Assembly: GCF_003326795.1 (NCBI RefSeq)
Contig: NZ_JPWI01000006.1
Coordinates: 186,001 to 250,000 of the forward strand
Direction of reading: 5' to 3'
From: Thalassospira profundimaris
GTDB lineage: Bacteria > Pseudomonadota > Alphaproteobacteria > Rhodospirillales > Thalassospiraceae
DNA length: 64,000 nt
The notes beneath the pieces are model-generated. The model worked only from the letters and a program-made list of their open reading frames with translations, did not search any database and had not been told where the DNA came from. Made by a program: the position numbers and the translations under genes. Within the stretch, counting starts at the first letter, position 1. Every line of letters begins with the position of its first letter. This document shows positions 1 through 64,000 of this stretch, in pieces.

Positions 1-15
1 ATTTTTCCGTCCTCC

Positions 16-597
16 TTACAGGTGATGATCTTCGGCTTCGAACGTGTCTTCGACCCGATAGGACAGATGCGTGCCGGGTTTGAAGATGTTCGTCGCAGCA
101 GCGAACAGGAACTGAATGCCGGTAACGGTCAGACCGAACGGAACCCAGAGGACGGTGAAGTAATAGGGAATGCGCAAGGCCGGTGTCAGTCGGTTCGACT
201 TGATCAGCGACATCACATAATCAACAGAATACCAGGCCAGCAGGAACAGAAGGCATGCGGTGCCCGTGGTGATGATAATCATCATGATCTTGCCCGACTT
301 CGGGCCAAGCATATCGGTAAAGGCCGACATGCGAATGTGGCGCCCCATGCGGGCCGCCTCGCTAATGCCGACAAAAGTAACAAGAATAATCAGAAACTGA
401 TTGAGCTCTTCGGAAAAGAAGATGCTCGAACTGAACCCGAGACGCATGATCACGTTGGCGACGGTATTGACCGCCATGATCACGATGCTCCACCCCAGAA
501 GCTGGCGCTCGATCACGGATAATCCGTCATCAAGATGTTTCAGAATGCCCAGCACCCCGCCACTCGGGGCGGGGGTCTCCCCGTTAGAACCTGACAT
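16..597 (-). CDS. TRAP transporter small permease (DctQ family)
   Basis: Small membrane subunit of a tripartite ATP-independent periplasmic transporter; it partners a large DctM permease in sodium-coupled uptake. About 193 residues with four hydrophobic segments, starting with the pair around LLGWSIVIMAVNTVANVIMR, as usual for DctQ proteins. The ATG at 597 is chosen over an upstream in-frame start at 666 because AAGGAGGT lies a few bases before it. Another AAGGAGG sits at 17-11 just after the stop codon, so a further gene (expected dctM) starts just beyond the left edge. It lies downstream of the MocR regulator on the same strand, with a palindrome in the gap that may be its operator. Confidence 0.88.
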   Translation of the reverse strand: MSGSNGETPAPSGGVLGILKHLDDGLSVIERQLLGWSIVIMAVNTVANVIMRLGFSSSIFFSEELNQFLIILVTFVGISEAARMGRHIRMSAFTDMLGPKSGKIMMIIITTGTACLLFLLAWYSVDYVMSLIKSNRLTPALRIPYYFTVLWVPFGLTVTGIQFLFAAATNIFKPGTHLSYRVEDTFEAEDHHL

Positions 598-730
598 ACG
601 ACCTCCTTGATGCGCGTGCGAGACATTGTTGCAGAACGTGCTGTGCGGTGAATGGTTCCCTCCCACACGTGTTGTCGTTCGCTTCGCGCCGGTTTGGTCA
701 GAATAAAAACGCTTTGTCGCGGTTCAATCA

Positions 731-754
731 GATTTTTGTCATGACACAAAAATC
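731..754. promoter_or_regulatory. Palindromic operator candidate 1 (MocR-type)
   Basis: Perfect 9-base arms GATTTTTGT and ACAAAAATC flank a CATGAC centre. It lies 134 bases upstream of the TRAP small permease start and overlaps the stop codon of the MocR gene. The same core (TTTTGT, CATGA plus one base, ACAAAA) recurs at 2225-2242, so both are probably sites for the MocR regulator encoded between them. Binding is inferred. Confidence 0.6.
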
Positions 755-2150
755 AATACATAACGTCGAAGGCATGGACCCCGGGCATCTGTTCCATCGT
801 ATGGCGGATTTGCATCAGGGCGTGATGCAGGGTCGGGGTGTCAGGCGCGCCGCCAAGGCAGATGCGGATGGCATTCGGGCGGGGAACCTTGACCGTCATG
901 AACGGGTCGGAAATCGTGACGGCAATGCCGTTTTTACGCAATTCCGAGGCGAACCATTCTTCCTGCCAGTGGGCCGGAATTCGAACCCAGGCGCTGAGCG
1001 ATGTCGGGTGATGACGGACAACTGCACTTCCCAAAACCTCTGCGACAAGGGCCTGTCTTTCGCGCATCAGGGCACGCTGGACCGTAACGGCCTGTTCGAC
1101 GGTTCCATCGGCAATCCAGCGTGCCCCGATCTCTGCCATCAATGGAGTCCCCATCCATCCGGTGACACGCAAAACGCTGCTGGCACGAATCGAAAGGTGC
1201 TGTGGCACGGTCAGAAAACCGGTTCTAAGGCCGGGCATGACGATCTTGGTCAGGCTTGAAACATGGAAACCGAGCTTGGGCAGGAAGCTTGTGATGGGCG
1301 GCAGGTTCTGTTCCAGAAGCGGGCGATAGACGTCGTCTTCAATCACATAGACACCGTAATGTTCGGCAATCTCGGCAATCTTTTTACGGCGTTCAAGCCC
1401 CATCAGACAGTTGGTCGGATTGGTGAAAACCGGTGTGACGACAAGCGCACGGATCTGTCGATGCTGACATTCCCGTTCAAAGGCGTCAGGCAGGATGCCC
1501 TCGTCATCGGTTGGCAGGGCACCAAGCTTGAAGCGCAGGATACTGGCCGTTCCGATCACGCCATGATCGGTCAGGCTTTCGGTCAGGACAACATCATCAG
1601 GCTGCACAACTGTGGCAAGGGCCGTAAAGACGCCCTGTGCCGCGCCGTTGGTCACCAGCAGGTTGGGAATGGCAACATCAACGCCATATCCGGCAAGCCA
1701 TGTGCGGCCGATTTCACGGTGATATTCGAAACCGGCAACCGGTCGGCAGCTTTCCATCCAGCCATGATGGGGCTCTTCGGCAAGGCGTGCGTGGACCTGG
1801 CGTGACAGGTCATTGTGAAAATCGGTATAGGCCGCGCGCACGATCGAAAGATCGATCAGGTCAGGCTGGCGGCTATCAAGAATGAAGGTCGAAGCCCGGT
1901 CGGTCAGGCGGGCCTGAACAAAGGTCCCGCGTCGCCGTTCGGAGCGCAAATAGCCCTGTCTTTCGACTTCCTTATAGGCTGCACTTACTGTCTGGACGCT
2001 GACTTTCAGGCGATAGGCCAGTTCGCGATGCGTCGGCATCCGGACATCGTGACGCAAGCGACCCGATTCGATGTCGGTGATGATCGCTTCGACCAATGCC
2101 TTGTATTTCGGGCCTGTTTCGCCGCTGAGATTGATGTCTGGCAGCCACAT
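753..2150 (-). CDS. MocR/GntR-family PLP-dependent regulator, EnuR-like
   Basis: Transcription factor made of an N-terminal GntR winged helix (about residues 10-80) and a fold-type I aminotransferase-like effector domain (about 115-460). Visible PLP motifs are FTNPTN (242-247), the aspartates in YVIEDDVY, Lys302 in SSLTK, and GLRTGF for phosphate binding. EnuR, the regulator of ectoine uptake and use in Ruegeria, is a MocR protein that to my recollection binds PLP through a lysine also numbered 302. Together with the TeaA-like binding protein next door this suggests an ectoine-responsive regulator. The length of 465 residues is normal for MocR. It is transcribed towards the TRAP permease and divergently from the TRAP binding protein. 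Other MocR ligand classes are possible. Confidence 0.88.
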   Translation of the reverse strand: MWLPDINLSGETGPKYKALVEAIITDIESGRLRHDVRMPTHRELAYRLKVSVQTVSAAYKEVERQGYLRSERRRGTFVQARLTDRASTFILDSRQPDLIDLSIVRAAYTDFHNDLSRQVHARLAEEPHHGWMESCRPVAGFEYHREIGRTWLAGYGVDVAIPNLLVTNGAAQGVFTALATVVQPDDVVLTESLTDHGVIGTASILRFKLGALPTDDEGILPDAFERECQHRQIRALVVTPVFTNPTNCLMGLERRKKIAEIAEHYGVYVIEDDVYRPLLEQNLPPITSFLPKLGFHVSSLTKIVMPGLRTGFLTVPQHLSIRASSVLRVTGWMGTPLMAEIGARWIADGTVEQAVTVQRALMRERQALVAEVLGSAVVRHHPTSLSAWVRIPAHWQEEWFASELRKNGIAVTISDPFMTVKVPRPNAIRICLGGAPDTPTLHHALMQIRHTMEQMPGVHAFDVMY

Positions 2151-2224
2151 GGTTCGATTCCCACCCTCTGTGTTTTGCCGAACCCTAACATGAGCTGCGG
2201 GTTAATGTGTAGACGTCAATGTTA

Positions 2225-2242
2225 TTTTGTCATGAAACAAAA
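2225..2242. promoter_or_regulatory. Palindromic operator candidate 2 (MocR-type)
   Basis: Six-base arms TTTTGT and ACAAAA flank CATGAA, nearly the same element as at 731-754. It lies between the divergent MocR gene (75 bases from its start) and the TRAP binding protein gene. A possible -35 TTGACC (2249-2254) for the binding protein follows directly, so binding here could control both directions. Confidence 0.6.
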
Positions 2243-2369
2243 CTAACATTGACCTGATGCAGGAACATTTCAACACTTTGCGCGTTCATGACATTGATGT
2301 GCCAACTAAACGCCCCTGATTCCGGGTCAATACTCGGTCGTTGCGCGTAACAATAAGGGAGACTTCGAT

Positions 2370-3389
2370 ATGAGTTTGAACAAACTCTTAAAGGCGACCC
2401 TGTCTGCTGCCGCCCTGTTCGCAGTAGCCGGGACCGCTGTCCATGCTGAAGAATGGAAATTCGCCCACGAGGAAAGCCCGGGTGATGTTCAGGACCTTTA
2501 TGCCCAGGAATTCAAACGCCTGGTGGAAGAGAAGACCAATGGTGATGTGACGGTTACCATCTACACCTATGGTCAGCTCGGTACTGAAAATGACATTACG
2601 GAACTGACGGCCGCGGGTGCGGTTCAGTTCTCGAACGCGTCGCCGGGCCATCTCGGTACGTTCGTTCCGGAAATTCAGGTCTTTGGCGTTCCGTATCTGT
2701 TGTCGCAGGACAACGACGTGAACAAGAAAGTCCTTTCAGGCAGCCCGACCATTTATGATGGTCTGGGCAAGGATTTCGAGTCCAAGGGACTTAAGCTCTA
2801 TACCATGTATCCGGAAGGTGAAATGGTCTGGACCACCAAGAAAGAAGTCAAGGAGCCGGCTGATTTCGATGGTGTGAAATTCCGTGTGATGACTTCTCCG
2901 ATCCTGATCGAGACTTATAAATCGTTTGGTTCGGATCCGGTTGCACTGCCATGGGGCGAAGTTTATTCGGGTCTTCAGACCAGCGTTATCGACGCCCAGG
3001 TCAACCCGATCTTCTTCATCGAAAGTGCAAAATTCTATGAAGTTACCGACTACCTGATTTATGCCGGTCAGCAGCAATACACGACCACCGTTGTGTCAAA
3101 TGCCGATTTCTATGCAGGTCTGTCGGACGAGCGCAAAGCGATGCTTGCAGAAGTGAAGGCCGAACTGGATGACTTCATTTACGAAGCCCAGAAGAAAGCC
3201 AACGATTCTGCACTTGAGCGCATCAAGAAAGCCAAGCCTGACATTGAAGTCATTCGTCTGAATGACCAGCAGCGCGCTGCTTTCAAGGAAGCGTCCAAAG
3301 GCATTGGCGCATCGCTGGTTGAGGAAGTTGGTGGTGACACCAAGGAAGTTCTCGACTCCCTGCGCAAGGAATTCGGTACGGCAATGTAA
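2370..3389 (+). CDS. TRAP transporter substrate-binding protein, TeaA/UehA-like (candidate ectoine binder)
   Basis: Periplasmic solute receptor of the TRAP system. A signal peptide covers about residues 1-26 (cleavage after VHA). The protein closely follows what I recall of TeaA, the Halomonas ectoine receptor: AHEE then GDVQD after the signal peptide, MYPEGEMV (146-153), MTSP with ETYK, LPWGEVY and a NPIF-IE motif. Residues corresponding to the TeaA ligand contacts Glu9, Arg169 and Asn209 appear to be kept (Glu35, Arg172, Asn212). GGGAG precedes the ATG. The MocR regulator is divergent and the small permease lies beyond it. The binding-protein assignment is strong; ectoine or hydroxyectoine as ligand is inference. 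Confidence 0.9.
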   Translation: MSLNKLLKATLSAAALFAVAGTAVHAEEWKFAHEESPGDVQDLYAQEFKRLVEEKTNGDVTVTIYTYGQLGTENDITELTAAGAVQFSNASPGHLGTFVPEIQVFGVPYLLSQDNDVNKKVLSGSPTIYDGLGKDFESKGLKLYTMYPEGEMVWTTKKEVKEPADFDGVKFRVMTSPILIETYKSFGSDPVALPWGEVYSGLQTSVIDAQVNPIFFIESAKFYEVTDYLIYAGQQQYTTTVVSNADFYAGLSDERKAMLAEVKAELDDFIYEAQKKANDSALERIKKAKPDIEVIRLNDQQRAAFKEASKGIGASLVEEVGGDTKEVLDSLRKEFGTAM

Positions 3390-3420
3390 GGGTTCTGCCC
3401 CTTATCCGACCTTAATTGCA

Positions 3421-3456
3421 AAACCCCCGCAAATCCGATTTGCGGGGGTTTCTTTT
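3421..3456 (+). terminator. Intrinsic terminator after the TRAP binding protein
   Basis: A perfect 14-base stem (3421-3434 with 3438-3451, core CCCCCGCAAAT) and a three-base loop, followed by a T-rich tract. It ends the TRAP receptor transcript. Confidence 0.88.
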
Positions 3457-3464
3457 CTGCAAAG

Positions 3465-3503
3465 TTTGCTCGTGGAGTTTGTTCGTGGGGTTTGCTCGTG
3501 GAG
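3465..3503. repeat. Three tandem 13-base repeats
   Basis: Unit TTTGCTCGTGGAG occurs at 3465-3477 and 3491-3503, with the variant TTTGTTCGTGGGG at 3478-3490. It lies between the TRAP terminator and the stop codon of the convergent membrane gene. No function is evident. Confidence 0.85.
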
Positions 3504-3509
3504 GGGCAG

Positions 3510-3890
3510 TTAGCCACCATTATTGATGCGAAGCGGACTCGTAAGCGTGATGGCAGCAAACAGGGCAGCCGAGATGATCACCATCAGCGATCCTGCCTTT
3601 GCCAGTTCTTCTGCGCCGGTCTGATGGGCGATGGCAATGCCGATTCCCATGATAATCGAGCCGGGAATGGCAAACAGAACCTGCAGGCGGGCCAGACGAA
3701 GGCGGGTGACACCAGCCAGATGATAATAGGTGCCATATAGCGCCAGACTGACCCATCCCAGAAGGCTGAGATGAGCATGTGCGGCAAGGTTGCTGTGGTC
3801 TCCGCTAATCGCCATTTGCAGCCCCCAAAGCATTCCGGCAAGTGCGATGAGAGCCGAACTTGTCCAGCAAATGCGCGGTAAATTGTTCAT
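3510..3890 (-). CDS. Small four-helix membrane protein, unknown function
   Basis: A 126-residue protein with four predicted membrane helices and almost no soluble part. The second helix carries HAHLSLLGW, a histidine-containing motif reminiscent of subunit I of heme-copper oxidases and NorB-like membrane proteins, but the protein is far too short to be an oxidase subunit. It is divergent from a TetR-family repressor, with GAAAC/GTTTC palindromes in the shared gap, so it is likely that regulator's target. The ribosome site is weak (GGGATCATC). The gene is credible from context and hydrophobicity; its biochemical role is unknown. Confidence 0.7.
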   Translation of the reverse strand: MNNLPRICWTSSALIALAGMLWGLQMAISGDHSNLAAHAHLSLLGWVSLALYGTYYHLAGVTRLRLARLQVLFAIPGSIIMGIGIAIAHQTGAEELAKAGSLMVIISAALFAAITLTSPLRINNGG

Positions 3891-3931
3891 GAAGATGATC
3901 CCTATTCATGTTAATTTTGATCTCCAATTTC

Positions 3932-3952
3932 GAAACTGTACCGTTCAGTTTC
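3932..3952. promoter_or_regulatory. TetR operator candidate, proximal site
   Basis: Seven-base arms GAAACTG and CAGTTTC separated by TACCGTT, 42 bases upstream of the membrane-protein start. Its left part, CGAAACTGT then any base then CCGTT, recurs at 4016-4030 with one mismatch in 15 bases. Confidence 0.6.
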
Positions 3953-4015
3953 AATTTTGGCAAATGATAAGTTGTGGCAATGTCGGTCATGGCAATAAAA
4001 GGGAATTTGCAAAAA

Positions 4016-4049
4016 CGAAACTGTCCCGTTTCGCGTTTCTGGTCGAAAC
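4016..4049. promoter_or_regulatory. TetR operator candidate, overlapping distal palindromes
   Basis: CGAAAC with GTTTCG at 4016-4033, then GTTTC with GAAAC at 4035-4049. They lie about 70 bases upstream of the TetR gene and share sequence with the 3932-3952 site, as expected for one repressor controlling both divergent promoters. Confidence 0.55.
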
Positions 4050-4117
4050 TGACCACCCACATTGCCGTGCCGTGCATTCGGGGATGTGTCCAACCGGATT
4101 AACGAAAGGCAAACGCC

Positions 4118-4726
4118 GTGCGCCTGCCAACGACTCCCAAACAACAGGAACGCTTCGACCGTATTCTTGAGGCGGCAGCGCAGGAACTTCTTGATATGCG
4201 CGATGACAGCACGGCGGTTGATCGTATTGCCCAGCGATCAGGTACATCCAAGGCAACCATTTACCGGTATTTCGGAGACAAAACCGGACTGGAACGTGCG
4301 ATGGTTGCGTGGCTTTGCGAGCGCGCCCGTGATCCGCTTGAAGACATTGTGCCCGATCCCGACAATCCACGGACAACGATGATTGCGATCGGTACGGCAT
4401 TTGCCCACGGGGTTCTGAACCGTAACGTGATGGATCTGCATCGCTATGTGGTGGCCCGTGCATCTAAGCATCCGGAACTGGGACAGATATTCTGGGAAGC
4501 GGGGCCAGAGCGGACATACGGGGCAGCATCGCGATTGATTGCAGCCCTTGATTTGCCCGACCATCTGCGCGCTGTTTCGTCCCGACAACTGGGGGAATAT
4601 TTTCTGAACATGCTGACCGGTAGCCTGCAGTTATCCTATTTCTGTCTGGGTGAAAGCGTTTTTGTGACCGATGACATGGACCAGCGTATCGAAAATGCCG
4701 TCACCGCCCTTGGACTGGTTTCCTGA
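4118..4726 (+). CDS. TetR-family transcriptional regulator
   Basis: A 202-residue regulator. The N-terminal helix-turn-helix is clear: ILEAAAQELL, then DRIAQRSGTSKATIYRYFGDKTGL (about residues 17-57) with the usual recognition-helix pattern. The C-terminal helical ligand and dimer domain resembles the AefR-type TetR C-terminal family. The ligand cannot be told. It is divergent from the four-helix membrane protein, and the paired GAAAC palindromes between them are the likely operators, implying autoregulation and repression of that gene. Confidence 0.9.
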   Translation: MRLPTTPKQQERFDRILEAAAQELLDMRDDSTAVDRIAQRSGTSKATIYRYFGDKTGLERAMVAWLCERARDPLEDIVPDPDNPRTTMIAIGTAFAHGVLNRNVMDLHRYVVARASKHPELGQIFWEAGPERTYGAASRLIAALDLPDHLRAVSSRQLGEYFLNMLTGSLQLSYFCLGESVFVTDDMDQRIENAVTALGLVS

Positions 4727-4873
4727 GGCGCCAGCTTCTTCCCGCCAGTAGCAGTCACACCACACTATCCTGTCCCGTCATGGAGAGGCCCGTTTATGTG
4801 CCTGGCCGTTGCCTGATTTTGGCAAGGCATGGGCTTTACAAAACGGGCCTAACTGACATGAAAGGAAAAGACT

Positions 4874-5263
4874 GTGACTTGTTTTAACTTTCGGAAATGG
4901 ACGCTTGGCATGGCGTTCATGCCCCTTTTGCTGGGGGCTTTGGTGCTTGCCGTGCCGTCATCTTCGGCGATGGCGGATGTTTATTCGCCAAATGGCGTCT
5001 TGCTGAGTTCGGCAGAATGGAAAGAAGCATCAACCGATGGCAAGAAGGTGACAGTGCGGGATGCGCTGACCAATTCGGCCAGCCGCATGATCACAAGCGG
5101 GGTCAAGGGTGTGAATGGTTATACCCTGACCGTGATGTCCTTCTGGTCTGACTCGCCAGACGGGGACGAGCTTGTCATTGAAGTTCGCCAGAACGGCAGT
5201 GTCAAAGCCACCTGCGAGGTAAGCTCCACCAAAACAGGTACGACCTACGAGACCACCTGCTAG
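4874..5263 (+). CDS. Small secreted protein, unknown function
   Basis: A 129-residue protein with a signal peptide (about residues 1-34, hydrophobic core then SAMA before DVYS). The mature part is short and polar and ends with two cysteines (one in KATCEV, one at the very C-terminus) that could form a disulfide in the periplasm. Translation probably starts at GTG 4874, preceded by AAAGGAAAAG; the ATG just upstream is in a frame that stops after eight codons. I do not recognise the family. It stands alone between the TetR gene and the aminotransferase operon. Confidence 0.65.
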   Translation: MTCFNFRKWTLGMAFMPLLLGALVLAVPSSSAMADVYSPNGVLLSSAEWKEASTDGKKVTVRDALTNSASRMITSGVKGVNGYTLTVMSFWSDSPDGDELVIEVRQNGSVKATCEVSSTKTGTTYETTC

Positions 5264-5292
5264 GTCGCGGTGATCGTCGATATATACGAAAG

Positions 5293-5358
5293 CAGGGGCC
5301 GGTCATGGGCCCGGCCCCTGTCATTCCGTCGCACCAAAAAGAAGATTGGTGCGACGGA
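5293..5358. terminator. Two adjacent hairpins between convergent genes
   Basis: First hairpin: CAGGGGCCGG (5293-5302) with CCGGCCCCTG (5311-5320). Second: a 13-base stem (5325-5337 with 5346-5358, core GTCGCACCAA). Neither has a good T tract, but their position between the secreted protein and the aminotransferase operon suggests transcript ends for both strands. Confidence 0.5.
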
Positions 5359-5384
5359 CATTTGATTATCCGAAACAGACAGCT

Positions 5385-6785
5385 CTACTTGCCTGCTGCG
5401 ACTTCGTCGGCGACGGCATCAACAGCCTGTTTGGCGATGTCGACCACCTTGTCGATTTCGGCTTTGGTGATGCAAAGCGGCGGTGCAAAGCCAAGAATGT
5501 CACCGTGCGGCATGGCACGTGCGATCATGCCGCGTTCAAGGCAGGCCGCCGAGACGCGCGGACCGATCTTGGCGTTCGGGTCAAAGCGTTCTTTTTTGGT
5601 TTTGTCGGCAACAAACTCAAGTGCGGCCATCAGGCCAACACCGCGTGCTTCACCAACCAGCGGATGATCCTTGAAGGTTTCACGCAAGAGATGCTGGAAA
5701 TAGCCGCCAGTTTCTGCGGCATTGCCCGTTAGGTTTTCACCATCAACGATATCAAGGTTGGCGTTGGCGGCTGCGGCGCAAACCGGATGTGCCGAATAGG
5801 TCCAGCCATGACCAATCGGACCCATCTGATCCGATCCCTGTTCCAGAACCTTCCAGACGCGTTCGCCGATGATCACGCCCGAAAGCGGCAGGTAGCCCGA
5901 CGACACACCCTTGGCAATCGTGATCAGGTCCGGCTTCATGCCGTAATGCTGCGACCCGAAATAGGAACCGGTACGACCAAACGCGGTGACAACTTCGTCA
6001 GCTACCAGAAGCACATCATATTTGTTCAGAACGGTCTGGATGGCATCCCAATAGCCTTCTGGCGGGGTGATGATGCCGCCCGTACCCATGACCGGTTCGC
6101 CAATGAAGGCGGCAACGGTTTCCGGACCTTCGCGCAGGATCATTTTTTCAAGATCATCGGCACAACGCTTGGCGAACCCGGCTTCGGTTTCGCCTGCTTC
6201 TGCATTCCAGTAATGGTGCGGGCAGGTGGTATGAAGAACGGGCGCGCGCGGAAGATCAAATGCATTGTGGAATGCGGCAAGGCCGGTCAGGCTGCCGGTC
6301 ATGATGCCCGAACCATGATAGCCGCGCCAGCGCGAGATGATCTTTTTCTTCTGCGGCAGACCGCGGATATTGTTGTAGTACCAGATCAGCTTGATATTTG
6401 TTTCATTGGCATCCGATCCCGACATTCCGTAATAGACACGCTGCATGCCTTCAGGCGCACTTTTGACGATACGGTCCGAGAGGCGAATGATCGGCTCGTT
6501 ACTATGACCGACATAGGTGTGGTAATAGGCCAGTTCCTTTGCCTGGGCATAAATCGCATCGGCGACTTCGGTACGGCCATAGCCGATATTTACGCAATAA
6601 AGACCGGCAAAGGCATCAAGGGTTTGTTTGCCTTCGGTGTCGTGAATATAGATGCCCTTGCCACCGTTGATGATACGGTTCGGGGTTTCACCTGCGGCGT
6701 GCTGGCGCATGTGGGTCGACGGATGCATGAAATGCGCCCGATCCATTTCCTGCAGGTCGGCCGTGGTGTTTTTGATGACATTCAT
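5385..6785 (-). CDS. Class III PLP-dependent aminotransferase (omega-amine or diaminobutyrate type)
   Basis: Transfers an amino group from a terminal amine to a keto acid. At 466 residues it is full length for class III. PLP motifs are visible: GSDANE (123-128), YHGSGIMTG, the aspartate in VADEVVTAFGRTG (261-273) and the Schiff-base lysine Lys292 in TIAKGVSSGY. GGGAG precedes the ATG. It follows the aldehyde dehydrogenase gene by 42 bases, so the pair form an operon that turns an omega-amine into an acid through an aldehyde. Putrescine, GABA, beta-alanine and taurine are all possible substrates. L-2,4-diaminobutyrate is attractive because a TeaA/EnuR-like locus lies 3 kb away, and ectoine catabolic clusters carry just such an atf/ssd pair. 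Confidence 0.9.
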   Translation of the reverse strand: MNVIKNTTADLQEMDRAHFMHPSTHMRQHAAGETPNRIINGGKGIYIHDTEGKQTLDAFAGLYCVNIGYGRTEVADAIYAQAKELAYYHTYVGHSNEPIIRLSDRIVKSAPEGMQRVYYGMSGSDANETNIKLIWYYNNIRGLPQKKKIISRWRGYHGSGIMTGSLTGLAAFHNAFDLPRAPVLHTTCPHHYWNAEAGETEAGFAKRCADDLEKMILREGPETVAAFIGEPVMGTGGIITPPEGYWDAIQTVLNKYDVLLVADEVVTAFGRTGSYFGSQHYGMKPDLITIAKGVSSGYLPLSGVIIGERVWKVLEQGSDQMGPIGHGWTYSAHPVCAAAANANLDIVDGENLTGNAAETGGYFQHLLRETFKDHPLVGEARGVGLMAALEFVADKTKKERFDPNAKIGPRVSAACLERGMIARAMPHGDILGFAPPLCITKAEIDKVVDIAKQAVDAVADEVAAGK

Positions 6786-6827
6786 TTTGCTTCTCCCATG
6801 TGAATGCGGTGGTCAAAGAAGCGCGCA

Positions 6828-8315
6828 TTACGCGTTGTAAGCGGCGCAGACATATTTGAGTTCAGTAAATTCTTCGAGGCCATGGCGTGATCCTTCGCGG
6901 CCAAGACCGGACTGCTTGACGCCGCCAAACGGAATGGGGGCACCGGTGATCTTCACGCAATTAAGGGCAACCATGCCATATTCCAGAGCGTTGGATACGC
7001 GCGCGGCACGGTCGTAGTCCTTGGTCAGCAGATAGGCAGCAAGTCCGTATTCACTGTCATTGGCCTGTGCAATGACGTCGGCTTCGGTATCAAACGCCAT
7101 GACCGGGGCAACCGGGCCGAATGTTTCTTCGCGATAGATTTGCATGTCGCTGGTGACATCGGCAAGAAGGGTCGGGGCATAAAACAGACCGCCCATCTTC
7201 TTACCGCCAATCAGAACCCGCGCCCCCTTTGCACGCGCATCTTCGACATGTTCAACGCACTTGGCCACAGCACGATCGTGCATCAACGGGCCGATTTCGA
7301 CATGTTCCTCGATTCCGTTGCCAACCCGAAGGCCTGCGATTGCCTTGGCATATTTATCAAGGAACGCGTCATAGATTCCACGCTGAACAAAAATACGGTT
7401 CGCTGCAAGACAATCCTGACCACTGGTGGCGAACTTTGCATTGATCGCATGCGAGACGGCTTCGTCGATATCGACATCATCAAACACGATGAAGGGCGCG
7501 TGGCCACCAAGTTCCATCGACATTTTCTTGATGGTTTGCGCGCCCTGCGACAGCAATAAACGGCCAACCTCGGTCGAACCGGTGAAGGACAGCGCACGTA
7601 CCAGCGGGTTGCCGCACAGCTCGCCGACGACCGGGTTCGGATCACCCGTGATGACGTTAAACACGCCTGCAGGAATACCTGCGCGTTCGGCCAGCTCGGC
7701 AAGGGCGGTGGCCGAGAACGGGGTCTCGGTTGCCGGACGCACAATCATGGTGCAGCCTGCTGCCAATGCGGCGGCGGCCTTGCGCGTGATCATTGCACAG
7801 GGGAAATTCCATGGCGTCACGGCGGCGGTAACGCCAATCGGTTCACGCCTGACCGTCATGTTGCGATTGGGCAGGTGCGATGTGATGTTTTCGACATTCA
7901 CACGCTTTGCTTCTTCGGCATAGAAGGAGACAAAGCTTGCCGCGTAATCGATTTCACCACGGGCTTCATTGATCGGCTTGCCCTGTTCAAGGGTCATCAG
8001 CAAAGCCAGGTCTTCCCTGTTTTCGATCAGAAGATCATGCCAGCGGCCAAGTGCCTCGGCGCGTTGTTGTGGCACCAAGCCTGCCCATGCCGGAAAGGCT
8101 GCGCGTGCAGCAGCAATTGCCTTGCGGGTTTCAAAGACACCCATGTTCGGAACGGTGCCGATAAAGCTTCCGTCGAACGGGTTGGTAACCTCGATAACCT
8201 GAAGATTGTCTGCCGAGCACCAGCGACCATCGATATAGGCGTATTCGCGCAGCAGCCGCAGATCGGCAAGCTGGCCTAACGACACGCAACGCTGTTCCTT
8301 TGATTGTGCCGTCAT
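6828..8315 (-). CDS. NAD(P)-dependent aldehyde dehydrogenase, succinate-semialdehyde dehydrogenase-like
   Basis: Oxidises a semialdehyde to the acid. At 495 residues it matches the GabD family. Catalytic Cys302 lies in SGQDCLAANR and the general-base Glu268 in MELGG; TPWNFP (168-173) and GSTEVG (246-251) mark the cofactor site. The usual lysine of the KPA..TP motif is arginine here (VRPATETP, Arg193), a conservative change in the cofactor pocket. The start at 8315 is chosen because AAGGAGGT lies before it; an in-frame start at 8345 lacks such a site. It is the first gene of an operon with the aminotransferase. The substrate could be succinate semialdehyde, glutarate semialdehyde or aspartate semialdehyde; sequence alone does not settle it. 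Confidence 0.9.
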   Translation of the reverse strand: MTAQSKEQRCVSLGQLADLRLLREYAYIDGRWCSADNLQVIEVTNPFDGSFIGTVPNMGVFETRKAIAAARAAFPAWAGLVPQQRAEALGRWHDLLIENREDLALLMTLEQGKPINEARGEIDYAASFVSFYAEEAKRVNVENITSHLPNRNMTVRREPIGVTAAVTPWNFPCAMITRKAAAALAAGCTMIVRPATETPFSATALAELAERAGIPAGVFNVITGDPNPVVGELCGNPLVRALSFTGSTEVGRLLLSQGAQTIKKMSMELGGHAPFIVFDDVDIDEAVSHAINAKFATSGQDCLAANRIFVQRGIYDAFLDKYAKAIAGLRVGNGIEEHVEIGPLMHDRAVAKCVEHVEDARAKGARVLIGGKKMGGLFYAPTLLADVTSDMQIYREETFGPVAPVMAFDTEADVIAQANDSEYGLAAYLLTKDYDRAARVSNALEYGMVALNCVKITGAPIPFGGVKQSGLGREGSRHGLEEFTELKYVCAAYNA

Positions 8316-8496
8316 GCGGACCTCCTTGAAAACCGGTCGACACATCGGGTCGAGCCTGTTTGTTGAACTACAAGGAAGCTAACAGCAGTTTCTCAGAGGA
8401 GGTCTCCGAACTCTGTCTCAATTGATGCGGTTTTTTCCGCATCACATGGTCAAATCAGAATGTTTTTTCTGCGCATATGCGGAAAGGGCTGAAATG

Positions 8497-8742
8497 TCAG
8501 TCTGTTGGGGAATTCAGATATTTCTGCATTTCACGTTTCTGGCGACGCTTTTCCATGATGGTCCGAATAATGATCACGGCAAAAAACAGCACAACGATGC
8601 TGGTCGACATCGGAAAGGCAAAGGGAATTCCGACGACAAACAGCAACGCCCCCAGAATGCTGCCGCCAAGAATGGCAATAAACCCGCCAAGCATGACAAT
8701 TGCGAGAATGGCAGCAAGCAGAATGGAGGCGACTTTATTCAT
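8497..8742 (-). CDS. Small two-helix membrane protein
   Basis: An 81-residue protein with two strong hydrophobic segments (about residues 5-32 and 35-63) and a short basic tail (EKRRQKREMQK). The ribosome site is weak. It begins 29 bases after the stop of the large ABC-CNBD gene on the same strand, so it is probably the last gene of that transcript. Family not recognised; it could be an accessory subunit of the ABC protein, but that rests only on position. Confidence 0.6.
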   Translation of the reverse strand: MNKVASILLAAILAIVMLGGFIAILGGSILGALLFVVGIPFAFPMSTSIVVLFFAVIIIRTIMEKRRQKREMQKYLNSPTD

Positions 8743-8771
8743 ATCAAAATTTTCGGACCCGCATATGACCG

Positions 8772-11700
8772 TTAATCGTTGTGTCGGCTGGTGAGCTGTC
8801 TGGTGGTTTGGTCAAGTCTTTCGGCCAGAACACGGATCAGCTGAACCGCTACCGCCTGATCCTGTCGAACCAGGCCGAGGAACTCGGTTTTATCGAGTTT
8901 AAGGACGGTCATGTCGTCGACCGCACGGATGGTTGCAGACCGCGGGGCGTCGACCAGAAGGGCAATTTCACCAATGACTTCCTTGGCGTGAACATCGCGC
9001 AATTTCAATGTCTGATGTTCTTCTGTGGTCAGCCAGATTTCACCGCGCCCCGATATGACGATAAAGGCGGCGTCGCCGGGATCGCCCTGTTTGACCAGAA
9101 CCTCGCCATGTTTGAAGGTCAGGCGCGGGCTGGTAAAGGCCAGAAGTTTGATGACGCTCGGGTCCAGACCGGCAAACAGCGGAATGGTTCGAAGCAGTCT
9201 GACCTCCTGATCGATGTTGCCATCCATAAAGATGGCGGCATCATCTTCGGCTTCGGTGGTCTCGCTTGTTCCGTCTTCGCTGTGGCTGCGGCGTTTGACC
9301 AGCTTGCCATTCGACATATGCAGGAATGTGTCGAACTTTTCATTGTCCTGATCATCACCATCGACCCAGATCAGGCTGGTATTGTCATTTTCACCGGTCA
9401 GATAATTGATAACACCTTCGCGGGTTTCACGATCAAGGGCAGAAAGTCCTTCGTCCACGACGAGAAGATCCGGGTTTTTTATAAGGGCACGGACGAGAGC
9501 GATTTTCTGGCGCAAGGTTTGTGACATGCGACTGCCGCCGACGCCAACCTGACTTTCAAGGCCGAGCGCGACCAGGCCTTCATAAAGGCGGCCTTCATGG
9601 GCAATTTCAAACAGTACCTCGCCAACACGTTCTTCCGAATGGGCTCGGCCATAGGCGAAGCGACCAAACAGAAGGTTGTCGATGATGGGGGCGGCGGGGG
9701 CATAGCCGTCTGCTTCGAAGAAGTCGATATGTTTGGACAGTTCTTCGGGCAGATTGGCCCGAATTTTCGGTCGGGCCTTAAGGACAAGATCACGGAATTC
9801 ATCATCGATGACGCGCAAACGGTGACGTGCCGGTGTGATTTGCATGGCAACATCAATCAGGTGCAGACGGTCTTCGTTACGGATGTCATCAACCGCAACA
9901 CCATCTGTGCGTTTGAGGATGTTTTTGACATCAGGAATCTCATCGGCCGAGACGAAGCTGTAACGATCGAAAAATTCGTGTCCGGGGGGAAGTCCGGTAA
10001 ACAGTTCGATCATAAGATCAAGCGTTTCGCGTCCCATATTGACCATCTTGTCATACAGGCCGTTCTCGCGAAGGCTTTGCTGAATATAGGGATGGGACAG
10101 GAATTCGAAGCGCTTGAAATCGGTGCGTGACGGCGAACCGAACATCAGGTTCACGCCAACAGGGGCGTTGTCGTTGTACTTTTCGATGTCAAAGGGTTCG
10201 ACAAGATCGGAAAGTTGACGTTCGGCAAGGATTGCCTTAAGGCGCGGGCGGACATCAAGAACCGCTTCAACAAGTTCGGGCCGGTCTTCGGCATTGATCC
10301 GGCGTGAAAGACCGATGCGATAAATGTCACGATCCAGTCCGACAACTTCAAGCAGACGAAGAAGTTCACTTTGCAATTCGTCGACGGATTTGTAGCCGGG
10401 CCCTACATAGTCAATCCACTCGGCTGACGGATCATAAGGGATGTTCCCCGACATCCTGATCTCGTCATACATTTCACGCGTCAGTTTCCACGGCAGTTCC
10501 GTGGGATCAGATAGTTCGACAGCCTCAACAAATTTCGGAAGCGGATATTTGAGGTCTGCATCGGCTTGTTGCGCGCTCTGTTCAAGCCTGGAAACCTCTT
10601 TGCCGGTTTTTTTCTTTTCTGCCTTCTGGTCAATGATGACCGGGCGATGTTTGAGGCCATAGAACAGGTTGTCAGCAATGCTGCCGTTAAACAGATAGGC
10701 ATCAGCCCCGACATAGGCGAGGCGTTGACCAATGATCGAAGACGGGAGTGTCGTGGCGTCTAGGTCGCTGAACTGAATGCGTCCGCTTGTCGGATCAAGA
10801 ATGCGTGCAAGCAAACGCGCGAGCTGTGACTTGCCGCTGTCTGAAGAACCGGTCAAAAGGGCATTGCCCGGCAATGCCATGTTAAAGGACACGTTTTCTA
10901 CAACGCGGGTGCCATCATCATCAATCCAGGACAGGGCGCTGACATCCAGCGGGCCGGCAAGTGCCGGTGATTGCTTCACGCTCAGTTGATGTTCCGGGCC
11001 GAGATCGGGCAGTTCGAACTGTTCATGCAACTGGTCGTATTTGATGTTGGCATCGGCGAGGCGCTGATAATAGGCCAGAAGTTCTTTCCAGGGGGCGGAC
11101 ATGTCCTTGTAAGCGGCAAGGGCTGCAACCAGCGCACCGAAGCTGAGATCACCGATGATCACCAGATAACCGCCAATGGAATAGAAGAAGAACGGCGTGA
11201 TCTGGGCAATAAAGTTATTGAGAAACTTGATAAAGAATTTGCGGTAATAGATTTCCTTGCGGATATCGAAAATCCGGCCAAGGCGCTGGGTGAAGTGGGT
11301 CAGTTCGAACCCGCGGGTATCGTTGGCGCGGATATCGGTGGCGCCACCTACTGCCTCGCCAATATGTTCCGACATCCGGCGCACATTTTGCACGCGTTGT
11401 TTGCCAAGCAGGTTTACCCGGCGTTGCAGTTTGGGAATCAGATAGCCCTGCAGCGGATAAAAGGCGACCGCGGCAATTCCCATCAACGGGTCCTGAATAA
11501 AGATAAAGGCCGAAATCGTAATCAGAATGCCGCCCTGATAAAGCGGTAGAGAAAATGCCTCGCCAAAGAAGCCGCCCAGCGGTTCGGCCTCGGCGGTGAT
11601 CATCGAAACGATTTCGCCCTGACTGGTTTTGCGAAAATGCGGTAAGGGAAAACGCAGAACCCGATCAAAAAGCTCATAGCGCATCCGGCGCAACATGCGC

Positions 11701-11987
11701 TCGGCCATGACGCCCTGATAGACATTGATGAAATATTTGAAGCCGCCATTGACGAAAACCAGCGCCAGAAAGATCGCCGAGAGCGCAAACAGATATTCGA
11801 TCTGGTTCAGGGGAGCGCCAAGAATGTCATAAGGTGCACCGGCCCCGCCAATCGCTTCGTTGACGATTTGTTTGGGCAGGTCGAGAGAGTAATACAGGAA
11901 CGGAAACGAAAGCAGCGTCACCACTGTCAGGATGATCTGCTGAAGGCGACTATGGCGCCAGATATAGGCAAAGACCGATTTTGGCAT
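8772..11987 (-). CDS. ABC transporter with expanded, degenerate ATPase domain fused to a cNMP-binding domain
   Basis: A very large (1071-residue) membrane protein. Residues 1-320 form an ABC exporter-type membrane domain. Walker A is GSSDSGKS (380-387), and Walker B with D-loop is VVDEGLSALD (about 843-852). Between them lies about 330 residues of extra sequence. The Q-loop glutamine is lost (YVGAD), the signature LSGGQ reads MSQTL, and the H-loop histidine is absent (LIWVDGDD). The extra sequence contains repeats of the helical subdomain start: SIADNLFYG (436-444), APVGVNLMFG (608-617), APIIDNLLFG (766-775). Residues 935-1060 are a Crp-type cyclic-nucleotide-binding domain with an intact-looking phosphate cassette (IGEIALL then PRSAT). 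ATG 11987 is preferred over GTG 11993 for spacing from GGGA. The substrate is unknown. It is followed by a small membrane gene and preceded by a metallo-hydrolase gene. Confidence 0.85.
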   Translation of the reverse strand: MPKSVFAYIWRHSRLQQIILTVVTLLSFPFLYYSLDLPKQIVNEAIGGAGAPYDILGAPLNQIEYLFALSAIFLALVFVNGGFKYFINVYQGVMAERMLRRMRYELFDRVLRFPLPHFRKTSQGEIVSMITAEAEPLGGFFGEAFSLPLYQGGILITISAFIFIQDPLMGIAAVAFYPLQGYLIPKLQRRVNLLGKQRVQNVRRMSEHIGEAVGGATDIRANDTRGFELTHFTQRLGRIFDIRKEIYYRKFFIKFLNNFIAQITPFFFYSIGGYLVIIGDLSFGALVAALAAYKDMSAPWKELLAYYQRLADANIKYDQLHEQFELPDLGPEHQLSVKQSPALAGPLDVSALSWIDDDGTRVVENVSFNMALPGNALLTGSSDSGKSQLARLLARILDPTSGRIQFSDLDATTLPSSIIGQRLAYVGADAYLFNGSIADNLFYGLKHRPVIIDQKAEKKKTGKEVSRLEQSAQQADADLKYPLPKFVEAVELSDPTELPWKLTREMYDEIRMSGNIPYDPSAEWIDYVGPGYKSVDELQSELLRLLEVVGLDRDIYRIGLSRRINAEDRPELVEAVLDVRPRLKAILAERQLSDLVEPFDIEKYNDNAPVGVNLMFGSPSRTDFKRFEFLSHPYIQQSLRENGLYDKMVNMGRETLDLMIELFTGLPPGHEFFDRYSFVSADEIPDVKNILKRTDGVAVDDIRNEDRLHLIDVAMQITPARHRLRVIDDEFRDLVLKARPKIRANLPEELSKHIDFFEADGYAPAAPIIDNLLFGRFAYGRAHSEERVGEVLFEIAHEGRLYEGLVALGLESQVGVGGSRMSQTLRQKIALVRALIKNPDLLVVDEGLSALDRETREGVINYLTGENDNTSLIWVDGDDQDNEKFDTFLHMSNGKLVKRRSHSEDGTSETTEAEDDAAIFMDGNIDQEVRLLRTIPLFAGLDPSVIKLLAFTSPRLTFKHGEVLVKQGDPGDAAFIVISGRGEIWLTTEEHQTLKLRDVHAKEVIGEIALLVDAPRSATIRAVDDMTVLKLDKTEFLGLVRQDQAVAVQLIRVLAERLDQTTRQLTSRHND

Positions 11988-12076
11988 TCGCACGTCCCGT
12001 ATGTTGCATTGGAACTTTATCGTCCCTGTCGCTCGTTTTTATTGGGTAGTGTGCAGATTACGCGGAGCCGGTCCGA

Positions 12077-12856
12077 TCAGCCAAGATCGAAACTCTGTCC
12101 CGGCTCAATAAATCCGCAAAATCCATCTGCCTTGGCATCCGGTTTGTCATATGCCTGATAATGATAAAGCCACATCTTTGCTTTCACCTCGGCGGGCAAT
12201 GTGACCAGTTCGTCATAATGGGCATGCACACCGGAATGTCGTGGCCCCAATTCACAATCCTGAAAAATCATATCTGCTTTACGATACAGCGACATATGGG
12301 CGTCAGGATTGAAAATCGCATCTGTTGTCAGGAAAAAGGACTTCTTTTCTCCACGCCCGAACAGGGCATAGGAAAACATCGTGGATTCGTTGGTGACAAT
12401 GTGTGGGACAGGGATGATATCAAAATGCAGCCCCTGCCAGTCAAAGCCGGTTTTGGCAACAAGCGGCAATACGTCGAAATAGGACGATAACTGGCTGTTG
12501 CCGTGATCACTGGTCTCAAGACCGCCACGAAGCGAATGTTCCCACAGGGGGTCAAGCAGTTCCTTGACCGCAAGCAGTTTGGCGCGGTGACCGTCAAAAA
12601 TGAAATAGTTGGCGAGCGCCATCCATTCCAGACCACCGATATGGTCCGAATGCAGATGGCTGATATAGACCGCGTCAAAGTCATTTGGCATGTAGCCGAG
12701 ATTGCGCAGCGAGTGGCGCGCATCTGAACCACAGTCAATCAAAAGACGATGCGGTTGTTCGTTACCCGACGGGGTCGTTTCCAGAACCATGTTGCTCTGA
12801 AAGTTTTCGGCGGCCATGCAAAAGGCCGAGCCTGTCCCCGCAAACGTAAGCTTCAT
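12077..12856 (-). CDS. Metallo-beta-lactamase-fold hydrolase (RNase Z/phosphodiesterase-like subgroup)
   Basis: A 259-residue soluble hydrolase. The metal motif HLHSDH spans residues 67-72, with further ligands at His152 (VPH), Asp179 (TTDA) and His211 or His213 (HAH), so a two-metal site is likely complete. The N-terminus (MKLTFAGTGSAF) is that of the RNase Z-like group, which also contains cyclic-nucleotide and other phosphodiesterases and arylsulfatase-like enzymes. It is too generic to assign a substrate. It lies 89 bases upstream of the ABC-CNBD gene on the same strand. An enzyme acting on the nucleotide sensed by that protein is a tempting but unproven idea. Confidence 0.82.
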   Translation of the reverse strand: MKLTFAGTGSAFCMAAENFQSNMVLETTPSGNEQPHRLLIDCGSDARHSLRNLGYMPNDFDAVYISHLHSDHIGGLEWMALANYFIFDGHRAKLLAVKELLDPLWEHSLRGGLETSDHGNSQLSSYFDVLPLVAKTGFDWQGLHFDIIPVPHIVTNESTMFSYALFGRGEKKSFFLTTDAIFNPDAHMSLYRKADMIFQDCELGPRHSGVHAHYDELVTLPAEVKAKMWLYHYQAYDKPDAKADGFCGFIEPGQSFDLG

Positions 12857-12988
12857 TCCCCGTTCTCCCGATATTTTGTCGAAAGATTAGACGAGGTACG
12901 GGGCGTTTAACCACCCCCTTTTATGAGCAAAGTATCAATTTTTATCGATTGGCGGGCTCTGACCGTCTGTCTTTTAGCTGCTTGCAAC

Positions 12989-13807
12989 TCAGTTTCTTGC
13001 GGAATCCTGTTGCGGATTTACCGCGTTTTGCGCGGAGGAAAGTTTGCTCATTTCCTGACGTAATGCGCGGAGTTCCTGCATGATTTCTCGATGATCAAGT
13101 TCGATCTCGTCACGGGTCTGCTTTTCCTCGACATCGACATGGGACGACATTGCATCAACCACGATAGCGATGAAGAGGTTCAGCACCGCAAAGGTCGTCA
13201 CCAGAATGAATGGAACGAAAAACAGCCATGCCAGCGGATAAGACTCCATCACCGGGCGGACAATTCCCATCGACCAGCTTTCAAGCGTCATGATCTGGAA
13301 CAGGGAATAAAGGGATGCACCGATATTGCCAAACCATTCCGGGAAGCCCTGACCAAACAGCTTGGTTGCCATGACCGCCGATACGTAAAAGACCAGTGAC
13401 AGCAGTGTCAGAACCGAAACCATGCCCGGGATGGCGCGCATCAAAGCTTCAACCACCTTGCGCATGGAGGGCACGGTCGAGATCAGGCGGAATGCACGCA
13501 GGATACGAAGGGCACGCAAGACCGACAGTCCCTGGCCTGCCGGAAGCAGGGTGATGGCGACGATGGTAAAGTCAAAAACATTCCAGGCCCGTTTGAAAAA
13601 TGCCAGTCGATAGACGGCAAGCTTCATCAACAGTTCGATGACAAAGATCGCAACGGCAACCTGATCAAGAAAATGCAGGATCGTTCCGGCTTTTTCCATC
13701 ACGGTCGACGAGGTTTCAAAGCCAAGGATCACCGCATTCAGGGCGATGACGGCTGTGATGAAGTTTTTAAAGCGGTTGGATTCTACGATCCGGCGAAGAA
13801 TGTCCAT
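12989..13807 (-). CDS. Bacterial voltage-gated sodium channel (NaChBac/NavAb family)
   Basis: One-domain six-helix channel of 272 residues, expected to assemble as a homotetramer. The S4 voltage sensor carries arginines every third position (Arg98, 101, 104, 107). The pore has the selectivity filter TLESWSM (174-180), the same as in the sodium-selective NavAb and NaChBac channels, without the extra aspartates of engineered calcium-selective forms. S6 ends near VVDAM (about 216-220). The C-terminal tail (about 225-260) is a charged coiled coil, as in this family. In known bacteria such channels are linked to motility, chemotaxis and pH homeostasis. The neighbours are not functionally linked. 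Confidence 0.93.
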   Translation of the reverse strand: MDILRRIVESNRFKNFITAVIALNAVILGFETSSTVMEKAGTILHFLDQVAVAIFVIELLMKLAVYRLAFFKRAWNVFDFTIVAITLLPAGQGLSVLRALRILRAFRLISTVPSMRKVVEALMRAIPGMVSVLTLLSLVFYVSAVMATKLFGQGFPEWFGNIGASLYSLFQIMTLESWSMGIVRPVMESYPLAWLFFVPFILVTTFAVLNLFIAIVVDAMSSHVDVEEKQTRDEIELDHREIMQELRALRQEMSKLSSAQNAVNPQQDSARN

Positions 13808-13884
13808 CTAGGTCCTAGCCTCCCGACGAGGTCGGAAACAGGGCGCGTGGGCCGCCGGATGTCACCGACGGACACGTTGCGCCG

Positions 13885-13928
13885 GATAAAAGGAAAAAGG
13901 GCGCAGTTGCACCAGTGCACTGCGCCCT
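13885..13928 (-). terminator. Intrinsic terminator after accA
   Basis: An inverted repeat (AGGGCGCAG with CTGCGCCCT plus GTGCAC, one bulged base) spans 13898-13927. On the minus strand a run of TTTTTCCTTTT follows, as expected for the end of accA. Confidence 0.8.
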
Positions 13929-13938
13929 GAACAGGAAA

Positions 13939-14895
13939 TCAGTTCAGGCCTTTGCGACCCATTTCAAGGAATTTGTCACGACGACGTGCCTTGAGAAGGC
14001 CGCCTTCGACGCCATCCATGCTTTCGAGTGCCTTGATGATTGCGTCACCAACGCGCTTGCACGCTTCCTTGGCGTTGCGCTGGGCGCCACCAAGCGGTTC
14101 AGCAACGATGTCATCAATTACACCAAGCTGTTGCAGGTCCTGTGCTGTGAGGCGAAGGGCCTCGGCTGCGGTTTTGGCTTCGTCACCCGAACGCCAAAGA
14201 ATGGAGGCGCAGCCTTCTGGCGAGATCACCGAATAGATCGAGTTTTCAAGCATCAGAACGGTATTGGCAACCGCAAGGGCAATAGCACCACCTGAACCGC
14301 CTTCGCCGATAATGACCGAAATCAGCGGCACCTTGATATCAAGGCAGGCTTCAATCGAACGCGCGATGGCTTCGGACTGGCCGCGTGCTTCTGCGTCGGC
14401 CCCCGGGAAGGCACCAGCGGTGTCGACAAGTGTCACGACCGGAATGTTGAAACGTTCGGCCATGCGCATCAGACGGATCGCCTTGCGGTAGCCTTCCGGA
14501 CGGGCCGAACCGAAATTGTGCTTTACGCGGGTTTCGGTATCGCGGCCCTTCTCATGACCAATAACCATGACGGTGCGTCCCTGAAGACGACCAAGTCCCC
14601 CGATGATTGCAGCGTCTTCGCCAAACTGGCGGTCGCCGGCAAGCGGGGTGAAATCGTCAAACAGGTTTGCGATATAGTCGGTGAAATGCGGACGGTCCGG
14701 ATGGCGCGCGACTTGCGTCTTCTGCCAGGGCGTCAGCTTTCCGTAGGTGCTTTGCAACAACTTGGTCAGCTTGTCCTGCAAGCGTGAAACCTCGTCTGCG
14801 ATGTTGACTTCGTCATTGCCCGTCAGGTGACGGAGCTCTTCGATCTTGCCTTCAAGCTCGGCGATCGGTTTTTCAAAATCGAGGAAGTTATGCAT
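13939..14895 (-). CDS. accA: Acetyl-CoA carboxylase carboxyltransferase subunit alpha
   Basis: The alpha subunit of the carboxyltransferase that makes malonyl-CoA for fatty-acid synthesis; it works with AccD. From ATG 14895 the protein has 318 residues and begins [16 protein letters not shown], the normal start of proteobacterial AccA. An upstream in-frame TTG at 14946 would add 17 atypical residues and is rejected. Conserved stretches include [21 protein letters not shown], the GGSGGAIAL acyl-CoA pocket (about 203-211) and [12 protein letters not shown]. It stands alone, with its own terminator and accD elsewhere, as is common. Confidence 0.96.
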
Positions 14896-15054
14896 CAGGG
14901 CATCATATCCGACTGGGAAACAATGGGGCGGAACATAGTTGATCAACCCGCTACGTCAAGCGTTGACCGATAAGCGAACCATATTTTCCGTTTACGTAAG
15001 AATTATGGCGTAAGGTTCTCACTTCATGCAGTGATATTTTGCACACGGGTTGCC

Positions 15055-15549
15055 ATGACGTCCAGTATCGAGATCACAGTTCCGCAAGTACCTGAAAACG
15101 TTCCGTTTGAACGCCTTGTTGAAATCCTTTTGGCCGCCTTTGCCTTTCAGGATGACATTGTCGACCCGCCAAGTTCTGCAAAATCGGTAACAGTGTCCGA
15201 ATTACAATGGCGTTTTGCCCGGGACAGCCTGTTTCTGGCAATTGACCCAAGCGGTAAGGTTGTTGGCCAGATTTGGGTCGAGGATATTGGCAAGGATGCC
15301 TATCTATATAAATTGTCAGTCGATCCGGCGATCAAGGGCGGCGGAATTGGCAAGGCGCTTGTTGAGACGGCCTGCGATTTTGCTGCAAAGCGCGGCAAGG
15401 AAAAGATGCGTCTGCATGTCCGCGTGGAACTGGAAGATAACATCGCGTTCTTCCGGTCGCGCGGATTTGAAATTGCCGGCGAAGGGATCCACGATGGATA
15501 TGATCGCCCCACATTCTGGAAAATGGCGCGTGATCTTATTGTGGACTAG
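15055..15549 (+). CDS. GNAT-family N-acetyltransferase
   Basis: A 164-residue acetyltransferase fold. The acetyl-CoA-binding signature is visible at [15 protein letters not shown] (a Q/RxxGxG/A variant), after [10 protein letters not shown] and YLYKLSVD, and the fold ends with FFRSRGFE. The substrate is unknown. The ATG at 15055 is preferred over the GTG at 15031, though neither has a strong ribosome site. Its stop overlaps the stop of the convergent HxlR gene: the two TAG codons share a CTAG. Confidence 0.85.
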
Positions 15550-15914
15550 GCGGTTTCAGCTTCCGGCAAGCGCGGTTTTGACAGGGCAAAATAGGGAACA
15601 TGGGTTTCGCCCCACGCCTTGAGCGCCAGAATAATATCGCGCAATGTTTCACCCTTGGCTGTCAGGCTGTATTCGACGCGCGGCGGAACTTCGGCATAGA
15701 CTTCGCGGTGGACAAGTCCGTCTGCTTCCAGTTCGCGCAACTGGCGGGTCAACATGCGCTGTGTAACGCCCGGCATCATGCGGCGCAGCTCGTTGAAGCG
15801 CTTTTTACCGTCAAGAAGATGGAACAGCACAACACCTTTCCACTTGCCTCCAATGGCGTCAAGTGCGCCTTCAACAGGGCAGCCGGGGCTGCGATTTGGC
15901 GGGCAAAGTTCCAT
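15546..15914 (-). CDS. HxlR-family transcriptional regulator (possible quinone/thiol sensor)
   Basis: A 122-residue winged-helix regulator with the HxlR pattern: [50 protein letters not shown] and YSLTAKG. Two cysteines near the N-terminus (Cys4, Cys12) recall the redox cysteines of YodB/QorR-type HxlR proteins, which sense quinones or diamide. The start at 15914 has GGAGAAG before it; an upstream in-frame start at 15959 lacks one. It is divergent from a quinone oxidoreductase-like gene, the usual partner of such sensors, so repression of that gene is likely. Confidence 0.9.
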
Positions 15915-16092
15915 GTAACTTCTCCATACAGGGTCATCCGAGCAACGCAGAGGTCGCAACAGTCCCGGAATTCTGCATTAGTATACAAAATGTCACTATA
16001 TGCAGAAATTGTGCGTACTTATGTTCACGGTCATTATGCGTTAGGTCTTTGACATTCACAAATCAAACCTTTGATGAAAAGGACTGCATAAG

Positions 16093-17115
16093 ATGAAAGC
16101 CATTGGCGTTTATAAATCCGCCCCGGTCGAAACAGACGGGTTGTTTACCCAGATCGAAACCGATGTGCCGGTCGCCACGGGGCGCGATATTCTGGTTCGG
16201 GTAAAGGGAATTGCGGTCAATCCGGTTGATTTCAAGGTCCGCAAGGGCAAGCAGGATGATGGTGCCTTCAAGATCCTTGGTTGGGATGCCGCTGGTATTG
16301 TCGAGGCAGTTGGTGAAGACGTGACCCTTTTCCGTCCGGGTGATGAAGTCTGGTATGCCGGTGATGTAACCCGGTCCGGTTCGAATACCCAGTTACAGCT
16401 GGTCGACGAGCGTATCGTTGCGCTTAAGCCAAAATCACTTGGGTTTGCGGCCGCTGCGGCTTTGCCGCTGACGACAATCACCGCATGGGAGGCAATGTTT
16501 GATCGTTTGCTGATTGATCGTGCGGCAGTAGACGCCAACGCATCAAAGTCCATTCTGATTATTGGCGGGGCAGGTGGTGTTGGCTCGATCGCCATTCAGC
16601 TGGCGAAGCTTGCCGGTTTGAAAGTGATCACAACGGCGTCACGGCCCGAGACCATCGACTGGGTCAAAAAACTGGGTGCTGACGCGGTTATCAACCATCG
16701 CAACCCGCTTGACGAAGAACTGGCGTCTCTGAGCATTGTGAATGTGGATTACATCTTCTGTACGTCGGAAACCGACCAGTATTTCGACGTGATGGCAAAG
16801 CTGATTGTGCCGCAGGGCCGGATTGTGACCATCACCGAGGCCAAGGAAAATCACAATGTTGATCTTCTGAAGGCCAAGTCCGCCAGCTTCTCCTATGAAT
16901 TCATGTTTACCCGTTCGATGTTCCAGACGGCAGATATGATTGAACAGCACAAGCTTCTGGCGACTGTAGCCCGGTTGGTCGATGATGGAACCATTACCAA
17001 TACCGCAAATGAAAGCTTTGGCCCGCTGTCACCGGAAAGCCTGCAGAAAGCACATGCATTGCTTGAAAGTGGCAAGGCAATTGGCAAGATCACCTTTGAC
17101 GGTATTGCGGACTGA
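16093..17115 (+). CDS. Zinc-type alcohol dehydrogenase-like / quinone oxidoreductase (MDR superfamily)
   Basis: A 340-residue NADPH-dependent medium-chain reductase. It has the GroES-like N-terminal half (ILVRVKGIAVNPVDFKVR, then GWDAAGIVEAVGEDV) and a Rossmann half with IIGGAGGVGSIAIQLAK (about 156-172). The catalytic and structural zinc cysteines of classical alcohol dehydrogenases are missing, so it belongs with zinc-free quinone reductases. An AAGGA site lies about ten bases before the ATG. Divergent from the HxlR regulator, which probably represses it; the role is likely detoxification of quinones or reactive carbonyls. Confidence 0.9.
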   Translation: MKAIGVYKSAPVETDGLFTQIETDVPVATGRDILVRVKGIAVNPVDFKVRKGKQDDGAFKILGWDAAGIVEAVGEDVTLFRPGDEVWYAGDVTRSGSNTQLQLVDERIVALKPKSLGFAAAAALPLTTITAWEAMFDRLLIDRAAVDANASKSILIIGGAGGVGSIAIQLAKLAGLKVITTASRPETIDWVKKLGADAVINHRNPLDEELASLSIVNVDYIFCTSETDQYFDVMAKLIVPQGRIVTITEAKENHNVDLLKAKSASFSYEFMFTRSMFQTADMIEQHKLLATVARLVDDGTITNTANESFGPLSPESLQKAHALLESGKAIGKITFDGIAD

Positions 17116-17160
17116 TCACCACGCCCGAGAATTTCGGGTGCCGTGAATTCAAAAGCTTCA

Positions 17161-17195
17161 GGCCGATCTGCGTGAATGTCGCGGATCGGCCTTTT
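17161..17195 (+). terminator. Intrinsic terminator after the quinone oxidoreductase
   Basis: A 12-base stem (17161-17172 with 17180-17191, GGCCGATC core, one G-T pair), a seven-base loop and a TTTT tail. Confidence 0.82.
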
Positions 17196-17215
17196 CTATG
17201 TGCACGAAAGGCTGG

Positions 17216-18130
17216 TTAACCGGCGGCGGCATCTCCGATCAATGCGGTGATCTGATCCCGGATCCAGCGATGCAGTGGATGGGTTGTGGTGCGGTCATGC
17301 CAGATCAGCGCCATGTCAAAGCCGGTGACGGGCAGTGGGGGATCAAATACCCGGATTTGGCCGGTGCGACCGCGGGCAACCCGCCTGGGCACAAGGGCAA
17401 TCATATCGCTGCGTGCGACGATTTCGGGGACAACAAGAAACCCCGGTGCAGACAGGGCAACATTGCGTTTTCGTCCAAGTGCGGCAAGGGCATCATCCGC
17501 AGGCCCCTTGAAGCCGCCGCCTTCGGGGGAAACGACGACATGGTCAAGTGCGCAGAAGCTTTCAAGATCAAGAGGTTCGCTGATTGCCGGATGATCGCAT
17601 CTGGCGATTGCGACATATTCCTCGTGATAGATTTTGCGCATACGAAGCGTTTCAGGCGCGGTTTCAGGCGTCGAGAGCGCAAGGCTGACATCACCGCGCG
17701 CCATCTGGGTATCAAGCATGGATGTGTTAATCGTGCGCCATGCGACTTTGATCCCGGGGGCGTCACGCCGCAAAACGTCAAGAAGCGGCATCAGGATCGC
17801 GTATTGCACATAGTCACTGGCGGCAATGGCGATGGTGGCGGTGATTGTCGATGGATCAAACGGACTGTTTTCAGCAACGACCCTGCGTACCCCTTCCAAT
17901 GCCTGATGCAGCGGTTCCTGGAGTTCAAGTGCGCGTTCGGTCGGGATCATGCCACGCTGTGCCGGTAGCAATAACGGATCCCCCAGCAAGTCACGCAGGC
18001 GCGTCAGTCGTGTCGAAATCGCCGGTTGACTGAGATTCAGGCGCTTTGCCGCATGTGTGACATTGCGTTCGGCCAGCAAGGTGTCGAGCGTGACCAGCAG
18101 GTTCAAGTCAAGCTTGCTGATATCTGTCAT
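17216..18130 (-). CDS. LysR-family transcriptional regulator
   Basis: A 304-residue regulator. The N-terminal helix-turn-helix has the LysR pattern (LDLNLLVTLDTLLAERNVTHAA, LNLSQPAISTRLTRLRDLLGDPLL). The effector domain follows from about residue 95 (IAIAASDYVQYAILMPLLDVL). It resembles the NodD/SyrM-like subgroup that often controls NAD(P)H oxidoreductases. ATG 18130 is chosen; the upstream in-frame TTG at 18163 has no support. It is divergent from the NAD(P)H dehydrogenase gene with a TTGAA/TTCAA palindrome between them. Confidence 0.92.
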   Translation of the reverse strand: MTDISKLDLNLLVTLDTLLAERNVTHAAKRLNLSQPAISTRLTRLRDLLGDPLLLPAQRGMIPTERALELQEPLHQALEGVRRVVAENSPFDPSTITATIAIAASDYVQYAILMPLLDVLRRDAPGIKVAWRTINTSMLDTQMARGDVSLALSTPETAPETLRMRKIYHEEYVAIARCDHPAISEPLDLESFCALDHVVVSPEGGGFKGPADDALAALGRKRNVALSAPGFLVVPEIVARSDMIALVPRRVARGRTGQIRVFDPPLPVTGFDMALIWHDRTTTHPLHRWIRDQITALIGDAAAG

Positions 18131-18152
18131 ATTTATACCAGATAAAAAATTA

Positions 18153-18163
18153 TTGAATTTCAA
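18153..18163. promoter_or_regulatory. Candidate LysR box
   Basis: TTGAATTTCAA, an 11-base palindrome in the AT-rich gap between the LysR gene and the divergent oxidoreductase. It fits the loose T-N11-A LysR pattern, which is weak evidence on its own. Confidence 0.4.
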
Positions 18164-18226
18164 AGATAGCAGAACATCAGGCCATGATCACGCATCGAAT
18201 GTGACCCCCTTTGGAAGGACGACCCA

Positions 18227-19066
18227 ATGTCGAATGTCTTGATTGTTCATGCCCATCCCGAACCTGCATCCCTGACCAGCGCATTAAAGAATGTCGCGGT
18301 TGAAAAGCTCCGCGCTGACGGACATGACGTGAAGGTTTCTGACCTTTATGCCATGGGATGGAAACCCCTTGCAGATGCACATGATTTTATCGAACGTCAC
18401 GATCCTGATCGGCTGATCTATGTAGCAGAGTCCAAAAATGCGTATGCGTCGGGCTTGCAGACGGCAGACATCGTAGCCGAACAGGATAAGCTTTTATGGG
18501 CGGATGCGGTGTTGTTCAGCTTTCCGATGTGGTGGTTCGGAATGCCCGCCATCCTGAAAGGCTGGGTTGATCGTGTGTTCGCCTATGGCTTTGCGTATGG
18601 TGTTGGCGAGCATAGCGAGAAGCACTGGGGCGACCGCTATGGCGAGGGCACCCTTGCCGGACGGCGGGCGATGCTGATTGTACCGATTGGCGGACATTTG
18701 CCGCATTACAGTGAGCGTGGCGTCAATGGCAGCATCGATGATGTGTTGTGGCCGATCCAGCACGGCGTACTTTTCTATCCCGGTATGGACGTCATGCCGC
18801 CATTTCCGGTTTATAGTACCGATCGTATGGATGAGGACGGGTGGGCAGAAATCGAGACCGCGTTCAAGGAACGCCTCGCAGGTTTGTTCACTGATGAGCC
18901 AATCCCCTATCGCACACAAAATGGTGGCCATTATGATGGCAAGCAGCGTCTGAAACCGGGGCTGGGTGGCGGATCCGATGGCATCAGCATGCATCTGGTG
19001 CGTGAAGGCGATCCTGAAGAAGTCCTGCACGGGCAGGTCAGGCAATCGCGCCGACTGGCATCCTAG
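18227..19066 (+). CDS. NAD(P)H dehydrogenase (quinone), flavodoxin-fold family
   Basis: A 279-residue oxidoreductase of the NQO1/MdaB-like family, which reduces quinones by two electrons with a bound flavin. Typical marks: VLIVHAHPEPASLTSAL at the N-terminus (flavin phosphate site), FSFPMWWFGMPAILKGWVDRVF (about 98-119) and GRRAMLIVPIGG. GGAAGGA precedes the ATG. It is longer at the C-terminus than the usual 190-240 residues. It is divergent from a LysR regulator that probably activates it. Confidence 0.9.
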   Translation: MSNVLIVHAHPEPASLTSALKNVAVEKLRADGHDVKVSDLYAMGWKPLADAHDFIERHDPDRLIYVAESKNAYASGLQTADIVAEQDKLLWADAVLFSFPMWWFGMPAILKGWVDRVFAYGFAYGVGEHSEKHWGDRYGEGTLAGRRAMLIVPIGGHLPHYSERGVNGSIDDVLWPIQHGVLFYPGMDVMPPFPVYSTDRMDEDGWAEIETAFKERLAGLFTDEPIPYRTQNGGHYDGKQRLKPGLGGGSDGISMHLVREGDPEEVLHGQVRQSRRLAS

Positions 19067-19075
19067 ATAACACTG

Positions 19076-19105
19076 AAAAGGGCCGGGGAAAACTCCGGCC
19101 CTTTT
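19076..19105. terminator. Bidirectional terminator
   Basis: AAAAGGGCCGG (19076-19086) pairs with CCGGCCCTTTT (19095-19105) around an eight-base loop, between the convergent oxidoreductase and lyase genes. The A and T tracts allow termination from both sides. Confidence 0.85.
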
Positions 19106-19128
19106 GATGTGATCTTTATATGGAGCGT

Positions 19129-20115
19129 TTAACCCGCGTCGCGTGCGGCGATAGCTTCGGCCTGTTTGACCATGACTTCGGCCTGCTTGATCGAGGCAAT
19201 GTCGATCAGGCGACCATCTAGGGCAACCGCACCAGCACCTTCTGTCTGCGCCTTTGCCATGGCTTCAAGGATGCGTCTGGCTTTGGTGACTTCGGCCTCT
19301 GACGGGGAATAGACGTCGTTGGCAAGGCCGATCTGGCTGGGATGTATCGCCCATTTGCCTTCGCAGCCCAGAACCATGGCGCGCGCGCCTTGTGCGCGAT
19401 AGCCGTCGGGATCGGAAAAATCACCGAACGGACCATCAATCGGGCGCAAGCCATTGGCGCGTGCGGCAACGACCATGCGTGCAATCGCGTAATGCCACAT
19501 GTCACCCCAGTGATAATCGCGCGGATTGTCGCCATCCTTGTCGGTCAGGACACCATAATGCGGGTTCGGACCGCCGATGCCGGTCGTCATGGCCTTGGTG
19601 GATGCGGCGTAATCGGCGACACCGAAATGAAGGCTTTCATTGCGCGGGGAGGCGGCGGCAATTTCGTGAATGTTTTGCATGCCAAGTGCGGTTTCGATGA
19701 TCAGCTCAAACCCGATGCGTTTCTTGCGTCCCTTGGCAGCTTCGATCTGGGTTGTCAGCATATCAAGCGCATAGACATCCGACGCTGTGCCGACCTTGGG
19801 GATCATGATCAGGTCAAGCCGGTCACCGGCCTGTTCAAGCACATCGACGACGTCACGATACATGTAATGCGTATCCAGACCATTGATGCGGACCGACAAG
19901 ACCTTGTCACCCCAGTCAATGTCATTGATCGCTTCGATGATATTCTTGCGGGCCTGTTCCTTGTCACTGGGCGCAACCGCGTCTTCCAGATCAAGGAAAA
20001 TGGCATCGGCCTTGGATTTCGCGGCCTTTTCAAACAGTTCGATGCGACTGCCGGGAACGGCAAGCTCTGATCGGTTCAGGCGCGCGGGGGCCGGTGTCGG
20101 GGTGGTGAAGCTCAT
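19129..20115 (-). CDS. L-malyl-CoA / beta-methylmalyl-CoA lyase (CitE-like)
   Basis: A 328-residue member of the HpcH/HpaI-CitE aldolase family that cleaves or forms malyl-CoA from glyoxylate and acetyl-CoA. It closely tracks my recollection of Mcl1 of Rhodobacter: LDLEDAVAP (metal and CoA region, about 41-49), SVRINGLDT, RDVVDVLEQAGDRLD, GPFGDFSD and KWAIHPSQI near the active site. GGAGAAA precedes the ATG. It takes part in the ethylmalonyl-CoA pathway, the 3-hydroxypropionate route or glyoxylate assimilation; here it is a single gene with no pathway neighbours. Malate synthase-like thioesterase-coupled activity (Mcl2) is the main alternative. Confidence 0.88.
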   Translation of the reverse strand: MSFTTPTPAPARLNRSELAVPGSRIELFEKAAKSKADAIFLDLEDAVAPSDKEQARKNIIEAINDIDWGDKVLSVRINGLDTHYMYRDVVDVLEQAGDRLDLIMIPKVGTASDVYALDMLTTQIEAAKGRKKRIGFELIIETALGMQNIHEIAAASPRNESLHFGVADYAASTKAMTTGIGGPNPHYGVLTDKDGDNPRDYHWGDMWHYAIARMVVAARANGLRPIDGPFGDFSDPDGYRAQGARAMVLGCEGKWAIHPSQIGLANDVYSPSEAEVTKARRILEAMAKAQTEGAGAVALDGRLIDIASIKQAEVMVKQAEAIAARDAG

Positions 20116-20500
20116 GATTACGTTTCTCCAGAACCTGTCATTTCAAGTGGGCATCGCAAGCAAACAAGGCCATGCAATGTCCCGGGCGTATTTTGCGTCC
20201 CGTTTTCGGGATCGTACCGTGGCCGCCGTGACAGTTATGTGGCCCGCGATCATTGTGCGTCGCGGTAATCCTGATCCCAATTTATGGTGCATATGCGAAT
20301 GCTGGCAAGCTTAAAAAGCCTGTGCCTCATTGTGCTTTCGACGCATGGAGGCAAAGTCAGGCGCTTAATTAAGAAAAAGTCGAGATAAGCCCGATAAAGC
20401 AATAGCCCCTTAACGGCTCAGCCGTTAGATTACCGCCGATATCCGGGGGCGGCTCCGCATTTGCCCCGATGGTCAAATCAGCAGGTAGAACAAACGACCC
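20116..20500. other. 385-base intergenic region
   Basis: It holds the divergent starts of the malyl-CoA lyase and the diguanylate cyclase. The only structure I see is a short hairpin, TAACGGC (20411-20417) with GCCGTTA (20421-20427). No convincing gene or riboswitch. Confidence 0.5.
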
Positions 20501-21661
20501 ATGCGTCGCGCTTATTCCATCATTGTCTCGGCTGGTATGGCACCCGTTCTGATCATGGGGGCCTGTCTGGCTCTGGCGATATCGCCCGGTCTTGTGCCTG
20601 GCGAGCTGTCCGGACTTGTCCGGTATGGTCCGTTCTTACTGGCGATGCTTGGCGGTGCAATTGCATGGTGGTTTAACCGTGGGCGTGCGGTTTTTGTCAT
20701 GTTGCTGTTGCTGATTTGCTATTGGCTTCTGGTGGGAAACGGGGCGGGTTTCTCGCCCGATGGTCTGGCATTTCTTCGCATTGCGACCCTTTATCTGATC
20801 CCGATCAATCTTTTGATTCTTGGCTTTACGGCAGAACGCGGGGTTTTGAACCCGCGCGGGATTGCCCGGATGCTGGTTCTGGGATTGCAGATCTTCGTCA
20901 TGCTGATGCTGGCCGGTCAGCCCGATGTCGGATCGGCGCTTTATCATCTGCTCGATACGCGGTTCTTTGCCAGCACCGGTTTGATGGGCGCAATGCCGCA
21001 TCCCGCGATGGTGGTTTCGTTCGTCGCCATTGTGTTGCTTTTGATCCGGCACAAGCCGTTGGAAACAAGTTTTGCTGCGGCGATTATTGCCATTGATGTG
21101 GCAACCGTGATGGGCACCGGCATTATCCAGTATGGATATCTGGCGGCCACCGGCGTTGTCCTGGCGGGATTGGCGCAAGAAGCATGGCGGATGGCATTTG
21201 TCGATGATCTGACCGGATTGCCGGGGCGTCGCGCCCTTGGTCATGCGATGGCGGAACTTGGCAATCAGTATGCAATTGCGATGCTTGACGTCGACCACTT
21301 CAAAAAGTTCAACGACACCTATGGGCATGATGTCGGTGACATCGTTCTGAAAAAGGTGGCCCGCGAACTGGCGCGAGTTGGCGGCGGTGGCAAGGCATTC
21401 CGGTATGGTGGCGAGGAATTCACCGTGGTCTTTGCCGGACGTGGCATCGAGAAGGCGCAGGGGCCGCTTGAAGCGCTGCGCAAACGCATTGCGGAAAACA
21501 AGATCGTCATCCCGGAAAAGAACAAGACCGTTTCCGTCACGATTTCGGTGGGCATTTCCGAACGTGATGAGGACGCAACCGATCCGTGGGATGTTCTTAA
21601 ACGTGCCGACCAAAAGCTTTATGAAGCAAAGCAGGCCGGGCGCAACCGGGTTGTTTCGTAA
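20501..21661 (+). CDS. Membrane-bound diguanylate cyclase lacking an inhibitory site
   Basis: A 386-residue protein with about six hydrophobic segments (residues 5-225) and a cytoplasmic GGDEF domain (about 230-385) that makes cyclic di-GMP. The catalytic motif RYGGEEF is intact (GGEEF at 303-307), as are DDLTGL, DVDHFKKFND and the ADQKLYEAKQ end. The inhibitory I-site RxxD, expected at 294-297, reads GGGG, so product feedback inhibition is probably absent. The membrane part is not a known sensor family by eye. Single gene, convergent with the ACT-domain gene. Confidence 0.9.
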   Translation: MRRAYSIIVSAGMAPVLIMGACLALAISPGLVPGELSGLVRYGPFLLAMLGGAIAWWFNRGRAVFVMLLLLICYWLLVGNGAGFSPDGLAFLRIATLYLIPINLLILGFTAERGVLNPRGIARMLVLGLQIFVMLMLAGQPDVGSALYHLLDTRFFASTGLMGAMPHPAMVVSFVAIVLLLIRHKPLETSFAAAIIAIDVATVMGTGIIQYGYLAATGVVLAGLAQEAWRMAFVDDLTGLPGRRALGHAMAELGNQYAIAMLDVDHFKKFNDTYGHDVGDIVLKKVARELARVGGGGKAFRYGGEEFTVVFAGRGIEKAQGPLEALRKRIAENKIVIPEKNKTVSVTISVGISERDEDATDPWDVLKRADQKLYEAKQAGRNRVVS

Positions 21662-21717
21662 TCAGGGAACCGGCACCCCGTTTGGGACACCGGTTCAAAG
21701 TTCCCGGATTTCAGAAT

Positions 21718-22239
21718 TCAGAGTTCGTCAAACTTGAACAGCAACCGCATCGAGCCCGCCGTATTGGCAAGGGTTGCAAGGCAGTTGCTTGCGCGTTCGG
21801 CCGGGATGGCGACAGCAAAGCGTGTCGTGTAAATCCGGGCATCTTTTTCATCGGTTGCCGATGCCGCCATGCGGACAATATTGGCGTTATATTCGATGAA
21901 AATTTCCGAAAGACGCGCGATCAGTCCGGGCTGGTCAATGCCGGAACATTCGATCAGGTGAGTGGCACCGGGCGCACCGACCAGTTCCGGGGCGGCGGCG
22001 ATTGCCTCGACCGAGATATCGGCATTTTCAAGTGACAGTTCGGCAAGGCCGGCGGCACATTCTGACGGTGGGCAATCATCTGGCAATTCACAGCTGGTTT
22101 CAAACTTTGCGGTGTTGCCATCCAAACCGAAGGATGTCGGGCCAAGATTTGCACCAATATCAAAAAGCAGTCCGGAAATATCAGAAACAAGACCGACGCG
22201 GTCGGTGCAAGAAATCGTTATTCTGGTATTGGCTTTCAT
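21718..22239 (-). CDS. Two-ACT-domain protein (GcvR-like)
   Basis: A 173-residue protein with two ACT domains: residues 4-80 (ITISCTDRVGLVSDISGLLFDIGANL) and about 92-170 (HLIECSGIDQPGLIARLSEIF). This is the layout of GcvR, the accessory regulator of glycine cleavage genes that binds amino acids. GAGGAGTG precedes the ATG. No glycine-cleavage genes lie nearby, so its target is unknown. Confidence 0.88.
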   Translation of the reverse strand: MKANTRITISCTDRVGLVSDISGLLFDIGANLGPTSFGLDGNTAKFETSCELPDDCPPSECAAGLAELSLENADISVEAIAAAPELVGAPGATHLIECSGIDQPGLIARLSEIFIEYNANIVRMAASATDEKDARIYTTRFAVAIPAERASNCLATLANTAGSMRLLFKFDEL

Positions 22240-22504
22240 GTAGGCACTCCTCGTACATCATCGTGGGGCTTGTCTTGGCCTTGGCCTTGGAAAAAGCATA
22301 TCACCGGCAAGGCACGACGCCCATTTCTTTTAAAGCCGGCGGATATTCTCGCATGTTAGATATTTGAAAAAGCCCGATATTTCAGGCACTCTATCCCTTG
22401 GTATCGGATTGCTCCACCATTTGGCGGGGTAACATCTTCATCCCGCAGGATGCCTGGCTGGTCTTGGGGCACAAAGGCCGGGCTGCGGATGACAAGGGGG
22501 ATCC

Positions 22505-24586
22505 ATGAACAATCTCGCACTCGGCGCAAAGATCGCGTTGTTTTCTGCCATTGTGGTTGCACTGGCCCTGGTCATTGTCATTGCACAATCTTCCAGTCGC
22601 GCGTTTGATGCTGCACGTAATAGCGGTATTTCACAGATGCGAAGTGAAATACGGTCTGCAGCAAATGACATGTCGGGCGTGGTGGAAGCCGCACTGATCG
22701 CAAGTTCCGGTTTTGCCGATACCGCCGCAGCTGTTGCTGAAAACGGCAAGGCCGCAAGCAGCAGCGATGGCCGTGAGGTTCTTAGTCAAACCCTTCGCCA
22801 GTCGCTTCTTGATCATCCTGCATGGTTTGGTACATGGACTTTGGCCCGCCCCAATGTTTTGGGCGGATCCGATGCGGACTGGGTCGGCAAATCTGGCGGT
22901 GATTCTGCGGGGATTTACACCCCTTACTGGGTGCGAGATGGCGAAAATGTCGTCATGGATACCGGGGCCGATTATGATGCGACCGGAGATTTCGGCGAAG
23001 ATTTCTTTGCGGTTTCCGAAGCAAGCAAACTGCCTGCGGTTCTTGAACCCTATGTCGAGACCCTGAATGACAATTCCGAGGTGGTGATGACGTCGGCGAC
23101 GACGCCGGTCATTGTCGATGGCAAGGTTATTGCGGTTTCTGGTGTCGATCTTGAACTCAGTGCCCTTCAGAAACGTGTAGCAGAAGAAAAGCCGTTCGGC
23201 GTCGGGCGTCTTTGGCTTGTGACCGATACCGGTTCGGTGGTGGCCCATCCTGATCCGGAGTTGCTGGCAGCGAAGCTTGAAGATACCGGCGTGAGCCCTG
23301 ATCAGGTTGCTACCGCCCGTTCCGAGGGATTTGTGACCGCCGAGCTTGACGGGGTTGAAAGCTATCTGGTGGCGTTGTCTGTGCAGTTCGGCAATGCGCC
23401 GCAAATCTGGACGATCATCGGGGCGGTTCCGAGTGATGCTGTTCTTGCCAGTGCCAATGCGGCTGCGCGTGAAGCGATCATTATCGGGTTGATTGTTCTG
23501 GTGGCGGCGATTGTTGCAGCCCTTATGGTAGGCAAACTTCAGGCACGCCCGATTTTGAACCTGGCGGCCGTGATGGGCAAAATGGCCGATGGAAATCTGG
23601 CAACCGAGATTCCCCATATCGGGCAAAGCAATGAAATGGGCAAGATGGCCGCTGCCCTTGAAAACTTCCGGGACAAATCCTTGCGGGCGAGGGAGCTTGA
23701 AGAAGAGGCCGAAGCTGCCGAAAAACGCGCAGAGGAAACCCGCAAGCAGGCAATGATCAAGGTTGCTGATGATTTCGAAGCAAGTTCGGGCAAGGCGGTG
23801 GCATCGGTCAGTTCGGCTGCTGCGGCATTGGGTGAAATTACCGAACGGATGGGGCGTCTTGTCGAAACGGCGCGTTCCCGCATGTCGCACGCCACTGGCG
23901 GTGCGGATCAGGCCAGCGAGAATGTGCAGGTTGTTGCCTCTGCCGCGGAGGAACTTCTGGCCTCGATTGAAGAAATCGGACAGCAGGTCGCCATGGCCGC
24001 CGACGTTTCGCGCGAAGCGGCACAGGAAGCCAGTGCTGCGACGACCAATATCAGCGATCTGGACGGCAAGGCGCGCCAGATTGGCGAAGTCGTGACGATC
24101 ATTCAGGATATCGCAGCCCAGACCAATCTTCTGGCGCTGAATGCGACGATTGAGGCCGCCCGTGCCGGGGAGGCAGGCAAGGGCTTTGCGGTTGTTGCCA
24201 ACGAGGTCAAGGGGCTGGCTAACCAGACATCCAAGGCAACTGATGAAATTTCCGAACAGATCAGCGTCATTCAGGGATCGGTAAGTGCGGCTGTCGAAAC
24301 CATCGGACGTATTGACGAAGTTGTCGGCCGGGTCGAAGGGATTTCAACGGCAATTGCATCGGCTGTTGAAGAACAAAGTGCTGCAACCCGCGAGATCGCC
24401 AATAGCGCGGGCAAGGCTTCAGACGGTGTTCAGACCTTTGCCAGCAGCATCGGTGAACTTGCGCAGTCAATTGAGGAAGTTGGTGGTGTCTCGCAGGATG
24501 TGCACGGGGCTGCGGTCAATCTTCAGGATGATAGCAGCTCGCTTGAGGGATCGGTTTCGACCTTCCTTGGCGCAGTGCGCAGGTGA
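22505..24586 (+). CDS. Methyl-accepting chemotaxis protein with dCache sensor
   Basis: A 693-residue chemoreceptor. One N-terminal helix (8-28) is followed by a periplasmic dCache-type sensor (about 35-315, with [13 protein letters not shown] and [11 protein letters not shown]), a second helix (about 322-345), HAMP (about 346-400), an [17 protein letters not shown] helix and the signalling domain. The kinase-control tip is intact: [29 protein letters not shown]. No C-terminal pentapeptide for CheR/CheB docking is present. The ligand cannot be told. AAGGGGAT lies just before the ATG. No other che genes are in the window. Confidence 0.95.
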
Positions 24587-24595
24587 TTCGTAAAC

Positions 24596-24627
24596 CGGGA
24601 AGCAAGACACTGCTTCCCGTGACTTTT
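24596..24627 (+). terminator. Intrinsic terminator after the chemoreceptor
   Basis: CGGGAAGCA (24596-24604) pairs with TGCTTCCCG (24611-24619), followed by TGACTTTT. Confidence 0.75.
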
Positions 24628-24640
24628 ACCGGAAAAGAAC

Positions 24641-24669
24641 AAAGGCCCGACGGATAACGTCGGGCCTTT
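24641..24669 (-). terminator. Terminator after the first tRNA-Arg copy
   Basis: AAAGGCCCGACG (24641-24652) pairs with CGTCGGGCCTTT (24658-24669). On the minus strand it follows the tRNA 3' end and is trailed by TTGTTCTTTT. Confidence 0.8.
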
Positions 24670-24672
24670 GAC

Positions 24673-24749
24673 TGGCGCGCCCGGAAGGATTCGAACCTCC
24701 GGCCTTCTGATTCGTAGTCAGATGCTCTATCCAGCTGAGCTACGGGCGC
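24673..24749 (-). tRNA. tRNA-Arg (ACG), copy 1
   Basis: Cloverleaf of 77 bases including an encoded CCA end. Acceptor GCGCCCG pairs with CGGGCGC, the discriminator base is G, the anticodon stem TCTGA/TCAGA encloses CTACGAA with anticodon ACG, and the T-loop GTTCGAATC is present. It is identical to the copy at 24806-24882. Confidence 0.95.
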
Positions 24750-24772
24750 TTTTTCAAGCTTACGTAAATGGT

Positions 24773-24802
24773 AAAGGCTCGACGCGGTAACGTCGAGCCT
24801 TT
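24773..24802 (-). terminator. Terminator-like hairpin after the second tRNA-Arg copy
   Basis: AAAGGCTCGACG (24773-24784) pairs with CGTCGAGCCTTT (24791-24802). It has the same design as the hairpin at 24641-24669, but the T tract is weaker. Confidence 0.65.
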
Positions 24803-24805
24803 CAA

Positions 24806-24882
24806 TGGCGCGCCCGGAAGGATTCGAACCTCCGGCCTTCTGATTCGTAGTCAGATGCTCTATCCAGCTGAGCTACGGGCGC
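24806..24882 (-). tRNA. tRNA-Arg (ACG), copy 2
   Basis: Identical to the copy at 24673-24749 over all 77 bases including CCA. It is transcribed first on the minus strand; 56 bases holding a hairpin separate the two. Confidence 0.95.
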
Positions 24883-25218
24883 TTTGCCTTAATTTCCGGC
24901 GGTTTGCTTGGGTGTGCTCCCCGTCGGCGGAGCGGAACTTATGCAAACGAGCAGGGCATTGCAAGCAGTAAATTTCAAAAAAAGGTATTTTTTCGTAAGG
25001 CGCGGTTTACGGGACTGCTACGCACTTGTTTTGCCCGGCTTTGTCCGGTTTGTCGGACTTATGGACAAGACTCGGCAAAAAAGGGGCAAATGCGTCTTGT
25101 TCCACAAGTGGTCGTGGACTAAGATGCATTCAATCCCGGGGGAACAGGGGCTTGTTTCACCACATAAAAAAGCAGGCCCAGGGAGATTCGCATATTTCTA
25201 CTTAGGTAATAGATCGAA
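24883..25218. other. 336-base intergenic region
   Basis: The upstream region of the lipoprotein gene and the tRNA-Arg promoter region. It contains runs such as AAAAAAGG and a few short repeats of CCGG, but no convincing gene or regulatory motif. Confidence 0.5.
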
Positions 25219-26337
25219 ATGGCCGTTCGTAAAACCTACCTTGCCGTAATCGGCACCGCCCTGATGCTGGGGGGATGTTCTTTTTCTTCTGAGGCCCTTT
25301 GGCCAACACTTGCTGGTGAAGAAGATACGACCCAGGAAAACATGGTCGCATCCGAGCCGGTCGGTGCTAATGCCACCACCAGTTACGATGTTGCTGCAAG
25401 CACACAGCCGTTGACCGGTGTGTCTCAGACCGGAACCTTTGTCGGTTCCAAAGTCGAGAACATGCAGCAGGAGCTCAACCGTCTCAAGGCGGCTTTGAAC
25501 CAACACAACAATGAACTGCAACAGCTTCGCGGACAGACTGTCTCGCATTCGCAGGCCTATCACGGCACTGTGGCTGCGATCAGCGCACGTTTGCAGGTTG
25601 GCACGACCCCGGGTAACCCGGTTCTTGTGCAGCAGTGGAACACCGCACAGTCCGAGCTGGACCTGGTGAATGACGATATTGCCGCACTGAACTCGCTGGC
25701 GAACAAGGTTGCTGCTGACAGCACGCTTTCGACTTTCCTGCTTGAGTCTGTTCGCTCCGCCTATCAGGTTTCCGGTGCTGTTGACGAAGACCATCGTCAG
25801 CTTGCCCTGCTTGAAGACGAAACCAACCGCACCACGGTGCTGATTGATCGTCTCCTGAACGAAATCAGCGAAAGCCTGTCGCGTCAGACATCCTATGTCA
25901 GCACCGAACGTGCGAACCTGAACGCTTTGGCACTGGCTGTTAAAAACGGTGAAATCTTCGGGGATTCGCTTTCCAAGCGGGTTTTCCAGTCACAGGCCGC
26001 TCCCGCGTCGGCTAGCCCGCGCATGGCAGCAGCCGGTGACCGCCCGCTGGTCGTCATCCGTTTCGACACTGCCAGCGTGAAATACGAGCAGGCGCTTTAT
26101 AACGCGGTGAACCGCGTTCTGGAACGCCGCCCGCAGGCCAGCTTTGACGTTGTCGCGGTAACGCCGAATCGTGGTACCCCGGCGCAAGTCGCGCTGAATT
26201 CAAACAAATCCAAGCGTAATGCGCAGGCAGTTCTTCGGTCGCTGACCGATATGGGTATGCCAAGCTCGCGTGTTCATGCATCGGATGCCACCAGCGCATC
26301 TGTTTCGTCCAACGAGGTGCATGTTTTCGTGCGCTAA
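25219..26337 (+). CDS. OmpA-like outer-membrane lipoprotein with coiled coil
   Basis: A 372-residue lipoprotein. The lipobox LGGC places the lipidated cysteine at residue 20. A region rich in heptads follows (about 75-235, for example VENMQQELNRLKAALNQ), and the C-terminal 100 residues have an OmpA-like pattern (VVIRFDTASVKYEQALYNAV, then ASFDVVAVTPNRG) that would bind peptidoglycan. The classical OmpA peptidoglycan motif is diverged. It is probably an envelope structural protein anchoring the outer membrane to the wall. Single gene with its own terminator. Confidence 0.82.
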   Translation: MAVRKTYLAVIGTALMLGGCSFSSEALWPTLAGEEDTTQENMVASEPVGANATTSYDVAASTQPLTGVSQTGTFVGSKVENMQQELNRLKAALNQHNNELQQLRGQTVSHSQAYHGTVAAISARLQVGTTPGNPVLVQQWNTAQSELDLVNDDIAALNSLANKVAADSTLSTFLLESVRSAYQVSGAVDEDHRQLALLEDETNRTTVLIDRLLNEISESLSRQTSYVSTERANLNALALAVKNGEIFGDSLSKRVFQSQAAPASASPRMAAAGDRPLVVIRFDTASVKYEQALYNAVNRVLERRPQASFDVVAVTPNRGTPAQVALNSNKSKRNAQAVLRSLTDMGMPSSRVHASDATSASVSSNEVHVFVR

Positions 26338-26374
26338 GTCCGGTCGGACATAAGGGATTTTAAGAACGGCTCTG

Positions 26375-26412
26375 ACGGGTGCTTCGGGAAATCGAAGCAC
26401 CCGTTTGTTTTT
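26375..26412 (+). terminator. Intrinsic terminator after the lipoprotein gene
   Basis: ACGGGTGCTTCG (26375-26386) pairs with CGAAGCACCCGT (26393-26404), followed by TTGTTTTT. Confidence 0.9.
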
Positions 26413-26477
26413 GATCGATCATGCATTGTGGTCTTTGCGATCGCGATGCCTTATCCACCCCGGGCAAGAAGAGAGTG

Positions 26478-26810
26478 ATGGGCGATCTCGTCAATCTGCG
26501 TCAGGCACGCAAACGCAAGCAGCGCAATGAAAAGGCCAAAAAGGCGGACGAGAACCGGGCGATGCACGGGCGCACGCGGCATGAGCGCACACTTTCGGAT
26601 GCGGAAAAGCAGGCAGCCCAAAAGCATCTTGATGCGCATCAGCGAATCGGGCCGGTTGGCGATGGTGACAGCACAGGTGATAAAGATGCTGATACGCCGG
26701 TGAACCCGCCAGTATCCGACAGTTCTGACAAGCCCAAATCACCGTCGGCTAAGCCGGAGAACGTTGTGTCGATCTTCTCACGCGATAAAAGCAGCAACGA
26801 TCCGGCCTGA
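26478..26810 (+). CDS. DUF4169-family protein
   Basis: A 110-residue basic protein beginning MGDLVNLRQARKRKQRNEKAKKADENR, then GRTRHERTLSD and AAQKHLDAHQR, which is the DUF4169 pattern of alphaproteobacteria. The function is unknown. The second half is a low-complexity acidic/serine tail. ATG 26478 is preferred to an upstream in-frame ATG at 26421, which would put non-family residues in front. It lies directly before the tuf remnant. Confidence 0.8.
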   Translation: MGDLVNLRQARKRKQRNEKAKKADENRAMHGRTRHERTLSDAEKQAAQKHLDAHQRIGPVGDGDSTGDKDADTPVNPPVSDSSDKPKSPSAKPENVVSIFSRDKSSNDPA

Positions 26811-27419
26811 CACTCGGCTGAAACGGCCATCAACAGAGAACCTGCATTCACGGGCGGTTTGCCAAACAGGCATCGTTCCGGATGTGACGGGACTCTTCAT
26901 TTGCAGCACAGATAGACGGTGGCATCCAAGTTGTTTCGGCAGCAGATGGCCCGATGCCACAGACCCGCGAGCACATTATGCTTGCGCGTCAGGTTGGCGT
27001 TCCGGCACTGGTCGTGTCCATGAACAAGGTTGACCAGATTGATGACGAAGAGCTCCTTGAGCTCGTCGAACTGAAATCCGTTAATGGTCTTGCGGTTTCA
27101 GTGATCGTTGGCGAGCTTTGCCGGTTGCATGTGTTCCTATCCCATGGATGGGCAGATAGCGTGCCTCCAGGCGCTTTGAGAGAGGTCTGGTCGGCTTTGG
27201 ATGGGGAGAGGGGGCAAGGTATCGCCACCCGTGTCAGAAGCGCAGTGACAAGGGCCTGATGCCAACACTGCAATACACGCGGGCAGAACTGAGCCGTCAC
27301 ATCGGGTATGCACGGCAGAACCGGCTTGTTGCCGGGTATTCAAATCACAGCACCAGGAGATCGTCTTTCATCTGGTGCCGGTCGCAAATCTTCAAATCAC
27401 TTCACTGTCAAACGGGTCA
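26811..27419. other. 609-base region with a gene remnant and no intact gene
   Basis: Contains the EF-Tu fragment at 26903-27078. The remainder (26811-26902 and 27079-27419) shows no gene I can support; the longer reading frames here look accidental. It may be a scar of an insertion or recombination event, but no inverted repeats or target duplication were found. Confidence 0.6.
26903..27078 (+). pseudogene. EF-Tu (tuf) fragment
   Basis: In one frame the translation reads [38 protein letters not shown] and [18 protein letters not shown], an unmistakable piece of the elongation factor Tu GTPase domain (roughly residues 95-155 of the 395 expected). It includes the NKVD guanine-recognition motif, but the P-loop upstream and domains 2 and 3 downstream are missing. 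Homology stops abruptly at both ends. Similarity to EF-Tu is high, so the event is probably recent or the fragment is repeatedly converted by an intact tuf gene elsewhere. Confidence 0.88.
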
Positions 27420-27959
27420 TCAGTTTAACAGTGTTTCGGCTTCACGCTTGCTTTGGTCAAGGGCCTCGTCCCATCCCATCAGCCAGTCTTCATGATCACG
27501 GGAATCAGACGGGTAGGGGTTTTCTGTCAGACGATGCGCATCCAGACCCGCCGAGAAACCAGAACCATAGGCCGAATTGGGCAGATGGCGTTCATGCACG
27601 ACCGGTGCATAGGTCTCGTAGATCTGGTTGCGGAACGCCGGAAGAGAGCACAGCACACCATCATCAATACCAAGCGGATAGGCCATCATCATGGCCGTGC
27701 CAAGCGAGGTGATGGAAAGCTCGTCACCGGCCGTGATGCGGATCAGACCAGCCAGTCGCAGATTGGCGATGGCACTGTCGATGCGCCGCTGCAAATCCGG
27801 GCCGTCTTCAATGGCAATCTGATTGCCATCATCATCTGTGCAGAAAAGGGAAAGGACACGACGCAACAACATGTTGCGGTCAAGATTGGCCTCGGCACTG
27901 CGTAGCACCGTAAGCATCAAAGCGGGATCGCCAGGCGCGAAATCCATAGAACTGGACAT
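27420..27959 (-). CDS. Winged-helix protein with a C-terminal RMF-like motif
   Basis: A 179-residue soluble protein in two parts. Residues 10-95 look like a winged helix of the type found at the N-terminus of Mrr proteins (ALMLTVLRSAEANLDRNMLL, then IANLRLAGLIRITAGDELSI and TSLGTAMM). Residues 131-168 follow the ribosome modulation factor pattern: G-x3-G-L-x5, NPYP, then W-L-x-GW. RMF normally is a free 55-residue protein that pairs ribosomes into inactive dimers. GGAGG precedes the ATG. Neither half can be assigned firmly by eye; ribosome or nucleic-acid binding is inferred. Confidence 0.75.
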   Translation of the reverse strand: MSSSMDFAPGDPALMLTVLRSAEANLDRNMLLRRVLSLFCTDDDGNQIAIEDGPDLQRRIDSAIANLRLAGLIRITAGDELSITSLGTAMMMAYPLGIDDGVLCSLPAFRNQIYETYAPVVHERHLPNSAYGSGFSAGLDAHRLTENPYPSDSRDHEDWLMGWDEALDQSKREAETLLN

Positions 27960-28296
27960 TCAGGGGCCTCCGTTCAGATAGAACCGAATTCCCTCCCAAG
28001 CAGGCAGCCATTCTTTGTTGTCGGCGTTTGGGCCGAAACCGTGCTGCCTTTTATTATTATAGTTTGCAGATATGTTTCCAACTTGTGAAGACAAGATTGC
28101 GCTTTGGTAGAATTTTTTATGCAAAGAAGTGAATTTACGCAGACATCCAGGCTAATAGCTTGAAAATATGTGCTGATCTGAACGTCTGCCACAGGTTCAG
28201 TCGCGCTTAAAAAAATAGCGCTTTCAGGTCTTGATGACAGGCATAGGGCGTGGGGCATCTGTTGCGACGCGCATGCTTCTTGTCGAAGGAGCAGAT
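27960..28296. other. 337-base AT-rich intergenic region
   Basis: Lies between the diguanylate cyclase stop and the winged-helix/RMF gene start, which are co-oriented on the minus strand. A 94-codon frame inside it (28258-27974) lacks family features and is probably not a gene. The high A+T content suggests a promoter for the winged-helix/RMF gene. Confidence 0.5.
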
Positions 28297-29313
28297 TTAG
28301 CCGGATGATTTTGAGGTTGCGGACTTTGACGCCGGGGCCTTGCCATCCGGGTTTCGCCAGACACGGACCCGGTTGCGTCCGCCTTCCTTGGCGGCATAAA
28401 GCGCCTGATCGGCTTTTTCGATGATCTGTTCGACGGTCCGGCTTTTGGTCATGGGGGCAGCACCGATAGAGGCTGTGACCGGCAGGTTGGTGGTGTCGGA
28501 AATCGTGACAGGTGATGCCTCGATCACCCGGCGCAGACGTTCAAGCACGCGCGCGCATTGCTTCATGTCTGCATTGGGCAGACAGATCAGGAATTCCTCG
28601 CCGCCATAGCGATAGACTTTGTCAAACGGGCGGACATGCGATTGCAGGATACCGGCAACCGATTGCAACACAAGGTCACCAGCCTGATGGCCATAAGTGT
28701 CGTTAACCGATTTAAAGTGATCAAGGTCGACAAGGGCAATGGCCGTCGGGACACCGGTTCGAATCGACCGTTCGCGTTCGGCATTGAGATCGCCCAGCAT
28801 CGTCTGACGATTATAGGTGCCGGTGAGCGGATCAACATCGGACCTTGCGGTGCGGAATGCGCGTTCAAGACGTCGTACTTGTGCAAAGAACGATTCGGCA
28901 CGAAGCGCCATCATATCGAACTCGGCCGAATCGATTTCGCCATCGACCTCGCGCGCGCTCAAAAGCCGTCGTGCCGAATCGTGCAATTGTTGATGGGTTG
29001 TGGCCAGCGCATGCATTGCAGGCTGGTCTATCAGCCGATTATGCCGGTTAAGCGCATACCAGGCGCCAAAATCGCAATCATGATCATCCTCTTCATGTTC
29101 CGATGGACTCGGAGAATCAGGAAGCATCAGTTTGCGATTCCAGCGCAGAATGAGCGCGATATGTTCGCTCAGGGCCTTTTCGAGTTCGGCCAGAATGTCG
29201 CGTTCAGCATCAGCCATCCCGCCATCGGCAACGCTTTCGGGCATTTTGTGGCCCGTGTCATTGCCCCTGCGTATTGCGGGTTTGGGCGGTGCTGGTTGCG
29301 ACGTGTCACTCAT
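28297..29313 (-). CDS. Diguanylate cyclase with N-terminal CZB zinc-sensing domain (DgcZ-like)
   Basis: A 338-residue soluble enzyme making cyclic di-GMP. The GGDEF domain is complete (GGEEF 237-241) with an intact inhibitory site RPFD (228-231). The N-terminal helical domain has the zinc set of the CZB family: His51, Cys80 (in CDFGAWY), His107 and His111. The spacings 29/27/4 nearly equal the 30/27/4 I recall for DgcZ (YdeH) of E. coli, where zinc binding inhibits the enzyme. The ATG overlaps the stop codon of lipB (ATGA), so the two genes are translationally coupled. A linker of about 35 residues before the zinc domain is variable. Confidence 0.92.
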
Positions 29314-29972
29314 TCAGTTGGCCCAGAAAAGACTTCACTAAACGTTTGTTTTAACAGGCGATCGAGCTCATCCATAGAAATATCGACACCAAGGTCGGCA
29401 AGGCTGGTGACGCCATGCTCGGAAATGCCACAGGGCACGATGCCGCCGAAATGTGAAAGATCCGGTGCGACATTGATTGCAATCCCGTGAAAGGTCACCC
29501 AGCGGCGCACGCGCACGCCAATGGCGGAAATCTTGTCTTCCCGACCATCTTCACGCACGACCCAGATGCCAACGCGGCCATCGCGTCGTTCACCCTTGAT
29601 GCCCAGCAAAGCCAGGGTGCGAATCACCCATTCTTCGAGATTATGAACATATGCCCGGACGTCGCGGCCCCGATTCTTGAGGTCCAGCATCAGATAAACC
29701 GTCCGCTGACCCGGTCCGTGATAGGTATATTGCCCGCCGCGACCCGCGTCATAGACAGGAAAGCGATCCGGATCGACCAAATCTTCCTGATGGGCGCTGG
29801 TCCCGGCCGTATAAAGTGGCGGATGTTCAAGAAACCAAACAAGTTCATTGGCTTCGCCTGCATGGATCGCTTCGGCGCGGGCCTCCATTTCAGCAAGGGC
29901 TTCGGGGTAGGGAACCAACTCCGGGGTGGTGCGCCACTCGATGATTTGCGCGGTTGGGGCGATGGAATGCAT
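29310..29972 (-). CDS. lipB: Octanoyl-[ACP]:protein N-octanoyltransferase
   Basis: Transfers octanoate from acyl carrier protein to lipoyl domains, the first step of lipoic acid assembly. 220 residues. Visible motifs: [12 protein letters not shown] (acyl-binding), the catalytic cysteine in GIVPCGI and the lysine in [16 protein letters not shown]-like [11 protein letters not shown] 29972 with CAGGAAAA before it is chosen; a start at 30065 would add 31 atypical residues. Its stop overlaps the start of the zinc-sensing diguanylate cyclase. lipA is not in the window. Confidence 0.95.
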
Positions 29973-30099
29973 TTTTCCTGACAAATAAATGAAATTAAGT
30001 GAAATGAGCCCTTGATCAGGGGTAATCAATTTGCTATCTCCCTTTCCGCGCCAAGGCAAGCCCACTTCTACACCTCACGGGCTTTGCTGCAGACAATAT

Positions 30100-30186
30100 G
30101 CGGTCGTGGCGGAATTGGTAGACGCGCAGCGTTGAGGTCGCTGTGGGCTAACCCCCGTGGAAGTTCGAGTCTTCTCGACCGCACCA
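30100..30186 (+). tRNA. tRNA-Leu (GAG)
   Basis: 87 bases with the encoded CCA. Acceptor GCGGTCG pairs with CGACCGC, the anticodon stem CAGCG/CGCTG encloses TTGAGGT (anticodon GAG), a long variable arm typical of tRNA-Leu is present, and the T-loop is GTTCGAGTC. Confidence 0.95.
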
Positions 30187-30191
30187 AAAAC

Positions 30192-30220
30192 GCCTCCTCT
30201 TTTCAAGAGGGGGCTTTTTT
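30192..30220 (+). terminator. Terminator after tRNA-Leu
   Basis: GCCTCCTCTT (30192-30201) pairs with AAGAGGGGGC (30205-30214), followed by TTTTTT. Confidence 0.88.
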
Positions 30221-30273
30221 GTTTCCGGGTTTTCGATTGCGGGTCAGGCAACCGGAGTTTCCCGATAAAAGAG

Positions 30274-30297
30274 CCCGCCAGAAACGGCGGGTTTTTT
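30274..30297 (+). terminator. Second terminator in tandem
   Basis: CCCGCC (30274-30279) pairs with GGCGGG (30286-30291), followed by six T residues. It backs up the terminator at 30192-30220. Confidence 0.8.
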
Positions 30298-30548
30298 CGT
30301 TTGTGGACCTTCCCCATATATCCCCTACAATGTTTTTGTCAGCCAGCTCTGGGCGGGGCCGGTCGGGTTAACGCGGTTGCGATACAACTGATTGATTTAT
30401 TGTGCAGTGCCGCGTTGAAAATTATGCAATGCAGCCCTTTGGCAGAACGTTGCACTGAGTGCTTCAATCACAGGGAAAACTCATTTAGTCTGGGTTTCCC
30501 ACTAGAACGAATTATCAGGATTTAACCATTTTCTGGTTAATTAATGTA

Positions 30549-30571
30549 AATACCTGAAATTAAAAGGTATT
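30549..30571 (+). promoter_or_regulatory. Hairpin covering the maeB ribosome-binding site
   Basis: AATACCT (30549-30555) pairs with AGGTATT (30565-30571) immediately before the maeB ATG, with a nine-base AT loop. The AAAGG ribosome site lies in the loop edge and right arm, so the stem would mask it. Confidence 0.5.
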
Positions 30572-32866
30572 ATGATGGCAAATAGAAATGACAAGCTGCG
30601 TGAAGCAGCTTTGGACTATCACCGGTATCCCACCCCGGGGAAATTGTCCGTAACGGCGACGACGACACTTGCCAACCAGCGTGACCTTGCCCTGGCCTAT
30701 TCGCCGGGTGTTGCGTTTGCATGTGAAGAAATCGTCAAAAACCCCGATACGGCGGCGGAATATACTGCGCGCGCCAATCTGGTCGGGGTGATTTCCAACG
30801 GTACGGCTGTTCTTGGTCTTGGCCCGATTGGCCCGCTGGCATCCAAGCCGGTGATGGAGGGCAAGGCCGTTCTGTTCAAGAAGTTCGCCAATATCGACGT
30901 GTTCGATCTTGAAGTCGCCGAAACCGACCCGCAAAAATTTATCGATATCGTCGCTGCACTCGAGCCGACTTTCGGGGGTGTTAACCTCGAAGACATTAAG
31001 GCGCCTGAATGCTTCATCATCGAGAAAGCATTGCGCGAACGTTGCAACATTCCGATTTTCCATGATGACCAGCACGGAACGGCGATTTGTGTCGCGGCTG
31101 CGGTTCTGAATGGATTGCGTGTCACGGGCAAGGATATCAACAAGGTCCGTCTGGTGACATCGGGGGCTGGTGCCGCCGCGCTTGCGTGTCTTAACCTTCT
31201 GGTGTCGATGGGGCTGCCCAAGGACAACATCACGGTCACCGACCGGTTTGGTGTCGTTTACAAGGGCCGTCAGGAAGAAATGGATCCGTGGAAAGCGGAT
31301 TATGCCATTGAAACCAATGCCCGCACATTAAGTGACGTGATCGAAGGGGCTGATATCTTCCTTGGTCTGTCTGCGCCCAATGTCATGGGCGAGGACGAAC
31401 TGCGCAAGATGGGTGAACGCCCGATCATTATGGCGCTTGCCAACCCGACCCCGGAAGTATCGCCTGAACTGGTCAAGGAAATCCGCCCGGATGCCGTTAT
31501 GGCGACGGGGCGTACCGATTATCCCAATCAGGTGAATAACGTTCTTTGCTTCCCGTTCCTGTTCCGTGGTGCGCTTGATGTCGGTGCGACCGAGATCAAC
31601 GAGGAAATGAAAATTGCCGCGGTCGAGGCGATTGCCGATCTGGCAACCGCAGAGGTTTCGGACGTTGTTGCGACGGCTTATGGCGGTGAGGAACTTAAAT
31701 TCGGTCCGGAATACCTTATTCCCAAACCGTTTGATCCACGTCTGATGCTTGAAATTCCGCCGCGTGTGGCAAAGGCTGCGATGGATAGCGGTGTTGCCAA
31801 ACGCCCGATCGAGGATTTCGATCATTACCGTCAGCAGCTTGAAGGCTTTGTCTTCCGGTCCGGTCTGGTGATGAAGCCGGTCTTTGACATGGCACGCGCA
31901 CATAAAAAACGCGTGGTCTATCCCGAAGGCGAATCGCGCCGCGTTCTTCAGGCCTGTCAGGTGCTTGTCGATGACGGCGTCTGCGTTCCGGTGGTGATTG
32001 GTCGTCGCGAAGTGATCCTGGAACGCATCACCGAACTTGGCTTGCGTCTGATCCCTGATGAACAGATTGAAATCCATGATCCGGATGACAATCCGCATTT
32101 CGAACAGGACTGGCAGGACTTCCACAACATCATGGGACGTCGCGGGATCAACCCGGAATATGCGCGTTCCATCGTGCGTACACGTCCTACCGTGATCGCA
32201 GCCCTTATGCTGCGTCGTGGTGAAGTGGATGCGATGCTGTGTGGCTGTCAGGGCGGTTTCCTGCGTCACCTGCGCTATGTCCGCAATCTTGTGGGCCTGC
32301 AGAAAGGCGTGACCGACTTCTCGACGGTCAATATGATGATCATGAAGCAGGGGACCTTCTTCCTGACCGATACCTATGTGTCGGTTGACCCGACCCCTGA
32401 ACATGTGGCTGAAACCACGATCATGGCAGCCGATGTGGTCAAGCGGTTTGGCATTACGCCCAAGGCCGCCTTGATTTCGCATTCGAACTTCGGCAGTCAC
32501 GAAAACAAGTCGGCCTGCAAGATGCGCGACGCGCTTCAGCTGATCCGTACGCAGGCGCCTGACCTTGAGGTTGAAGGTGAAATGCATGCCGATGCGGCAA
32601 TTTCACAGCCGATCCGTGATCGTATCTTCCCGCATTCGATGCTTAAGGGGGCTGCGAACCTTCTGGTGATGCCGACCCTTGATGCTGCCAACATCTCCTA
32701 TAATCTGGTCAAGATGCTGGGTGATGGTTTGCCGGTTGGTCCGATTCTGGTCGGTGCTGCGAAATCGGCACATGTGGTCAGCCCGTCGATCACGGTGCGC
32801 GGTATCGTCAATATGACTGCAATCGCGGTTGTTGATGCGGTAACGCGTAGTCAGGAAGGCCAATAA
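30572..32866 (+). CDS. maeB: NADP-dependent malic enzyme, MaeB type with phosphotransacetylase-like domain
   Basis: Decarboxylates malate to pyruvate. 764 residues, as for MaeB proteins: malic-enzyme half (about 1-420) with YSPGVAFACEEI, NGTAVLGLG, FGGVNLEDIKAPECF and HDDQHGTAI; then a phosphate acetyltransferase-like half (about 435-760) that binds acetyl-CoA but lacks transferase activity in studied members. The NADP fold is marked by TSGAGAAALACLNLL. A second ATG follows directly. The ribosome site AAAGG can be masked by a 7-base hairpin, suggesting translational control. It supplies NADPH and pyruvate during growth on C4 acids. Confidence 0.96.
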   Translation: MMANRNDKLREAALDYHRYPTPGKLSVTATTTLANQRDLALAYSPGVAFACEEIVKNPDTAAEYTARANLVGVISNGTAVLGLGPIGPLASKPVMEGKAVLFKKFANIDVFDLEVAETDPQKFIDIVAALEPTFGGVNLEDIKAPECFIIEKALRERCNIPIFHDDQHGTAICVAAAVLNGLRVTGKDINKVRLVTSGAGAAALACLNLLVSMGLPKDNITVTDRFGVVYKGRQEEMDPWKADYAIETNARTLSDVIEGADIFLGLSAPNVMGEDELRKMGERPIIMALANPTPEVSPELVKEIRPDAVMATGRTDYPNQVNNVLCFPFLFRGALDVGATEINEEMKIAAVEAIADLATAEVSDVVATAYGGEELKFGPEYLIPKPFDPRLMLEIPPRVAKAAMDSGVAKRPIEDFDHYRQQLEGFVFRSGLVMKPVFDMARAHKKRVVYPEGESRRVLQACQVLVDDGVCVPVVIGRREVILERITELGLRLIPDEQIEIHDPDDNPHFEQDWQDFHNIMGRRGINPEYARSIVRTRPTVIAALMLRRGEVDAMLCGCQGGFLRHLRYVRNLVGLQKGVTDFSTVNMMIMKQGTFFLTDTYVSVDPTPEHVAETTIMAADVVKRFGITPKAALISHSNFGSHENKSACKMRDALQLIRTQAPDLEVEGEMHADAAISQPIRDRIFPHSMLKGAANLLVMPTLDAANISYNLVKMLGDGLPVGPILVGAAKSAHVVSPSITVRGIVNMTAIAVVDAVTRSQEGQ

Positions 32867-33023
32867 AATATCTGTCGTTGCGCCCCTTGACCGGGGCCAT
32901 GCGATAGCGCAGAAACAGCCGTGTCGGGATTTTGATCATCAACGTCCCGGCGCGGCGTTTTCATAAGACAGTTTCAATCTGGTGCAGGGCGCAAACAGCA
33001 GCACGTAACTCAGGGAGGGGCAG

Positions 33024-34427
33024 ATGGCAGGTCAAGTTGATGAACTCGACCGTCCGGCGGATACATCCACCGGCGATGAATATGTCGATCTGACACCTGA
33101 ATATGCGCGCGAAATCTTTGACGCCCTTGGCGAGGAAGACAGCAACACTGCGTCTGAACTGCTTGGCGAATTGCACTTTGCCGACATTGCAGATTTGCTG
33201 GGCTGGGCAAGCTCGAACCAGCGTGCGCAACTTGTCGAACTGATCCGCCCCGACTTTGACCCGGAATTCCTGACCGAACTTGACGATGACCTTCGTGAGG
33301 AAGTCATCAACCTGCTCGGCACGGATGTGGTGGCCGAGGCCATCACAGAGCTTGATTCAGATGACGTTGTCGAGGTCATCGAGGATTTTGATGCCGACGA
33401 ACAGCGCGAACTTCTTGGCGCGCTTTCCGATATCGAACGTGCGCGTGTTGAAGAAGCACTTTCCTATCCGGAATATACCGCCGGTCGTATCATGCAGCGC
33501 GAGCTGGTGGCGATCCCGGATTACTGGTCGGTCGGCCAGACCATCGATTTCCTGCGGTCGGCCAAAAATCTGCCGGATGACTTTTACGACATCATCGTCG
33601 TTGATCCGCGTTACAGCCCGGTCGGCATCGTGCCTTTGTCGCGTGTGATCCGCACCAACCGTCCGGTGCTGGTGCGTGATGTGATGGGGTCCGATGAAAT
33701 GCGCACGGTCCTTGTGACCGAGGAACAGGAAAACGTCGCCCATCTGTTCCGTCAGCGTGACCTTATTTCCGCACCGGTTGTGGATGATTCCGGTCGTCTT
33801 GTCGGTGTGATCACGGTCGATGACGTCGTTGACGTTATCGACGAGGAATATGAAGAAGACATGATGCGCCTTGCCGGTGTCGGCGAGGAGGATGACCTTT
33901 CAAGTGCGATCCTTGATACCACCCGGTCCCGCTTTACCTGGCTTCTGGTCAATCTGGGAACCGCGATCATGGCGTCGGTGGTCATCGGCCTGTTTGAAGG
34001 GACGATTGAAAAGCTGGTCGCACTGGCGATTCTGATGCCGATTGTGGCCTCGATGGGCGGGAATGCCGGTACGCAGACCCTGACTGTTGCGGTGCGTGCG
34101 ATTGCCACGCGTGAGCTGACCAGCACCAACGCATGGCGTGTGATCCGCAAGGAGGTCGCTGTATGTGGTCTGAACGGGCTGGCATTTGCCATCTTGTCCG
34201 GAGCTGTAACATGGCTTTGGTTTGATGATCTTTTGCTGGGCGGTGTGATTGGCGCTGCGATGATTATCAATCTGCTTTTTGCCGGGCTGTTTGGTGCCCT
34301 GATCCCGCTTGGTCTGGAACGTGCGGGTATTGATCCCGCTGTATCTTCATCGGTGTTCCTGACGACGATTACCGATGTTGTCGGTTTCTTTGCATTCCTT
34401 GGACTGGCAGCGATTTTCCTGCTTTAG
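33024..34427 (+). CDS. mgtE: Magnesium transporter MgtE
   Basis: A 467-residue homodimeric magnesium channel. N-terminal MgtE_N superhelix (about 15-140), CBS pair (about 145-275, with APVVDDSGRLVGVITVDDVVDVI), plug helix, and five membrane helices (about 295-465) containing MPIVASMGGNAGTQTLTVAVRA, the family's pore signature. AGGGAGGGG precedes the ATG. Gating by cytoplasmic magnesium is a family property. It is separated from maeB by 157 bases and has its own terminator. Confidence 0.96.
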   Translation: MAGQVDELDRPADTSTGDEYVDLTPEYAREIFDALGEEDSNTASELLGELHFADIADLLGWASSNQRAQLVELIRPDFDPEFLTELDDDLREEVINLLGTDVVAEAITELDSDDVVEVIEDFDADEQRELLGALSDIERARVEEALSYPEYTAGRIMQRELVAIPDYWSVGQTIDFLRSAKNLPDDFYDIIVVDPRYSPVGIVPLSRVIRTNRPVLVRDVMGSDEMRTVLVTEEQENVAHLFRQRDLISAPVVDDSGRLVGVITVDDVVDVIDEEYEEDMMRLAGVGEEDDLSSAILDTTRSRFTWLLVNLGTAIMASVVIGLFEGTIEKLVALAILMPIVASMGGNAGTQTLTVAVRAIATRELTSTNAWRVIRKEVAVCGLNGLAFAILSGAVTWLWFDDLLLGGVIGAAMIINLLFAGLFGALIPLGLERAGIDPAVSSSVFLTTITDVVGFFAFLGLAAIFLL

Positions 34428-34489
34428 GCCTCAATAATCCAGTCGGTATCTGGCAAGCGCAGTGTTTGAGGCTGCCGGATTTGCAAATT

Positions 34490-34526
34490 AAAAGCCCCGC
34501 AGATAATGCTGCGGGGCTTTTGGTTT
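34490..34526 (+). terminator. Intrinsic terminator after mgtE
   Basis: A 13-base perfect stem (34490-34502 with 34509-34521, core AAAAGCCCCGCAG), a six-base loop and a T-rich tail. Confidence 0.9.
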
Positions 34527-34564
34527 TTAGGCTGCCGAATCAATGAGCAGGCAATTTGCGAAAG

Positions 34565-37189
34565 CTAGCCTGAATGTTCGTCTTCTGCCGGACTTGATGT
34601 TGCTTTCGGGCGCGCCGGGCTCTTTTGCCGGGGCAGAAGTTCGGCGGTGTCGATTGCATCAAGTGGTGCAGACAGCAAGAAGCCCTGCATCTCGTCACAA
34701 TCCGCAGCCTGAAGCACGGCAAGCTGTTCTTCGGTTTCAACACCCACAGCAACCACCTTGCGATTAAGGCTTTTGCACAGCCGGATTGCCGGTTGCAGGA
34801 TGCTGTTTTCGGGTTGCTCATCAAGGGCCAGATTGAACAGCGATTTTGACAGCTTGATCCGCTGAACCGGGAAGCGTTTCAGATAGCGTAGCGACGTATT
34901 GCCCGCCGCAAAGTGATCAAGCGTCAGGCCAATACCCGCCTCGGCAAAGCGATAGAACTGGCCAAGCGCGCGTTCAGGTTCACGCATGGCGATGTCTTCG
35001 GAAACCTCGATCTCGATCATGGCGGCATCAATTTCATGTTCAGCCGTAAGATCAATGATGTTCTTGATCAGGTCAGCCTGAATGAACTGGCGGCTTGAAA
35101 CGTTCAATGCAATCGGAACCGGGACATAGCCCTGTTCACGCCATTGGGCGATCTGTTTGCACACGGTTTCAATGATCCATTGACCCAGTGGTGACAAAAG
35201 CCCCGTCCGGTCGGCAACCGCGATAAAGTCAGGCGGCAGGCGGCGCTTGCCACTGTCATCAATCCAGCGCAACAGCGCCTCAAACCCGGTCAGGGTGCGG
35301 TCGGATGTCCGATAGCGCGGCTGATATTCAAGGACAAAGCGCTTTTCATCAACCGCACGGCGCAATTGCGTTTCCATTGAAAGACGCGCATGCATCACGT
35401 TGTTCATCGTCTCGACAAAGAAGCAATAAGACGATTCCGCAGATTTCTGGGCGCGATACATTGCGGCATCCGCATTGGCCAGCAATTGCGACGGTGCGCG
35501 CGCATCGTTGGGATACAGGGCGACACCAACACTGACATGCAGACGGATTTCTTCGCCCGTCGTGGTCTGGATCGGCTGTGACATGGCTTCGACCACGCGT
35601 TCGGCAACCAGTGCCGCGCCTTCGGCCTCTGACAGGTCGGTTGCGATAATCGCAAACATGTCCCCCGAGAACCGGGCACAGGTGTCTTTTTCACGCACTG
35701 TCGCGCGCAGACGCCCGGATATGGTGCGCAATGTTTCGTCACCGATATCTGCGCCGAACCGGTCATTGATGGCGCGGAAATTGTCGATATCAACCACCAG
35801 AACCGACAGAAGCTTTTCATACCGTTTGGCATGGGCAACCGCCTGATTAAGGCGGTCTTCAAACAGTGCATGGTTCGGAAGCCCGGTAAGCGGGTCATGC
35901 GTTGCCAGATACCGCAACCGATTAACCGATGCGTTGGCCGCCGGATTGTGATGCAGGGTGATATCAACGCAATCAGGATTGCTGGCGGATGGCTTCATCG
36001 CCAGATTGCAGACGACATGAACGCCTTCGGCGCTGCGGACAATCCATTCACGACGTAATTCTTCCTCGCCGCGATTGATGGCAAGCAGCATCTTTTCCTG
36101 GGATCGACGCGAAGCGGTTCCGTCGGACTGGAATTCCGGCGCCAGATTGTAAAAGCGGATAAATCCGTAATCTTCTTCGCGCAGATCAAAGAATTCGGCC
36201 GTTTCCGGCGACATTGATTTCAGATGACCATCAAGCTTGGTAATCGACAAAGCAAGGTCATTGATATCATCACCGGCATTGATGTGATGCAGATGGCGTC
36301 GGGATGATGTTTTCTGCCGGTTGGTCAGCATGAAGATCAGAACGGTAAACAACGCCGTTACCAGCGTCCCGAACAGCAAAATAAGTTCGGGATTGATGGT
36401 GTGCTGGCTTGCAAGTTTGGGGTCGGCAATGACATCGACCTGCCACTGACGCCCGACAATCTCGACCGGGACGGTGCGTTGCAACTGTTCGTCATCCCCT
36501 TCGCCACGGATTTCAAACAGAACAGTGTCACCTTCGCGCACACGCACGGTGTAATCTTCGACCTGTTCGGTATTGATGACCGAGGCCAGCATGGAGCGGA
36601 TGCGGAATGCCCCGTTGATGATGCCGATAATCTCGCCATCACGGCCCAGAACCGGGCTATAGGCCGCAAATCCGCGCCCGCCCTGAAGAAGTTCAAGTGT
36701 CGGGGTGATCTGGGTCCTGCGCTGATCAAGGGCGATATCCAGAACCGGGCCTGCCATCGGATGGCGTTTCAGATCAGCACCAATGGCCGGAACGTTCCCC
36801 TTGATCGGGGCTACATATAAAATGAGGTAATTGGGCGAAATCCAGTTGATTGCCTGCAGCGCCGGAAAACGGCTTTGCAGCGGGGTGGCAATCGAGAGAT
36901 ATGCGCGTTCATCCTCGGGCGCGCCGTCCTGCCAGTTATCCGCAAAGCTTTCAAGAACGGCGAGGTTGCTTGTGACAATCTGGCTGACTTGCTGGGCTAC
37001 AGACGTGGCTGTAATCTGGGCTGCGGACAGAAGAATGGTACGACGATTTTTTTCAAACGTTTGCCAGAAAAAGAAAGTCACAGAGCCAAGGAAAACTGCC
37101 GTCAGAAAACCTGCCAACAATGCCCGTTTCTTCAAACGGGACGTTTGCGTGGATGCATTTTCATCAGCTTGTTTGTTTTCTTCTTCCAT
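34565..37189 (-). CDS. CHASE-GGDEF-EAL protein with degenerate catalytic motifs
   Basis: An 874-residue membrane signalling protein. Membrane helices at about 22-42 and 268-288 flank a CHASE-type periplasmic sensor (NWISPNYLILYVAPIKGN, then IGADLKRHP). A PAS-like stretch (about 310-415) precedes GGDEF (about 425-590) and EAL (about 600-855). The cyclase motif reads SGDMF (508-512) instead of GGDEF, so synthesis is unlikely. EAL keeps Glu637, the LNVSSRQF motif, Lys779, Glu818 and Gln835, but DDFG is DHFA (758-761). A weak phosphodiesterase or a pure receptor is likely. ATG 37189 with GGGGAGAG is chosen over an in-frame start at 37357. Confidence 0.9.
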   Translation of the reverse strand: MEEENKQADENASTQTSRLKKRALLAGFLTAVFLGSVTFFFWQTFEKNRRTILLSAAQITATSVAQQVSQIVTSNLAVLESFADNWQDGAPEDERAYLSIATPLQSRFPALQAINWISPNYLILYVAPIKGNVPAIGADLKRHPMAGPVLDIALDQRRTQITPTLELLQGGRGFAAYSPVLGRDGEIIGIINGAFRIRSMLASVINTEQVEDYTVRVREGDTVLFEIRGEGDDEQLQRTVPVEIVGRQWQVDVIADPKLASQHTINPELILLFGTLVTALFTVLIFMLTNRQKTSSRRHLHHINAGDDINDLALSITKLDGHLKSMSPETAEFFDLREEDYGFIRFYNLAPEFQSDGTASRRSQEKMLLAINRGEEELRREWIVRSAEGVHVVCNLAMKPSASNPDCVDITLHHNPAANASVNRLRYLATHDPLTGLPNHALFEDRLNQAVAHAKRYEKLLSVLVVDIDNFRAINDRFGADIGDETLRTISGRLRATVREKDTCARFSGDMFAIIATDLSEAEGAALVAERVVEAMSQPIQTTTGEEIRLHVSVGVALYPNDARAPSQLLANADAAMYRAQKSAESSYCFFVETMNNVMHARLSMETQLRRAVDEKRFVLEYQPRYRTSDRTLTGFEALLRWIDDSGKRRLPPDFIAVADRTGLLSPLGQWIIETVCKQIAQWREQGYVPVPIALNVSSRQFIQADLIKNIIDLTAEHEIDAAMIEIEVSEDIAMREPERALGQFYRFAEAGIGLTLDHFAAGNTSLRYLKRFPVQRIKLSKSLFNLALDEQPENSILQPAIRLCKSLNRKVVAVGVETEEQLAVLQAADCDEMQGFLLSAPLDAIDTAELLPRQKSPARPKATSSPAEDEHSG

Positions 37190-37582
37190 CTCTCCCCCAT
37201 ACGTGACCCGCAAAACAGGTTCCCCAAACCCGGATATGCGCGCAAAAAAAAACGCATTCGTCACGTCATTTGCAAAGGCATCATGCGTATGATGTCTTAC
37301 AAACGGTTTTGTGTCACGCAGACGATAAGCAATTCGCTCTATGTTTAATGGTGCCATTATTACAGGATTTTAAGGGTTTAGTCGCGTTCATTTGCATATA
37401 ATTTTTTGCGCAATAAGTTCGTTGCCGGGGCGTCTGCACCATTTTTGCGGGCAGACGCAGGATTAAATCTTTGTTCGCCCCTGTTCGTGGCGCGCCAACT
37501 GGTGTATCTGAGGCTGGCTTCTGGTAGCCGCGATAATTTGCCAGATAAAAGTGTGACGAAGATCACCCCCGAGAGAGAGTTT
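37190..37582. other. 393-base divergent intergenic region
   Basis: Lies between the CHASE-GGDEF-EAL gene and the RNA methyltransferase gene. It is AT-rich at 37240-37400. The one motif of note is a CRP-like palindrome at 37552-37567. No gene is supported. Confidence 0.5.
37552..37567. promoter_or_regulatory. CRP/FNR-type palindrome
   Basis: TGTGA, six bases, TCACC: one base from the E. coli CRP consensus. It ends 15 bases before the RNA methyltransferase ATG, close to its ribosome site, so a bound regulator would block rather than activate. A chance match is possible. Confidence 0.3.
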
Positions 37583-38971
37583 ATGAAACATCATCACCGC
37601 AATCCCCGTGCCCGTGGGGGACGCAAGCGTCAACCGTCCCGGCGTGATCCGCTGATTGGTTTTGAAGCGCCCGTCACCATCGAACAGGTTGGTGCGCGTG
37701 GTGATGGCATTGCGCATATTCAGGCTCCGGATGGTAAAGCGGTTCTGGTCTATGTTGATTGCGTGTTGCCCGGGGATGAAGTGCGGGTTGCCCTGCGTCA
37801 GAAACGCGGTGACGGATATGGCGCCGAAGTCATCGAGGAAATTGCCCGCACCGGTGCGTTCAACCCGCCACGCTGTTCGCATTTCAAGGAATGTGGCGGC
37901 TGTGCGCTTCAGCATATGAGCGACGATGATTACCGGGCGTGGAAATATGACAAGGCCAAAACCGCTGTTTTGCGGGCGGGGATTGATCCCGAGGATGCAG
38001 ATGATCTGATTGCCGAGGTTGAAATTTCGCCACCGGCAAGTCGCCGTCGCGCGGGTTTCTCCGTTCATGTCGGGGCGACGGGGGTGTTTGTCGGTTTCCA
38101 TGGCCGGTTCAGTCATACGGTTTTGAATGTTCCTGACTGCGCTGTTTTGCGCCCGGAATTGATGGCGTTCCGTTCTGCCTTTGTCGATTTCCTGACATCC
38201 TGTCCGCCAGATTACGCGCGCGATATCAAGGAGGTCTTTGTTACCCTTGTTGATAACGGACTTGATGTTCTGATCCAGGCCAGTGCGGACCCCAATCTTG
38301 ATATGCGTCAGGACCTGGCCGAATTCGCCGGGGCACAGAACCTTGCGCGTCTGAGCTGGCAGGTCGGGGATCGTCCGGATGAACCGGTTGCCGCCCGGCA
38401 TACGCCGCTGGTGTCCTTTGAAAATGTCGAAGTGTCGATTGCGCCTGCCGGGTTCTTGCAGGCAACGCTTGATGGTCAGCAATCCCTTGTAAATGCGGTC
38501 AAGCAGGCACTGGATGAAATTGCACCGAGACAGGTCGCCGATCTGTTCTGCGGGGTCGGCAGCTTTACATTCGCATTGGCCTTGCATGGCAAGCGCCGGT
38601 CGGTGACTGCTGTTGAAAGTGACCCGCGTGCGGTCGAACTTTTGCAATATGCCGTGGGTCAGTCAGGAAGTCCGATAAAGGTTGTCAAACGTGACCTGTT
38701 CCGTCAGCCGCTTACTGCGGCTGAGTTGGGGGCATTTGATCTTGTGCTGTTTGATCCGCCGCGTGCAGGCGCATTGGCACAGTGCGAGCAACTGGCAACA
38801 GGCGGACCTGAATGGGTTCTTGCGGTTTCCTGTAATCCGGCGACCTTTACGCGCGACATGCGTGTGTTGCGCAATGGCGGCTATGAAATTCAAAAGGTCG
38901 TCCCGGTGGATCAATTCCTGTGGTCGTCACATCTGGAACTGTTTGCTGTTCTGCGCCGTAAAGCGGTCTGA
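37583..38971 (+). CDS. 23S rRNA (uracil-5)-methyltransferase, RlmD/TrmA family with Fe-S cluster
   Basis: A 462-residue SAM-dependent RNA methyltransferase. A TRAM domain lies at about 25-88 (VTIEQVGARGDGIAHI). Cysteines 98, 104, 107 (C-x5-CGGC) and 186 match the 4Fe-4S ligands. The catalytic domain has the SAM motif DLFCGVGSFTFAL, DPPRAG and the nucleophilic cysteine in SCNPATFTRD. ATG 37583 follows GAGAGAGAG; the longer frame from 37406 adds residues unlike the family. The exact target uridine (U1939 or another) cannot be told. Confidence 0.92.
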   Translation: MKHHHRNPRARGGRKRQPSRRDPLIGFEAPVTIEQVGARGDGIAHIQAPDGKAVLVYVDCVLPGDEVRVALRQKRGDGYGAEVIEEIARTGAFNPPRCSHFKECGGCALQHMSDDDYRAWKYDKAKTAVLRAGIDPEDADDLIAEVEISPPASRRRAGFSVHVGATGVFVGFHGRFSHTVLNVPDCAVLRPELMAFRSAFVDFLTSCPPDYARDIKEVFVTLVDNGLDVLIQASADPNLDMRQDLAEFAGAQNLARLSWQVGDRPDEPVAARHTPLVSFENVEVSIAPAGFLQATLDGQQSLVNAVKQALDEIAPRQVADLFCGVGSFTFALALHGKRRSVTAVESDPRAVELLQYAVGQSGSPIKVVKRDLFRQPLTAAELGAFDLVLFDPPRAGALAQCEQLATGGPEWVLAVSCNPATFTRDMRVLRNGGYEIQKVVPVDQFLWSSHLELFAVLRRKAV

Positions 38972-39230
38972 TCCGGGCTGTTCGGGGCAGCCCGGATTGA
39001 AGTTTGCAGACGGAATTACAGGATGATTGCGCCCAGATTGGGTGGGGGTTTTTAAAATCGCGCCTTGATTGTGCGATTTGGCTTAATGTTTCATCGCTAA
39101 TAATCTATACTAATGGCTGGTATTTCCGCCGGACACCAGGAAGGTCAGGTGGACAAAGTTTTGAATGATTTCAATTTCTTTGTCCGTGCAGCATGTAGTT
39201 GCCTCGCCGGCTTGTTTGTGCGGAAAAGCA

Positions 39231-40274
39231 ATGGAACCAGTTGCGAGTCAGCTTACGATCTATACCAACACTGCGCGTGCGATTGCACCGCAGAACCGGT
39301 TGATTGCGTCTGATGGCAGCCAGTATTCCACATCATCGGGCAGTTCTGAGCGCAATACCGATTCGCTTCGTGGTGCGAGTTACACCACAGAAAAGCTTCG
39401 TGGATCGCTTGGCAGTGCCAGCAACCTTCTGACACAGGCATCAAGTGATTTGTCGCGCATCGGTGATGCGCTTGACGAAATTGAATCCCTGATCGAAATC
39501 GCAGAAGAAAGCCCGGACCTTTCGGCGCAGCAGCGTGCGCAACTTAATAGCCAGATCGAAGATTATCTGGGCGAAATTGACGATATTGCTGCAAACAGCA
39601 GCTTCGATGGCCGGAACCTTCTGGATGCGGATCAAACGATATCGGTACAGGTCGGTTCCGGAACGTCGTCAGATAACCGGATCAATGTCGAACTTTATGC
39701 ATCGTCGACCGAGGATTTGGCGACGGGGCTTTCATCAATTGACCTGACGGATGGTTCGGGCGTTTCAAATGCACGTGCCCTGATTGATGAAGCGCAGCAG
39801 GCATTGCGTGATCGCGAGATTTCATTGTCGGCTGATCGCGGCAGTCTTGCCGTCGCGCAGGATCAAAACCGCGTTTCACAGGTTGCAGGCGACAATATTG
39901 TCCAGGCCCAACTGGCGGCGTCCGAAACATCCGGTGCCGAGGATATCAGGTCGCGTATTTCGGCAAATCTGCAGGCCTATCTTGGGGATATCGCCACCCA
40001 GCTTGCCAGTCAGACGGTCAGTATTGGCGGGTTCGGCTTGCCTGAACCACGACCTGATCCGTTCCTTGAACAGAATGACAGGCCGGTCTTTGACCCGAAC
40101 GCCGAGGAACGTGATCCGCTGGCACAGGAAACCTTTGGGCAATCGTCGGGTGCAAACACCACACAATCCTATTCCACGCCGGTCTTTGGCGGGTATGACA
40201 GCGGTGGTCATGCGACATCAAACAGCGGTGGCGGGGCTGATCGTTCGCAAAACCGTGTGTCTGTCGATGCCTGA
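39231..40274 (+). CDS. Orphan flagellin-like protein
   Basis: A 347-residue secreted-type protein with the flagellin D1 pattern at about residues 55-160: LTQASSDLSRIGDALDEIESLIEIA, then QLNSQIEDYLGEIDDIA, SSFDGRNLLDADQTISVQVG. The conserved flagellin N-terminus (MAxxINTN) is absent, and the C-terminal third is a disordered stretch rich in S, G, P, D, N and Q instead of the D0 helix. No signal peptide is visible. The ATG at 39231 is the best available (GAAAAGC before it). Not in a flagellar cluster. It may be a hook-associated or minor filament protein, or a surface protein of unknown role. Confidence 0.7.
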   Translation: MEPVASQLTIYTNTARAIAPQNRLIASDGSQYSTSSGSSERNTDSLRGASYTTEKLRGSLGSASNLLTQASSDLSRIGDALDEIESLIEIAEESPDLSAQQRAQLNSQIEDYLGEIDDIAANSSFDGRNLLDADQTISVQVGSGTSSDNRINVELYASSTEDLATGLSSIDLTDGSGVSNARALIDEAQQALRDREISLSADRGSLAVAQDQNRVSQVAGDNIVQAQLAASETSGAEDIRSRISANLQAYLGDIATQLASQTVSIGGFGLPEPRPDPFLEQNDRPVFDPNAEERDPLAQETFGQSSGANTTQSYSTPVFGGYDSGGHATSNSGGGADRSQNRVSVDA

Positions 40275-40301
40275 TATCTTCCGTAAAGCCGTAATTATTT
40301 A

Positions 40302-40336
40302 AAAGGCCCCGTGGATGTTCCGCGGGGCCTTTGGTT
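40302..40336 (+). terminator. Intrinsic terminator after the flagellin-like gene
   Basis: A 13-base stem with one G-T pair (40302-40314 with 40320-40332, core AAAGGCCCCG) and a short T tail. Confidence 0.8.
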
Positions 40337-40398
40337 CGTTTGATCGAAAGGGCAGGTGATCGAAAGGACGGGTGGTTTTCGGAAATCTATCCTGTCGT

Positions 40399-40914
40399 CT
40401 AGCCTTCGACGGTTTCATCTTCATATACGCCCCAGAAACCGTGACGCGGTGCCCATCCTTCGAAATCGCCAAAGCGCAGCTGGCACCAGTTCATATTGGC
40501 CGGGCAGTCTTCGATGCTTCCGATGACGCTGGCCGAGACCATAGCGATCTTGCGGGCATTTTCATCAGCCGCGGAATAAAGCGTGATGCTGTCATCGGTG
40601 ACGATCACATGTCGAGAGCCGACAAGAAGGCTTTGATGAACCCAGCCTTCACTGCCTTCCCAGTCGCGAACCTTGCGCCATGTATCAAATTCAGACACGA
40701 CTTCCATCGGCATATTGCGACGTTGATAAATCCAGACTTTCGGATATCGAAGCCCCGGCCCGGAACGCAAGAATACCTTGTCTGATCGCAGTGCGACAAA
40801 TCGCGGAATGGGCAGACCGGATTCTTGGGCGCTGGCCACAATCGGGGTGGTCAGACTTGCCAGAATAGCCAAAGCCATGAAGCGATACATAAATGTGCGC
40901 AAAAACTGCGGCAT
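40399..40914 (-). CDS. Periplasmic bacterial SH3-like domain protein
   Basis: A 171-residue protein with a signal peptide (about residues 1-30, ending VASAQ) and two SH3-like repeats: residues 37-95 (DKVFLRSGPGLRYPKVWIYQR, then WRKVRDWEGSEGWVHQSLL) and about 104-165 (ITLYSAADENA, then WCQLRFGDFEGWAP). Such proteins (SH3_4 family) are common next to dehydrogenase genes in alphaproteobacteria. They may bind peptidoglycan or peptides. Divergent from the hydroxyacid dehydrogenase. Confidence 0.88.
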   Translation of the reverse strand: MPQFLRTFMYRFMALAILASLTTPIVASAQESGLPIPRFVALRSDKVFLRSGPGLRYPKVWIYQRRNMPMEVVSEFDTWRKVRDWEGSEGWVHQSLLVGSRHVIVTDDSITLYSAADENARKIAMVSASVIGSIEDCPANMNWCQLRFGDFEGWAPRHGFWGVYEDETVEG

Positions 40915-41115
40915 CTTGTTGGTATTCCCTTGTTTCGGAGCTCTGACAGGGATCTGTCAGAAATCCTCTTCACGTAATAAAATTACAAAAAATGCGTCAA
41001 AATCCTTGCTTTTGTACCTTGCTGCATGGCATCACTGCATTGCGGCAGGGCACAAAAAATGTGACATGCCATATTTTGTCAGAAAAAGAGTTAAAAGACC
41101 GCATAGGATCGGCAG

Positions 41116-42102
41116 ATGACCAAGAAAAAACCGCTTGTCGTCGTGACCCGGAAGCTGCCGGAAGCGATTGAAACCCGCATGATGGAACTGTTCGATGCGC
41201 GTCTGAATATCGATGACGCTGCAATGACCAAGGAACAACTCATCGAAGCTGTCAAAGTGGCAGATGTTCTTGTCCCGACTGTGACGGACAAGATTGATGC
41301 CGCCGTACTTGCCCATGCGGGGCCGAACCTTCGTCTGATTGCCAATTTCGGAACCGGGGTGGATCACGTTGATTTGCAGACCGCACGGTCGCGCGGCATC
41401 ACGGTCACCAACACGCCCGACGTTCTCACCGAAGATACAGCAGACATGACAATGGCGCTGATCCTTTCGGTATCCCGTCGCCTTGCCGAGGGCGAACGCC
41501 TTATCCGCAAGGGCGAATGGGCCGGATGGGGCCCGACATTGATGCTGGGTCATCGCATCTGGGGCAAGCGTCTTGGCATTGTCGGTATGGGCCGTATCGG
41601 TCGTGCGCTGGCGCGCCGGGCAAAGGGGTTCGGGCTGTCGGTTCATTATCACAACCGCCGTCGCGTTCACCCGGAAATCGAGGAAGAGCTTGATGCAACC
41701 TATTGGGAAAGCCTTGATCAGATGCTTGCCCATGTCGACGTTGTTTCTGTTAACTGCCCGCATACACCGGCAACCTATCATTTGCTTTCGGCAAGGCGTC
41801 TCAAGCTGATGCAACCCCATGCCATTCTGGTCAACACAGCACGTGGCGAGATCGTTGACGAACCGGCACTGACCCGGATGCTGGCCGATGGCGAGATTGC
41901 CGGTGCCGGTCTTGACGTGTTCGAGCATGAACCGGCCGTAAACCCCAAACTGCTTGATCTGCAAAACGCGGTTCTTTTGCCGCATATGGGGTCAGCCACC
42001 ATCGAAGGGCGCGTGGATATGGGCGAAAAGGTCCTGATCAATATCAAGACCTTTGTCGATGGGCATACACCGCCAGACCGTGTGATCGAAGGGCTGCTCT
42101 AG
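41116..42102 (+). CDS. D-2-hydroxyacid dehydrogenase (glyoxylate/hydroxypyruvate reductase-like)
   Basis: A 328-residue NAD(P)H-dependent reductase. Dinucleotide motif GIVGMGRIGRALARRAKGFG (about 155-174), substrate loop NFGTGVDHVD, catalytic Arg in NTARGEIVDEPAL, Glu in GLDVFEHEP and the catalytic His in LLPHMGSAT. The family reduces glyoxylate or hydroxypyruvate in the cytoplasm. AGGATCGG precedes the ATG. GyaR, GhrA and D-3-phosphoglycerate dehydrogenase-like enzymes are alternatives; the length favours GyaR. Confidence 0.92.
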   Translation: MTKKKPLVVVTRKLPEAIETRMMELFDARLNIDDAAMTKEQLIEAVKVADVLVPTVTDKIDAAVLAHAGPNLRLIANFGTGVDHVDLQTARSRGITVTNTPDVLTEDTADMTMALILSVSRRLAEGERLIRKGEWAGWGPTLMLGHRIWGKRLGIVGMGRIGRALARRAKGFGLSVHYHNRRRVHPEIEEELDATYWESLDQMLAHVDVVSVNCPHTPATYHLLSARRLKLMQPHAILVNTARGEIVDEPALTRMLADGEIAGAGLDVFEHEPAVNPKLLDLQNAVLLPHMGSATIEGRVDMGEKVLINIKTFVDGHTPPDRVIEGLL

Positions 42103-42131
42103 ACAGGTTTTCGACAACGATGTGAGGATTT

Positions 42132-42157
42132 AAATGCCGGGGATTTCCCCGGCATTT
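42132..42157. terminator. Terminator shared by convergent genes
   Basis: AAATGCCGGGGA (42132-42143) pairs with TCCCCGGCATTT (42146-42157), between the dehydrogenase and the P-type ATPase, whose stop begins two bases later. Confidence 0.8.
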
Positions 42158-42158
42158 G

Positions 42159-44879
42159 TCATTTGGTCGTGGTTTCCGGGGCCGGGATTTTTTTATGCAA
42201 TACAAATGCATGTACCAGTTGTCCCAAAATCAACGGGGCGATGCTGCCACCAGCCACCAGCATCCAGCCCGTCGGACCGGGGCTCGAGATCATCAGAAGA
42301 TCAGACAGGCTTGGTATCCACAAGGTTGCCCCGACCAGAACGCAGCACAATGCCAATGCCCCCCAGACAAACGGGTTACGGCTTACATCATTGATCAATG
42401 CATTCGAACCGGAAGCGCGCATGTTAAATACGTGCAAAAGCTGGGCGGCGGCCAATGTCAGGAATGACACAGAAAGGGCTTCCTGTTCGCCCAGCGCAAA
42501 GACTGTGTGGGCCAGAATAAATGCACCAAGCGTTCCTGCCGTAATCAGCCCGCCATAGATGATCACCCGCATCCAGTGCAAAGCACCAAGGATCGGCTCT
42601 GCCGGGTCGCGTGGTGGTTGCTTCATGACACCCTTTGCGCCTTCACCAACACCAAGCGCGAAGGCCGGGAATACATCGGTAACAAGGTTCAGAAAAAGAA
42701 TCTGCAATGGCAGTAAAGGAAGGGGAAGCTCGCTTAAAACAGCCAGACCGACGATCAGGATCTCGCTGAAGTTGCAAGACATCAAATAAATCACGAATGT
42801 CCTGATATTGGCAAAAATCACCCGGCCCATATGCATGGCGGCAACGATGGATGGAAATGCATCATCGCGTAGAACCATGTCGGCGGCTTCGCGGGCAACT
42901 TCGGTGCCACGTTGACCCATGGCAATGCCGATATCGGCTTTCTTAAGGGCCGGTGCGTCATTCACACCATCCCCTGTCATCGCAACGATAGCGCCGCTTT
43001 CCTGATGAAGAGATACAAGATCAAGTTTGCTTTCCGGGCTGACGCGGGCAAGAACCGGGGTCGCGAGAATGGCCTCGCGTTTATGTTCGGCAGCGTTGCC
43101 AACATCGTGAAGGTCGCGGCCTTCCAAAACCGGGGCGTCCGATCTGCATAAGCCGACCTGACGCGCGATATTGTGGGCGGTTCCGGCATGGTCACCGGTG
43201 ACCATAACAGTCCGAATACCGGCGTCGTGACAGGCCTTGATCGCACTTGCGACGTCGCTTCTTGGCGGGTCAAGCAAGGCGATCAATCCAAGAAGCGTGA
43301 GATTTTCATAAGGAGCGGTGTTCTCCGAACGTGCCTCTTTCATTGCAAGGCCGAGAACCCTTAATCCTTCGCTCGTCATCTCCGTGGCAAATTCCGTCCA
43401 TTGATGGTGCAGCTTGTCATCGAACGGCACCTTGCCATTGATCGTGAGAAGATCAGTACAACAGTCAATCACCGCTTCGGATGCACCCTTTACCGCGACA
43501 AACAGGGCGTCATTGTCTGGTTGATGATGGTAGGTCGCCATCATCCGGGTCTGGGCGCTAAAGGCTTCCTTCGCAACCAGTGGAAAATCTTCGAACAAGG
43601 TTTTCTGATCGTATCCCTGCTTTGTAACGGCTTCAAGCAACGCAATTTCCATCGGATCGCCAATTGGCGCGGATGATATGTTCGTTTTTGTACCGGTTGC
43701 GGATGCTGGTGAAATGAGGACTGCATCGTTGCACAACATCGCGGTTCGCAAGGCGATTTCTTGTGTCGGATCATTAGGTGTTTCAACCGGTCTGGTCGCC
43801 CCGGTTGTCCCGAATGCATTCGTCTCGTCAAGTATGACTGTACTTGTGCGCAGGCGGACAACTGTCATGCGATTTTCGGTAAGTGTACCGGTTTTGTCAG
43901 TCATGATGACGGTGGTGGCACCAAGCGTTTCAACGGCTGACAGATTTTTGATCAGGGCATTGCGCCGCGCCATCCGCGCCATACCGCGTGCAAGGGCAAC
44001 CGTTGCCACAATCGGCAAACCCTCGGGAACAGCGGCAATTGCCAGGGCAACACCGGTTTTGACCATCAGCAGGAAGTCCTTGCCGGCATAGATGCCACTT
44101 AGCGTTATAAAAAGGGTCAGCCCGAGTGTGACCCAGATCAACTGACCGGCAAGCTTATCAAGTCGCTTTTCAAGCGGGGTTGTTTCGGCATCTGCCGTTT
44201 CGGCCAGATCGGCAATATGACCAAGTTCGGTGGCCATCCCGGTTGCGGTAACAATCCCAAAGCCATCGCCGCGGGTAACTGCCGTTCCCTTGAAAACCAT
44301 ATTGAACCGGTCGCCAAGAACGATGTCATCACCAGAAAGAATATCGTTGGTTTTGGCGATTGGCAGGGATTCACCCGTCAGTGTGGATTCGTCACATTGC
44401 AGATTGTTGCAATCAACGATGCGTATATCGGCCGGAACAATGTCGCCCGCTTCAAGCAGAACAATATCACCGGGAACGATATCTTCTGCCGGGATGACGG
44501 TTGCGATGCAATCGCGTCGAACACGGGCTTTGACTTGCGAAAGTTTGCGCAGAGATTCCATTGACTGGACAGCGCGATATTCGGATGAAAATCCGATGGC
44601 AGCGTTCAGGACAAGGACAACTGCAATCGCGCTGCCTTCGGTCCAGTCACCGAGATAAAAGGAAAGCAGCATTGCCCCGGCCAGAAGATAGACAATCAGG
44701 CCGGTGAACTGATCAATCAGAATGTTCCAGACAGATCGTGACTTGCTTCGCCGAAGCACATTGCGGCCAAATCTCCTTCGGCGTTCAGCGATTTCCTTTT
44801 TGCCCAGACCGTTTTCCGGACGAACATTTTCAGTATCAAGAACCTGATGAGCCGTTTGGAGATAGGGAGAGCTTTTCAT
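42159..44879 (-). CDS. Cation-translocating P-type ATPase (P2A, Ca2+-type)
   Basis: A 906-residue pump. Actuator motif TGES (168-171), PEGLP in helix 4 (285-289), phosphorylated Asp328 in [29 protein letters not shown] hinge, and N-E in helix 5 (CNFSEI) with NLVTD in helix 6, which are the site I/II ligands of SERCA-like calcium pumps. ATG 44879 with AGGGGT is chosen; a start at 45020 would add 47 residues of non-family sequence. Calcium or another divalent ion is likely; sodium/potassium pumps share part of the pattern. Single gene. Confidence 0.92.
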
Positions 44880-45136
44880 CGATACCCCTTGTGCAGACCA
44901 TGGTCCGGGTGGTGGTCGTGCGGCATGGCTTTGCCAGTCTTTCAGTTTGCGTCTGACGTGGTCAAGTGATTTGGAATGGCGGCCATATGTCAGACAGCTG
45001 CCGTGATGATGGAAAACCAACCCGAATGCAGGAACAGAAATCCGTTTTGTGACCGGGTTTTACATCTCAGTCATTTTCTTTTGCGGGTAGCTTGGCTATC
45101 ACTGTTATCAAACAGCGTTAGTTTCAAGGAGCCATC

Positions 45137-45823
45137 ATGGGTTTGATTTTCCAGCCTGCCGAACCGACGACCATTCCGGTTCAGGATTCCGACGATCTTT
45201 TCCCGGTTAACCGCATTTTCTGCATCGGAAAAAACTATGCCGATCACGTTCGTGAAATGGGATCGGACCCGTCTGATACGCCGCCATGTGTGTTCATGAA
45301 ACCGACCGGTTGTCTGGTGGTCGGTGATGGTGATCTGCCTTATCCGTCAGCAACCGAAGATCTGCATTATGAAGGTGAACTTGTCGTTGCCCTGTCAAAG
45401 GGGGGCAAAAATCTTGACCGTGCCGCGGTTGAGGATGCGATTTTCGGGTATGGGGCAGGTCTTGATATGACCCGCCGTGACGTTCAGGCAGGCCTCAAGG
45501 AACGCCGTCTGCCGTGGGATATGGCCAAGTCGTTTGACGGCTGTGCCGCAATCTCTGCGCTTAAGCCCAAAGCAGATGCAGGCAATCCGCATGCGACCAG
45601 TCTGAAACTGTCGGTCAATGGCAATGTCCGTCAGAACGACACCACGGCCAAGATGATCTGGCCGGTGATTGATGCGCTTGTTCATCTATCGACCCTGATC
45701 GAACTGAAACCCGGTGACTTGCTGTTTACCGGAACGCCCGAGGGCGTTGGTCAGGTGGTTCGCGGTGACCGCATGGATCTGGCGATTGAGGGTGTCGCTA
45801 CACTGTCAGTGACGTTGAAATAG
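45137..45823 (+). CDS. Fumarylacetoacetate hydrolase-family protein (fumarylpyruvate hydrolase-like)
   Basis: A 228-residue metal-dependent hydrolase or decarboxylase. Visible signs: FCIGKNYADHVREMG, FMKPTGCLVVGDG, the metal ligands in HYEGELVVAL (E-x-E), YGAGLDMTRRDVQ and the LLFTGTPEGVGQV loop. The family cleaves C-C bonds of acylpyruvates in aromatic or other pathways. The short form lacks the N-terminal SH3 of true fumarylacetoacetase. AAGGAG precedes the ATG. The next gene is 76 bases on. Confidence 0.9.
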   Translation: MGLIFQPAEPTTIPVQDSDDLFPVNRIFCIGKNYADHVREMGSDPSDTPPCVFMKPTGCLVVGDGDLPYPSATEDLHYEGELVVALSKGGKNLDRAAVEDAIFGYGAGLDMTRRDVQAGLKERRLPWDMAKSFDGCAAISALKPKADAGNPHATSLKLSVNGNVRQNDTTAKMIWPVIDALVHLSTLIELKPGDLLFTGTPEGVGQVVRGDRMDLAIEGVATLSVTLK

Positions 45824-45899
45824 ACGTCAGAACTTTTCGAAAATTTCCGGGGTCGTGGGGCAGGGGCCTTTCCCGAACAGGATTTGAACGGAGCCCGTT

Positions 45900-46697
45900 T
45901 TGAAAATTGTAAGTTGGAATATCAATTCCGTCCGCCTGCGCATCGAGCAGGTCATCAAATTTCTTGAAGATCAGCAACCCGATGCGCTGTGTCTTCAGGA
46001 ACTGAAATGCCCGGATGAGCATTTCCCCCATGAGGCATTTGAGGCTGCTGGCTATGTTCATCGTCATAACCACGGTATGAAAAGCTATAACGGGGTGGCG
46101 ATTGTTTCACGAATGCCTTTCGTCGAAACTGACATCAAGCATTTCTGTGGCAAGGAAGATCGCCGTCACTGCATGGCGAAATTCGAAAATGGGGTCGAGC
46201 TGCACAATTTCTATATCCCGGCGGGCGGTGATGAACCCGATCCGGCGATCAACGAGAAATTTGCCCACAAGCTGTCCTTTATCGACGAGATGACCACCTG
46301 GTGGACCGACCGTCGTGCTGCTGATCCGAACCGCAAGGCCGTTCTGGTTGGCGATTTCAACATTGCCCCGTCAGAGAACGACGTCTGGTCGCACAAGCAG
46401 CTTCTTCGGGTCGTCAGCCACACACCGATCGAGGTCGAAATTCTTGAGAAGTTCCGCCAGTCAGGCGACTTCATTGATTCAGTACGCGAAGTTGTTCCGG
46501 AACCCGAAAAGCTGTTTAGCTGGTGGAGCTATCGTTCTCGTGACTGGCGCGGCAGTAACAAGGGACGTCGTCTGGATCATGTCTGGATGACCCCGAATAT
46601 GGCCGGGACGGTCCGAACAGCATCGGTCTATGACCTTGCACGTGACTGGGAAAAACCATCCGATCACGCGCCGGTGGTTGTGGAATTCAACCTGTAA
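45900..46697 (+). CDS. xth: Exodeoxyribonuclease III
   Basis: AP endonuclease and 3'-5' exonuclease for base-excision repair. 265 residues beginning MKIVSWNINSVRLR from a TTG start at 45900, supported by GGAG a few bases before. Catalytic residues are visible: WNIN, Glu in LQELKCPDE, HNFYIPAG, GDFNIAP, and DHAPVV at the end. An XthA-type member without extra domains. Confidence 0.95.
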   Translation: MKIVSWNINSVRLRIEQVIKFLEDQQPDALCLQELKCPDEHFPHEAFEAAGYVHRHNHGMKSYNGVAIVSRMPFVETDIKHFCGKEDRRHCMAKFENGVELHNFYIPAGGDEPDPAINEKFAHKLSFIDEMTTWWTDRRAADPNRKAVLVGDFNIAPSENDVWSHKQLLRVVSHTPIEVEILEKFRQSGDFIDSVREVVPEPEKLFSWWSYRSRDWRGSNKGRRLDHVWMTPNMAGTVRTASVYDLARDWEKPSDHAPVVVEFNL

Positions 46698-46720
46698 CCA
46701 GATCGCGTTTCGATTGAGTG

Positions 46721-46756
46721 AAAACAGCGGGCCGGGGAAACCTAGTCCGCTGTTTT
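46721..46756 (+). terminator. Intrinsic terminator after xth
   Basis: AAAACAGCGG (46721-46730) pairs with CCGCTGTTTT (46747-46756) around a 16-base loop. Confidence 0.75.
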
Positions 46757-46893
46757 GTCATGTAAAATAACTTGGCAAAATAACTTGATTGTTGTGCTGA
46801 TCGGCGCAACTCTTTTGCTTGAACGCAACCAAACATATACCCATGTGGTCAATGTCGGATTGTTTTGGTGGCAAATTAAGCAGGATACGGGCA

Positions 46894-47736
46894 ATGAAAA
46901 AGATACTGATTGGTTTGGCAGCGATCATCGTTCTGGTCGTGGGCGGACTTGTATATGTCTATGTCAATCTCGATGATATCGTCAAAACGACCATCGAAAA
47001 GGCCGGAACGCGTGTGACCCTGGCGGAAGTGACCGTTGATGGTGTGACGATCGAACCCACACAAAATACGGCAGGCATCACGGGGCTGGTTGTTGGTAAT
47101 CCCGAAGGGTTCAAGACGGATTATGCCTTCTCGCTAGGCAATATTTCGGTGCGCCTTGACGGAACAACGCTGACCAGTGACACCATTCGTATTATCGAAG
47201 TCGTTGTCGATGCGCCAAGTGTTACCTATGAACTTGGCAATGGCAGCTCGAACATCGCAACCATTCAGCGCAATGTTGAAAGTTTTGTCCAGCGTGTTTC
47301 GGGACCGACCGGCGCAGGTGGTGCAGATGGGGCGACGGATACAGCTGCCAGCGAAGAAGCCGGTTCGAGCACCAAAATTATCATTGATGACGTATATGTT
47401 CGTAACGGCAATGTCGGTGTGTCAGCAGCTTTGCTGCAGGGTAAAAAGCTTTCAGCAAGCCTTCCGGAAATTCATCTTGAAGATGTTGGCAAGGACGATG
47501 GCGGCGCAACTCCGGCAGAAGTTGCTAGTGAAATTCTGACCGCAATCAACGCGTCAGTCTTCAAGGCCGTTTCGAGTTTGAATGTTGACGGTCTGCTGCA
47601 GGGCGTTGGCGATCTTGGCAAAGGTGTCGTTGGTGCTGTTGGGGGCGCTGCGAGCACAGGTGGCTCGTCGGTCAAGGATGGTGCCGAAGCACTTGGTGGA
47701 GCAGTCAAAGGGCTGTTTGGCGGATCATCTGATTGA
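46894..47736 (+). CDS. AsmA/DUF748-like membrane-anchored protein
   Basis: A 280-residue protein with one N-terminal membrane helix (about 4-22) and a periplasmic beta-rich part: VTLAEVTVDGVTIEP, LVVGNPEGFKTDYAF and IRIIEVVVDAPSVTYE recall the repeats of AsmA and DUF748 proteins. Alanine/glycine-rich C-terminal stretch (about 235-280). AGGATACGG lies before the ATG; an upstream in-frame ATG at 46819 is rejected because it would put polar residues before the helix. Function in the envelope is unknown. Confidence 0.75.
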   Translation: MKKILIGLAAIIVLVVGGLVYVYVNLDDIVKTTIEKAGTRVTLAEVTVDGVTIEPTQNTAGITGLVVGNPEGFKTDYAFSLGNISVRLDGTTLTSDTIRIIEVVVDAPSVTYELGNGSSNIATIQRNVESFVQRVSGPTGAGGADGATDTAASEEAGSSTKIIIDDVYVRNGNVGVSAALLQGKKLSASLPEIHLEDVGKDDGGATPAEVASEILTAINASVFKAVSSLNVDGLLQGVGDLGKGVVGAVGGAASTGGSSVKDGAEALGGAVKGLFGGSSD

Positions 47737-48208
47737 TCTGTCTGATCACCATTGAGCGTTGAAAATCCGGGGCCTGATCAGGTGGCAAGTCTGATCAGGC
47801 CTTTTTCGTGTTGGTCGCGCAGTGTTTTGTGGTTTTCCGGTCGATGATTGGGCCGTTAAACCGTTGCGGTGCGGGCACCTGCGCAGGGATTGGAACCGAA
47901 AAGATTATGAATTTTCTCTATCCCACTGCTTTTTTTCATGAAATTGACTTCTATATATTCTTGGATAGGGGTAATTATATCCCCCTCATATCGTTTTGGG
48001 GCATTGGGGCGTGAGTACAAGTTACGTGTCAAAATTCGGGGTCAGGTCTGTGATCTGATCGACTGCAACAACGATATGGTGCAAGTGACAGGCAAAAAAT
48101 GACCTGTCTGGTGGTTGTCATAATCCATTGAAGTCCGGTTTGATGATAACCACCGAAACGAAATTGGGATTGGGATAAAGAATGTCGGTCAGACAAGGAG
48201 TAACACCG
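47737..48208. other. 472-base intergenic region
   Basis: After the terminator it is AT-rich around 47905-48000 (for example TTATATCCCCCTCATATCG), perhaps the promoter of the OmpA lipoprotein. No small gene or RNA is recognised. Confidence 0.5.
47771..47806 (+). terminator. Intrinsic terminator
   Basis: GGCCTGATCAG (47771-47781) pairs with CTGATCAGGCC (47791-47801), followed by TTTTT. Confidence 0.85.
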
Positions 48209-49057
48209 ATGAAAGCTAAACTGCTCGCCGTTGTTTCCGCCGCAGCCTTTCTGAGCGCGTGCGCAAATATGAACATTCCAGGGGTGCGTGATATGGCTGA
48301 CGAAGGGTCGGCATTTGATGCAGCTCTTCACCAGAATTACGCTGATCTCGCACAGGCCGAGTATGACGAAGCCGATTGGAGCGATGCACGTTACTTCACC
48401 AGCCGTTCGAAAATGGCTGCGATGAGCCAGGATACCGGCCCGCAGATGATTTCCGAACGTACCCTGCCAGCAGGCACCGAAGGCGAAGTGGAAGTTGCAC
48501 GTAGCGACCTGATGGCGGCACTTGATGCCGGTGGTCGTGAAAAGGCTGCAACGGCCGCTGCGCGTGCACAGTCGAGCTTCGACTGCTGGTTGCAGGAACT
48601 TGAAGAAAACATTCAGCAGGAAGACATCGACAACTGCCGTTCTGCTTTCTATCAGGCACTCGCCATCGTTCAGGCTGAACTCGACACCGCACCGGCCCCG
48701 ATGGCTGCAATGCCGATGCCGGTTCCGATGAATGTCTATTTCGGCTTTGACAGTGCTGCAATCGACACCAAAGGCATGTCGGTCATCGACGGTATTGTCG
48801 AAGCATATGGCAAATATGAACCGGCATCGATCAGCCTGGTTGCCTATGCCGACCGTGCAGGCGATGCGATGTATAACGACATCCTTGCAAAATCGCGTGT
48901 TGATGCCGTTGTGAAAGCACTTCGTGACGGCGGTGTGCCGGCAAGCAAGCTTGCGATTAGCATCAGCGGCGAAGCCAATGTTCCGGTTTCCACCGATGAT
49001 GGTGTTGCCGAGCAGGGCAACCGTGTTGTCGTTGTCACCTTTAGCGACGGCATGTAA
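48209..49057 (+). CDS. OmpA-family lipoprotein
   Basis: A 282-residue lipoprotein. Signal with lipobox LSAC (Cys near residue 18), a helical middle, a short AAMPMPVPM linker and a C-terminal OmpA-like domain (about 175-282): VYFGFDSAAIDTKG, YADRAGDAMYNDILAKSRVDAV, GEANVP. The D and R residues for peptidoglycan binding are present (YADRAG; R near AKSRVD). AAGGAG precedes ATG 48209; the in-frame ATG at 48182 lacks it. It probably ties the outer membrane to the wall. In an operon with the Pmp3-like gene 30 bases downstream. Confidence 0.92.
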   Translation: MKAKLLAVVSAAAFLSACANMNIPGVRDMADEGSAFDAALHQNYADLAQAEYDEADWSDARYFTSRSKMAAMSQDTGPQMISERTLPAGTEGEVEVARSDLMAALDAGGREKAATAAARAQSSFDCWLQELEENIQQEDIDNCRSAFYQALAIVQAELDTAPAPMAAMPMPVPMNVYFGFDSAAIDTKGMSVIDGIVEAYGKYEPASISLVAYADRAGDAMYNDILAKSRVDAVVKALRDGGVPASKLAISISGEANVPVSTDDGVAEQGNRVVVVTFSDGM

Positions 49058-49087
49058 GCGCGTCCAAGCAACAAGGGGATCACATCC

Positions 49088-49285
49088 ATGCGTCTTTTGA
49101 TCGCACTTCTTCTGCCCTGGTTACTGTTCTTCACCATCGGACGTCCTATTGCAGGAATTATCTGCCTCATCTTGCAGATAACTGTGGTTGGTTGGGTTCC
49201 GGCTGCGATCTGGGCGGTCTATTCTCTTAGCCAGTATAATACTGACAAGAAAATCAGCAGTGCCATGGGTGGCGGTCAGGAATAA
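49088..49285 (+). CDS. YqaE/Pmp3-family membrane peptide
   Basis: A 65-residue two-helix membrane protein with GRPIAGIICLILQITVVGWVPAAIWAVYSL, the Pmp3 signature (a stress-induced small protein affecting membrane potential in yeast and plants). AAGGGGAT lies before the ATG. It follows the OmpA lipoprotein by 30 bases, so co-transcription is likely. Confidence 0.88.
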   Translation: MRLLIALLLPWLLFFTIGRPIAGIICLILQITVVGWVPAAIWAVYSLSQYNTDKKISSAMGGGQE

Positions 49286-49330
49286 CTGACACTGTCTGTG
49301 CTGCGTGGCAGCCGGACATGAAATCCACGT

Positions 49331-49358
49331 AAAAGGCAGGCCTTGGGGCCTGCCTTTT
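49331..49358. terminator. Bidirectional terminator
   Basis: AAAAGGCAGGCC (49331-49342) pairs with GGCCTGCCTTTT (49347-49358), between the Pmp3-like gene and the convergent small membrane gene. Confidence 0.88.
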
Positions 49359-49381
49359 ACATTTTAGGGACTGAATTAACC

Positions 49382-49612
49382 TTAGCGCAGGTGACGGCGA
49401 ACGCCGCCCACAAAGCGCGCAATCAGCCGTGAAACGATAAAACGGGTCAATGTGAAGCTGATGGCACCGGCTATTGCGGGCCAATACCATGCGGCGACCT
49501 CGGGACGGGTGCTTTGTTCAACCAGCCGATAAACCACAACGGCAATTGCGGTTGCGGCAAAGAAGGCTGTTCTTCTGCGATAACGGGCAATAAAGGGACC
49601 AAGCATCCACAT
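49382..49612 (-). CDS. Small membrane protein coupled to the dGTPase gene
   Basis: A 76-residue basic membrane protein with hydrophobic segments at about 14-30 and 44-66 and arginine-rich ends. No recognisable family. The ATG follows the stop of the dGTPase gene by only three bases (TAA CTG ATG on the minus strand), so its translation is probably coupled to dgt. It lacks a ribosome site of its own. The call rests on the hydrophobic profile and position. Confidence 0.5.
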   Translation of the reverse strand: MWMLGPFIARYRRRTAFFAATAIAVVVYRLVEQSTRPEVAAWYWPAIAGAISFTLTRFIVSRLIARFVGGVRRHLR

Positions 49613-49615
49613 CAG

Positions 49616-50950
49616 TTAGTGCTGTCCGCCGCCAATGTCGCGCGCCAGCCGGGCCGCAAAATCATCTGTCATGCCCGACACATAATCAAGGATCACCAGA
49701 TACAAATCATAAAGCGATGCACCAACCGGCATCGCGTCATTGCCAATCAGTTCGCGTACGCGCCCGGCACGATATGGAAGGTCCGCTTCGGAACCGGCAT
49801 TGTGAACCTCAAGCGCGGTCTTGCAGAAGGTGTCAAGCAGGGTTTCCAGATGGGCAAAGGCCCCCACTTCAATCTGAACCTTGCGGCGGTTCAGAATGAT
49901 CTGCTTTTCCGAGAATGACTTTGCTGTCGTGATCAACTCGTTATAGGGACCACTTGCACAGGCCAGAAGGTCACCTTTCCACTCACCTGCCAGAAGGGCG
50001 TCCTCGTTGGCGACGAAGGCATCCACCAGCGCAGCAAGAATCCCGGTCATGATTTTGCCACGCAGGAACGAGATTTTGCGACTGGCATTGGGTTCGCGGT
50101 CATATTCCGCCGGAAGATCACCCGCGATACAGGGACGAAGCATTTCTTCAAGAACCCGGAAATCGACCAGTTCAAGTTCCACCCCGTCTTCGATATCGAT
50201 CAGGGCATAGCAAGCATCGTCAGCGGCCTCGACCAGATAAACCAGCGGATGGCGGCAAAATGACTGATCACCGGTGCGGATCAGGCCCGTGGCGTCGGCG
50301 ACTTCTTCAAGCAGGGAAAATTCCTTTTGGAAGGCGCCAAATTTCTTTTTCTGCGGGAAGGGGCTGCCCGATGCAGACCAGGGATACTTCAGGAAGCTTG
50401 CCAGTGTCGCATAGGTCAAACGCATCCCGCCATCATACAGACCAGTCCGTTTGTTGGTCAGAAGCCGGAACCCTTGAGCATTTCCTTCATAGGTGGTCAG
50501 ATCGGCGAACTGTTCGGCGGTCAGACTGCGGGTAAAAGAAGGATCGGCATCAATGAACCATTGGCGGATCGCATATTCCCCGGCATGACCAAAAGGCGGG
50601 TTGCCGATATCGTGACACAGTGCGGCGGCCTGAACGATCGCGGCCATATGGTCGGGATCAATCGTATCGGGAAGACTGCCTTTTTCATGTAAACGATGAC
50701 CAATCATCAAGCCCAGCGAACGTCCGATACATGAGACCTCAAGGCTATGGGTCAGGCGGGTATGCACATTGTCATTTTCCGGCAGCGGATGAACCTGCGT
50801 CTTGCGTTGCAGGCGGCGGAAAGCTGAAGAAAAGATGATGCGGTCATAATCCTTGTGAAAGTCGGATCGACCAAACGCCCCGACACTGGAATGACGGGTG
50901 CCAAGCCGGGCGGGTGACAACAGTTTTTGCCAGTTCATCATCGCGGTCAT
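49616..50950 (-). CDS. dGTP triphosphohydrolase-like protein (HD domain)
   Basis: A 444-residue dNTP triphosphohydrolase that removes triphosphate from deoxynucleotides. HD motifs: RLTHSLEVSCIGRSLG (the first His), AAALCHDIGNPPFGHAGE (His-Asp), and FDxD-type residues later (EAADDACYALIDIEDGVEL). Alternative ATG codons lie 9 and 12 bases downstream of 50950; the first with upstream GAAGG is kept. Related to dGTPase of type I; substrate range is unknown. Downstream is a small membrane gene. Confidence 0.92.
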   Translation of the reverse strand: MTAMMNWQKLLSPARLGTRHSSVGAFGRSDFHKDYDRIIFSSAFRRLQRKTQVHPLPENDNVHTRLTHSLEVSCIGRSLGLMIGHRLHEKGSLPDTIDPDHMAAIVQAAALCHDIGNPPFGHAGEYAIRQWFIDADPSFTRSLTAEQFADLTTYEGNAQGFRLLTNKRTGLYDGGMRLTYATLASFLKYPWSASGSPFPQKKKFGAFQKEFSLLEEVADATGLIRTGDQSFCRHPLVYLVEAADDACYALIDIEDGVELELVDFRVLEEMLRPCIAGDLPAEYDREPNASRKISFLRGKIMTGILAALVDAFVANEDALLAGEWKGDLLACASGPYNELITTAKSFSEKQIILNRRKVQIEVGAFAHLETLLDTFCKTALEVHNAGSEADLPYRAGRVRELIGNDAMPVGASLYDLYLVILDYVSGMTDDFAARLARDIGGGQH

Positions 50951-51055
50951 GGTGTATCGGGCCTTCCCGTTCGTTCACAGGTTCTTTCACATGTGGGGCC
51001 TTTATGCCCGTTGTTGGTAAATAAGCATTTTAAATTTTGCGATTTCCCAAAAGAA

Positions 51056-51081
51056 AACGGCGCATCTTTTGATGCGCCGTT
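51056..51081 (-). terminator. Intrinsic terminator after htpG
   Basis: AACGGCGCATC (51056-51066) pairs with GATGCGCCGTT (51071-51081), TTTT loop; on the minus strand a T-rich TTTTCTTTT follows. Confidence 0.88.
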
Positions 51082-51107
51082 GATAATGTCGGGTCGTCTA
51101 TCAGGTG

Positions 51108-52988
51108 TCAGGCACCCAGACCTTTTTCCATGATCAGATCAAGGCGACGGGCAAAGCTGACCGGGTCGGGCAGGGCTTCGCCTTCAAGAATGCGGGCCTG
51201 ATCCAGCAGAAGCAAAGCGGCGTCATTGAGGATCGGTGCCTTGGCATCCTTGATCGCAACGTCAGACAGCTTTTTGATCAGGCTGTGTTTCGGATTGATT
51301 TCAAGAATGCGCGGGCTGATTTCATCAACACGGTTGTGTTGTTTCATCAGGCGTTCCATGCGCAAATCCATACCGGTTTCATCGGCGATCAGGCAGCAGG
51401 CCGAACTGGTCAGACGATCAGATTCGCGAACATCCTTAACACCGGTGCCAAGGGCGATCTTGATTGATGCAATCAGGGCATCAAGTGATGCATCACTTGC
51501 CGCGTCGTCCTTTTTCGCATCCTTGCTGTCATCCTTGTCGTCGGCTTTGACGTCATTAAGGTCTGCACCACCACGGGTTACCGATTTGAAGTCCTTTTCT
51601 TCAAACTGGCCAACCGATGGCATCCAGAATTCATCAACCGGATCAGTCAGAAGCAGAACTTCAATGCCTTTGGCTGCAAAGCCTTCAAGCTGCGGGCTGC
51701 GTTTAAGCGCATCAATGTCTTCGCCACTGATATAATAGATGGCCTTCTGGCCTTCTTTCATGCGTTCGACATATTCGGCCAACGTGGTCCAGCCATCACC
51801 CTTGGTCGAGCGGAATTTGGCGATTTTGAGGATGCGGGCACGGTTCGACTGATCTTCGTAGAGGCCTTCCTTGACGACGGCACCAAAGTTTTCCCAGAAC
51901 TTTTCGAACCCTTCACTGTCTTTCTTGGCAGCGGTTTCAAGTTCGGACAGGACTTTCTTGGTCAGGCCGTTTTTGATCTTGGTCAGGACGGGATTGTGCT
52001 GAAGCATCTCACGCGAGACGTTAAGCGGCAGGTCCTGACTGTCGACCACACCCGATACAAAGCGCAGCCACGGCGGAAGAAGTTCGTCTGCGCCCTCGGT
52101 AATAAAGACCTTTCGAACATACAGTTTCAGATGGCCTTTGCGCTGCGGATCATAAAGATCAAACGGGCGCATGGTCGGCAGATACAGAAGACCGGTATAT
52201 TCAATCGCGCCTTCGGCCTGATAGTGGATGGTTTTCCAGGGATCGTCGAAGGCATGGGAATTGTGTTTATAGAATTCCTTGTATTGCTCGTCGGTGACAT
52301 CTGATTTCGGGCGCGTCCAAAGGGCGGATGCCTCGTTCAGCGTTTCGTCTCCGTCGGCTTTCATCAGGACAACCGGGATACCGATATGATCGGAATAGGT
52401 TTTGACGATGTGGCGCAGGCGATATTCTTCGGTAAATTCCTTGAATTCGTCAGTCAGATGCAGGGTGATCTGTGTGCCGCGGCCTTCCATCTCGGTTTCG
52501 GCGATGGTGTATTCGCCCTTGCCGTCCGATGACCATTTCCATGCCTGATCCTCGCCAGCCTTTCGACTTACGACATCGACCTGACTTGCCACCATGAAGG
52601 CGGAATAGAAACCGACACCAAACTGGCCAATCAGGTCAACATCCTTGGGATTGTCTGACTTTGATACGGCATCAAGGAACTTCGCGGTTCCCGAATTGGC
52701 AATGGTGCCAAGATTGTCAATCAGGTCTTCCTTGTTCATCCCGATCCCGTTATCGGCAATCGTCAGAACATTGCGAACATTATCCGTAAGCAGGCGGACC
52801 TTGAATTCAGCGTCGCCAGCGAGCAGTTCCGGTTTGGCAATTGCTTCGTAACGCAGCTTGTCGCACGCATCAGAAGCATTGGAGATCAGCTCGCGCAGGA
52901 AGATGTCCTTGTTCGAATAAAGGGAATGGACAACGATATCGAGCAGTCGACTGACCTCGGCCTCGAACCGCATTTTTTCTTCCGTCAT
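51108..52988 (-). CDS. htpG: Molecular chaperone HtpG (Hsp90)
   Basis: A 626-residue Hsp90. ATP-lid motifs: ELISNASDACDKLRYE, NGIGMNKEDLIDNLGTIANSG, GQFGVGFYSAFMVA. The middle domain has the catalytic arginine region (SREMLQHNPVL), and the C-terminal dimer domain is present. ATG 52988 lies after GGAG and AGAGGTC; the longer frame up to 53171 adds unrelated residues. A sigma-32-like promoter may lie upstream (53084-53113). Confidence 0.97.
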   Translation of the reverse strand: MTEEKMRFEAEVSRLLDIVVHSLYSNKDIFLRELISNASDACDKLRYEAIAKPELLAGDAEFKVRLLTDNVRNVLTIADNGIGMNKEDLIDNLGTIANSGTAKFLDAVSKSDNPKDVDLIGQFGVGFYSAFMVASQVDVVSRKAGEDQAWKWSSDGKGEYTIAETEMEGRGTQITLHLTDEFKEFTEEYRLRHIVKTYSDHIGIPVVLMKADGDETLNEASALWTRPKSDVTDEQYKEFYKHNSHAFDDPWKTIHYQAEGAIEYTGLLYLPTMRPFDLYDPQRKGHLKLYVRKVFITEGADELLPPWLRFVSGVVDSQDLPLNVSREMLQHNPVLTKIKNGLTKKVLSELETAAKKDSEGFEKFWENFGAVVKEGLYEDQSNRARILKIAKFRSTKGDGWTTLAEYVERMKEGQKAIYYISGEDIDALKRSPQLEGFAAKGIEVLLLTDPVDEFWMPSVGQFEEKDFKSVTRGGADLNDVKADDKDDSKDAKKDDAASDASLDALIASIKIALGTGVKDVRESDRLTSSACCLIADETGMDLRMERLMKQHNRVDEISPRILEINPKHSLIKKLSDVAIKDAKAPILNDAALLLLDQARILEGEALPDPVSFARRLDLIMEKGLGA

Positions 52989-53083
52989 GACCTCTTTTTT
53001 CTCCTGTAATTCAATGATCTGAGGACCTTCCCCTGATGAGGCAGAAGGCCAACCAACGCAATGGTCTGGTTTCGACCGAGCTT

Positions 53084-53113
53084 GATATGCGTCAACGCAC
53101 CTTGCAGCGCAAG
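53084..53113 (-). promoter_or_regulatory. Candidate heat-shock (RpoH) promoter for htpG
   Basis: On the minus strand CTTGCG (53113-53108), an 18-base gap and CATATC (53089-53084), loosely fitting the alphaproteobacterial sigma-32 pattern. Position relative to htpG (about 95 bases) is plausible. Confidence 0.35.
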
Positions 53114-53271
53114 TCCTGTATCCTAAGTATAAATATAGACGGTTTTTATCAGGGGCGTACAAACCAGACAATAACGCCCCTAAAAATCCCGGAACGGTAA
53201 AAGTTTCGGGGGTGAACGGCAGGGTGCAACGCCCTGCTTTGCGTCCAAGGCTTTAAACAGGAGGCCGTATC

Positions 53272-53598
53272 ATGAAGGTTCCCGTTCAAATCACCTACCG
53301 TGATGTTGATCAGTCTGATGCGCTTGACGAGCGTATCCGTTTCAAGGTGCAAAAACTGGAAGAAACCTTCGATCGCATGACAAGTTGTCATGTCGTGGTG
53401 GAACGACCCCATGCTTCCCATAACCATGGAAACCGCTTTGCCGTGCATTTCGGCATTAATGTGCCTGGCAAGGAAATCATGGTGAAGCGTGATAGCGCCG
53501 ATCATGCGCATGAGGATGTCTATATTGCGCTGAAAAACAGTTTCCAGGCGGCGCGTCGGCAGCTCAAGGAATATGCCGACAAGATGCGTAATCACTAA
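53272..53598 (+). CDS. hpf: Ribosome hibernation-promoting factor, short form
   Basis: A 108-residue HPF/RaiA-type protein with the beta-alpha-beta-beta-beta-alpha fold (VPVQITYRDVDQSD, VQKLEETFD, VVVERPH, EIMVKRDSADHAHEDVYIALKNSFQAARRQL). AGGAGG precedes the ATG. It is shorter than the long HPF (about 180-200 residues) typical of alphaproteobacteria, lacking the C-terminal dimerising domain, so it may act as an HPF or YfiA-like protein needing RMF for 100S dimers. Divergent from htpG, convergent with the ABM gene. Confidence 0.88.
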   Translation: MKVPVQITYRDVDQSDALDERIRFKVQKLEETFDRMTSCHVVVERPHASHNHGNRFAVHFGINVPGKEIMVKRDSADHAHEDVYIALKNSFQAARRQLKEYADKMRNH

Positions 53599-53624
53599 GG
53601 TTCCTGTTCGATATGGAAAGGCAG

Positions 53625-53654
53625 ACGGGGCGACCGGATGGTCGCCCCGTTTTG
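53625..53654 (+). terminator. Intrinsic terminator after hpf
   Basis: ACGGGGCGACC (53625-53635) pairs with GGTCGCCCCGT (53640-53650), followed by TTT. Confidence 0.85.
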
Positions 53655-53755
53655 CGTTTGGAAAACACTTTTGCACGGGTGGCGCAAAGGGGGGGCGCAA
53701 AGGGAGGTGCAGGGAATGTATCAGCCCGAAACTGCCGCGGGGGAGGCGGGGGAGC

Positions 53756-54082
53756 TCAAACAGTTCCGGACTGATACAGCACGGTGAAGCGGCCTGGTTT
53801 TGCAGCTTCAAGAAGGGGGCGCACGCGGTTCATATGTTCGGCAAAGCGCGGGGAGCCGGTCCAGTTGTCCAGATCGTCGCGGGATCGAAATCGTGACATA
53901 ATGACAAAGGATTCTCCGTCTTCGGCGGCATAAAACCGCCCGCCAATAAGACCTTCGATTTCCGGGGCGACGCTTTGCTGGAATTGTGTCTGGATTTCAA
54001 CAAAGCTGTCTTTCTGCCCGGCCTTTGGCGTCACCTTGCTAAGTGTGATGACTTCGTCACTTGGCGGGTTGGTTGGCGTCAT
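53756..54082 (-). CDS. Antibiotic biosynthesis monooxygenase (ABM)-domain protein
   Basis: A 108-residue dimeric alpha-beta barrel protein (ITLSKVTPKAGQKDSFVEIQTQF, IGGRFYAAEDGESFVIMSRFRSRDDLDNW). The family includes cofactor-free monooxygenases of quinones and phenols. ATG 54082 overlaps the stop of the FMN reductase gene (ATGA), with CGGAGGCC upstream, so translation is coupled. Its place in a SoxR-controlled unit suggests quinone or redox-cycler detoxification. Confidence 0.88.
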   Translation of the reverse strand: MTPTNPPSDEVITLSKVTPKAGQKDSFVEIQTQFQQSVAPEIEGLIGGRFYAAEDGESFVIMSRFRSRDDLDNWTGSPRFAEHMNRVRPLLEAAKPGRFTVLYQSGTV

Positions 54083-54669
54083 GATGCCACGGCCTCCGTA
54101 AGTTGATGTTTGCTTTGCGGATAGCGGGCTTCGCGCAATGCGCCTGCCCACCATTTCAGGTCAGTTGTCATGTTATGGAGTGCTGCCTTGGCACCAACCG
54201 GTTCCAGGGGCTGTCCGTCTTCGTCAAAGCGGTCCCATGCATTGGCGAAACTCACGACGTCGCGCATTGTGACGGCCTGCAATTCGGCAAAGACCAGTCG
54301 CAGCTGTTCAACAGCACGCAGTCCGCCAGACATTCCACCATAGGAAACAAAGGCCACCGGTTTGCGTCTCCATTCCTGTTTGGCGGCATCAATCAGAAGC
54401 TTCAACTCGCCCGTGAAGCTGTGATTGTATTCCGGTGTGACGACGATAAAAGCATCGGCCTCTGCCAGTGTTACATGAAGATGCTGAACAGCGGGATGCT
54501 GTGCCCCGACATGGAAAGCTGGCAAGTTAAGGGTGGCCGGATCAATCGTATCAATTGAAATGTCATGATCGGTTTTGAGTGTCTCGATCGCCCACCGGGC
54601 AACAATGTCACAAAACCGGCCTTCACGTGCACTGCCATAGATGATGGCGACATTGAATGTCTCTTTCAT
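54079..54669 (-). CDS. NADPH-dependent FMN reductase family protein
   Basis: A 196-residue flavodoxin-fold oxidoreductase. Phosphate-binding loop GSAREGRFCDIVARW (about 10-24), flavin motif PEYNHSFTGELKLLIDAAK and SYGGMSGGLRAVEQL. Cytoplasmic. ATG 54669 is supported by AAGGAGTC. It is the first gene of a two-gene operon with the ABM gene, divergent from soxR, with a SoxR box in its promoter. It likely reduces quinones or azo-like redox compounds. Confidence 0.9.
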   Translation of the reverse strand: MKETFNVAIIYGSAREGRFCDIVARWAIETLKTDHDISIDTIDPATLNLPAFHVGAQHPAVQHLHVTLAEADAFIVVTPEYNHSFTGELKLLIDAAKQEWRRKPVAFVSYGGMSGGLRAVEQLRLVFAELQAVTMRDVVSFANAWDRFDEDGQPLEPVGAKAALHNMTTDLKWWAGALREARYPQSKHQLTEAVAS

Positions 54670-54716
54670 GGATTTGACTCCTTGATAATTTTTCTTCAAT
54701 GCGCAAGGTTCTAAAA

Positions 54717-54738
54717 CCTCAACCAATATTAAGGTCAA
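54717..54738 (-). promoter_or_regulatory. SoxR box and promoter
   Basis: CCTCAACCAATATTAAGG (54717-54734) matches the ends of the 18-base SoxR operator (CCTCAA then TTGAGG; here TTAAGG). On the minus strand TTGACC (54738-54733) serves as -35, and a 19-base gap leads to TAGAAC (54713-54708) as -10. The long 19-base spacer is the hallmark of SoxR-activated promoters. Confidence 0.78.
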
Positions 54739-54785
54739 GGGTGAATTTTCATGTCGGTGACAAGGCGCAATGCAGGAGGGGGAAA

Positions 54786-55247
54786 ATGACGGGTTGCGGC
54801 GTTTTACAGCGTTATCTGAGTGTCGGGGAAGTCGCCAGTCGCAGCGGGATTGCTGTATCGGCTGTGCATTTTTACGAGCGCAAGGGACTGATCAGTTCGA
54901 TCCGTACGGACGGGAACCAGCGCCGGTTTCACCGTGGTGTGCTGCGTAAACTTGCCATCATCAAGGTCGCGCAGAAAACCGGGATTCCGCTTTCGGAAAT
55001 TGGTGATGCATTTGACAAACTGCCACCCAACACTGTGCCAACGGCCAAGGACTGGGCAAAGCTGTCATCGCAGTGGCGCGATGATCTCAACGAGCGGATC
55101 GAACAGCTTACCCGGCTGCGTGATCAGCTTGGGCAATGTATCGGTTGCGGGTGCCTGTCGATCTCCGATTGCCCGCTGCGCAATCCGGCCGACGAGCTTG
55201 CCGTCGATGGGCCCGGTGCGCGGTTGCTTGAACTTGAAGAACATTAA
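54786..55247 (+). CDS. soxR: Redox-sensitive transcriptional activator SoxR
   Basis: A 153-residue MerR-family regulator. HTH at about 10-35 ([22 protein letters not shown]) and the 2Fe-2S cysteines in [12 protein letters not shown] (Cys118, 121, 123, 129), which equal E. coli SoxR Cys119/122/124/130. The oxidised cluster activates target promoters. ATG 54786 follows AGGAGGGGG; an upstream in-frame start at 54699 is rejected. Divergent from an FMN reductase/ABM operon with a SoxR box. Confidence 0.96.
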
Positions 55248-55431
55248 GACCCCGGTTATCGCGTTGATCGCCCGGAGAACTGAACTGCCGAACCTGTGAA
55301 ATCTTGTACAGTTCTGCAGTTTGCGCATGGCCGGGCACAGGCAGAATGCTTGACATCCCGCCGGTTCGCGTGTTGAAAGGCCCAAAGATTGCGACAGTCC
55401 GGATCATTGGGCTGTCGATTGGAAAAGTTTG

Positions 55432-58281
55432 ATGCAGATTTCAACCCGAACCGGTCCCCGTATCCTTGCCATATTGGGGCCGACCAACACCGGCAAGACC
55501 CATTTGGCCATGGAACGGATGTTGGCGCACACGACCGGGATGATCGGGTTCCCGTTGCGATTGCTGGCACGTGAAAACTATGACCGTGCAGTGGAAAAGG
55601 TCGGCAAGGGGGCTGTGGCCCTGATTACCGGCGAAGAACGCATCCTTCCGAAAACGGCACGCTACTTCCTGTGTACCGTCGAAGCCATGCCAGTTTCCAA
55701 GCAGGTTGACTTTCTGGCGATTGACGAAATCCAGATGTGTGCTGATCCGGAACGCGGGCATGTTTTCACCGACCGTTTGTTGCATGCACGCGGACGTTCC
55801 GAAACCATGTTCATGGGGGCCGAAACCATTCGGCCGGTTATCCGCAAGCTGGTTGAGAATGTCGAATTTGATCGACGCGAACGCTTTTCGACACTGACCT
55901 ATAACGGGTCCAAGAAAATTCAGCGTCTTCCGTCCCAGTCGGCGGTGGTGACTTTTTCTGCACAGGAAGTCTATGCCGTGGCCGAACTGGTGCGTCGCCA
56001 GAAGGGCGGGGCAGCCGTGGTTCTTGGCGCGCTCAGCCCGCGCACCCGCAATGCCCAGGTCGAGATGTTCCAGAATGGCGAAGTTGAACATCTGATTGCG
56101 ACCGATGCCATCGGCATGGGGCTTAACCTTGATCTGAACCATGTGGCCTTTGCGGCGCTGACCAAGTTCGACGGCAAGTTCAATCGAGGTCTGACAGCGG
56201 CGGAAACCGCGCAGATTGCCGGTCGTGCTGGCCGTCACATGAATGACGGCACGTTTGGTGTTACCGGAAACCTGTCGGGGGTTGATCCCGATATTATCGA
56301 ACAGATCGAAGCACATGAGTTCGAACCGCTTGCCAAAGTTTTCTGGCGCAATGCCCGACTTGATTTCCGGTCAGTCGATGCGTTGCAGAAGTCTCTGCGT
56401 CGCCGGTCCGATGATCCGACCCTTATTCTGGCACGTGAGCCGGTTGATGAAATCATGCTTGATCATCTTTCGCATAACGAAGATGTCGCACGGATCGCAA
56501 CGGCGCCCGATCGGGTCCAGTTATTGTGGGAAGTCTGCCAGATTCCCGATTTCAGAAATATCCATACCGATGCCCATCCAAGACTGCTAACATCTATCTA
56601 TCGCTATCTCGCGAAACCCGGAAGCAAGCTGCCCATCGACTGGTTGGGTGAACAAGTCTTGCGTCTGGGTCGTTATGATGGTGATATCGATCAGTTGTCA
56701 TCACGTTTGGCAGGTATTCGCGTCTGGACATATGTATCGCACAAACATCACTGGCTCGAAGATGCCAATCATTGGCAGGAACGCACGCGGGCCATTGAGG
56801 ATAAGCTCTCAGATGTGCTACATGAACGCCTGACCCAAAGGTTCGTTGACAGACGGACCTCGGTTTTATTGAAAAGTCTCAAGGACAAGTCTGAACTCAT
56901 GTCTACCATCACTGCGAATGGTGAAGTACAGGTCGAAGGTGAATTTGTCGGCCGTCTTGATGGATTCCGTTTCATCCCTGATGAAACCGATGCTGCTTTC
57001 GAAGGCAAGGCTATTGCCAGTGCCGCACGCCGCGCGTTGACTGGCGAAATCGCCCAGCGCGTCAAACAACTTGAAACCGACGAAGACGATAAATTCGCGG
57101 TGAATGGGCAGCTTGATGTCCTTTGGAACGGTGCGCAGGTTGGTGTGCTGAAAAAAGGTGACACTGTTCTGTCACCCGACGTTCAGGTGATCGACAGCGA
57201 GTTCTTTGACGGTCCTACACGCGAACGGGTTCGCACCCGTCTTCAGAATTTCGTCAATGCCCACATCGAAGCCCGCCTTAAAATGCTGACCCGTCTGCGC
57301 GATTGTCAGCTTTCGGGGCCGATTCGTGGTCTTCTGTTCCAGCTGAACGAAGGTCTGGGCTGCGTTCCGCGCTCGGAACTCGAAAGCTTGGTCAAGGATC
57401 TGTCGGACGAAGACCGCAAGGCGCTTGCCAAACTTGGCGTGCGTCTTGGTGTTGAAACCGTCCATGTGCTTGACGCGCTCAAACCTGATCCGGTTGAGCT
57501 GCGCGGTATTTTGTGGGCGGTTGCCCGCGAACTCGATGCGCTTCCGGAATTGCCGCCTGCGGGCCGGACCTCGGTTCCCAATGATCGTGCAAATTCCAAG
57601 GGCTTCTATCTTGCTGCCGGTTACATGCCGGTCGGCCCGCTTGCCGCACGTGTGGACATGCTTGAACGTTTCGCGGCCCTTCTGCGTCAGAAGGCACGTG
57701 AAAATGATGGCAAGGTTCGTCCGGACCCTGATCTGCTGTCGCTTCTGGGCTGCACCGTCGAACAGGCCGAGGGCGTCTTTACCGCACTTGGCTGGCGCGC
57801 CGAGGTAACCAAGGTCAAGAAGTCCGAACTTCTTGCCAAGGAAGCCGAGAAAAAGGCCGAAGAACCCGCCAAGGCAGAAGCTGAAGTCAAAGCCGAAGAA
57901 GCACCGGCTGCTGAAAGCAATGAAGCTGCACCGGCAGAAGCAGCAGAAGCAGCACCGGCCAAGGACGAAGACGCGGCTGAAGCGACCGACGCTGTCGAAA
58001 CCGACGCCGATGGTGATGAGCTGGTCGAAGTCAAATTCTTCGTCCGTGTTGATCGTCGCAAACGTGGTGGTGCCGGTCGCGGTCAGCGCGGCCCGCGTCA
58101 GGAAACACGTGGCAAAGGCGGCCCCAAAGGCAAGGGCGGCAATAATCGTCCGAACCAGGGCGGCAAGGGTGGCCGCGGTGGCAAGCCGGGCGGACGTGGT
58201 CAGGCACCTGAAAAGAACAACCAGATCAACGAAGATTCGCCTTTTGCCAAGCTTAAGGAAATGCTGGCAGCCAAAGGCTGA
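55432..58281 (+). CDS. SUV3-like RNA helicase with an RG-rich tail
   Basis: A 949-residue helicase. Walker A GPTNTGKT (16-23), DEIQ (98-101), TATD-like IATDAIGMGLNLDL and motif VI QIAGRAGRH. This is the mitochondrial SUV3 type common in alphaproteobacteria. The C-terminal 150 residues are an Ala/Glu/Lys-rich segment followed by a basic Gly/Arg/Gln-rich tail that could bind RNA. ATG 55432 with GGAAAAG is chosen over the TTG just before it. It is followed by an S4-domain gene, a common alphaproteobacterial pairing. Confidence 0.93.
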   Translation: MQISTRTGPRILAILGPTNTGKTHLAMERMLAHTTGMIGFPLRLLARENYDRAVEKVGKGAVALITGEERILPKTARYFLCTVEAMPVSKQVDFLAIDEIQMCADPERGHVFTDRLLHARGRSETMFMGAETIRPVIRKLVENVEFDRRERFSTLTYNGSKKIQRLPSQSAVVTFSAQEVYAVAELVRRQKGGAAVVLGALSPRTRNAQVEMFQNGEVEHLIATDAIGMGLNLDLNHVAFAALTKFDGKFNRGLTAAETAQIAGRAGRHMNDGTFGVTGNLSGVDPDIIEQIEAHEFEPLAKVFWRNARLDFRSVDALQKSLRRRSDDPTLILAREPVDEIMLDHLSHNEDVARIATAPDRVQLLWEVCQIPDFRNIHTDAHPRLLTSIYRYLAKPGSKLPIDWLGEQVLRLGRYDGDIDQLSSRLAGIRVWTYVSHKHHWLEDANHWQERTRAIEDKLSDVLHERLTQRFVDRRTSVLLKSLKDKSELMSTITANGEVQVEGEFVGRLDGFRFIPDETDAAFEGKAIASAARRALTGEIAQRVKQLETDEDDKFAVNGQLDVLWNGAQVGVLKKGDTVLSPDVQVIDSEFFDGPTRERVRTRLQNFVNAHIEARLKMLTRLRDCQLSGPIRGLLFQLNEGLGCVPRSELESLVKDLSDEDRKALAKLGVRLGVETVHVLDALKPDPVELRGILWAVARELDALPELPPAGRTSVPNDRANSKGFYLAAGYMPVGPLAARVDMLERFAALLRQKARENDGKVRPDPDLLSLLGCTVEQAEGVFTALGWRAEVTKVKKSELLAKEAEKKAEEPAKAEAEVKAEEAPAAESNEAAPAEAAEAAPAKDEDAAEATDAVETDADGDELVEVKFFVRVDRRKRGGAGRGQRGPRQETRGKGGPKGKGGNNRPNQGGKGGRGGKPGGRGQAPEKNNQINEDSPFAKLKEMLAAKG

Positions 58282-58302
58282 TTGCAGCAAATTTGATCTG
58301 TT

Positions 58303-58330
58303 GAACGGCGATCCTTGCGGGTCGCCGTTC
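58303..58330. terminator. Hairpin after the helicase gene
   Basis: A 12-base stem with one G-T pair (58303-58314 with 58319-58330) and a TTGC loop. It lacks a T tract, so termination is uncertain. Confidence 0.5.
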
Positions 58331-58366
58331 TGCGTTCCAAATGTAAGTTAATCAGACAGTTATGAG

Positions 58367-58786
58367 ATGCGAATGGCTGTGAAGGAACAGACTGAAAAGC
58401 TCAGGATTGATAAGTGGTTGTGGCATGCGCGGTTTTATAAAACCAGATCGCTTGCCAGCAAGGCCTGTCAGTCAGGGCACATTGTTCTGAACGGTCAGTC
58501 GGTTTCCAAGGCGAGTGTTTCAGTCGTTGCGGGCGACAGGCTTCAGTTCTTTCAGGGGCCGCATCTGCGAGTGGTCGAGGTTGTCGCACTTGGCGAACGC
58601 CGCGGCCCGGCCCCTGAGGCACAGGCACTTTATGTGGATCACTCGCCGCCAAGGATGCCCAAAAAAGAAGTGGCGTCTGATATACGAACCGCACCGGTTG
58701 CCGAACGTGAAGCCGGTGCCGGACGGCCGACCAAAGCCGAGCGCAGGGCGCTCGACCGATTGCGTGGTGACGGGGATGTTGGATAG
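58367..58786 (+). CDS. hslR: S4-domain RNA-binding protein (Hsp15-like)
   Basis: A 139-residue protein with an S4 domain at about 12-75 (LRIDKWLWHARFYKTRSLASKACQSGHIVLNGQ). Hsp15 (HslR) of E. coli binds stalled 50S subunits carrying nascent chains. A basic tail (GAGRPTKAERRALDRLRG) follows, as in the family. The ATG at 58367 and one at 58373 are both possible. Downstream of the SUV3-like helicase. Confidence 0.85.
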   Translation: MRMAVKEQTEKLRIDKWLWHARFYKTRSLASKACQSGHIVLNGQSVSKASVSVVAGDRLQFFQGPHLRVVEVVALGERRGPAPEAQALYVDHSPPRMPKKEVASDIRTAPVAEREAGAGRPTKAERRALDRLRGDGDVG

Positions 58787-58930
58787 ACCTTTATCAAGGT
58801 TGTTCTGATGTGACCGGAAGCTATGTGGTTCAAAGCCAGGATGGCGTGAATCTGAATGTCATCAGGTTGTAAATTGTGCATGAATTTCTTGCGCCGGGTT
58901 TAGTGATCCGTTATGCATCCTATCTAATGG

Positions 58931-58936
58931 TATAAT
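58931..58936 (+). promoter_or_regulatory. Candidate -10 element for the type I secretion operon
   Basis: An exact TATAAT lies 53 bases before the ATG at 58989. It would start transcription near 58943 and so favours the internal ATG over the upstream TTG at 58947. The -35 region is weak. Confidence 0.35.
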
Positions 58937-58988
58937 TCACCCTCTTTTGGATGGTGTTGATCTGTATGAGCTGGAGCATTCTCGTTTT

Positions 58989-60710
58989 ATGACACGCCGG
59001 CCGGGATTGAATATCGGGACTTTGTCGCATTTGCGCGCAGGCCGTTTTTCGCTTTTGATTGCCGCTTTGGTAATCAACCTGCTGTCGCTTGCCCTGCCCA
59101 TCACCCTGCTGCAGGTCTATGATCGTGTGTTGCCGCACAATTCGATCCCGACTTTGACGCTTCTTATTCTTGGCGTGCTTGGAGCCTTGCTGGTTGAGGC
59201 AATGCTGCGTCTTGGGCGCGCCTATATATCATCCCTGTCCGCGGCAAAGTTCGAACATGAAAGTTCTCAAAGGGCGATTGGCCATCTGCTTTCAACAAGT
59301 TTGATCGACTATGACAAGACCGCGCCGGGTCTTCATCTGCAACGGCTTAACAGCTTGAACCTGTTGCGTGATTTCTATGCCGGGCAGGCAATCGGCGCGA
59401 TTGTCGATTTACCTTTCATCATCCTGTTTCTTGCGCTGATTGCCATTATTGGCGGTGTTCTTGTCGCGGTGCCGCTGGGCATTCTTATTGCATTTTTTGT
59501 CACGGCATCAATTCTTGGTCGACAGTTGCGCAATGCGCTCGACAAGCGCAGCCAGTCTGACGAACGGCGCTATAATTTCATTATCGAAACGCTGACGGGT
59601 ATTCACACCATCAAGTCGATGGCGATGGAAAACCTGATGGTGCGTCGTCATGAACAGCTTCAGGAACAATGTTCCGGTGATGATCAGCTTGCCGCACGAT
59701 CAGCGCACGCCGCGGTAAATGCCAGTGCAACCTTTTCGATGCTGACCATGGTGCTGGTTGCGGCCATTGGCAGTGTGCTGGTGATTGAAGGGCAGCTTAC
59801 CGTTGGTGGCCTTGCGGCCTGTACGATGTTGTCGGGACGATCCATTCAGCCGCTGCAACGGGCCATGAGCCTGTGGACCCAGTTCCAGAACATCCGTGTT
59901 GCCCGCCAGCGCGTCAGGGAACTGTTTGAAATTGATCCCGAAGACAAGCCCGGTGCACCTGAAATGCCATTGCTGAATGGCAAGATCGAGTTGCGCAATC
60001 TTGGTTTCGCCCATGCGGATGGCAAAAAGATCTTCGACCGGCTTGATCTGGTGATTGAACCGGGTGATTCGATTGCCATTACCGGCGATAACGGCACCGG
60101 CAAGACCACCTTGCTGTGGCTTTTGATGGGGGCTTTGCACCCGGATGAGGGTGACATCTTGCTTGATGGGAAAAGGCCCAAGGATTACAGCGCCGAATCA
60201 ACCCGTCGACAGATCGCCTATCTGCCGCAGCATGGCGTGATGTTCAAGGGAACCATCCTTGAAAATATCACCGGTTTCCGCAAGGAGATCGGGGTCGAAC
60301 GGGTGATTGAAATCTCCCGGCGTCTTGGTCTTGATGACATCGTCATGCGCATGCCCGAGGGCTATGACACCGAAGTTGGCGGACAGGCATCCGAAACGCT
60401 TCCGCGTGGTGTTAAACAGCGCATTGCCGTTGCACGTGCACTGATCGACTATCCCCGGATTGTCCTGTTTGATGAAGCCAACAGTTCACTCGATATGGCC
60501 GGTGACAACATCATGGCCAGCCTGATGCTTGAACTTAAAAAACACTGCACATTGGTGATGGTGTCCCATCGCCCATCCCTGATTGCCTTGGCGAACAAAC
60601 AATACCGGATTGTTGATCATCATCTTGTCCCTGTTCTGAAACGCAGTAACGCACGGATCACGCGTGCGCAATCAGCGTTCAGCGCACCAGTCGAGACGGG
60701 GGCAGAATGA
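58989..60710 (+). CDS. Type I secretion ABC transporter, subunit 1 (non-canonical signature)
   Basis: A 573-residue ABC exporter half: membrane domain (about 15-300) and ATPase domain (about 330-560). Walker A GDNGTGKT (366-373), Q-loop Q413, Walker B FDEANSSLD (494-502), H527. The signature expected as LSGGQ is LPRGV (471-475). No N-terminal peptidase-like domain. It overlaps the second ABC gene by four bases (ATGA), so the two are translated together. Resembles RTX/LapB-type T1SS exporters. The start at ATG 58989 is tentative. Confidence 0.88.
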   Translation: MTRRPGLNIGTLSHLRAGRFSLLIAALVINLLSLALPITLLQVYDRVLPHNSIPTLTLLILGVLGALLVEAMLRLGRAYISSLSAAKFEHESSQRAIGHLLSTSLIDYDKTAPGLHLQRLNSLNLLRDFYAGQAIGAIVDLPFIILFLALIAIIGGVLVAVPLGILIAFFVTASILGRQLRNALDKRSQSDERRYNFIIETLTGIHTIKSMAMENLMVRRHEQLQEQCSGDDQLAARSAHAAVNASATFSMLTMVLVAAIGSVLVIEGQLTVGGLAACTMLSGRSIQPLQRAMSLWTQFQNIRVARQRVRELFEIDPEDKPGAPEMPLLNGKIELRNLGFAHADGKKIFDRLDLVIEPGDSIAITGDNGTGKTTLLWLLMGALHPDEGDILLDGKRPKDYSAESTRRQIAYLPQHGVMFKGTILENITGFRKEIGVERVIEISRRLGLDDIVMRMPEGYDTEVGGQASETLPRGVKQRIAVARALIDYPRIVLFDEANSSLDMAGDNIMASLMLELKKHCTLVMVSHRPSLIALANKQYRIVDHHLVPVLKRSNARITRAQSAFSAPVETGAE

Positions 60711-62848
60711 AAAAGCTTGAGAATATGAACTATGCGCTGGGCTACCGGATGGGGCTGGCCAGCACGGATGCCCAGTCGGACTTTGACGCATGTTTGTGGC
60801 CATTGCTGCAGGCGCTGGGATGGCGCGGCCTGCCCCGTCAGGTGGCCGAGGCCTTGCCGCATATGGATCAGGCGCTTGATCTGACCGATTTTCGTAACGT
60901 TCTGGCGCATCTGAATTATCAGTCGCGTGAAATCATTGCGACCCTTGACCAGATCGACGAACGCATGATGCCCTGCCTGTTTGTGCCAGATAACGGCACG
61001 GCACTGGTTGTTATTCGCCCCGAAGATAACGGCATTCGCGTCTTTGATGGCGGGACGGACCGTGAAATGGTGATCCGTTCATCGGCACTGACGGGGAAGG
61101 TTTACCAGTTTACAACTGCTGATCGTCGAGCGCGCTATTTCGAAGATGACAAACGCGGATGGTTTGGCGGGATCGCCGACAGATTTTCGTCGCTTGGCTA
61201 TCAGTTATTGTTGATGACGCTGGTGCTCAACATCATGGCATTGGCGACCCCGATCTTTGTCATGGGCATTTATGACCGGGTGATCGGGACGCGGTCGATT
61301 CCAATGCTGATCCAGTTTTCCATCGGTATTGGCATCGTCATTTTGCTCGGCTGGATATTACGCGCATTGCGCAGTCAGATCGTCAGCCATTTTGGGGCGC
61401 GTCTTGATACGCTTGTCAGTGGCGCAATTTTTGAACGCCTTTTATCGCTTCCGCCTGCCTTTACCGAACGGGCACCGGTCGGTGTGCAGATTTCGCGTAT
61501 TCGCGATTTCGAAAGCGTGCGTGAATTCTTCACCGGGCCGATGGCACTGGTGATGCTTGAAATGCCGTTTGTGCCGATCTTCCTGATTGTCATGTTTTAT
61601 CTTGGCGGGTGGCTGGCCCTTATACCGATCGCCCTGATCGGGGTCTTTTTGCTAATCGGGATTGTGACCTTTCCGGTGGTGTCGCGGCGGGTTGCGGAAC
61701 TTGGTCGCCATGGTGCCAACCGACAGGAATTCCTTGTGGAAACTGTCGGCAAGATGTCGGTTCTGAAATACACCGCATCGGAAAAACGCTGGCTGGCGCG
61801 GTTCCGTGATATTTCGGCTGATACGGCATATGCCGGTTTTCGGGTTTCGATGGTCAATAACGTGATCAATACATCTGCACAGATATTGATGATCACGTCC
61901 GGCGCGCTGGTTCTGGCATTTGGTGCAGATCGCGTGATGAATGCGCAGATGAGTGTCGGTGCGCTTGTCGCATCCATGATGCTGGCCTGGCGTGTTTTGG
62001 GGCCGATCAATCAGGCGTTTCTTGGCTTGCCGCGTCTGGCGCAGCTGCGCGGCAGTGTCCGGCAAATCAATCGTCTGATGAACCTTCAGCCCGAAGGCGA
62101 TCTTGTGCCGCGCTCGGTCGAGCAACGCCGCTTTGATGGTGCGATCACGTTCTCGCGTGTCAGCTTCCGTTATACGGCGGATTCTGATCCGGCTCTTGTC
62201 GGTGTCAGTTTCGATATAAAACCCGGGCAGGTTGTTGCTGTTGTCGGTGCGAACGGGGCGGGGAAATCATCCCTGATCAAACTGATTGCCGGGATGTATC
62301 AGCCACAAGCCGGTGCCGTTCTGATTGACGGGGCGGATATCCGTCAGATGGACCCGCAAGCCTTGCGGCAGGCGATTTCCTATGTGCCGCAGGATATTGA
62401 ATTCTTCCGGGGGTCGATTGCGCAGAATTTGCGTCTGGCAAACCCTGTGGCATCGCAGGATGACCTTCGCATGGCCTGCATGTCGGCAGGTATCTTGCAG
62501 GAAGTGGAATCGCTGCCTGAGGGGTTCGATACGCGAATTGGCGATCAGCATTCATCGCGTTATTCGGCCAGTTTCCTGCAACGTCTTGCACTGGCGCGTG
62601 CCTTTGTCCGCGAAGCACCGATCATTCTGTTTGATGAACCGACCAATGGTCTGGACCAGCGCGCAGACCGCGCTTTCCAGCATACCGTCAACCGCCTGCG
62701 CGGCGGTTCGACGATATTCCTGATTACCCATCGGCCAAGTCACCTTGATCTGGCCGACCGCATTCTTGTTCTTGATGCGGGGCAGTTGCGCGGCGATGCG
62801 CCGCCCGCACGGATCAAGCAACAAGTGATAGACGGAGGCTACCTATGA
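60707..62848 (+). CDS. Type I secretion ABC transporter, subunit 2, with peptidase-like domain
   Basis: A 713-residue exporter half. Residues about 20-140 form a C39-like (CLD) domain without a clear catalytic Cys-His pair, as in RTX secretion proteins; then the membrane domain (about 165-450) and the ATPase (about 475-705). Walker A GANGAGKS (514-521), Q562, Walker B FDEPTNGLD (642-650), H675. The signature reads YSASF (619-623). Both ends overlap neighbours by four bases. With subunit 1 and the HlyD protein it makes a putative T1SS whose substrate is outside the window. Confidence 0.9.
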   Translation: MKKLENMNYALGYRMGLASTDAQSDFDACLWPLLQALGWRGLPRQVAEALPHMDQALDLTDFRNVLAHLNYQSREIIATLDQIDERMMPCLFVPDNGTALVVIRPEDNGIRVFDGGTDREMVIRSSALTGKVYQFTTADRRARYFEDDKRGWFGGIADRFSSLGYQLLLMTLVLNIMALATPIFVMGIYDRVIGTRSIPMLIQFSIGIGIVILLGWILRALRSQIVSHFGARLDTLVSGAIFERLLSLPPAFTERAPVGVQISRIRDFESVREFFTGPMALVMLEMPFVPIFLIVMFYLGGWLALIPIALIGVFLLIGIVTFPVVSRRVAELGRHGANRQEFLVETVGKMSVLKYTASEKRWLARFRDISADTAYAGFRVSMVNNVINTSAQILMITSGALVLAFGADRVMNAQMSVGALVASMMLAWRVLGPINQAFLGLPRLAQLRGSVRQINRLMNLQPEGDLVPRSVEQRRFDGAITFSRVSFRYTADSDPALVGVSFDIKPGQVVAVVGANGAGKSSLIKLIAGMYQPQAGAVLIDGADIRQMDPQALRQAISYVPQDIEFFRGSIAQNLRLANPVASQDDLRMACMSAGILQEVESLPEGFDTRIGDQHSSRYSASFLQRLALARAFVREAPIILFDEPTNGLDQRADRAFQHTVNRLRGGSTIFLITHRPSHLDLADRILVLDAGQLRGDAPPARIKQQVIDGGYL

Positions 62849-64000
62849 GCAATGCAGCTGTGCAGAATACTGCGATTGAACGGTTCCGCCGGTCCCGGCG
62901 CATGGCACGTTATCTTTCGCACGCGGTGTTGCTTGAAGAAGGCGGGATTTCGATCTTTGTCCGGGCGGCGATGGTGCTGCTATCGGTTGGTTTTCTGGCA
63001 CTTGTGGCTTGGGCTGCCACCACCCAGATCAAGGAAACCGCCATCACCTTTGGTCAGGTAATGCCAACCGGTGCGGTGAACAAGATCCAGCATCTTGAAG
63101 GCGGCATCATCGAACAGATCATGGTGCGCGACGGTGACCTTGTTGAGCCGGGACAGGTTTTGATGCGCCTTAAGGCCGATGGTGCACAGGCTGAACTTTC
63201 GCAAACCGAAACCAAACTTGGAAATTTGCAGCTTGAATCCGAACGCTATCGTGCCTTGGCCGAAGGTCGCGAACCGGATTTTGCAACCCTGCTTGCGCAA
63301 TATCCCGAACTGGCGCGCAACCAGCAGGAAATTTACAACATCCAGACCGAGCTTGATAATAACCAGTCCGAAATCCTTCAGGTCCAGATCAAGGAACGTA
63401 ACGCCGAACTTGCACAATTGGCCGAACAGGAAGCCACCTTGCGCAAGTCGGTTGATCTGTTGAATCAGGAAGTGACCATGCGCCGTTCGCTCTATGAACA
63501 GGGGCTGAATTCCAAGGTGCTGTTCCTGAACATCCAGCGCGAGCTGAACGAGGCACAGGGTAATCTTTCCGGGGTTGTTGCCGAACAGGCGCGCGCACGC
63601 GAAACCATCGCCGAGGCAAATTTGCGTTTGAATGAGCTTGAAAAAAGCCAGCGTGAAGAAGCCATTACCGAGCTTGGCCGTTTGGGAGGTGAAATTGCCC
63701 AAACCCGCGAGGCCCTTCGCAAACTGCGGGATCGTGTCGCACGTCTGGAAATTGTTGCGCCGACACGCGGTTATATCAAGGGACTGCAATTCACGACAAT
63801 TGGCGGGGTGATAGCCCCGGCCCAGATCGTCATGGAGCTGGTGCCGGCAGATGACGATCTGATTGCTGAAACACGGATATCGACCGAGGATATCGGGCAT
63901 GTGCATCTTGGCCAGCCGGTGACGGTCAAGGTCAGCGCATTTGACTTTATACGATATGGTGGTATTTCCGGCGAACTGGTATCGATTTCTGCATCTACTT
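62845..64000 (+). CDS. HlyD-family periplasmic adaptor of type I secretion (partial)
   Basis: The membrane fusion protein of the secretion system; it continues beyond the right edge. ATG 62845 overlaps the second ABC stop (ATGA), with GGAGG before it. A membrane helix lies at about 37-58, followed by a lipoyl-type hairpin (GGIIEQIMVRDGDLVEPGQVLMRL) and a long coiled coil (about 112-305, LLNQEVTMRRSLYEQGLNSKV), then the second lipoyl half and a barrel domain (IVAPTRGYIKGL). About 385 codons are visible; the usual length is 430-480. An outer-membrane TolC partner or substrate may follow. Confidence 0.92.
   Translation, partial: MSNAAVQNTAIERFRRSRRMARYLSHAVLLEEGGISIFVRAAMVLLSVGFLALVAWAATTQIKETAITFGQVMPTGAVNKIQHLEGGIIEQIMVRDGDLVEPGQVLMRLKADGAQAELSQTETKLGNLQLESERYRALAEGREPDFATLLAQYPELARNQQEIYNIQTELDNNQSEILQVQIKERNAELAQLAEQEATLRKSVDLLNQEVTMRRSLYEQGLNSKVLFLNIQRELNEAQGNLSGVVAEQARARETIAEANLRLNELEKSQREEAITELGRLGGEIAQTREALRKLRDRVARLEIVAPTRGYIKGLQFTTIGGVIAPAQIVMELVPADDDLIAETRISTEDIGHVHLGQPVTVKVSAFDFIRYGGISGELVSISAST

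Follow-up and report, generated by a model that had tools for sequence, protein, structure and literature searches.

An ABC-fold membrane protein with a repeated helical subdomain, degenerate ATPase motifs and a cyclic-nucleotide-binding domain in Thalassospira

The ATP site is the usual defining feature of ABC proteins, and in ABC exporters the segment from the Q-loop to the signature helix is the layer that contacts the membrane domain. The ABC ATPases UvrA and SMC/Rad50 have a large insertion between the Q-loop and the signature, but these ATPases are active and their inserts are not known to be copies of the helical subdomain. We know of no earlier case in which the ABC helical subdomain has been triplicated in tandem. 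An ABC exporter joined to a cNMP-type domain is described in HetC, a peptidase-containing protein in which that domain was reported as required for function (PMC10986499). In that report, the HetC domain bound ppGpp and cAMP gave no significant protection. HetC differs from the protein described below in the N-terminal position of its cNMP domain, in its C39 peptidase and in its essential catalytic ATPase residue (same report). The importers MetNI, ModC and OpuA also gain small-molecule control from an added cytoplasmic domain, but they are ATP-driven and have other regulatory folds (PMC10710835).

The protein described here is encoded on the minus strand at 8772..11993 of the window, by which we mean the whole stretch of 64,000 nucleotides that was analysed, from a Thalassospira-type genome. 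The open reading frame starts at GTG and encodes 1073 residues (an ATG two codons in corresponds to an end at 11987); translation, Pfam and an AF2 model give an ABC-fold membrane protein with a cNMP domain. Pfam detected ABC_membrane (PF00664) at residues 70-292, ABC_tran (PF00005) as two stretches and cNMP_binding (PF00027) at residues 959-1045, and none of the six Pfam matches up to E 1 was a C39 peptidase domain. The exporter-type transmembrane domain (TMD) and the NBD fold lie in a single chain according to PF00664, PF00005 and a VIA structural alignment (Z about 24-25, residues 4-907). By Pfam, structural match and conservation the TMD (residues 1-340; 10974..11993, minus strand) is of the ABC exporter type and MsbA-like, and MsbA-type proteins were the best NCBIfam and PDB matches, the NCBIfam score of 160.9 bits being far under its cut-off of 602. 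The likeness to MsbA-type (type IV, ABCB-like) exporters covers the TMD fold and the NBD core, at that whole-chain Z. The protein differs from them in an addition of about 310 residues in which the helical subdomain recurs, in its C-terminal cNMP domain and in the loss of the Q-loop, signature and H-loop residues; in most relatives the Walker motifs are lost as well. The ATPase core is divided into residues 345-450 (10644..10961, minus strand), with Walker A GSSDSGKS at 382-389 and Ala430 at the Q-loop Gln position, and residues 841-905 (9279..9473, minus strand), with Walker B LLVVDE and without the H-loop His. The NBD is otherwise whole, aligning with 226 of the 239 residues of the ComA NBD (Z 25.4). 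No published description of this architecture was found in open-licence PMC papers.

A preliminary description had placed an insert with a repeated pattern between the Q-loop and the signature, and this was borne out: by profile, the roughly 310 residues between these two motifs are additional copies of the helical subdomain of ABC proteins. Unit 1 (residues 425-596; 10206..10721, minus strand) consists of the Q-loop strand, NLFYG at 442-446, a low-confidence linker at about 452-505, helices at 537-562 and a helix with the invariant R582. Unit 2 (residues 597-755; 9729..10205, minus strand) has a strand, NLMFG at 615-619, helices and a closing helix with the invariant R741; H724 is invariant too. 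Unit 3 (residues 756-840; 9474..9728, minus strand) has a strand, NLLFG at 773-777 and helices, followed by the degenerate signature MSQTL (823-827) and a signature helix with the invariant R835. The pattern V/I-x-N-L-x-F/Y-G falls at about 439-446, 612-619 and 770-777. The lead-ins RPRLKAIL and RPKIRANL, noted earlier as matching, were recovered at near-equal spacing, with the invariant R582 standing 33 residues ahead of the invariant N615 and the invariant R741 32 residues ahead of the invariant N773.

The repeat was also computed by a profile self-scan of 2016 pairs of overlapping 60-residue windows from one alignment. A score above 25 was reached by 56 pairs, all of which link two different repeat units, and only a few fixed offsets occur among them. 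Outside the repeat the highest score was 21.0, over seven columns that share the offset of the repeat, and the next was 17.5. E-values, uncorrected for the number of pairs, were 1.6e-17 for unit 2 against unit 3, 5.6e-7 for unit 1 against unit 3 and 1e-6 for unit 1 against unit 2. The window pairs at offset 93 correspond to the LLEVVGLDRD and SLRENGLYDKM helices, which had been listed as repeated. Compared with five ordinary exporter NBDs from the same genome, all three units aligned in register, unit 1 with an E-value of 5.7e-9, unit 3 with 3.1e-22, and unit 2 with 0.0057 and a probability of only 6.5%. In profile comparisons and models, the order and register of elements from the Q-loop strand to the signature helix match the ABC helical subdomain. 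By sequence alone the resemblance of the closing helix to the signature helix is weak (E 0.033, in register, for unit 2; out of register for unit 1).

Structure prediction, which had been suggested as a check, gave a divided answer. The secondary-structure order recurs along the insert, both in the AF2 model of the protein and in a model of the insert alone (pLDDT 84). Exporter helical subdomains head the structural list for the insert: the four best VIA rows are exporter chains aligned on residues 603-746 or thereabouts, through MsbA 425-498, IrtAB chain A at about 736-807 (twice) and TM287/288 chain B 436-510. Their Z of only 4.0-4.6 is in the range compatible with chance. A Foldseek search of the insert against the PDB returned no match at E <= 0.001, and Pfam found no family at E <= 0.01 in the inserts of two family members.

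Homologs had also been proposed as a check, and we examined an ABC-membrane family of 102 members, present in 59 of 190 sampled alphaproteobacterial genomes. Each repeat landmark is kept in at least 101 of the 102 members, N615, N773, R582 and R741 in all of them; in a separate comparison R582, R741 and R835 were present in 80 of 80. The TMD is the best-conserved part, with a mean identity of 58.5% to the 57 non-Thalassospira members. Among these 57, columns conserved at 90% or above numbered 91 of 338 in the TMD, 26 of 159 in unit 2 and 19 of 85 in unit 3, compared with 8 of 91 in the poorly conserved remainder of unit 1 (506-596) and 6 of 106 and 3 of 65 in the two ATP-site halves. TMD-only relatives exist, in copper clusters, and five relatives of 1183-1212 residues carry a C-terminal GGDEF-type domain without the GGDEF motif. 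In a FastTree phylogeny of the TMD only, with mixed support and few rows for the group, the Thalassospira proteins nested inside the family.

The Q-loop, signature and H-loop had been called degenerate, and this holds: in the Thalassospira group the Q-loop Gln, LSGGQ and the H-loop His were each found in 0 of 24 proteins, the signature Ser being retained in 23 of 24. The accompanying claim that Walker A and B are kept is correct for this protein and for all 24 of its group, in which Walker A and Walker B with the catalytic Glu are intact, but not for the family's other 78 members. Among those, Walker A (G....GK[ST]) was found in two, the Walker B Asp in 14, and Walker A jointly with Walker B and the catalytic Glu in none. 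Even the Walker A Lys is gone in the Rhizobium and Ruegeria members examined. Since both Walker motifs are mostly degenerate in these 78, their retention is particular to the Thalassospira group. Across all 102 members the Q-loop Gln was found in 19, LSGGQ in none and the H-loop His in 23, and the full set (Walker A, Q, signature Ser, Walker B Asp/Glu and H) in none. Judged by their motifs, the Thalassospira proteins may still bind ATP; because Walker A and B are kept, binding or slow hydrolysis could occur in this protein.

The C-terminal part with the cNMP-binding domain spans residues 915-1073 (8775..9251, minus strand), as given by Pfam and matches to solved structures, and the PF00027 profile matched at 6.1e-20 (71.4 bits, cut-off 27.5). 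The phosphate-binding cassette GEIALLVDAPRSATIRA (residues 1008-1024; 8922..8972, minus strand) looks intact with its Glu and Arg present. The domain had been described as Crp-type with an intact-looking cassette; the cassette stands, but among solved structures the best matches are chains of PKG and PKA, not Crp, and PycTIR was among the weaker matches (6e-9). A cNMP domain was fused to the protein at 38 of the 71 family loci and lay in the next gene at 25, and four loci (L071, L079, L134 and L135) had none despite room for one. The cassette GE..R[STA]A is kept in 56 of 63 cNMP domains, fused or in the next gene, and degenerate in seven.

Control by a cyclic nucleotide, also raised in the preliminary description, is suggested by gene context. 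The upstream neighbour, in the same direction (12077..12856, minus strand), encodes an MBL-fold protein that resembles Apyc1/YhfI cyclic-nucleotide phosphodiesterases, has an HLHSDH motif (Pfam PF23023, 4.6e-31) and matches solved Apyc1 structures. The likeness to the class II phosphodiesterases treated in PMC9117128 belongs to this neighbour and not to the ABC protein. All 23 of the 23 loci in the Thalassospira group have an Apyc1/YhfI-like gene upstream, and nucleotidyl cyclase genes were near 8 of 37 other loci, a raw count. The genome has ten PF00211 cyclase-domain matches, none of them on the window's contig (C35). The family also co-occurs with a GT28-type glycosyltransferase: of 190 alphaproteobacterial genomes, 56 have both, three the family only, one the GT28-type enzyme only and 130 neither, in a count that takes no account of shared ancestry. 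The ABC gene and the glycosyltransferase cluster are on different contigs of this genome.

Alongside the computed triplication, family-wide motif loss, cassette conservation, GT28-type co-occurrence and adjacency of a phosphodiesterase-like gene, we put at about even chances the reading that this ABC membrane protein, whose family consists largely of pseudo-ATPases, is controlled by a cyclic nucleotide and serves a surface-glycan pathway. It would appear to act as a switch or gate in a pathway for cell-surface sugars. In the mechanism that we infer, for ligand, direction of control, substrate and lack of hydrolysis alike, an alphaproteobacterial family with the ABC-exporter fold would have turned its ATPase domain to a mainly structural role, the Q-loop-to-signature-helix segment having been triplicated in tandem and retained with the membrane domain as the ATP site decayed. 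Binding of cAMP or cGMP to the C-terminal cNMP domain, or to the cNMP protein of the next gene, would cause a change that the enlarged helical layer relays to the coupling helices. This change would open or close an ATP-independent path, or flip, for a lipid-linked sugar that the co-occurring glycosyltransferases produce. Removal of the signal would fall, in Thalassospira, to the Apyc1/YhfI-like neighbour. That the cyclic nucleotide and not ATP hydrolysis gates the exporter-type TMD, with the triplicated subdomain as a lever in a scramblase or channel for lipid-linked glycans, is a possibility that we rate as less likely than not. ATP-independent transport or flipping seems at least as likely as no transport, because the TMD is best conserved and the family tracks the glycosyltransferase. 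As its ATP site degenerates, the family retains its membrane domain and tripled subdomain and for the most part preserves a cyclic-nucleotide site in place of the ATP site. If the reading is confirmed, a second messenger can drive or gate an ABC fold, and cyclic nucleotides gain a testable tie to the surface glycans of rhizobia and marine bacteria.

A conventional ATP-driven MsbA-like exporter with an unusual ATPase domain, a decorative insert and a modulating cNMP domain would explain the MsbA-type best matches (well short of the NCBIfam cut-off) and the intact Walker motifs and catalytic Glu of the Thalassospira group, and a flippase would suit the glycosyltransferase partners. We nevertheless regard it as unlikely, as the Q-loop Gln, LSGGQ and H-loop His are missing throughout that group, no family member has the tested motif set, the Walker A Lys is lost in Rhizobium and Ruegeria, and TMD-only relatives exist. 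The pseudo-ATPase signs agree with a non-transporting scaffold or receptor, in which the TMD would provide anchoring and dimerisation, glycosyltransferases would dock on the tripled layer, and the complex would be switched by the cNMP domain (with a degenerate GGDEF in some relatives). The five GGDEF-type relatives and the tight co-occurrence with the GT28-type enzyme also fit such a complex, but the highest conservation is in the TMD, therefore suggesting a substrate path, and the TMD-only relatives in copper clusters do without a docking layer, so that we consider this reading doubtful.

The adjoining Apyc1-like gene in Thalassospira and the PycTIR match are what would be expected of a Pycsar-like antiphage effector, whose cNMP domain senses an infection signal, whose TMD harms the membrane and whose neighbour tunes the response. 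The absence of cyclase-domain matches from contig C35 and the family's tie to a glycosyltransferase make this very improbable. Hardly credible at all is the repeat being an alignment artefact and the insert an unrelated helical domain: the empty Foldseek and Pfam searches and the low VIA Z would allow it, but every high-scoring window pair links repeat units at fixed offsets, the secondary-structure order repeats, and ABC exporter chains top the structural list.

No paper fitting the R. etli names redA/redB was found in the open-licence PMC literature. In R. leguminosarum, the tag pRL110056 is named in PMC11103875 as an O-antigen enzyme that matters for colonising roots. Judged by its tag number, pRL110056 probably lies within the family's glycosyltransferase cluster.

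The ABC gene (window 8772-11993, minus strand) encoded 1073 residues, in which Pfam detected a membrane domain of the ABC exporter type, an ABC ATPase split into two parts and a cNMP-binding domain. Its nearest named relatives were 91% identical and belonged to the genus Thalassospira, as does the genome by kind. An AF2 model built from 80 sequences (mean pLDDT 78.9, pTM 0.68) matched ABC exporters over residues 4-907 (Z about 24-25), and its match to the ATPase domain of ComA covered 226 of 239 residues (Z 25.4). From these alignments, the ATPase fold is predicted to be whole around a single insertion of about 310 residues. The architecture described here is very likely.

A preliminary description had proposed that the helical subdomain is tripled, and comparison of the family alignment with itself bore this out. 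Every 60-residue profile window was set against every other (2016 pairs, with overlap). All 56 pairs scoring above 25 aligned one repeat unit with another (units 1 to 3: residues 425-596, 597-755 and 756-840), at a small number of fixed offsets. The highest score elsewhere was 21.0, from a pair that itself consisted of seven columns at the repeat offset; the next was 17.5. The strongest match was between units 2 and 3 (E 1.6e-17), and unit 1 gave shorter matches to the others (E 5.6e-7 and 1e-6), these E-values being uncorrected for the number of pairs. The helix correspondence first noted between units 1 and 2 was recovered, with residues 544-563 or so matching 637-656. As a second repeat test, each unit was aligned to the ATPase domains of five ordinary exporters from the same genome, and all three units matched one common segment that follows the Q-loop. 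E was 5.7e-9 for unit 1 and 3.1e-22 for unit 3; for unit 2 it was 0.0057, with an hhalign probability of only 6.5%, but the match was in register.

As a third test, the insert was modelled alone (residues 447-790, 75 sequences, pLDDT 84, with roughly the first 40 residues poorly predicted). Foldseek found no significant match to this model, but the best 4 of 15 rows in a second structural comparison were exporter chains, at a Z of only 4.0-4.6. The aligned regions were MsbA 425-498, IrtAB chain A about 736-807 and TM287/288 chain B 436-510, which are their helical subdomains. Such Z values are low by themselves; it is the place and order of the modelled match that make it persuasive. In the models, units 2 and 3 each comprise a strand, then a short helix that bears Asn-Leu-x-Phe/Tyr-Gly, and additional helices. 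The closing helix of each unit carries an invariant Arg (R582, R741 and R835; 80/80). Tandem duplication of the segment from Q-loop to signature explains the three units best.

The ATP site of the family decays and the repeats do not. Among 102 distinct sequences (24 from the Thalassospira group and 78 others), none combined Walker A, Q, signature Ser, Walker B Asp/Glu and H, and none had LSGGQ. All 24 Thalassospira-group sequences kept Walker A and Walker B and lacked Q, LSGGQ and H, as the preliminary description had read in the protein of the window. Walker A and B are mostly degenerate in the other 78, where a proper Walker A occurred in 2, Walker B Asp in 14, Walker B Glu in 39, Q in 19 and H in 23; the Walker A Lys was also lost in the Rhizobium, Sinorhizobium and Ruegeria members read. 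The repeat residues N615, N773, R582 and R741 were present in 102/102 sequences, and N442 and R835 in 101/102. In 57 members from outside the Thalassospira group, the columns conserved to 90% or more made up 91/338 of the membrane domain, 26/159 of unit 2 and 19/85 of unit 3, only 8/91 of the rest of unit 1, and 6/106 and 3/65 of the ATP-site halves. The Thalassospira group fell inside the family in a membrane-domain tree, which suggests that the losses in the ATP site differ from lineage to lineage. The family is likely a pseudo-ATPase. The protein of the window may itself be one, or could still bind ATP.

Proteins of 399-434 residues consisting of the membrane domain only were 41-44% identical to that of the ABC protein. 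They were found at L002 (1426-2625), L097 (7788-8987) and L098 (7764-9068) in copper-resistance clusters, annotated at L097 and L098 and judged by eye at L002. The clusters of two of them belong to a T. lucentensis and a Phaeobacter plasmid, and in neither is an ABC ATPase gene annotated next to the relative. The relative in the genome under study had similar neighbours, judged by eye. Together these proteins support the view that such a membrane domain is able to function when it has no ATPase of its own. The L097 protein is annotated as an "ABC transporter ATP-binding protein" though it spans the membrane domain alone.

The ABC protein is likely under cyclic-nucleotide control. Of 71 loci, 38 carried the cNMP domain as a fusion and 25 had it in the following gene; it was not detected in the remaining 8, and 4 of these 8 are cut off too early to judge. 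Its best solved matches were PKG and PKA. The phosphate cassette, which the preliminary description called intact-looking in the protein of the window, kept GE..R[STA]A in 56/63 domains, and the seven altered ones (L095, L127-L131 and L133) were all outside the Thalassospira group. An MBL-fold gene (window 12077-12856, minus strand) lay directly upstream on the same strand in 23/23 Thalassospira-group loci and in 0/48 of the others, some of which extend only a short way upstream. Its product matched PF23023 (4.6e-31) and solved Apyc1 structures. Cleavage of cyclic mononucleotides is described for relatives of the Apyc1/YhfI kind, with cAMP and cGMP as the preferred substrates of B. subtilis YhfI (PMC9117128). 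Of the 37 non-Thalassospira loci exceeding 9 kb, 8 had class III cyclase-like genes nearby, a raw count that includes several close relatives; Pfam confirmed the 7 that were scanned, the eighth being L077. Ten class III cyclase-like domains were found in the genome under study. In five relatives (L060, L063, L066, L080 and L091), whose open frames span 1183-1212 residues, the cNMP domain was followed by a C-terminal GGDEF-type domain that lacks the GGDEF motif. Cyclase-like genes stood beside two divergent members (L133, 1361-3115; L135, 1724-3439), one with a Fer2 and one with a CHASE3 domain, at L135 although no cNMP domain was detected. Genome G154 held three divergent copies of the ABC-cNMP gene (L127, L128 and L129), in which the ATP sites are heavily degraded and the cNMP cassettes are changed. 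In the window, an ORF of 272 aa judged ion-channel-like by eye (12989-13807, same strand) lay upstream of the phosphodiesterase-like MBL-fold gene.

The ABC protein likely acts in a glycan pathway. Frequent neighbours of its gene in relatives were glycosyltransferases of the GT28-like and GT4 kinds, a histidine phosphatase and a methyltransferase; glycosyltransferases were likewise adjacent in annotated rhizobial plasmids, and none were in the Ruegeria locus read. Among 190 alphaproteobacterial genomes, the insert profile (E <= 1e-10) was found in 59 and the GT28 enzyme (E <= 1e-60) in 57: 56 had both, 3 the insert alone, 1 GT28 alone and 130 neither (Fisher's P about 3e-43, ignoring shared ancestry). 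The two genes were at most 10 kb apart in 37 of the 56, farther apart on one contig in 6 and on different contigs in 13, where in draft genomes the two may still be close. In the genome under study the cluster (L137; contig C33, 174108-179434) comprised GT28, two GT4-type genes, a histidine phosphatase and a second GT28-like gene, and its GT28 tracks the ABC gene across the class despite the latter being on contig C35. The last ORF of this cluster had no Pfam match and was deacetylase-like by eye.

Most likely, a cyclic nucleotide would work via the cNMP domain, its effect passing to the enlarged helical layer and from there to the membrane domain, and would thereby regulate one step in a surface-glycan pathway; the protein may do so by flipping or gating, or as a scaffold. 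Its separate parts are known. The exporter fold is familiar, and large inserts in ABC ATPases have precedents in UvrA and SMC. A cNMP domain on a transporter has one in HetC (PMC10986499). The combination of a tripled helical subdomain, a decaying ABC ATPase and a kept cyclic-nucleotide site did not appear in the open-licence papers searched, in line with the earlier remark that no description was known. All 31 carriers among 398 genomes sampled from the phylum were alphaproteobacterial, a raw count not weighted by the share of that class in the sample. Three named carriers (L067, L072 and L077) were labelled gammaproteobacterial MAGs.
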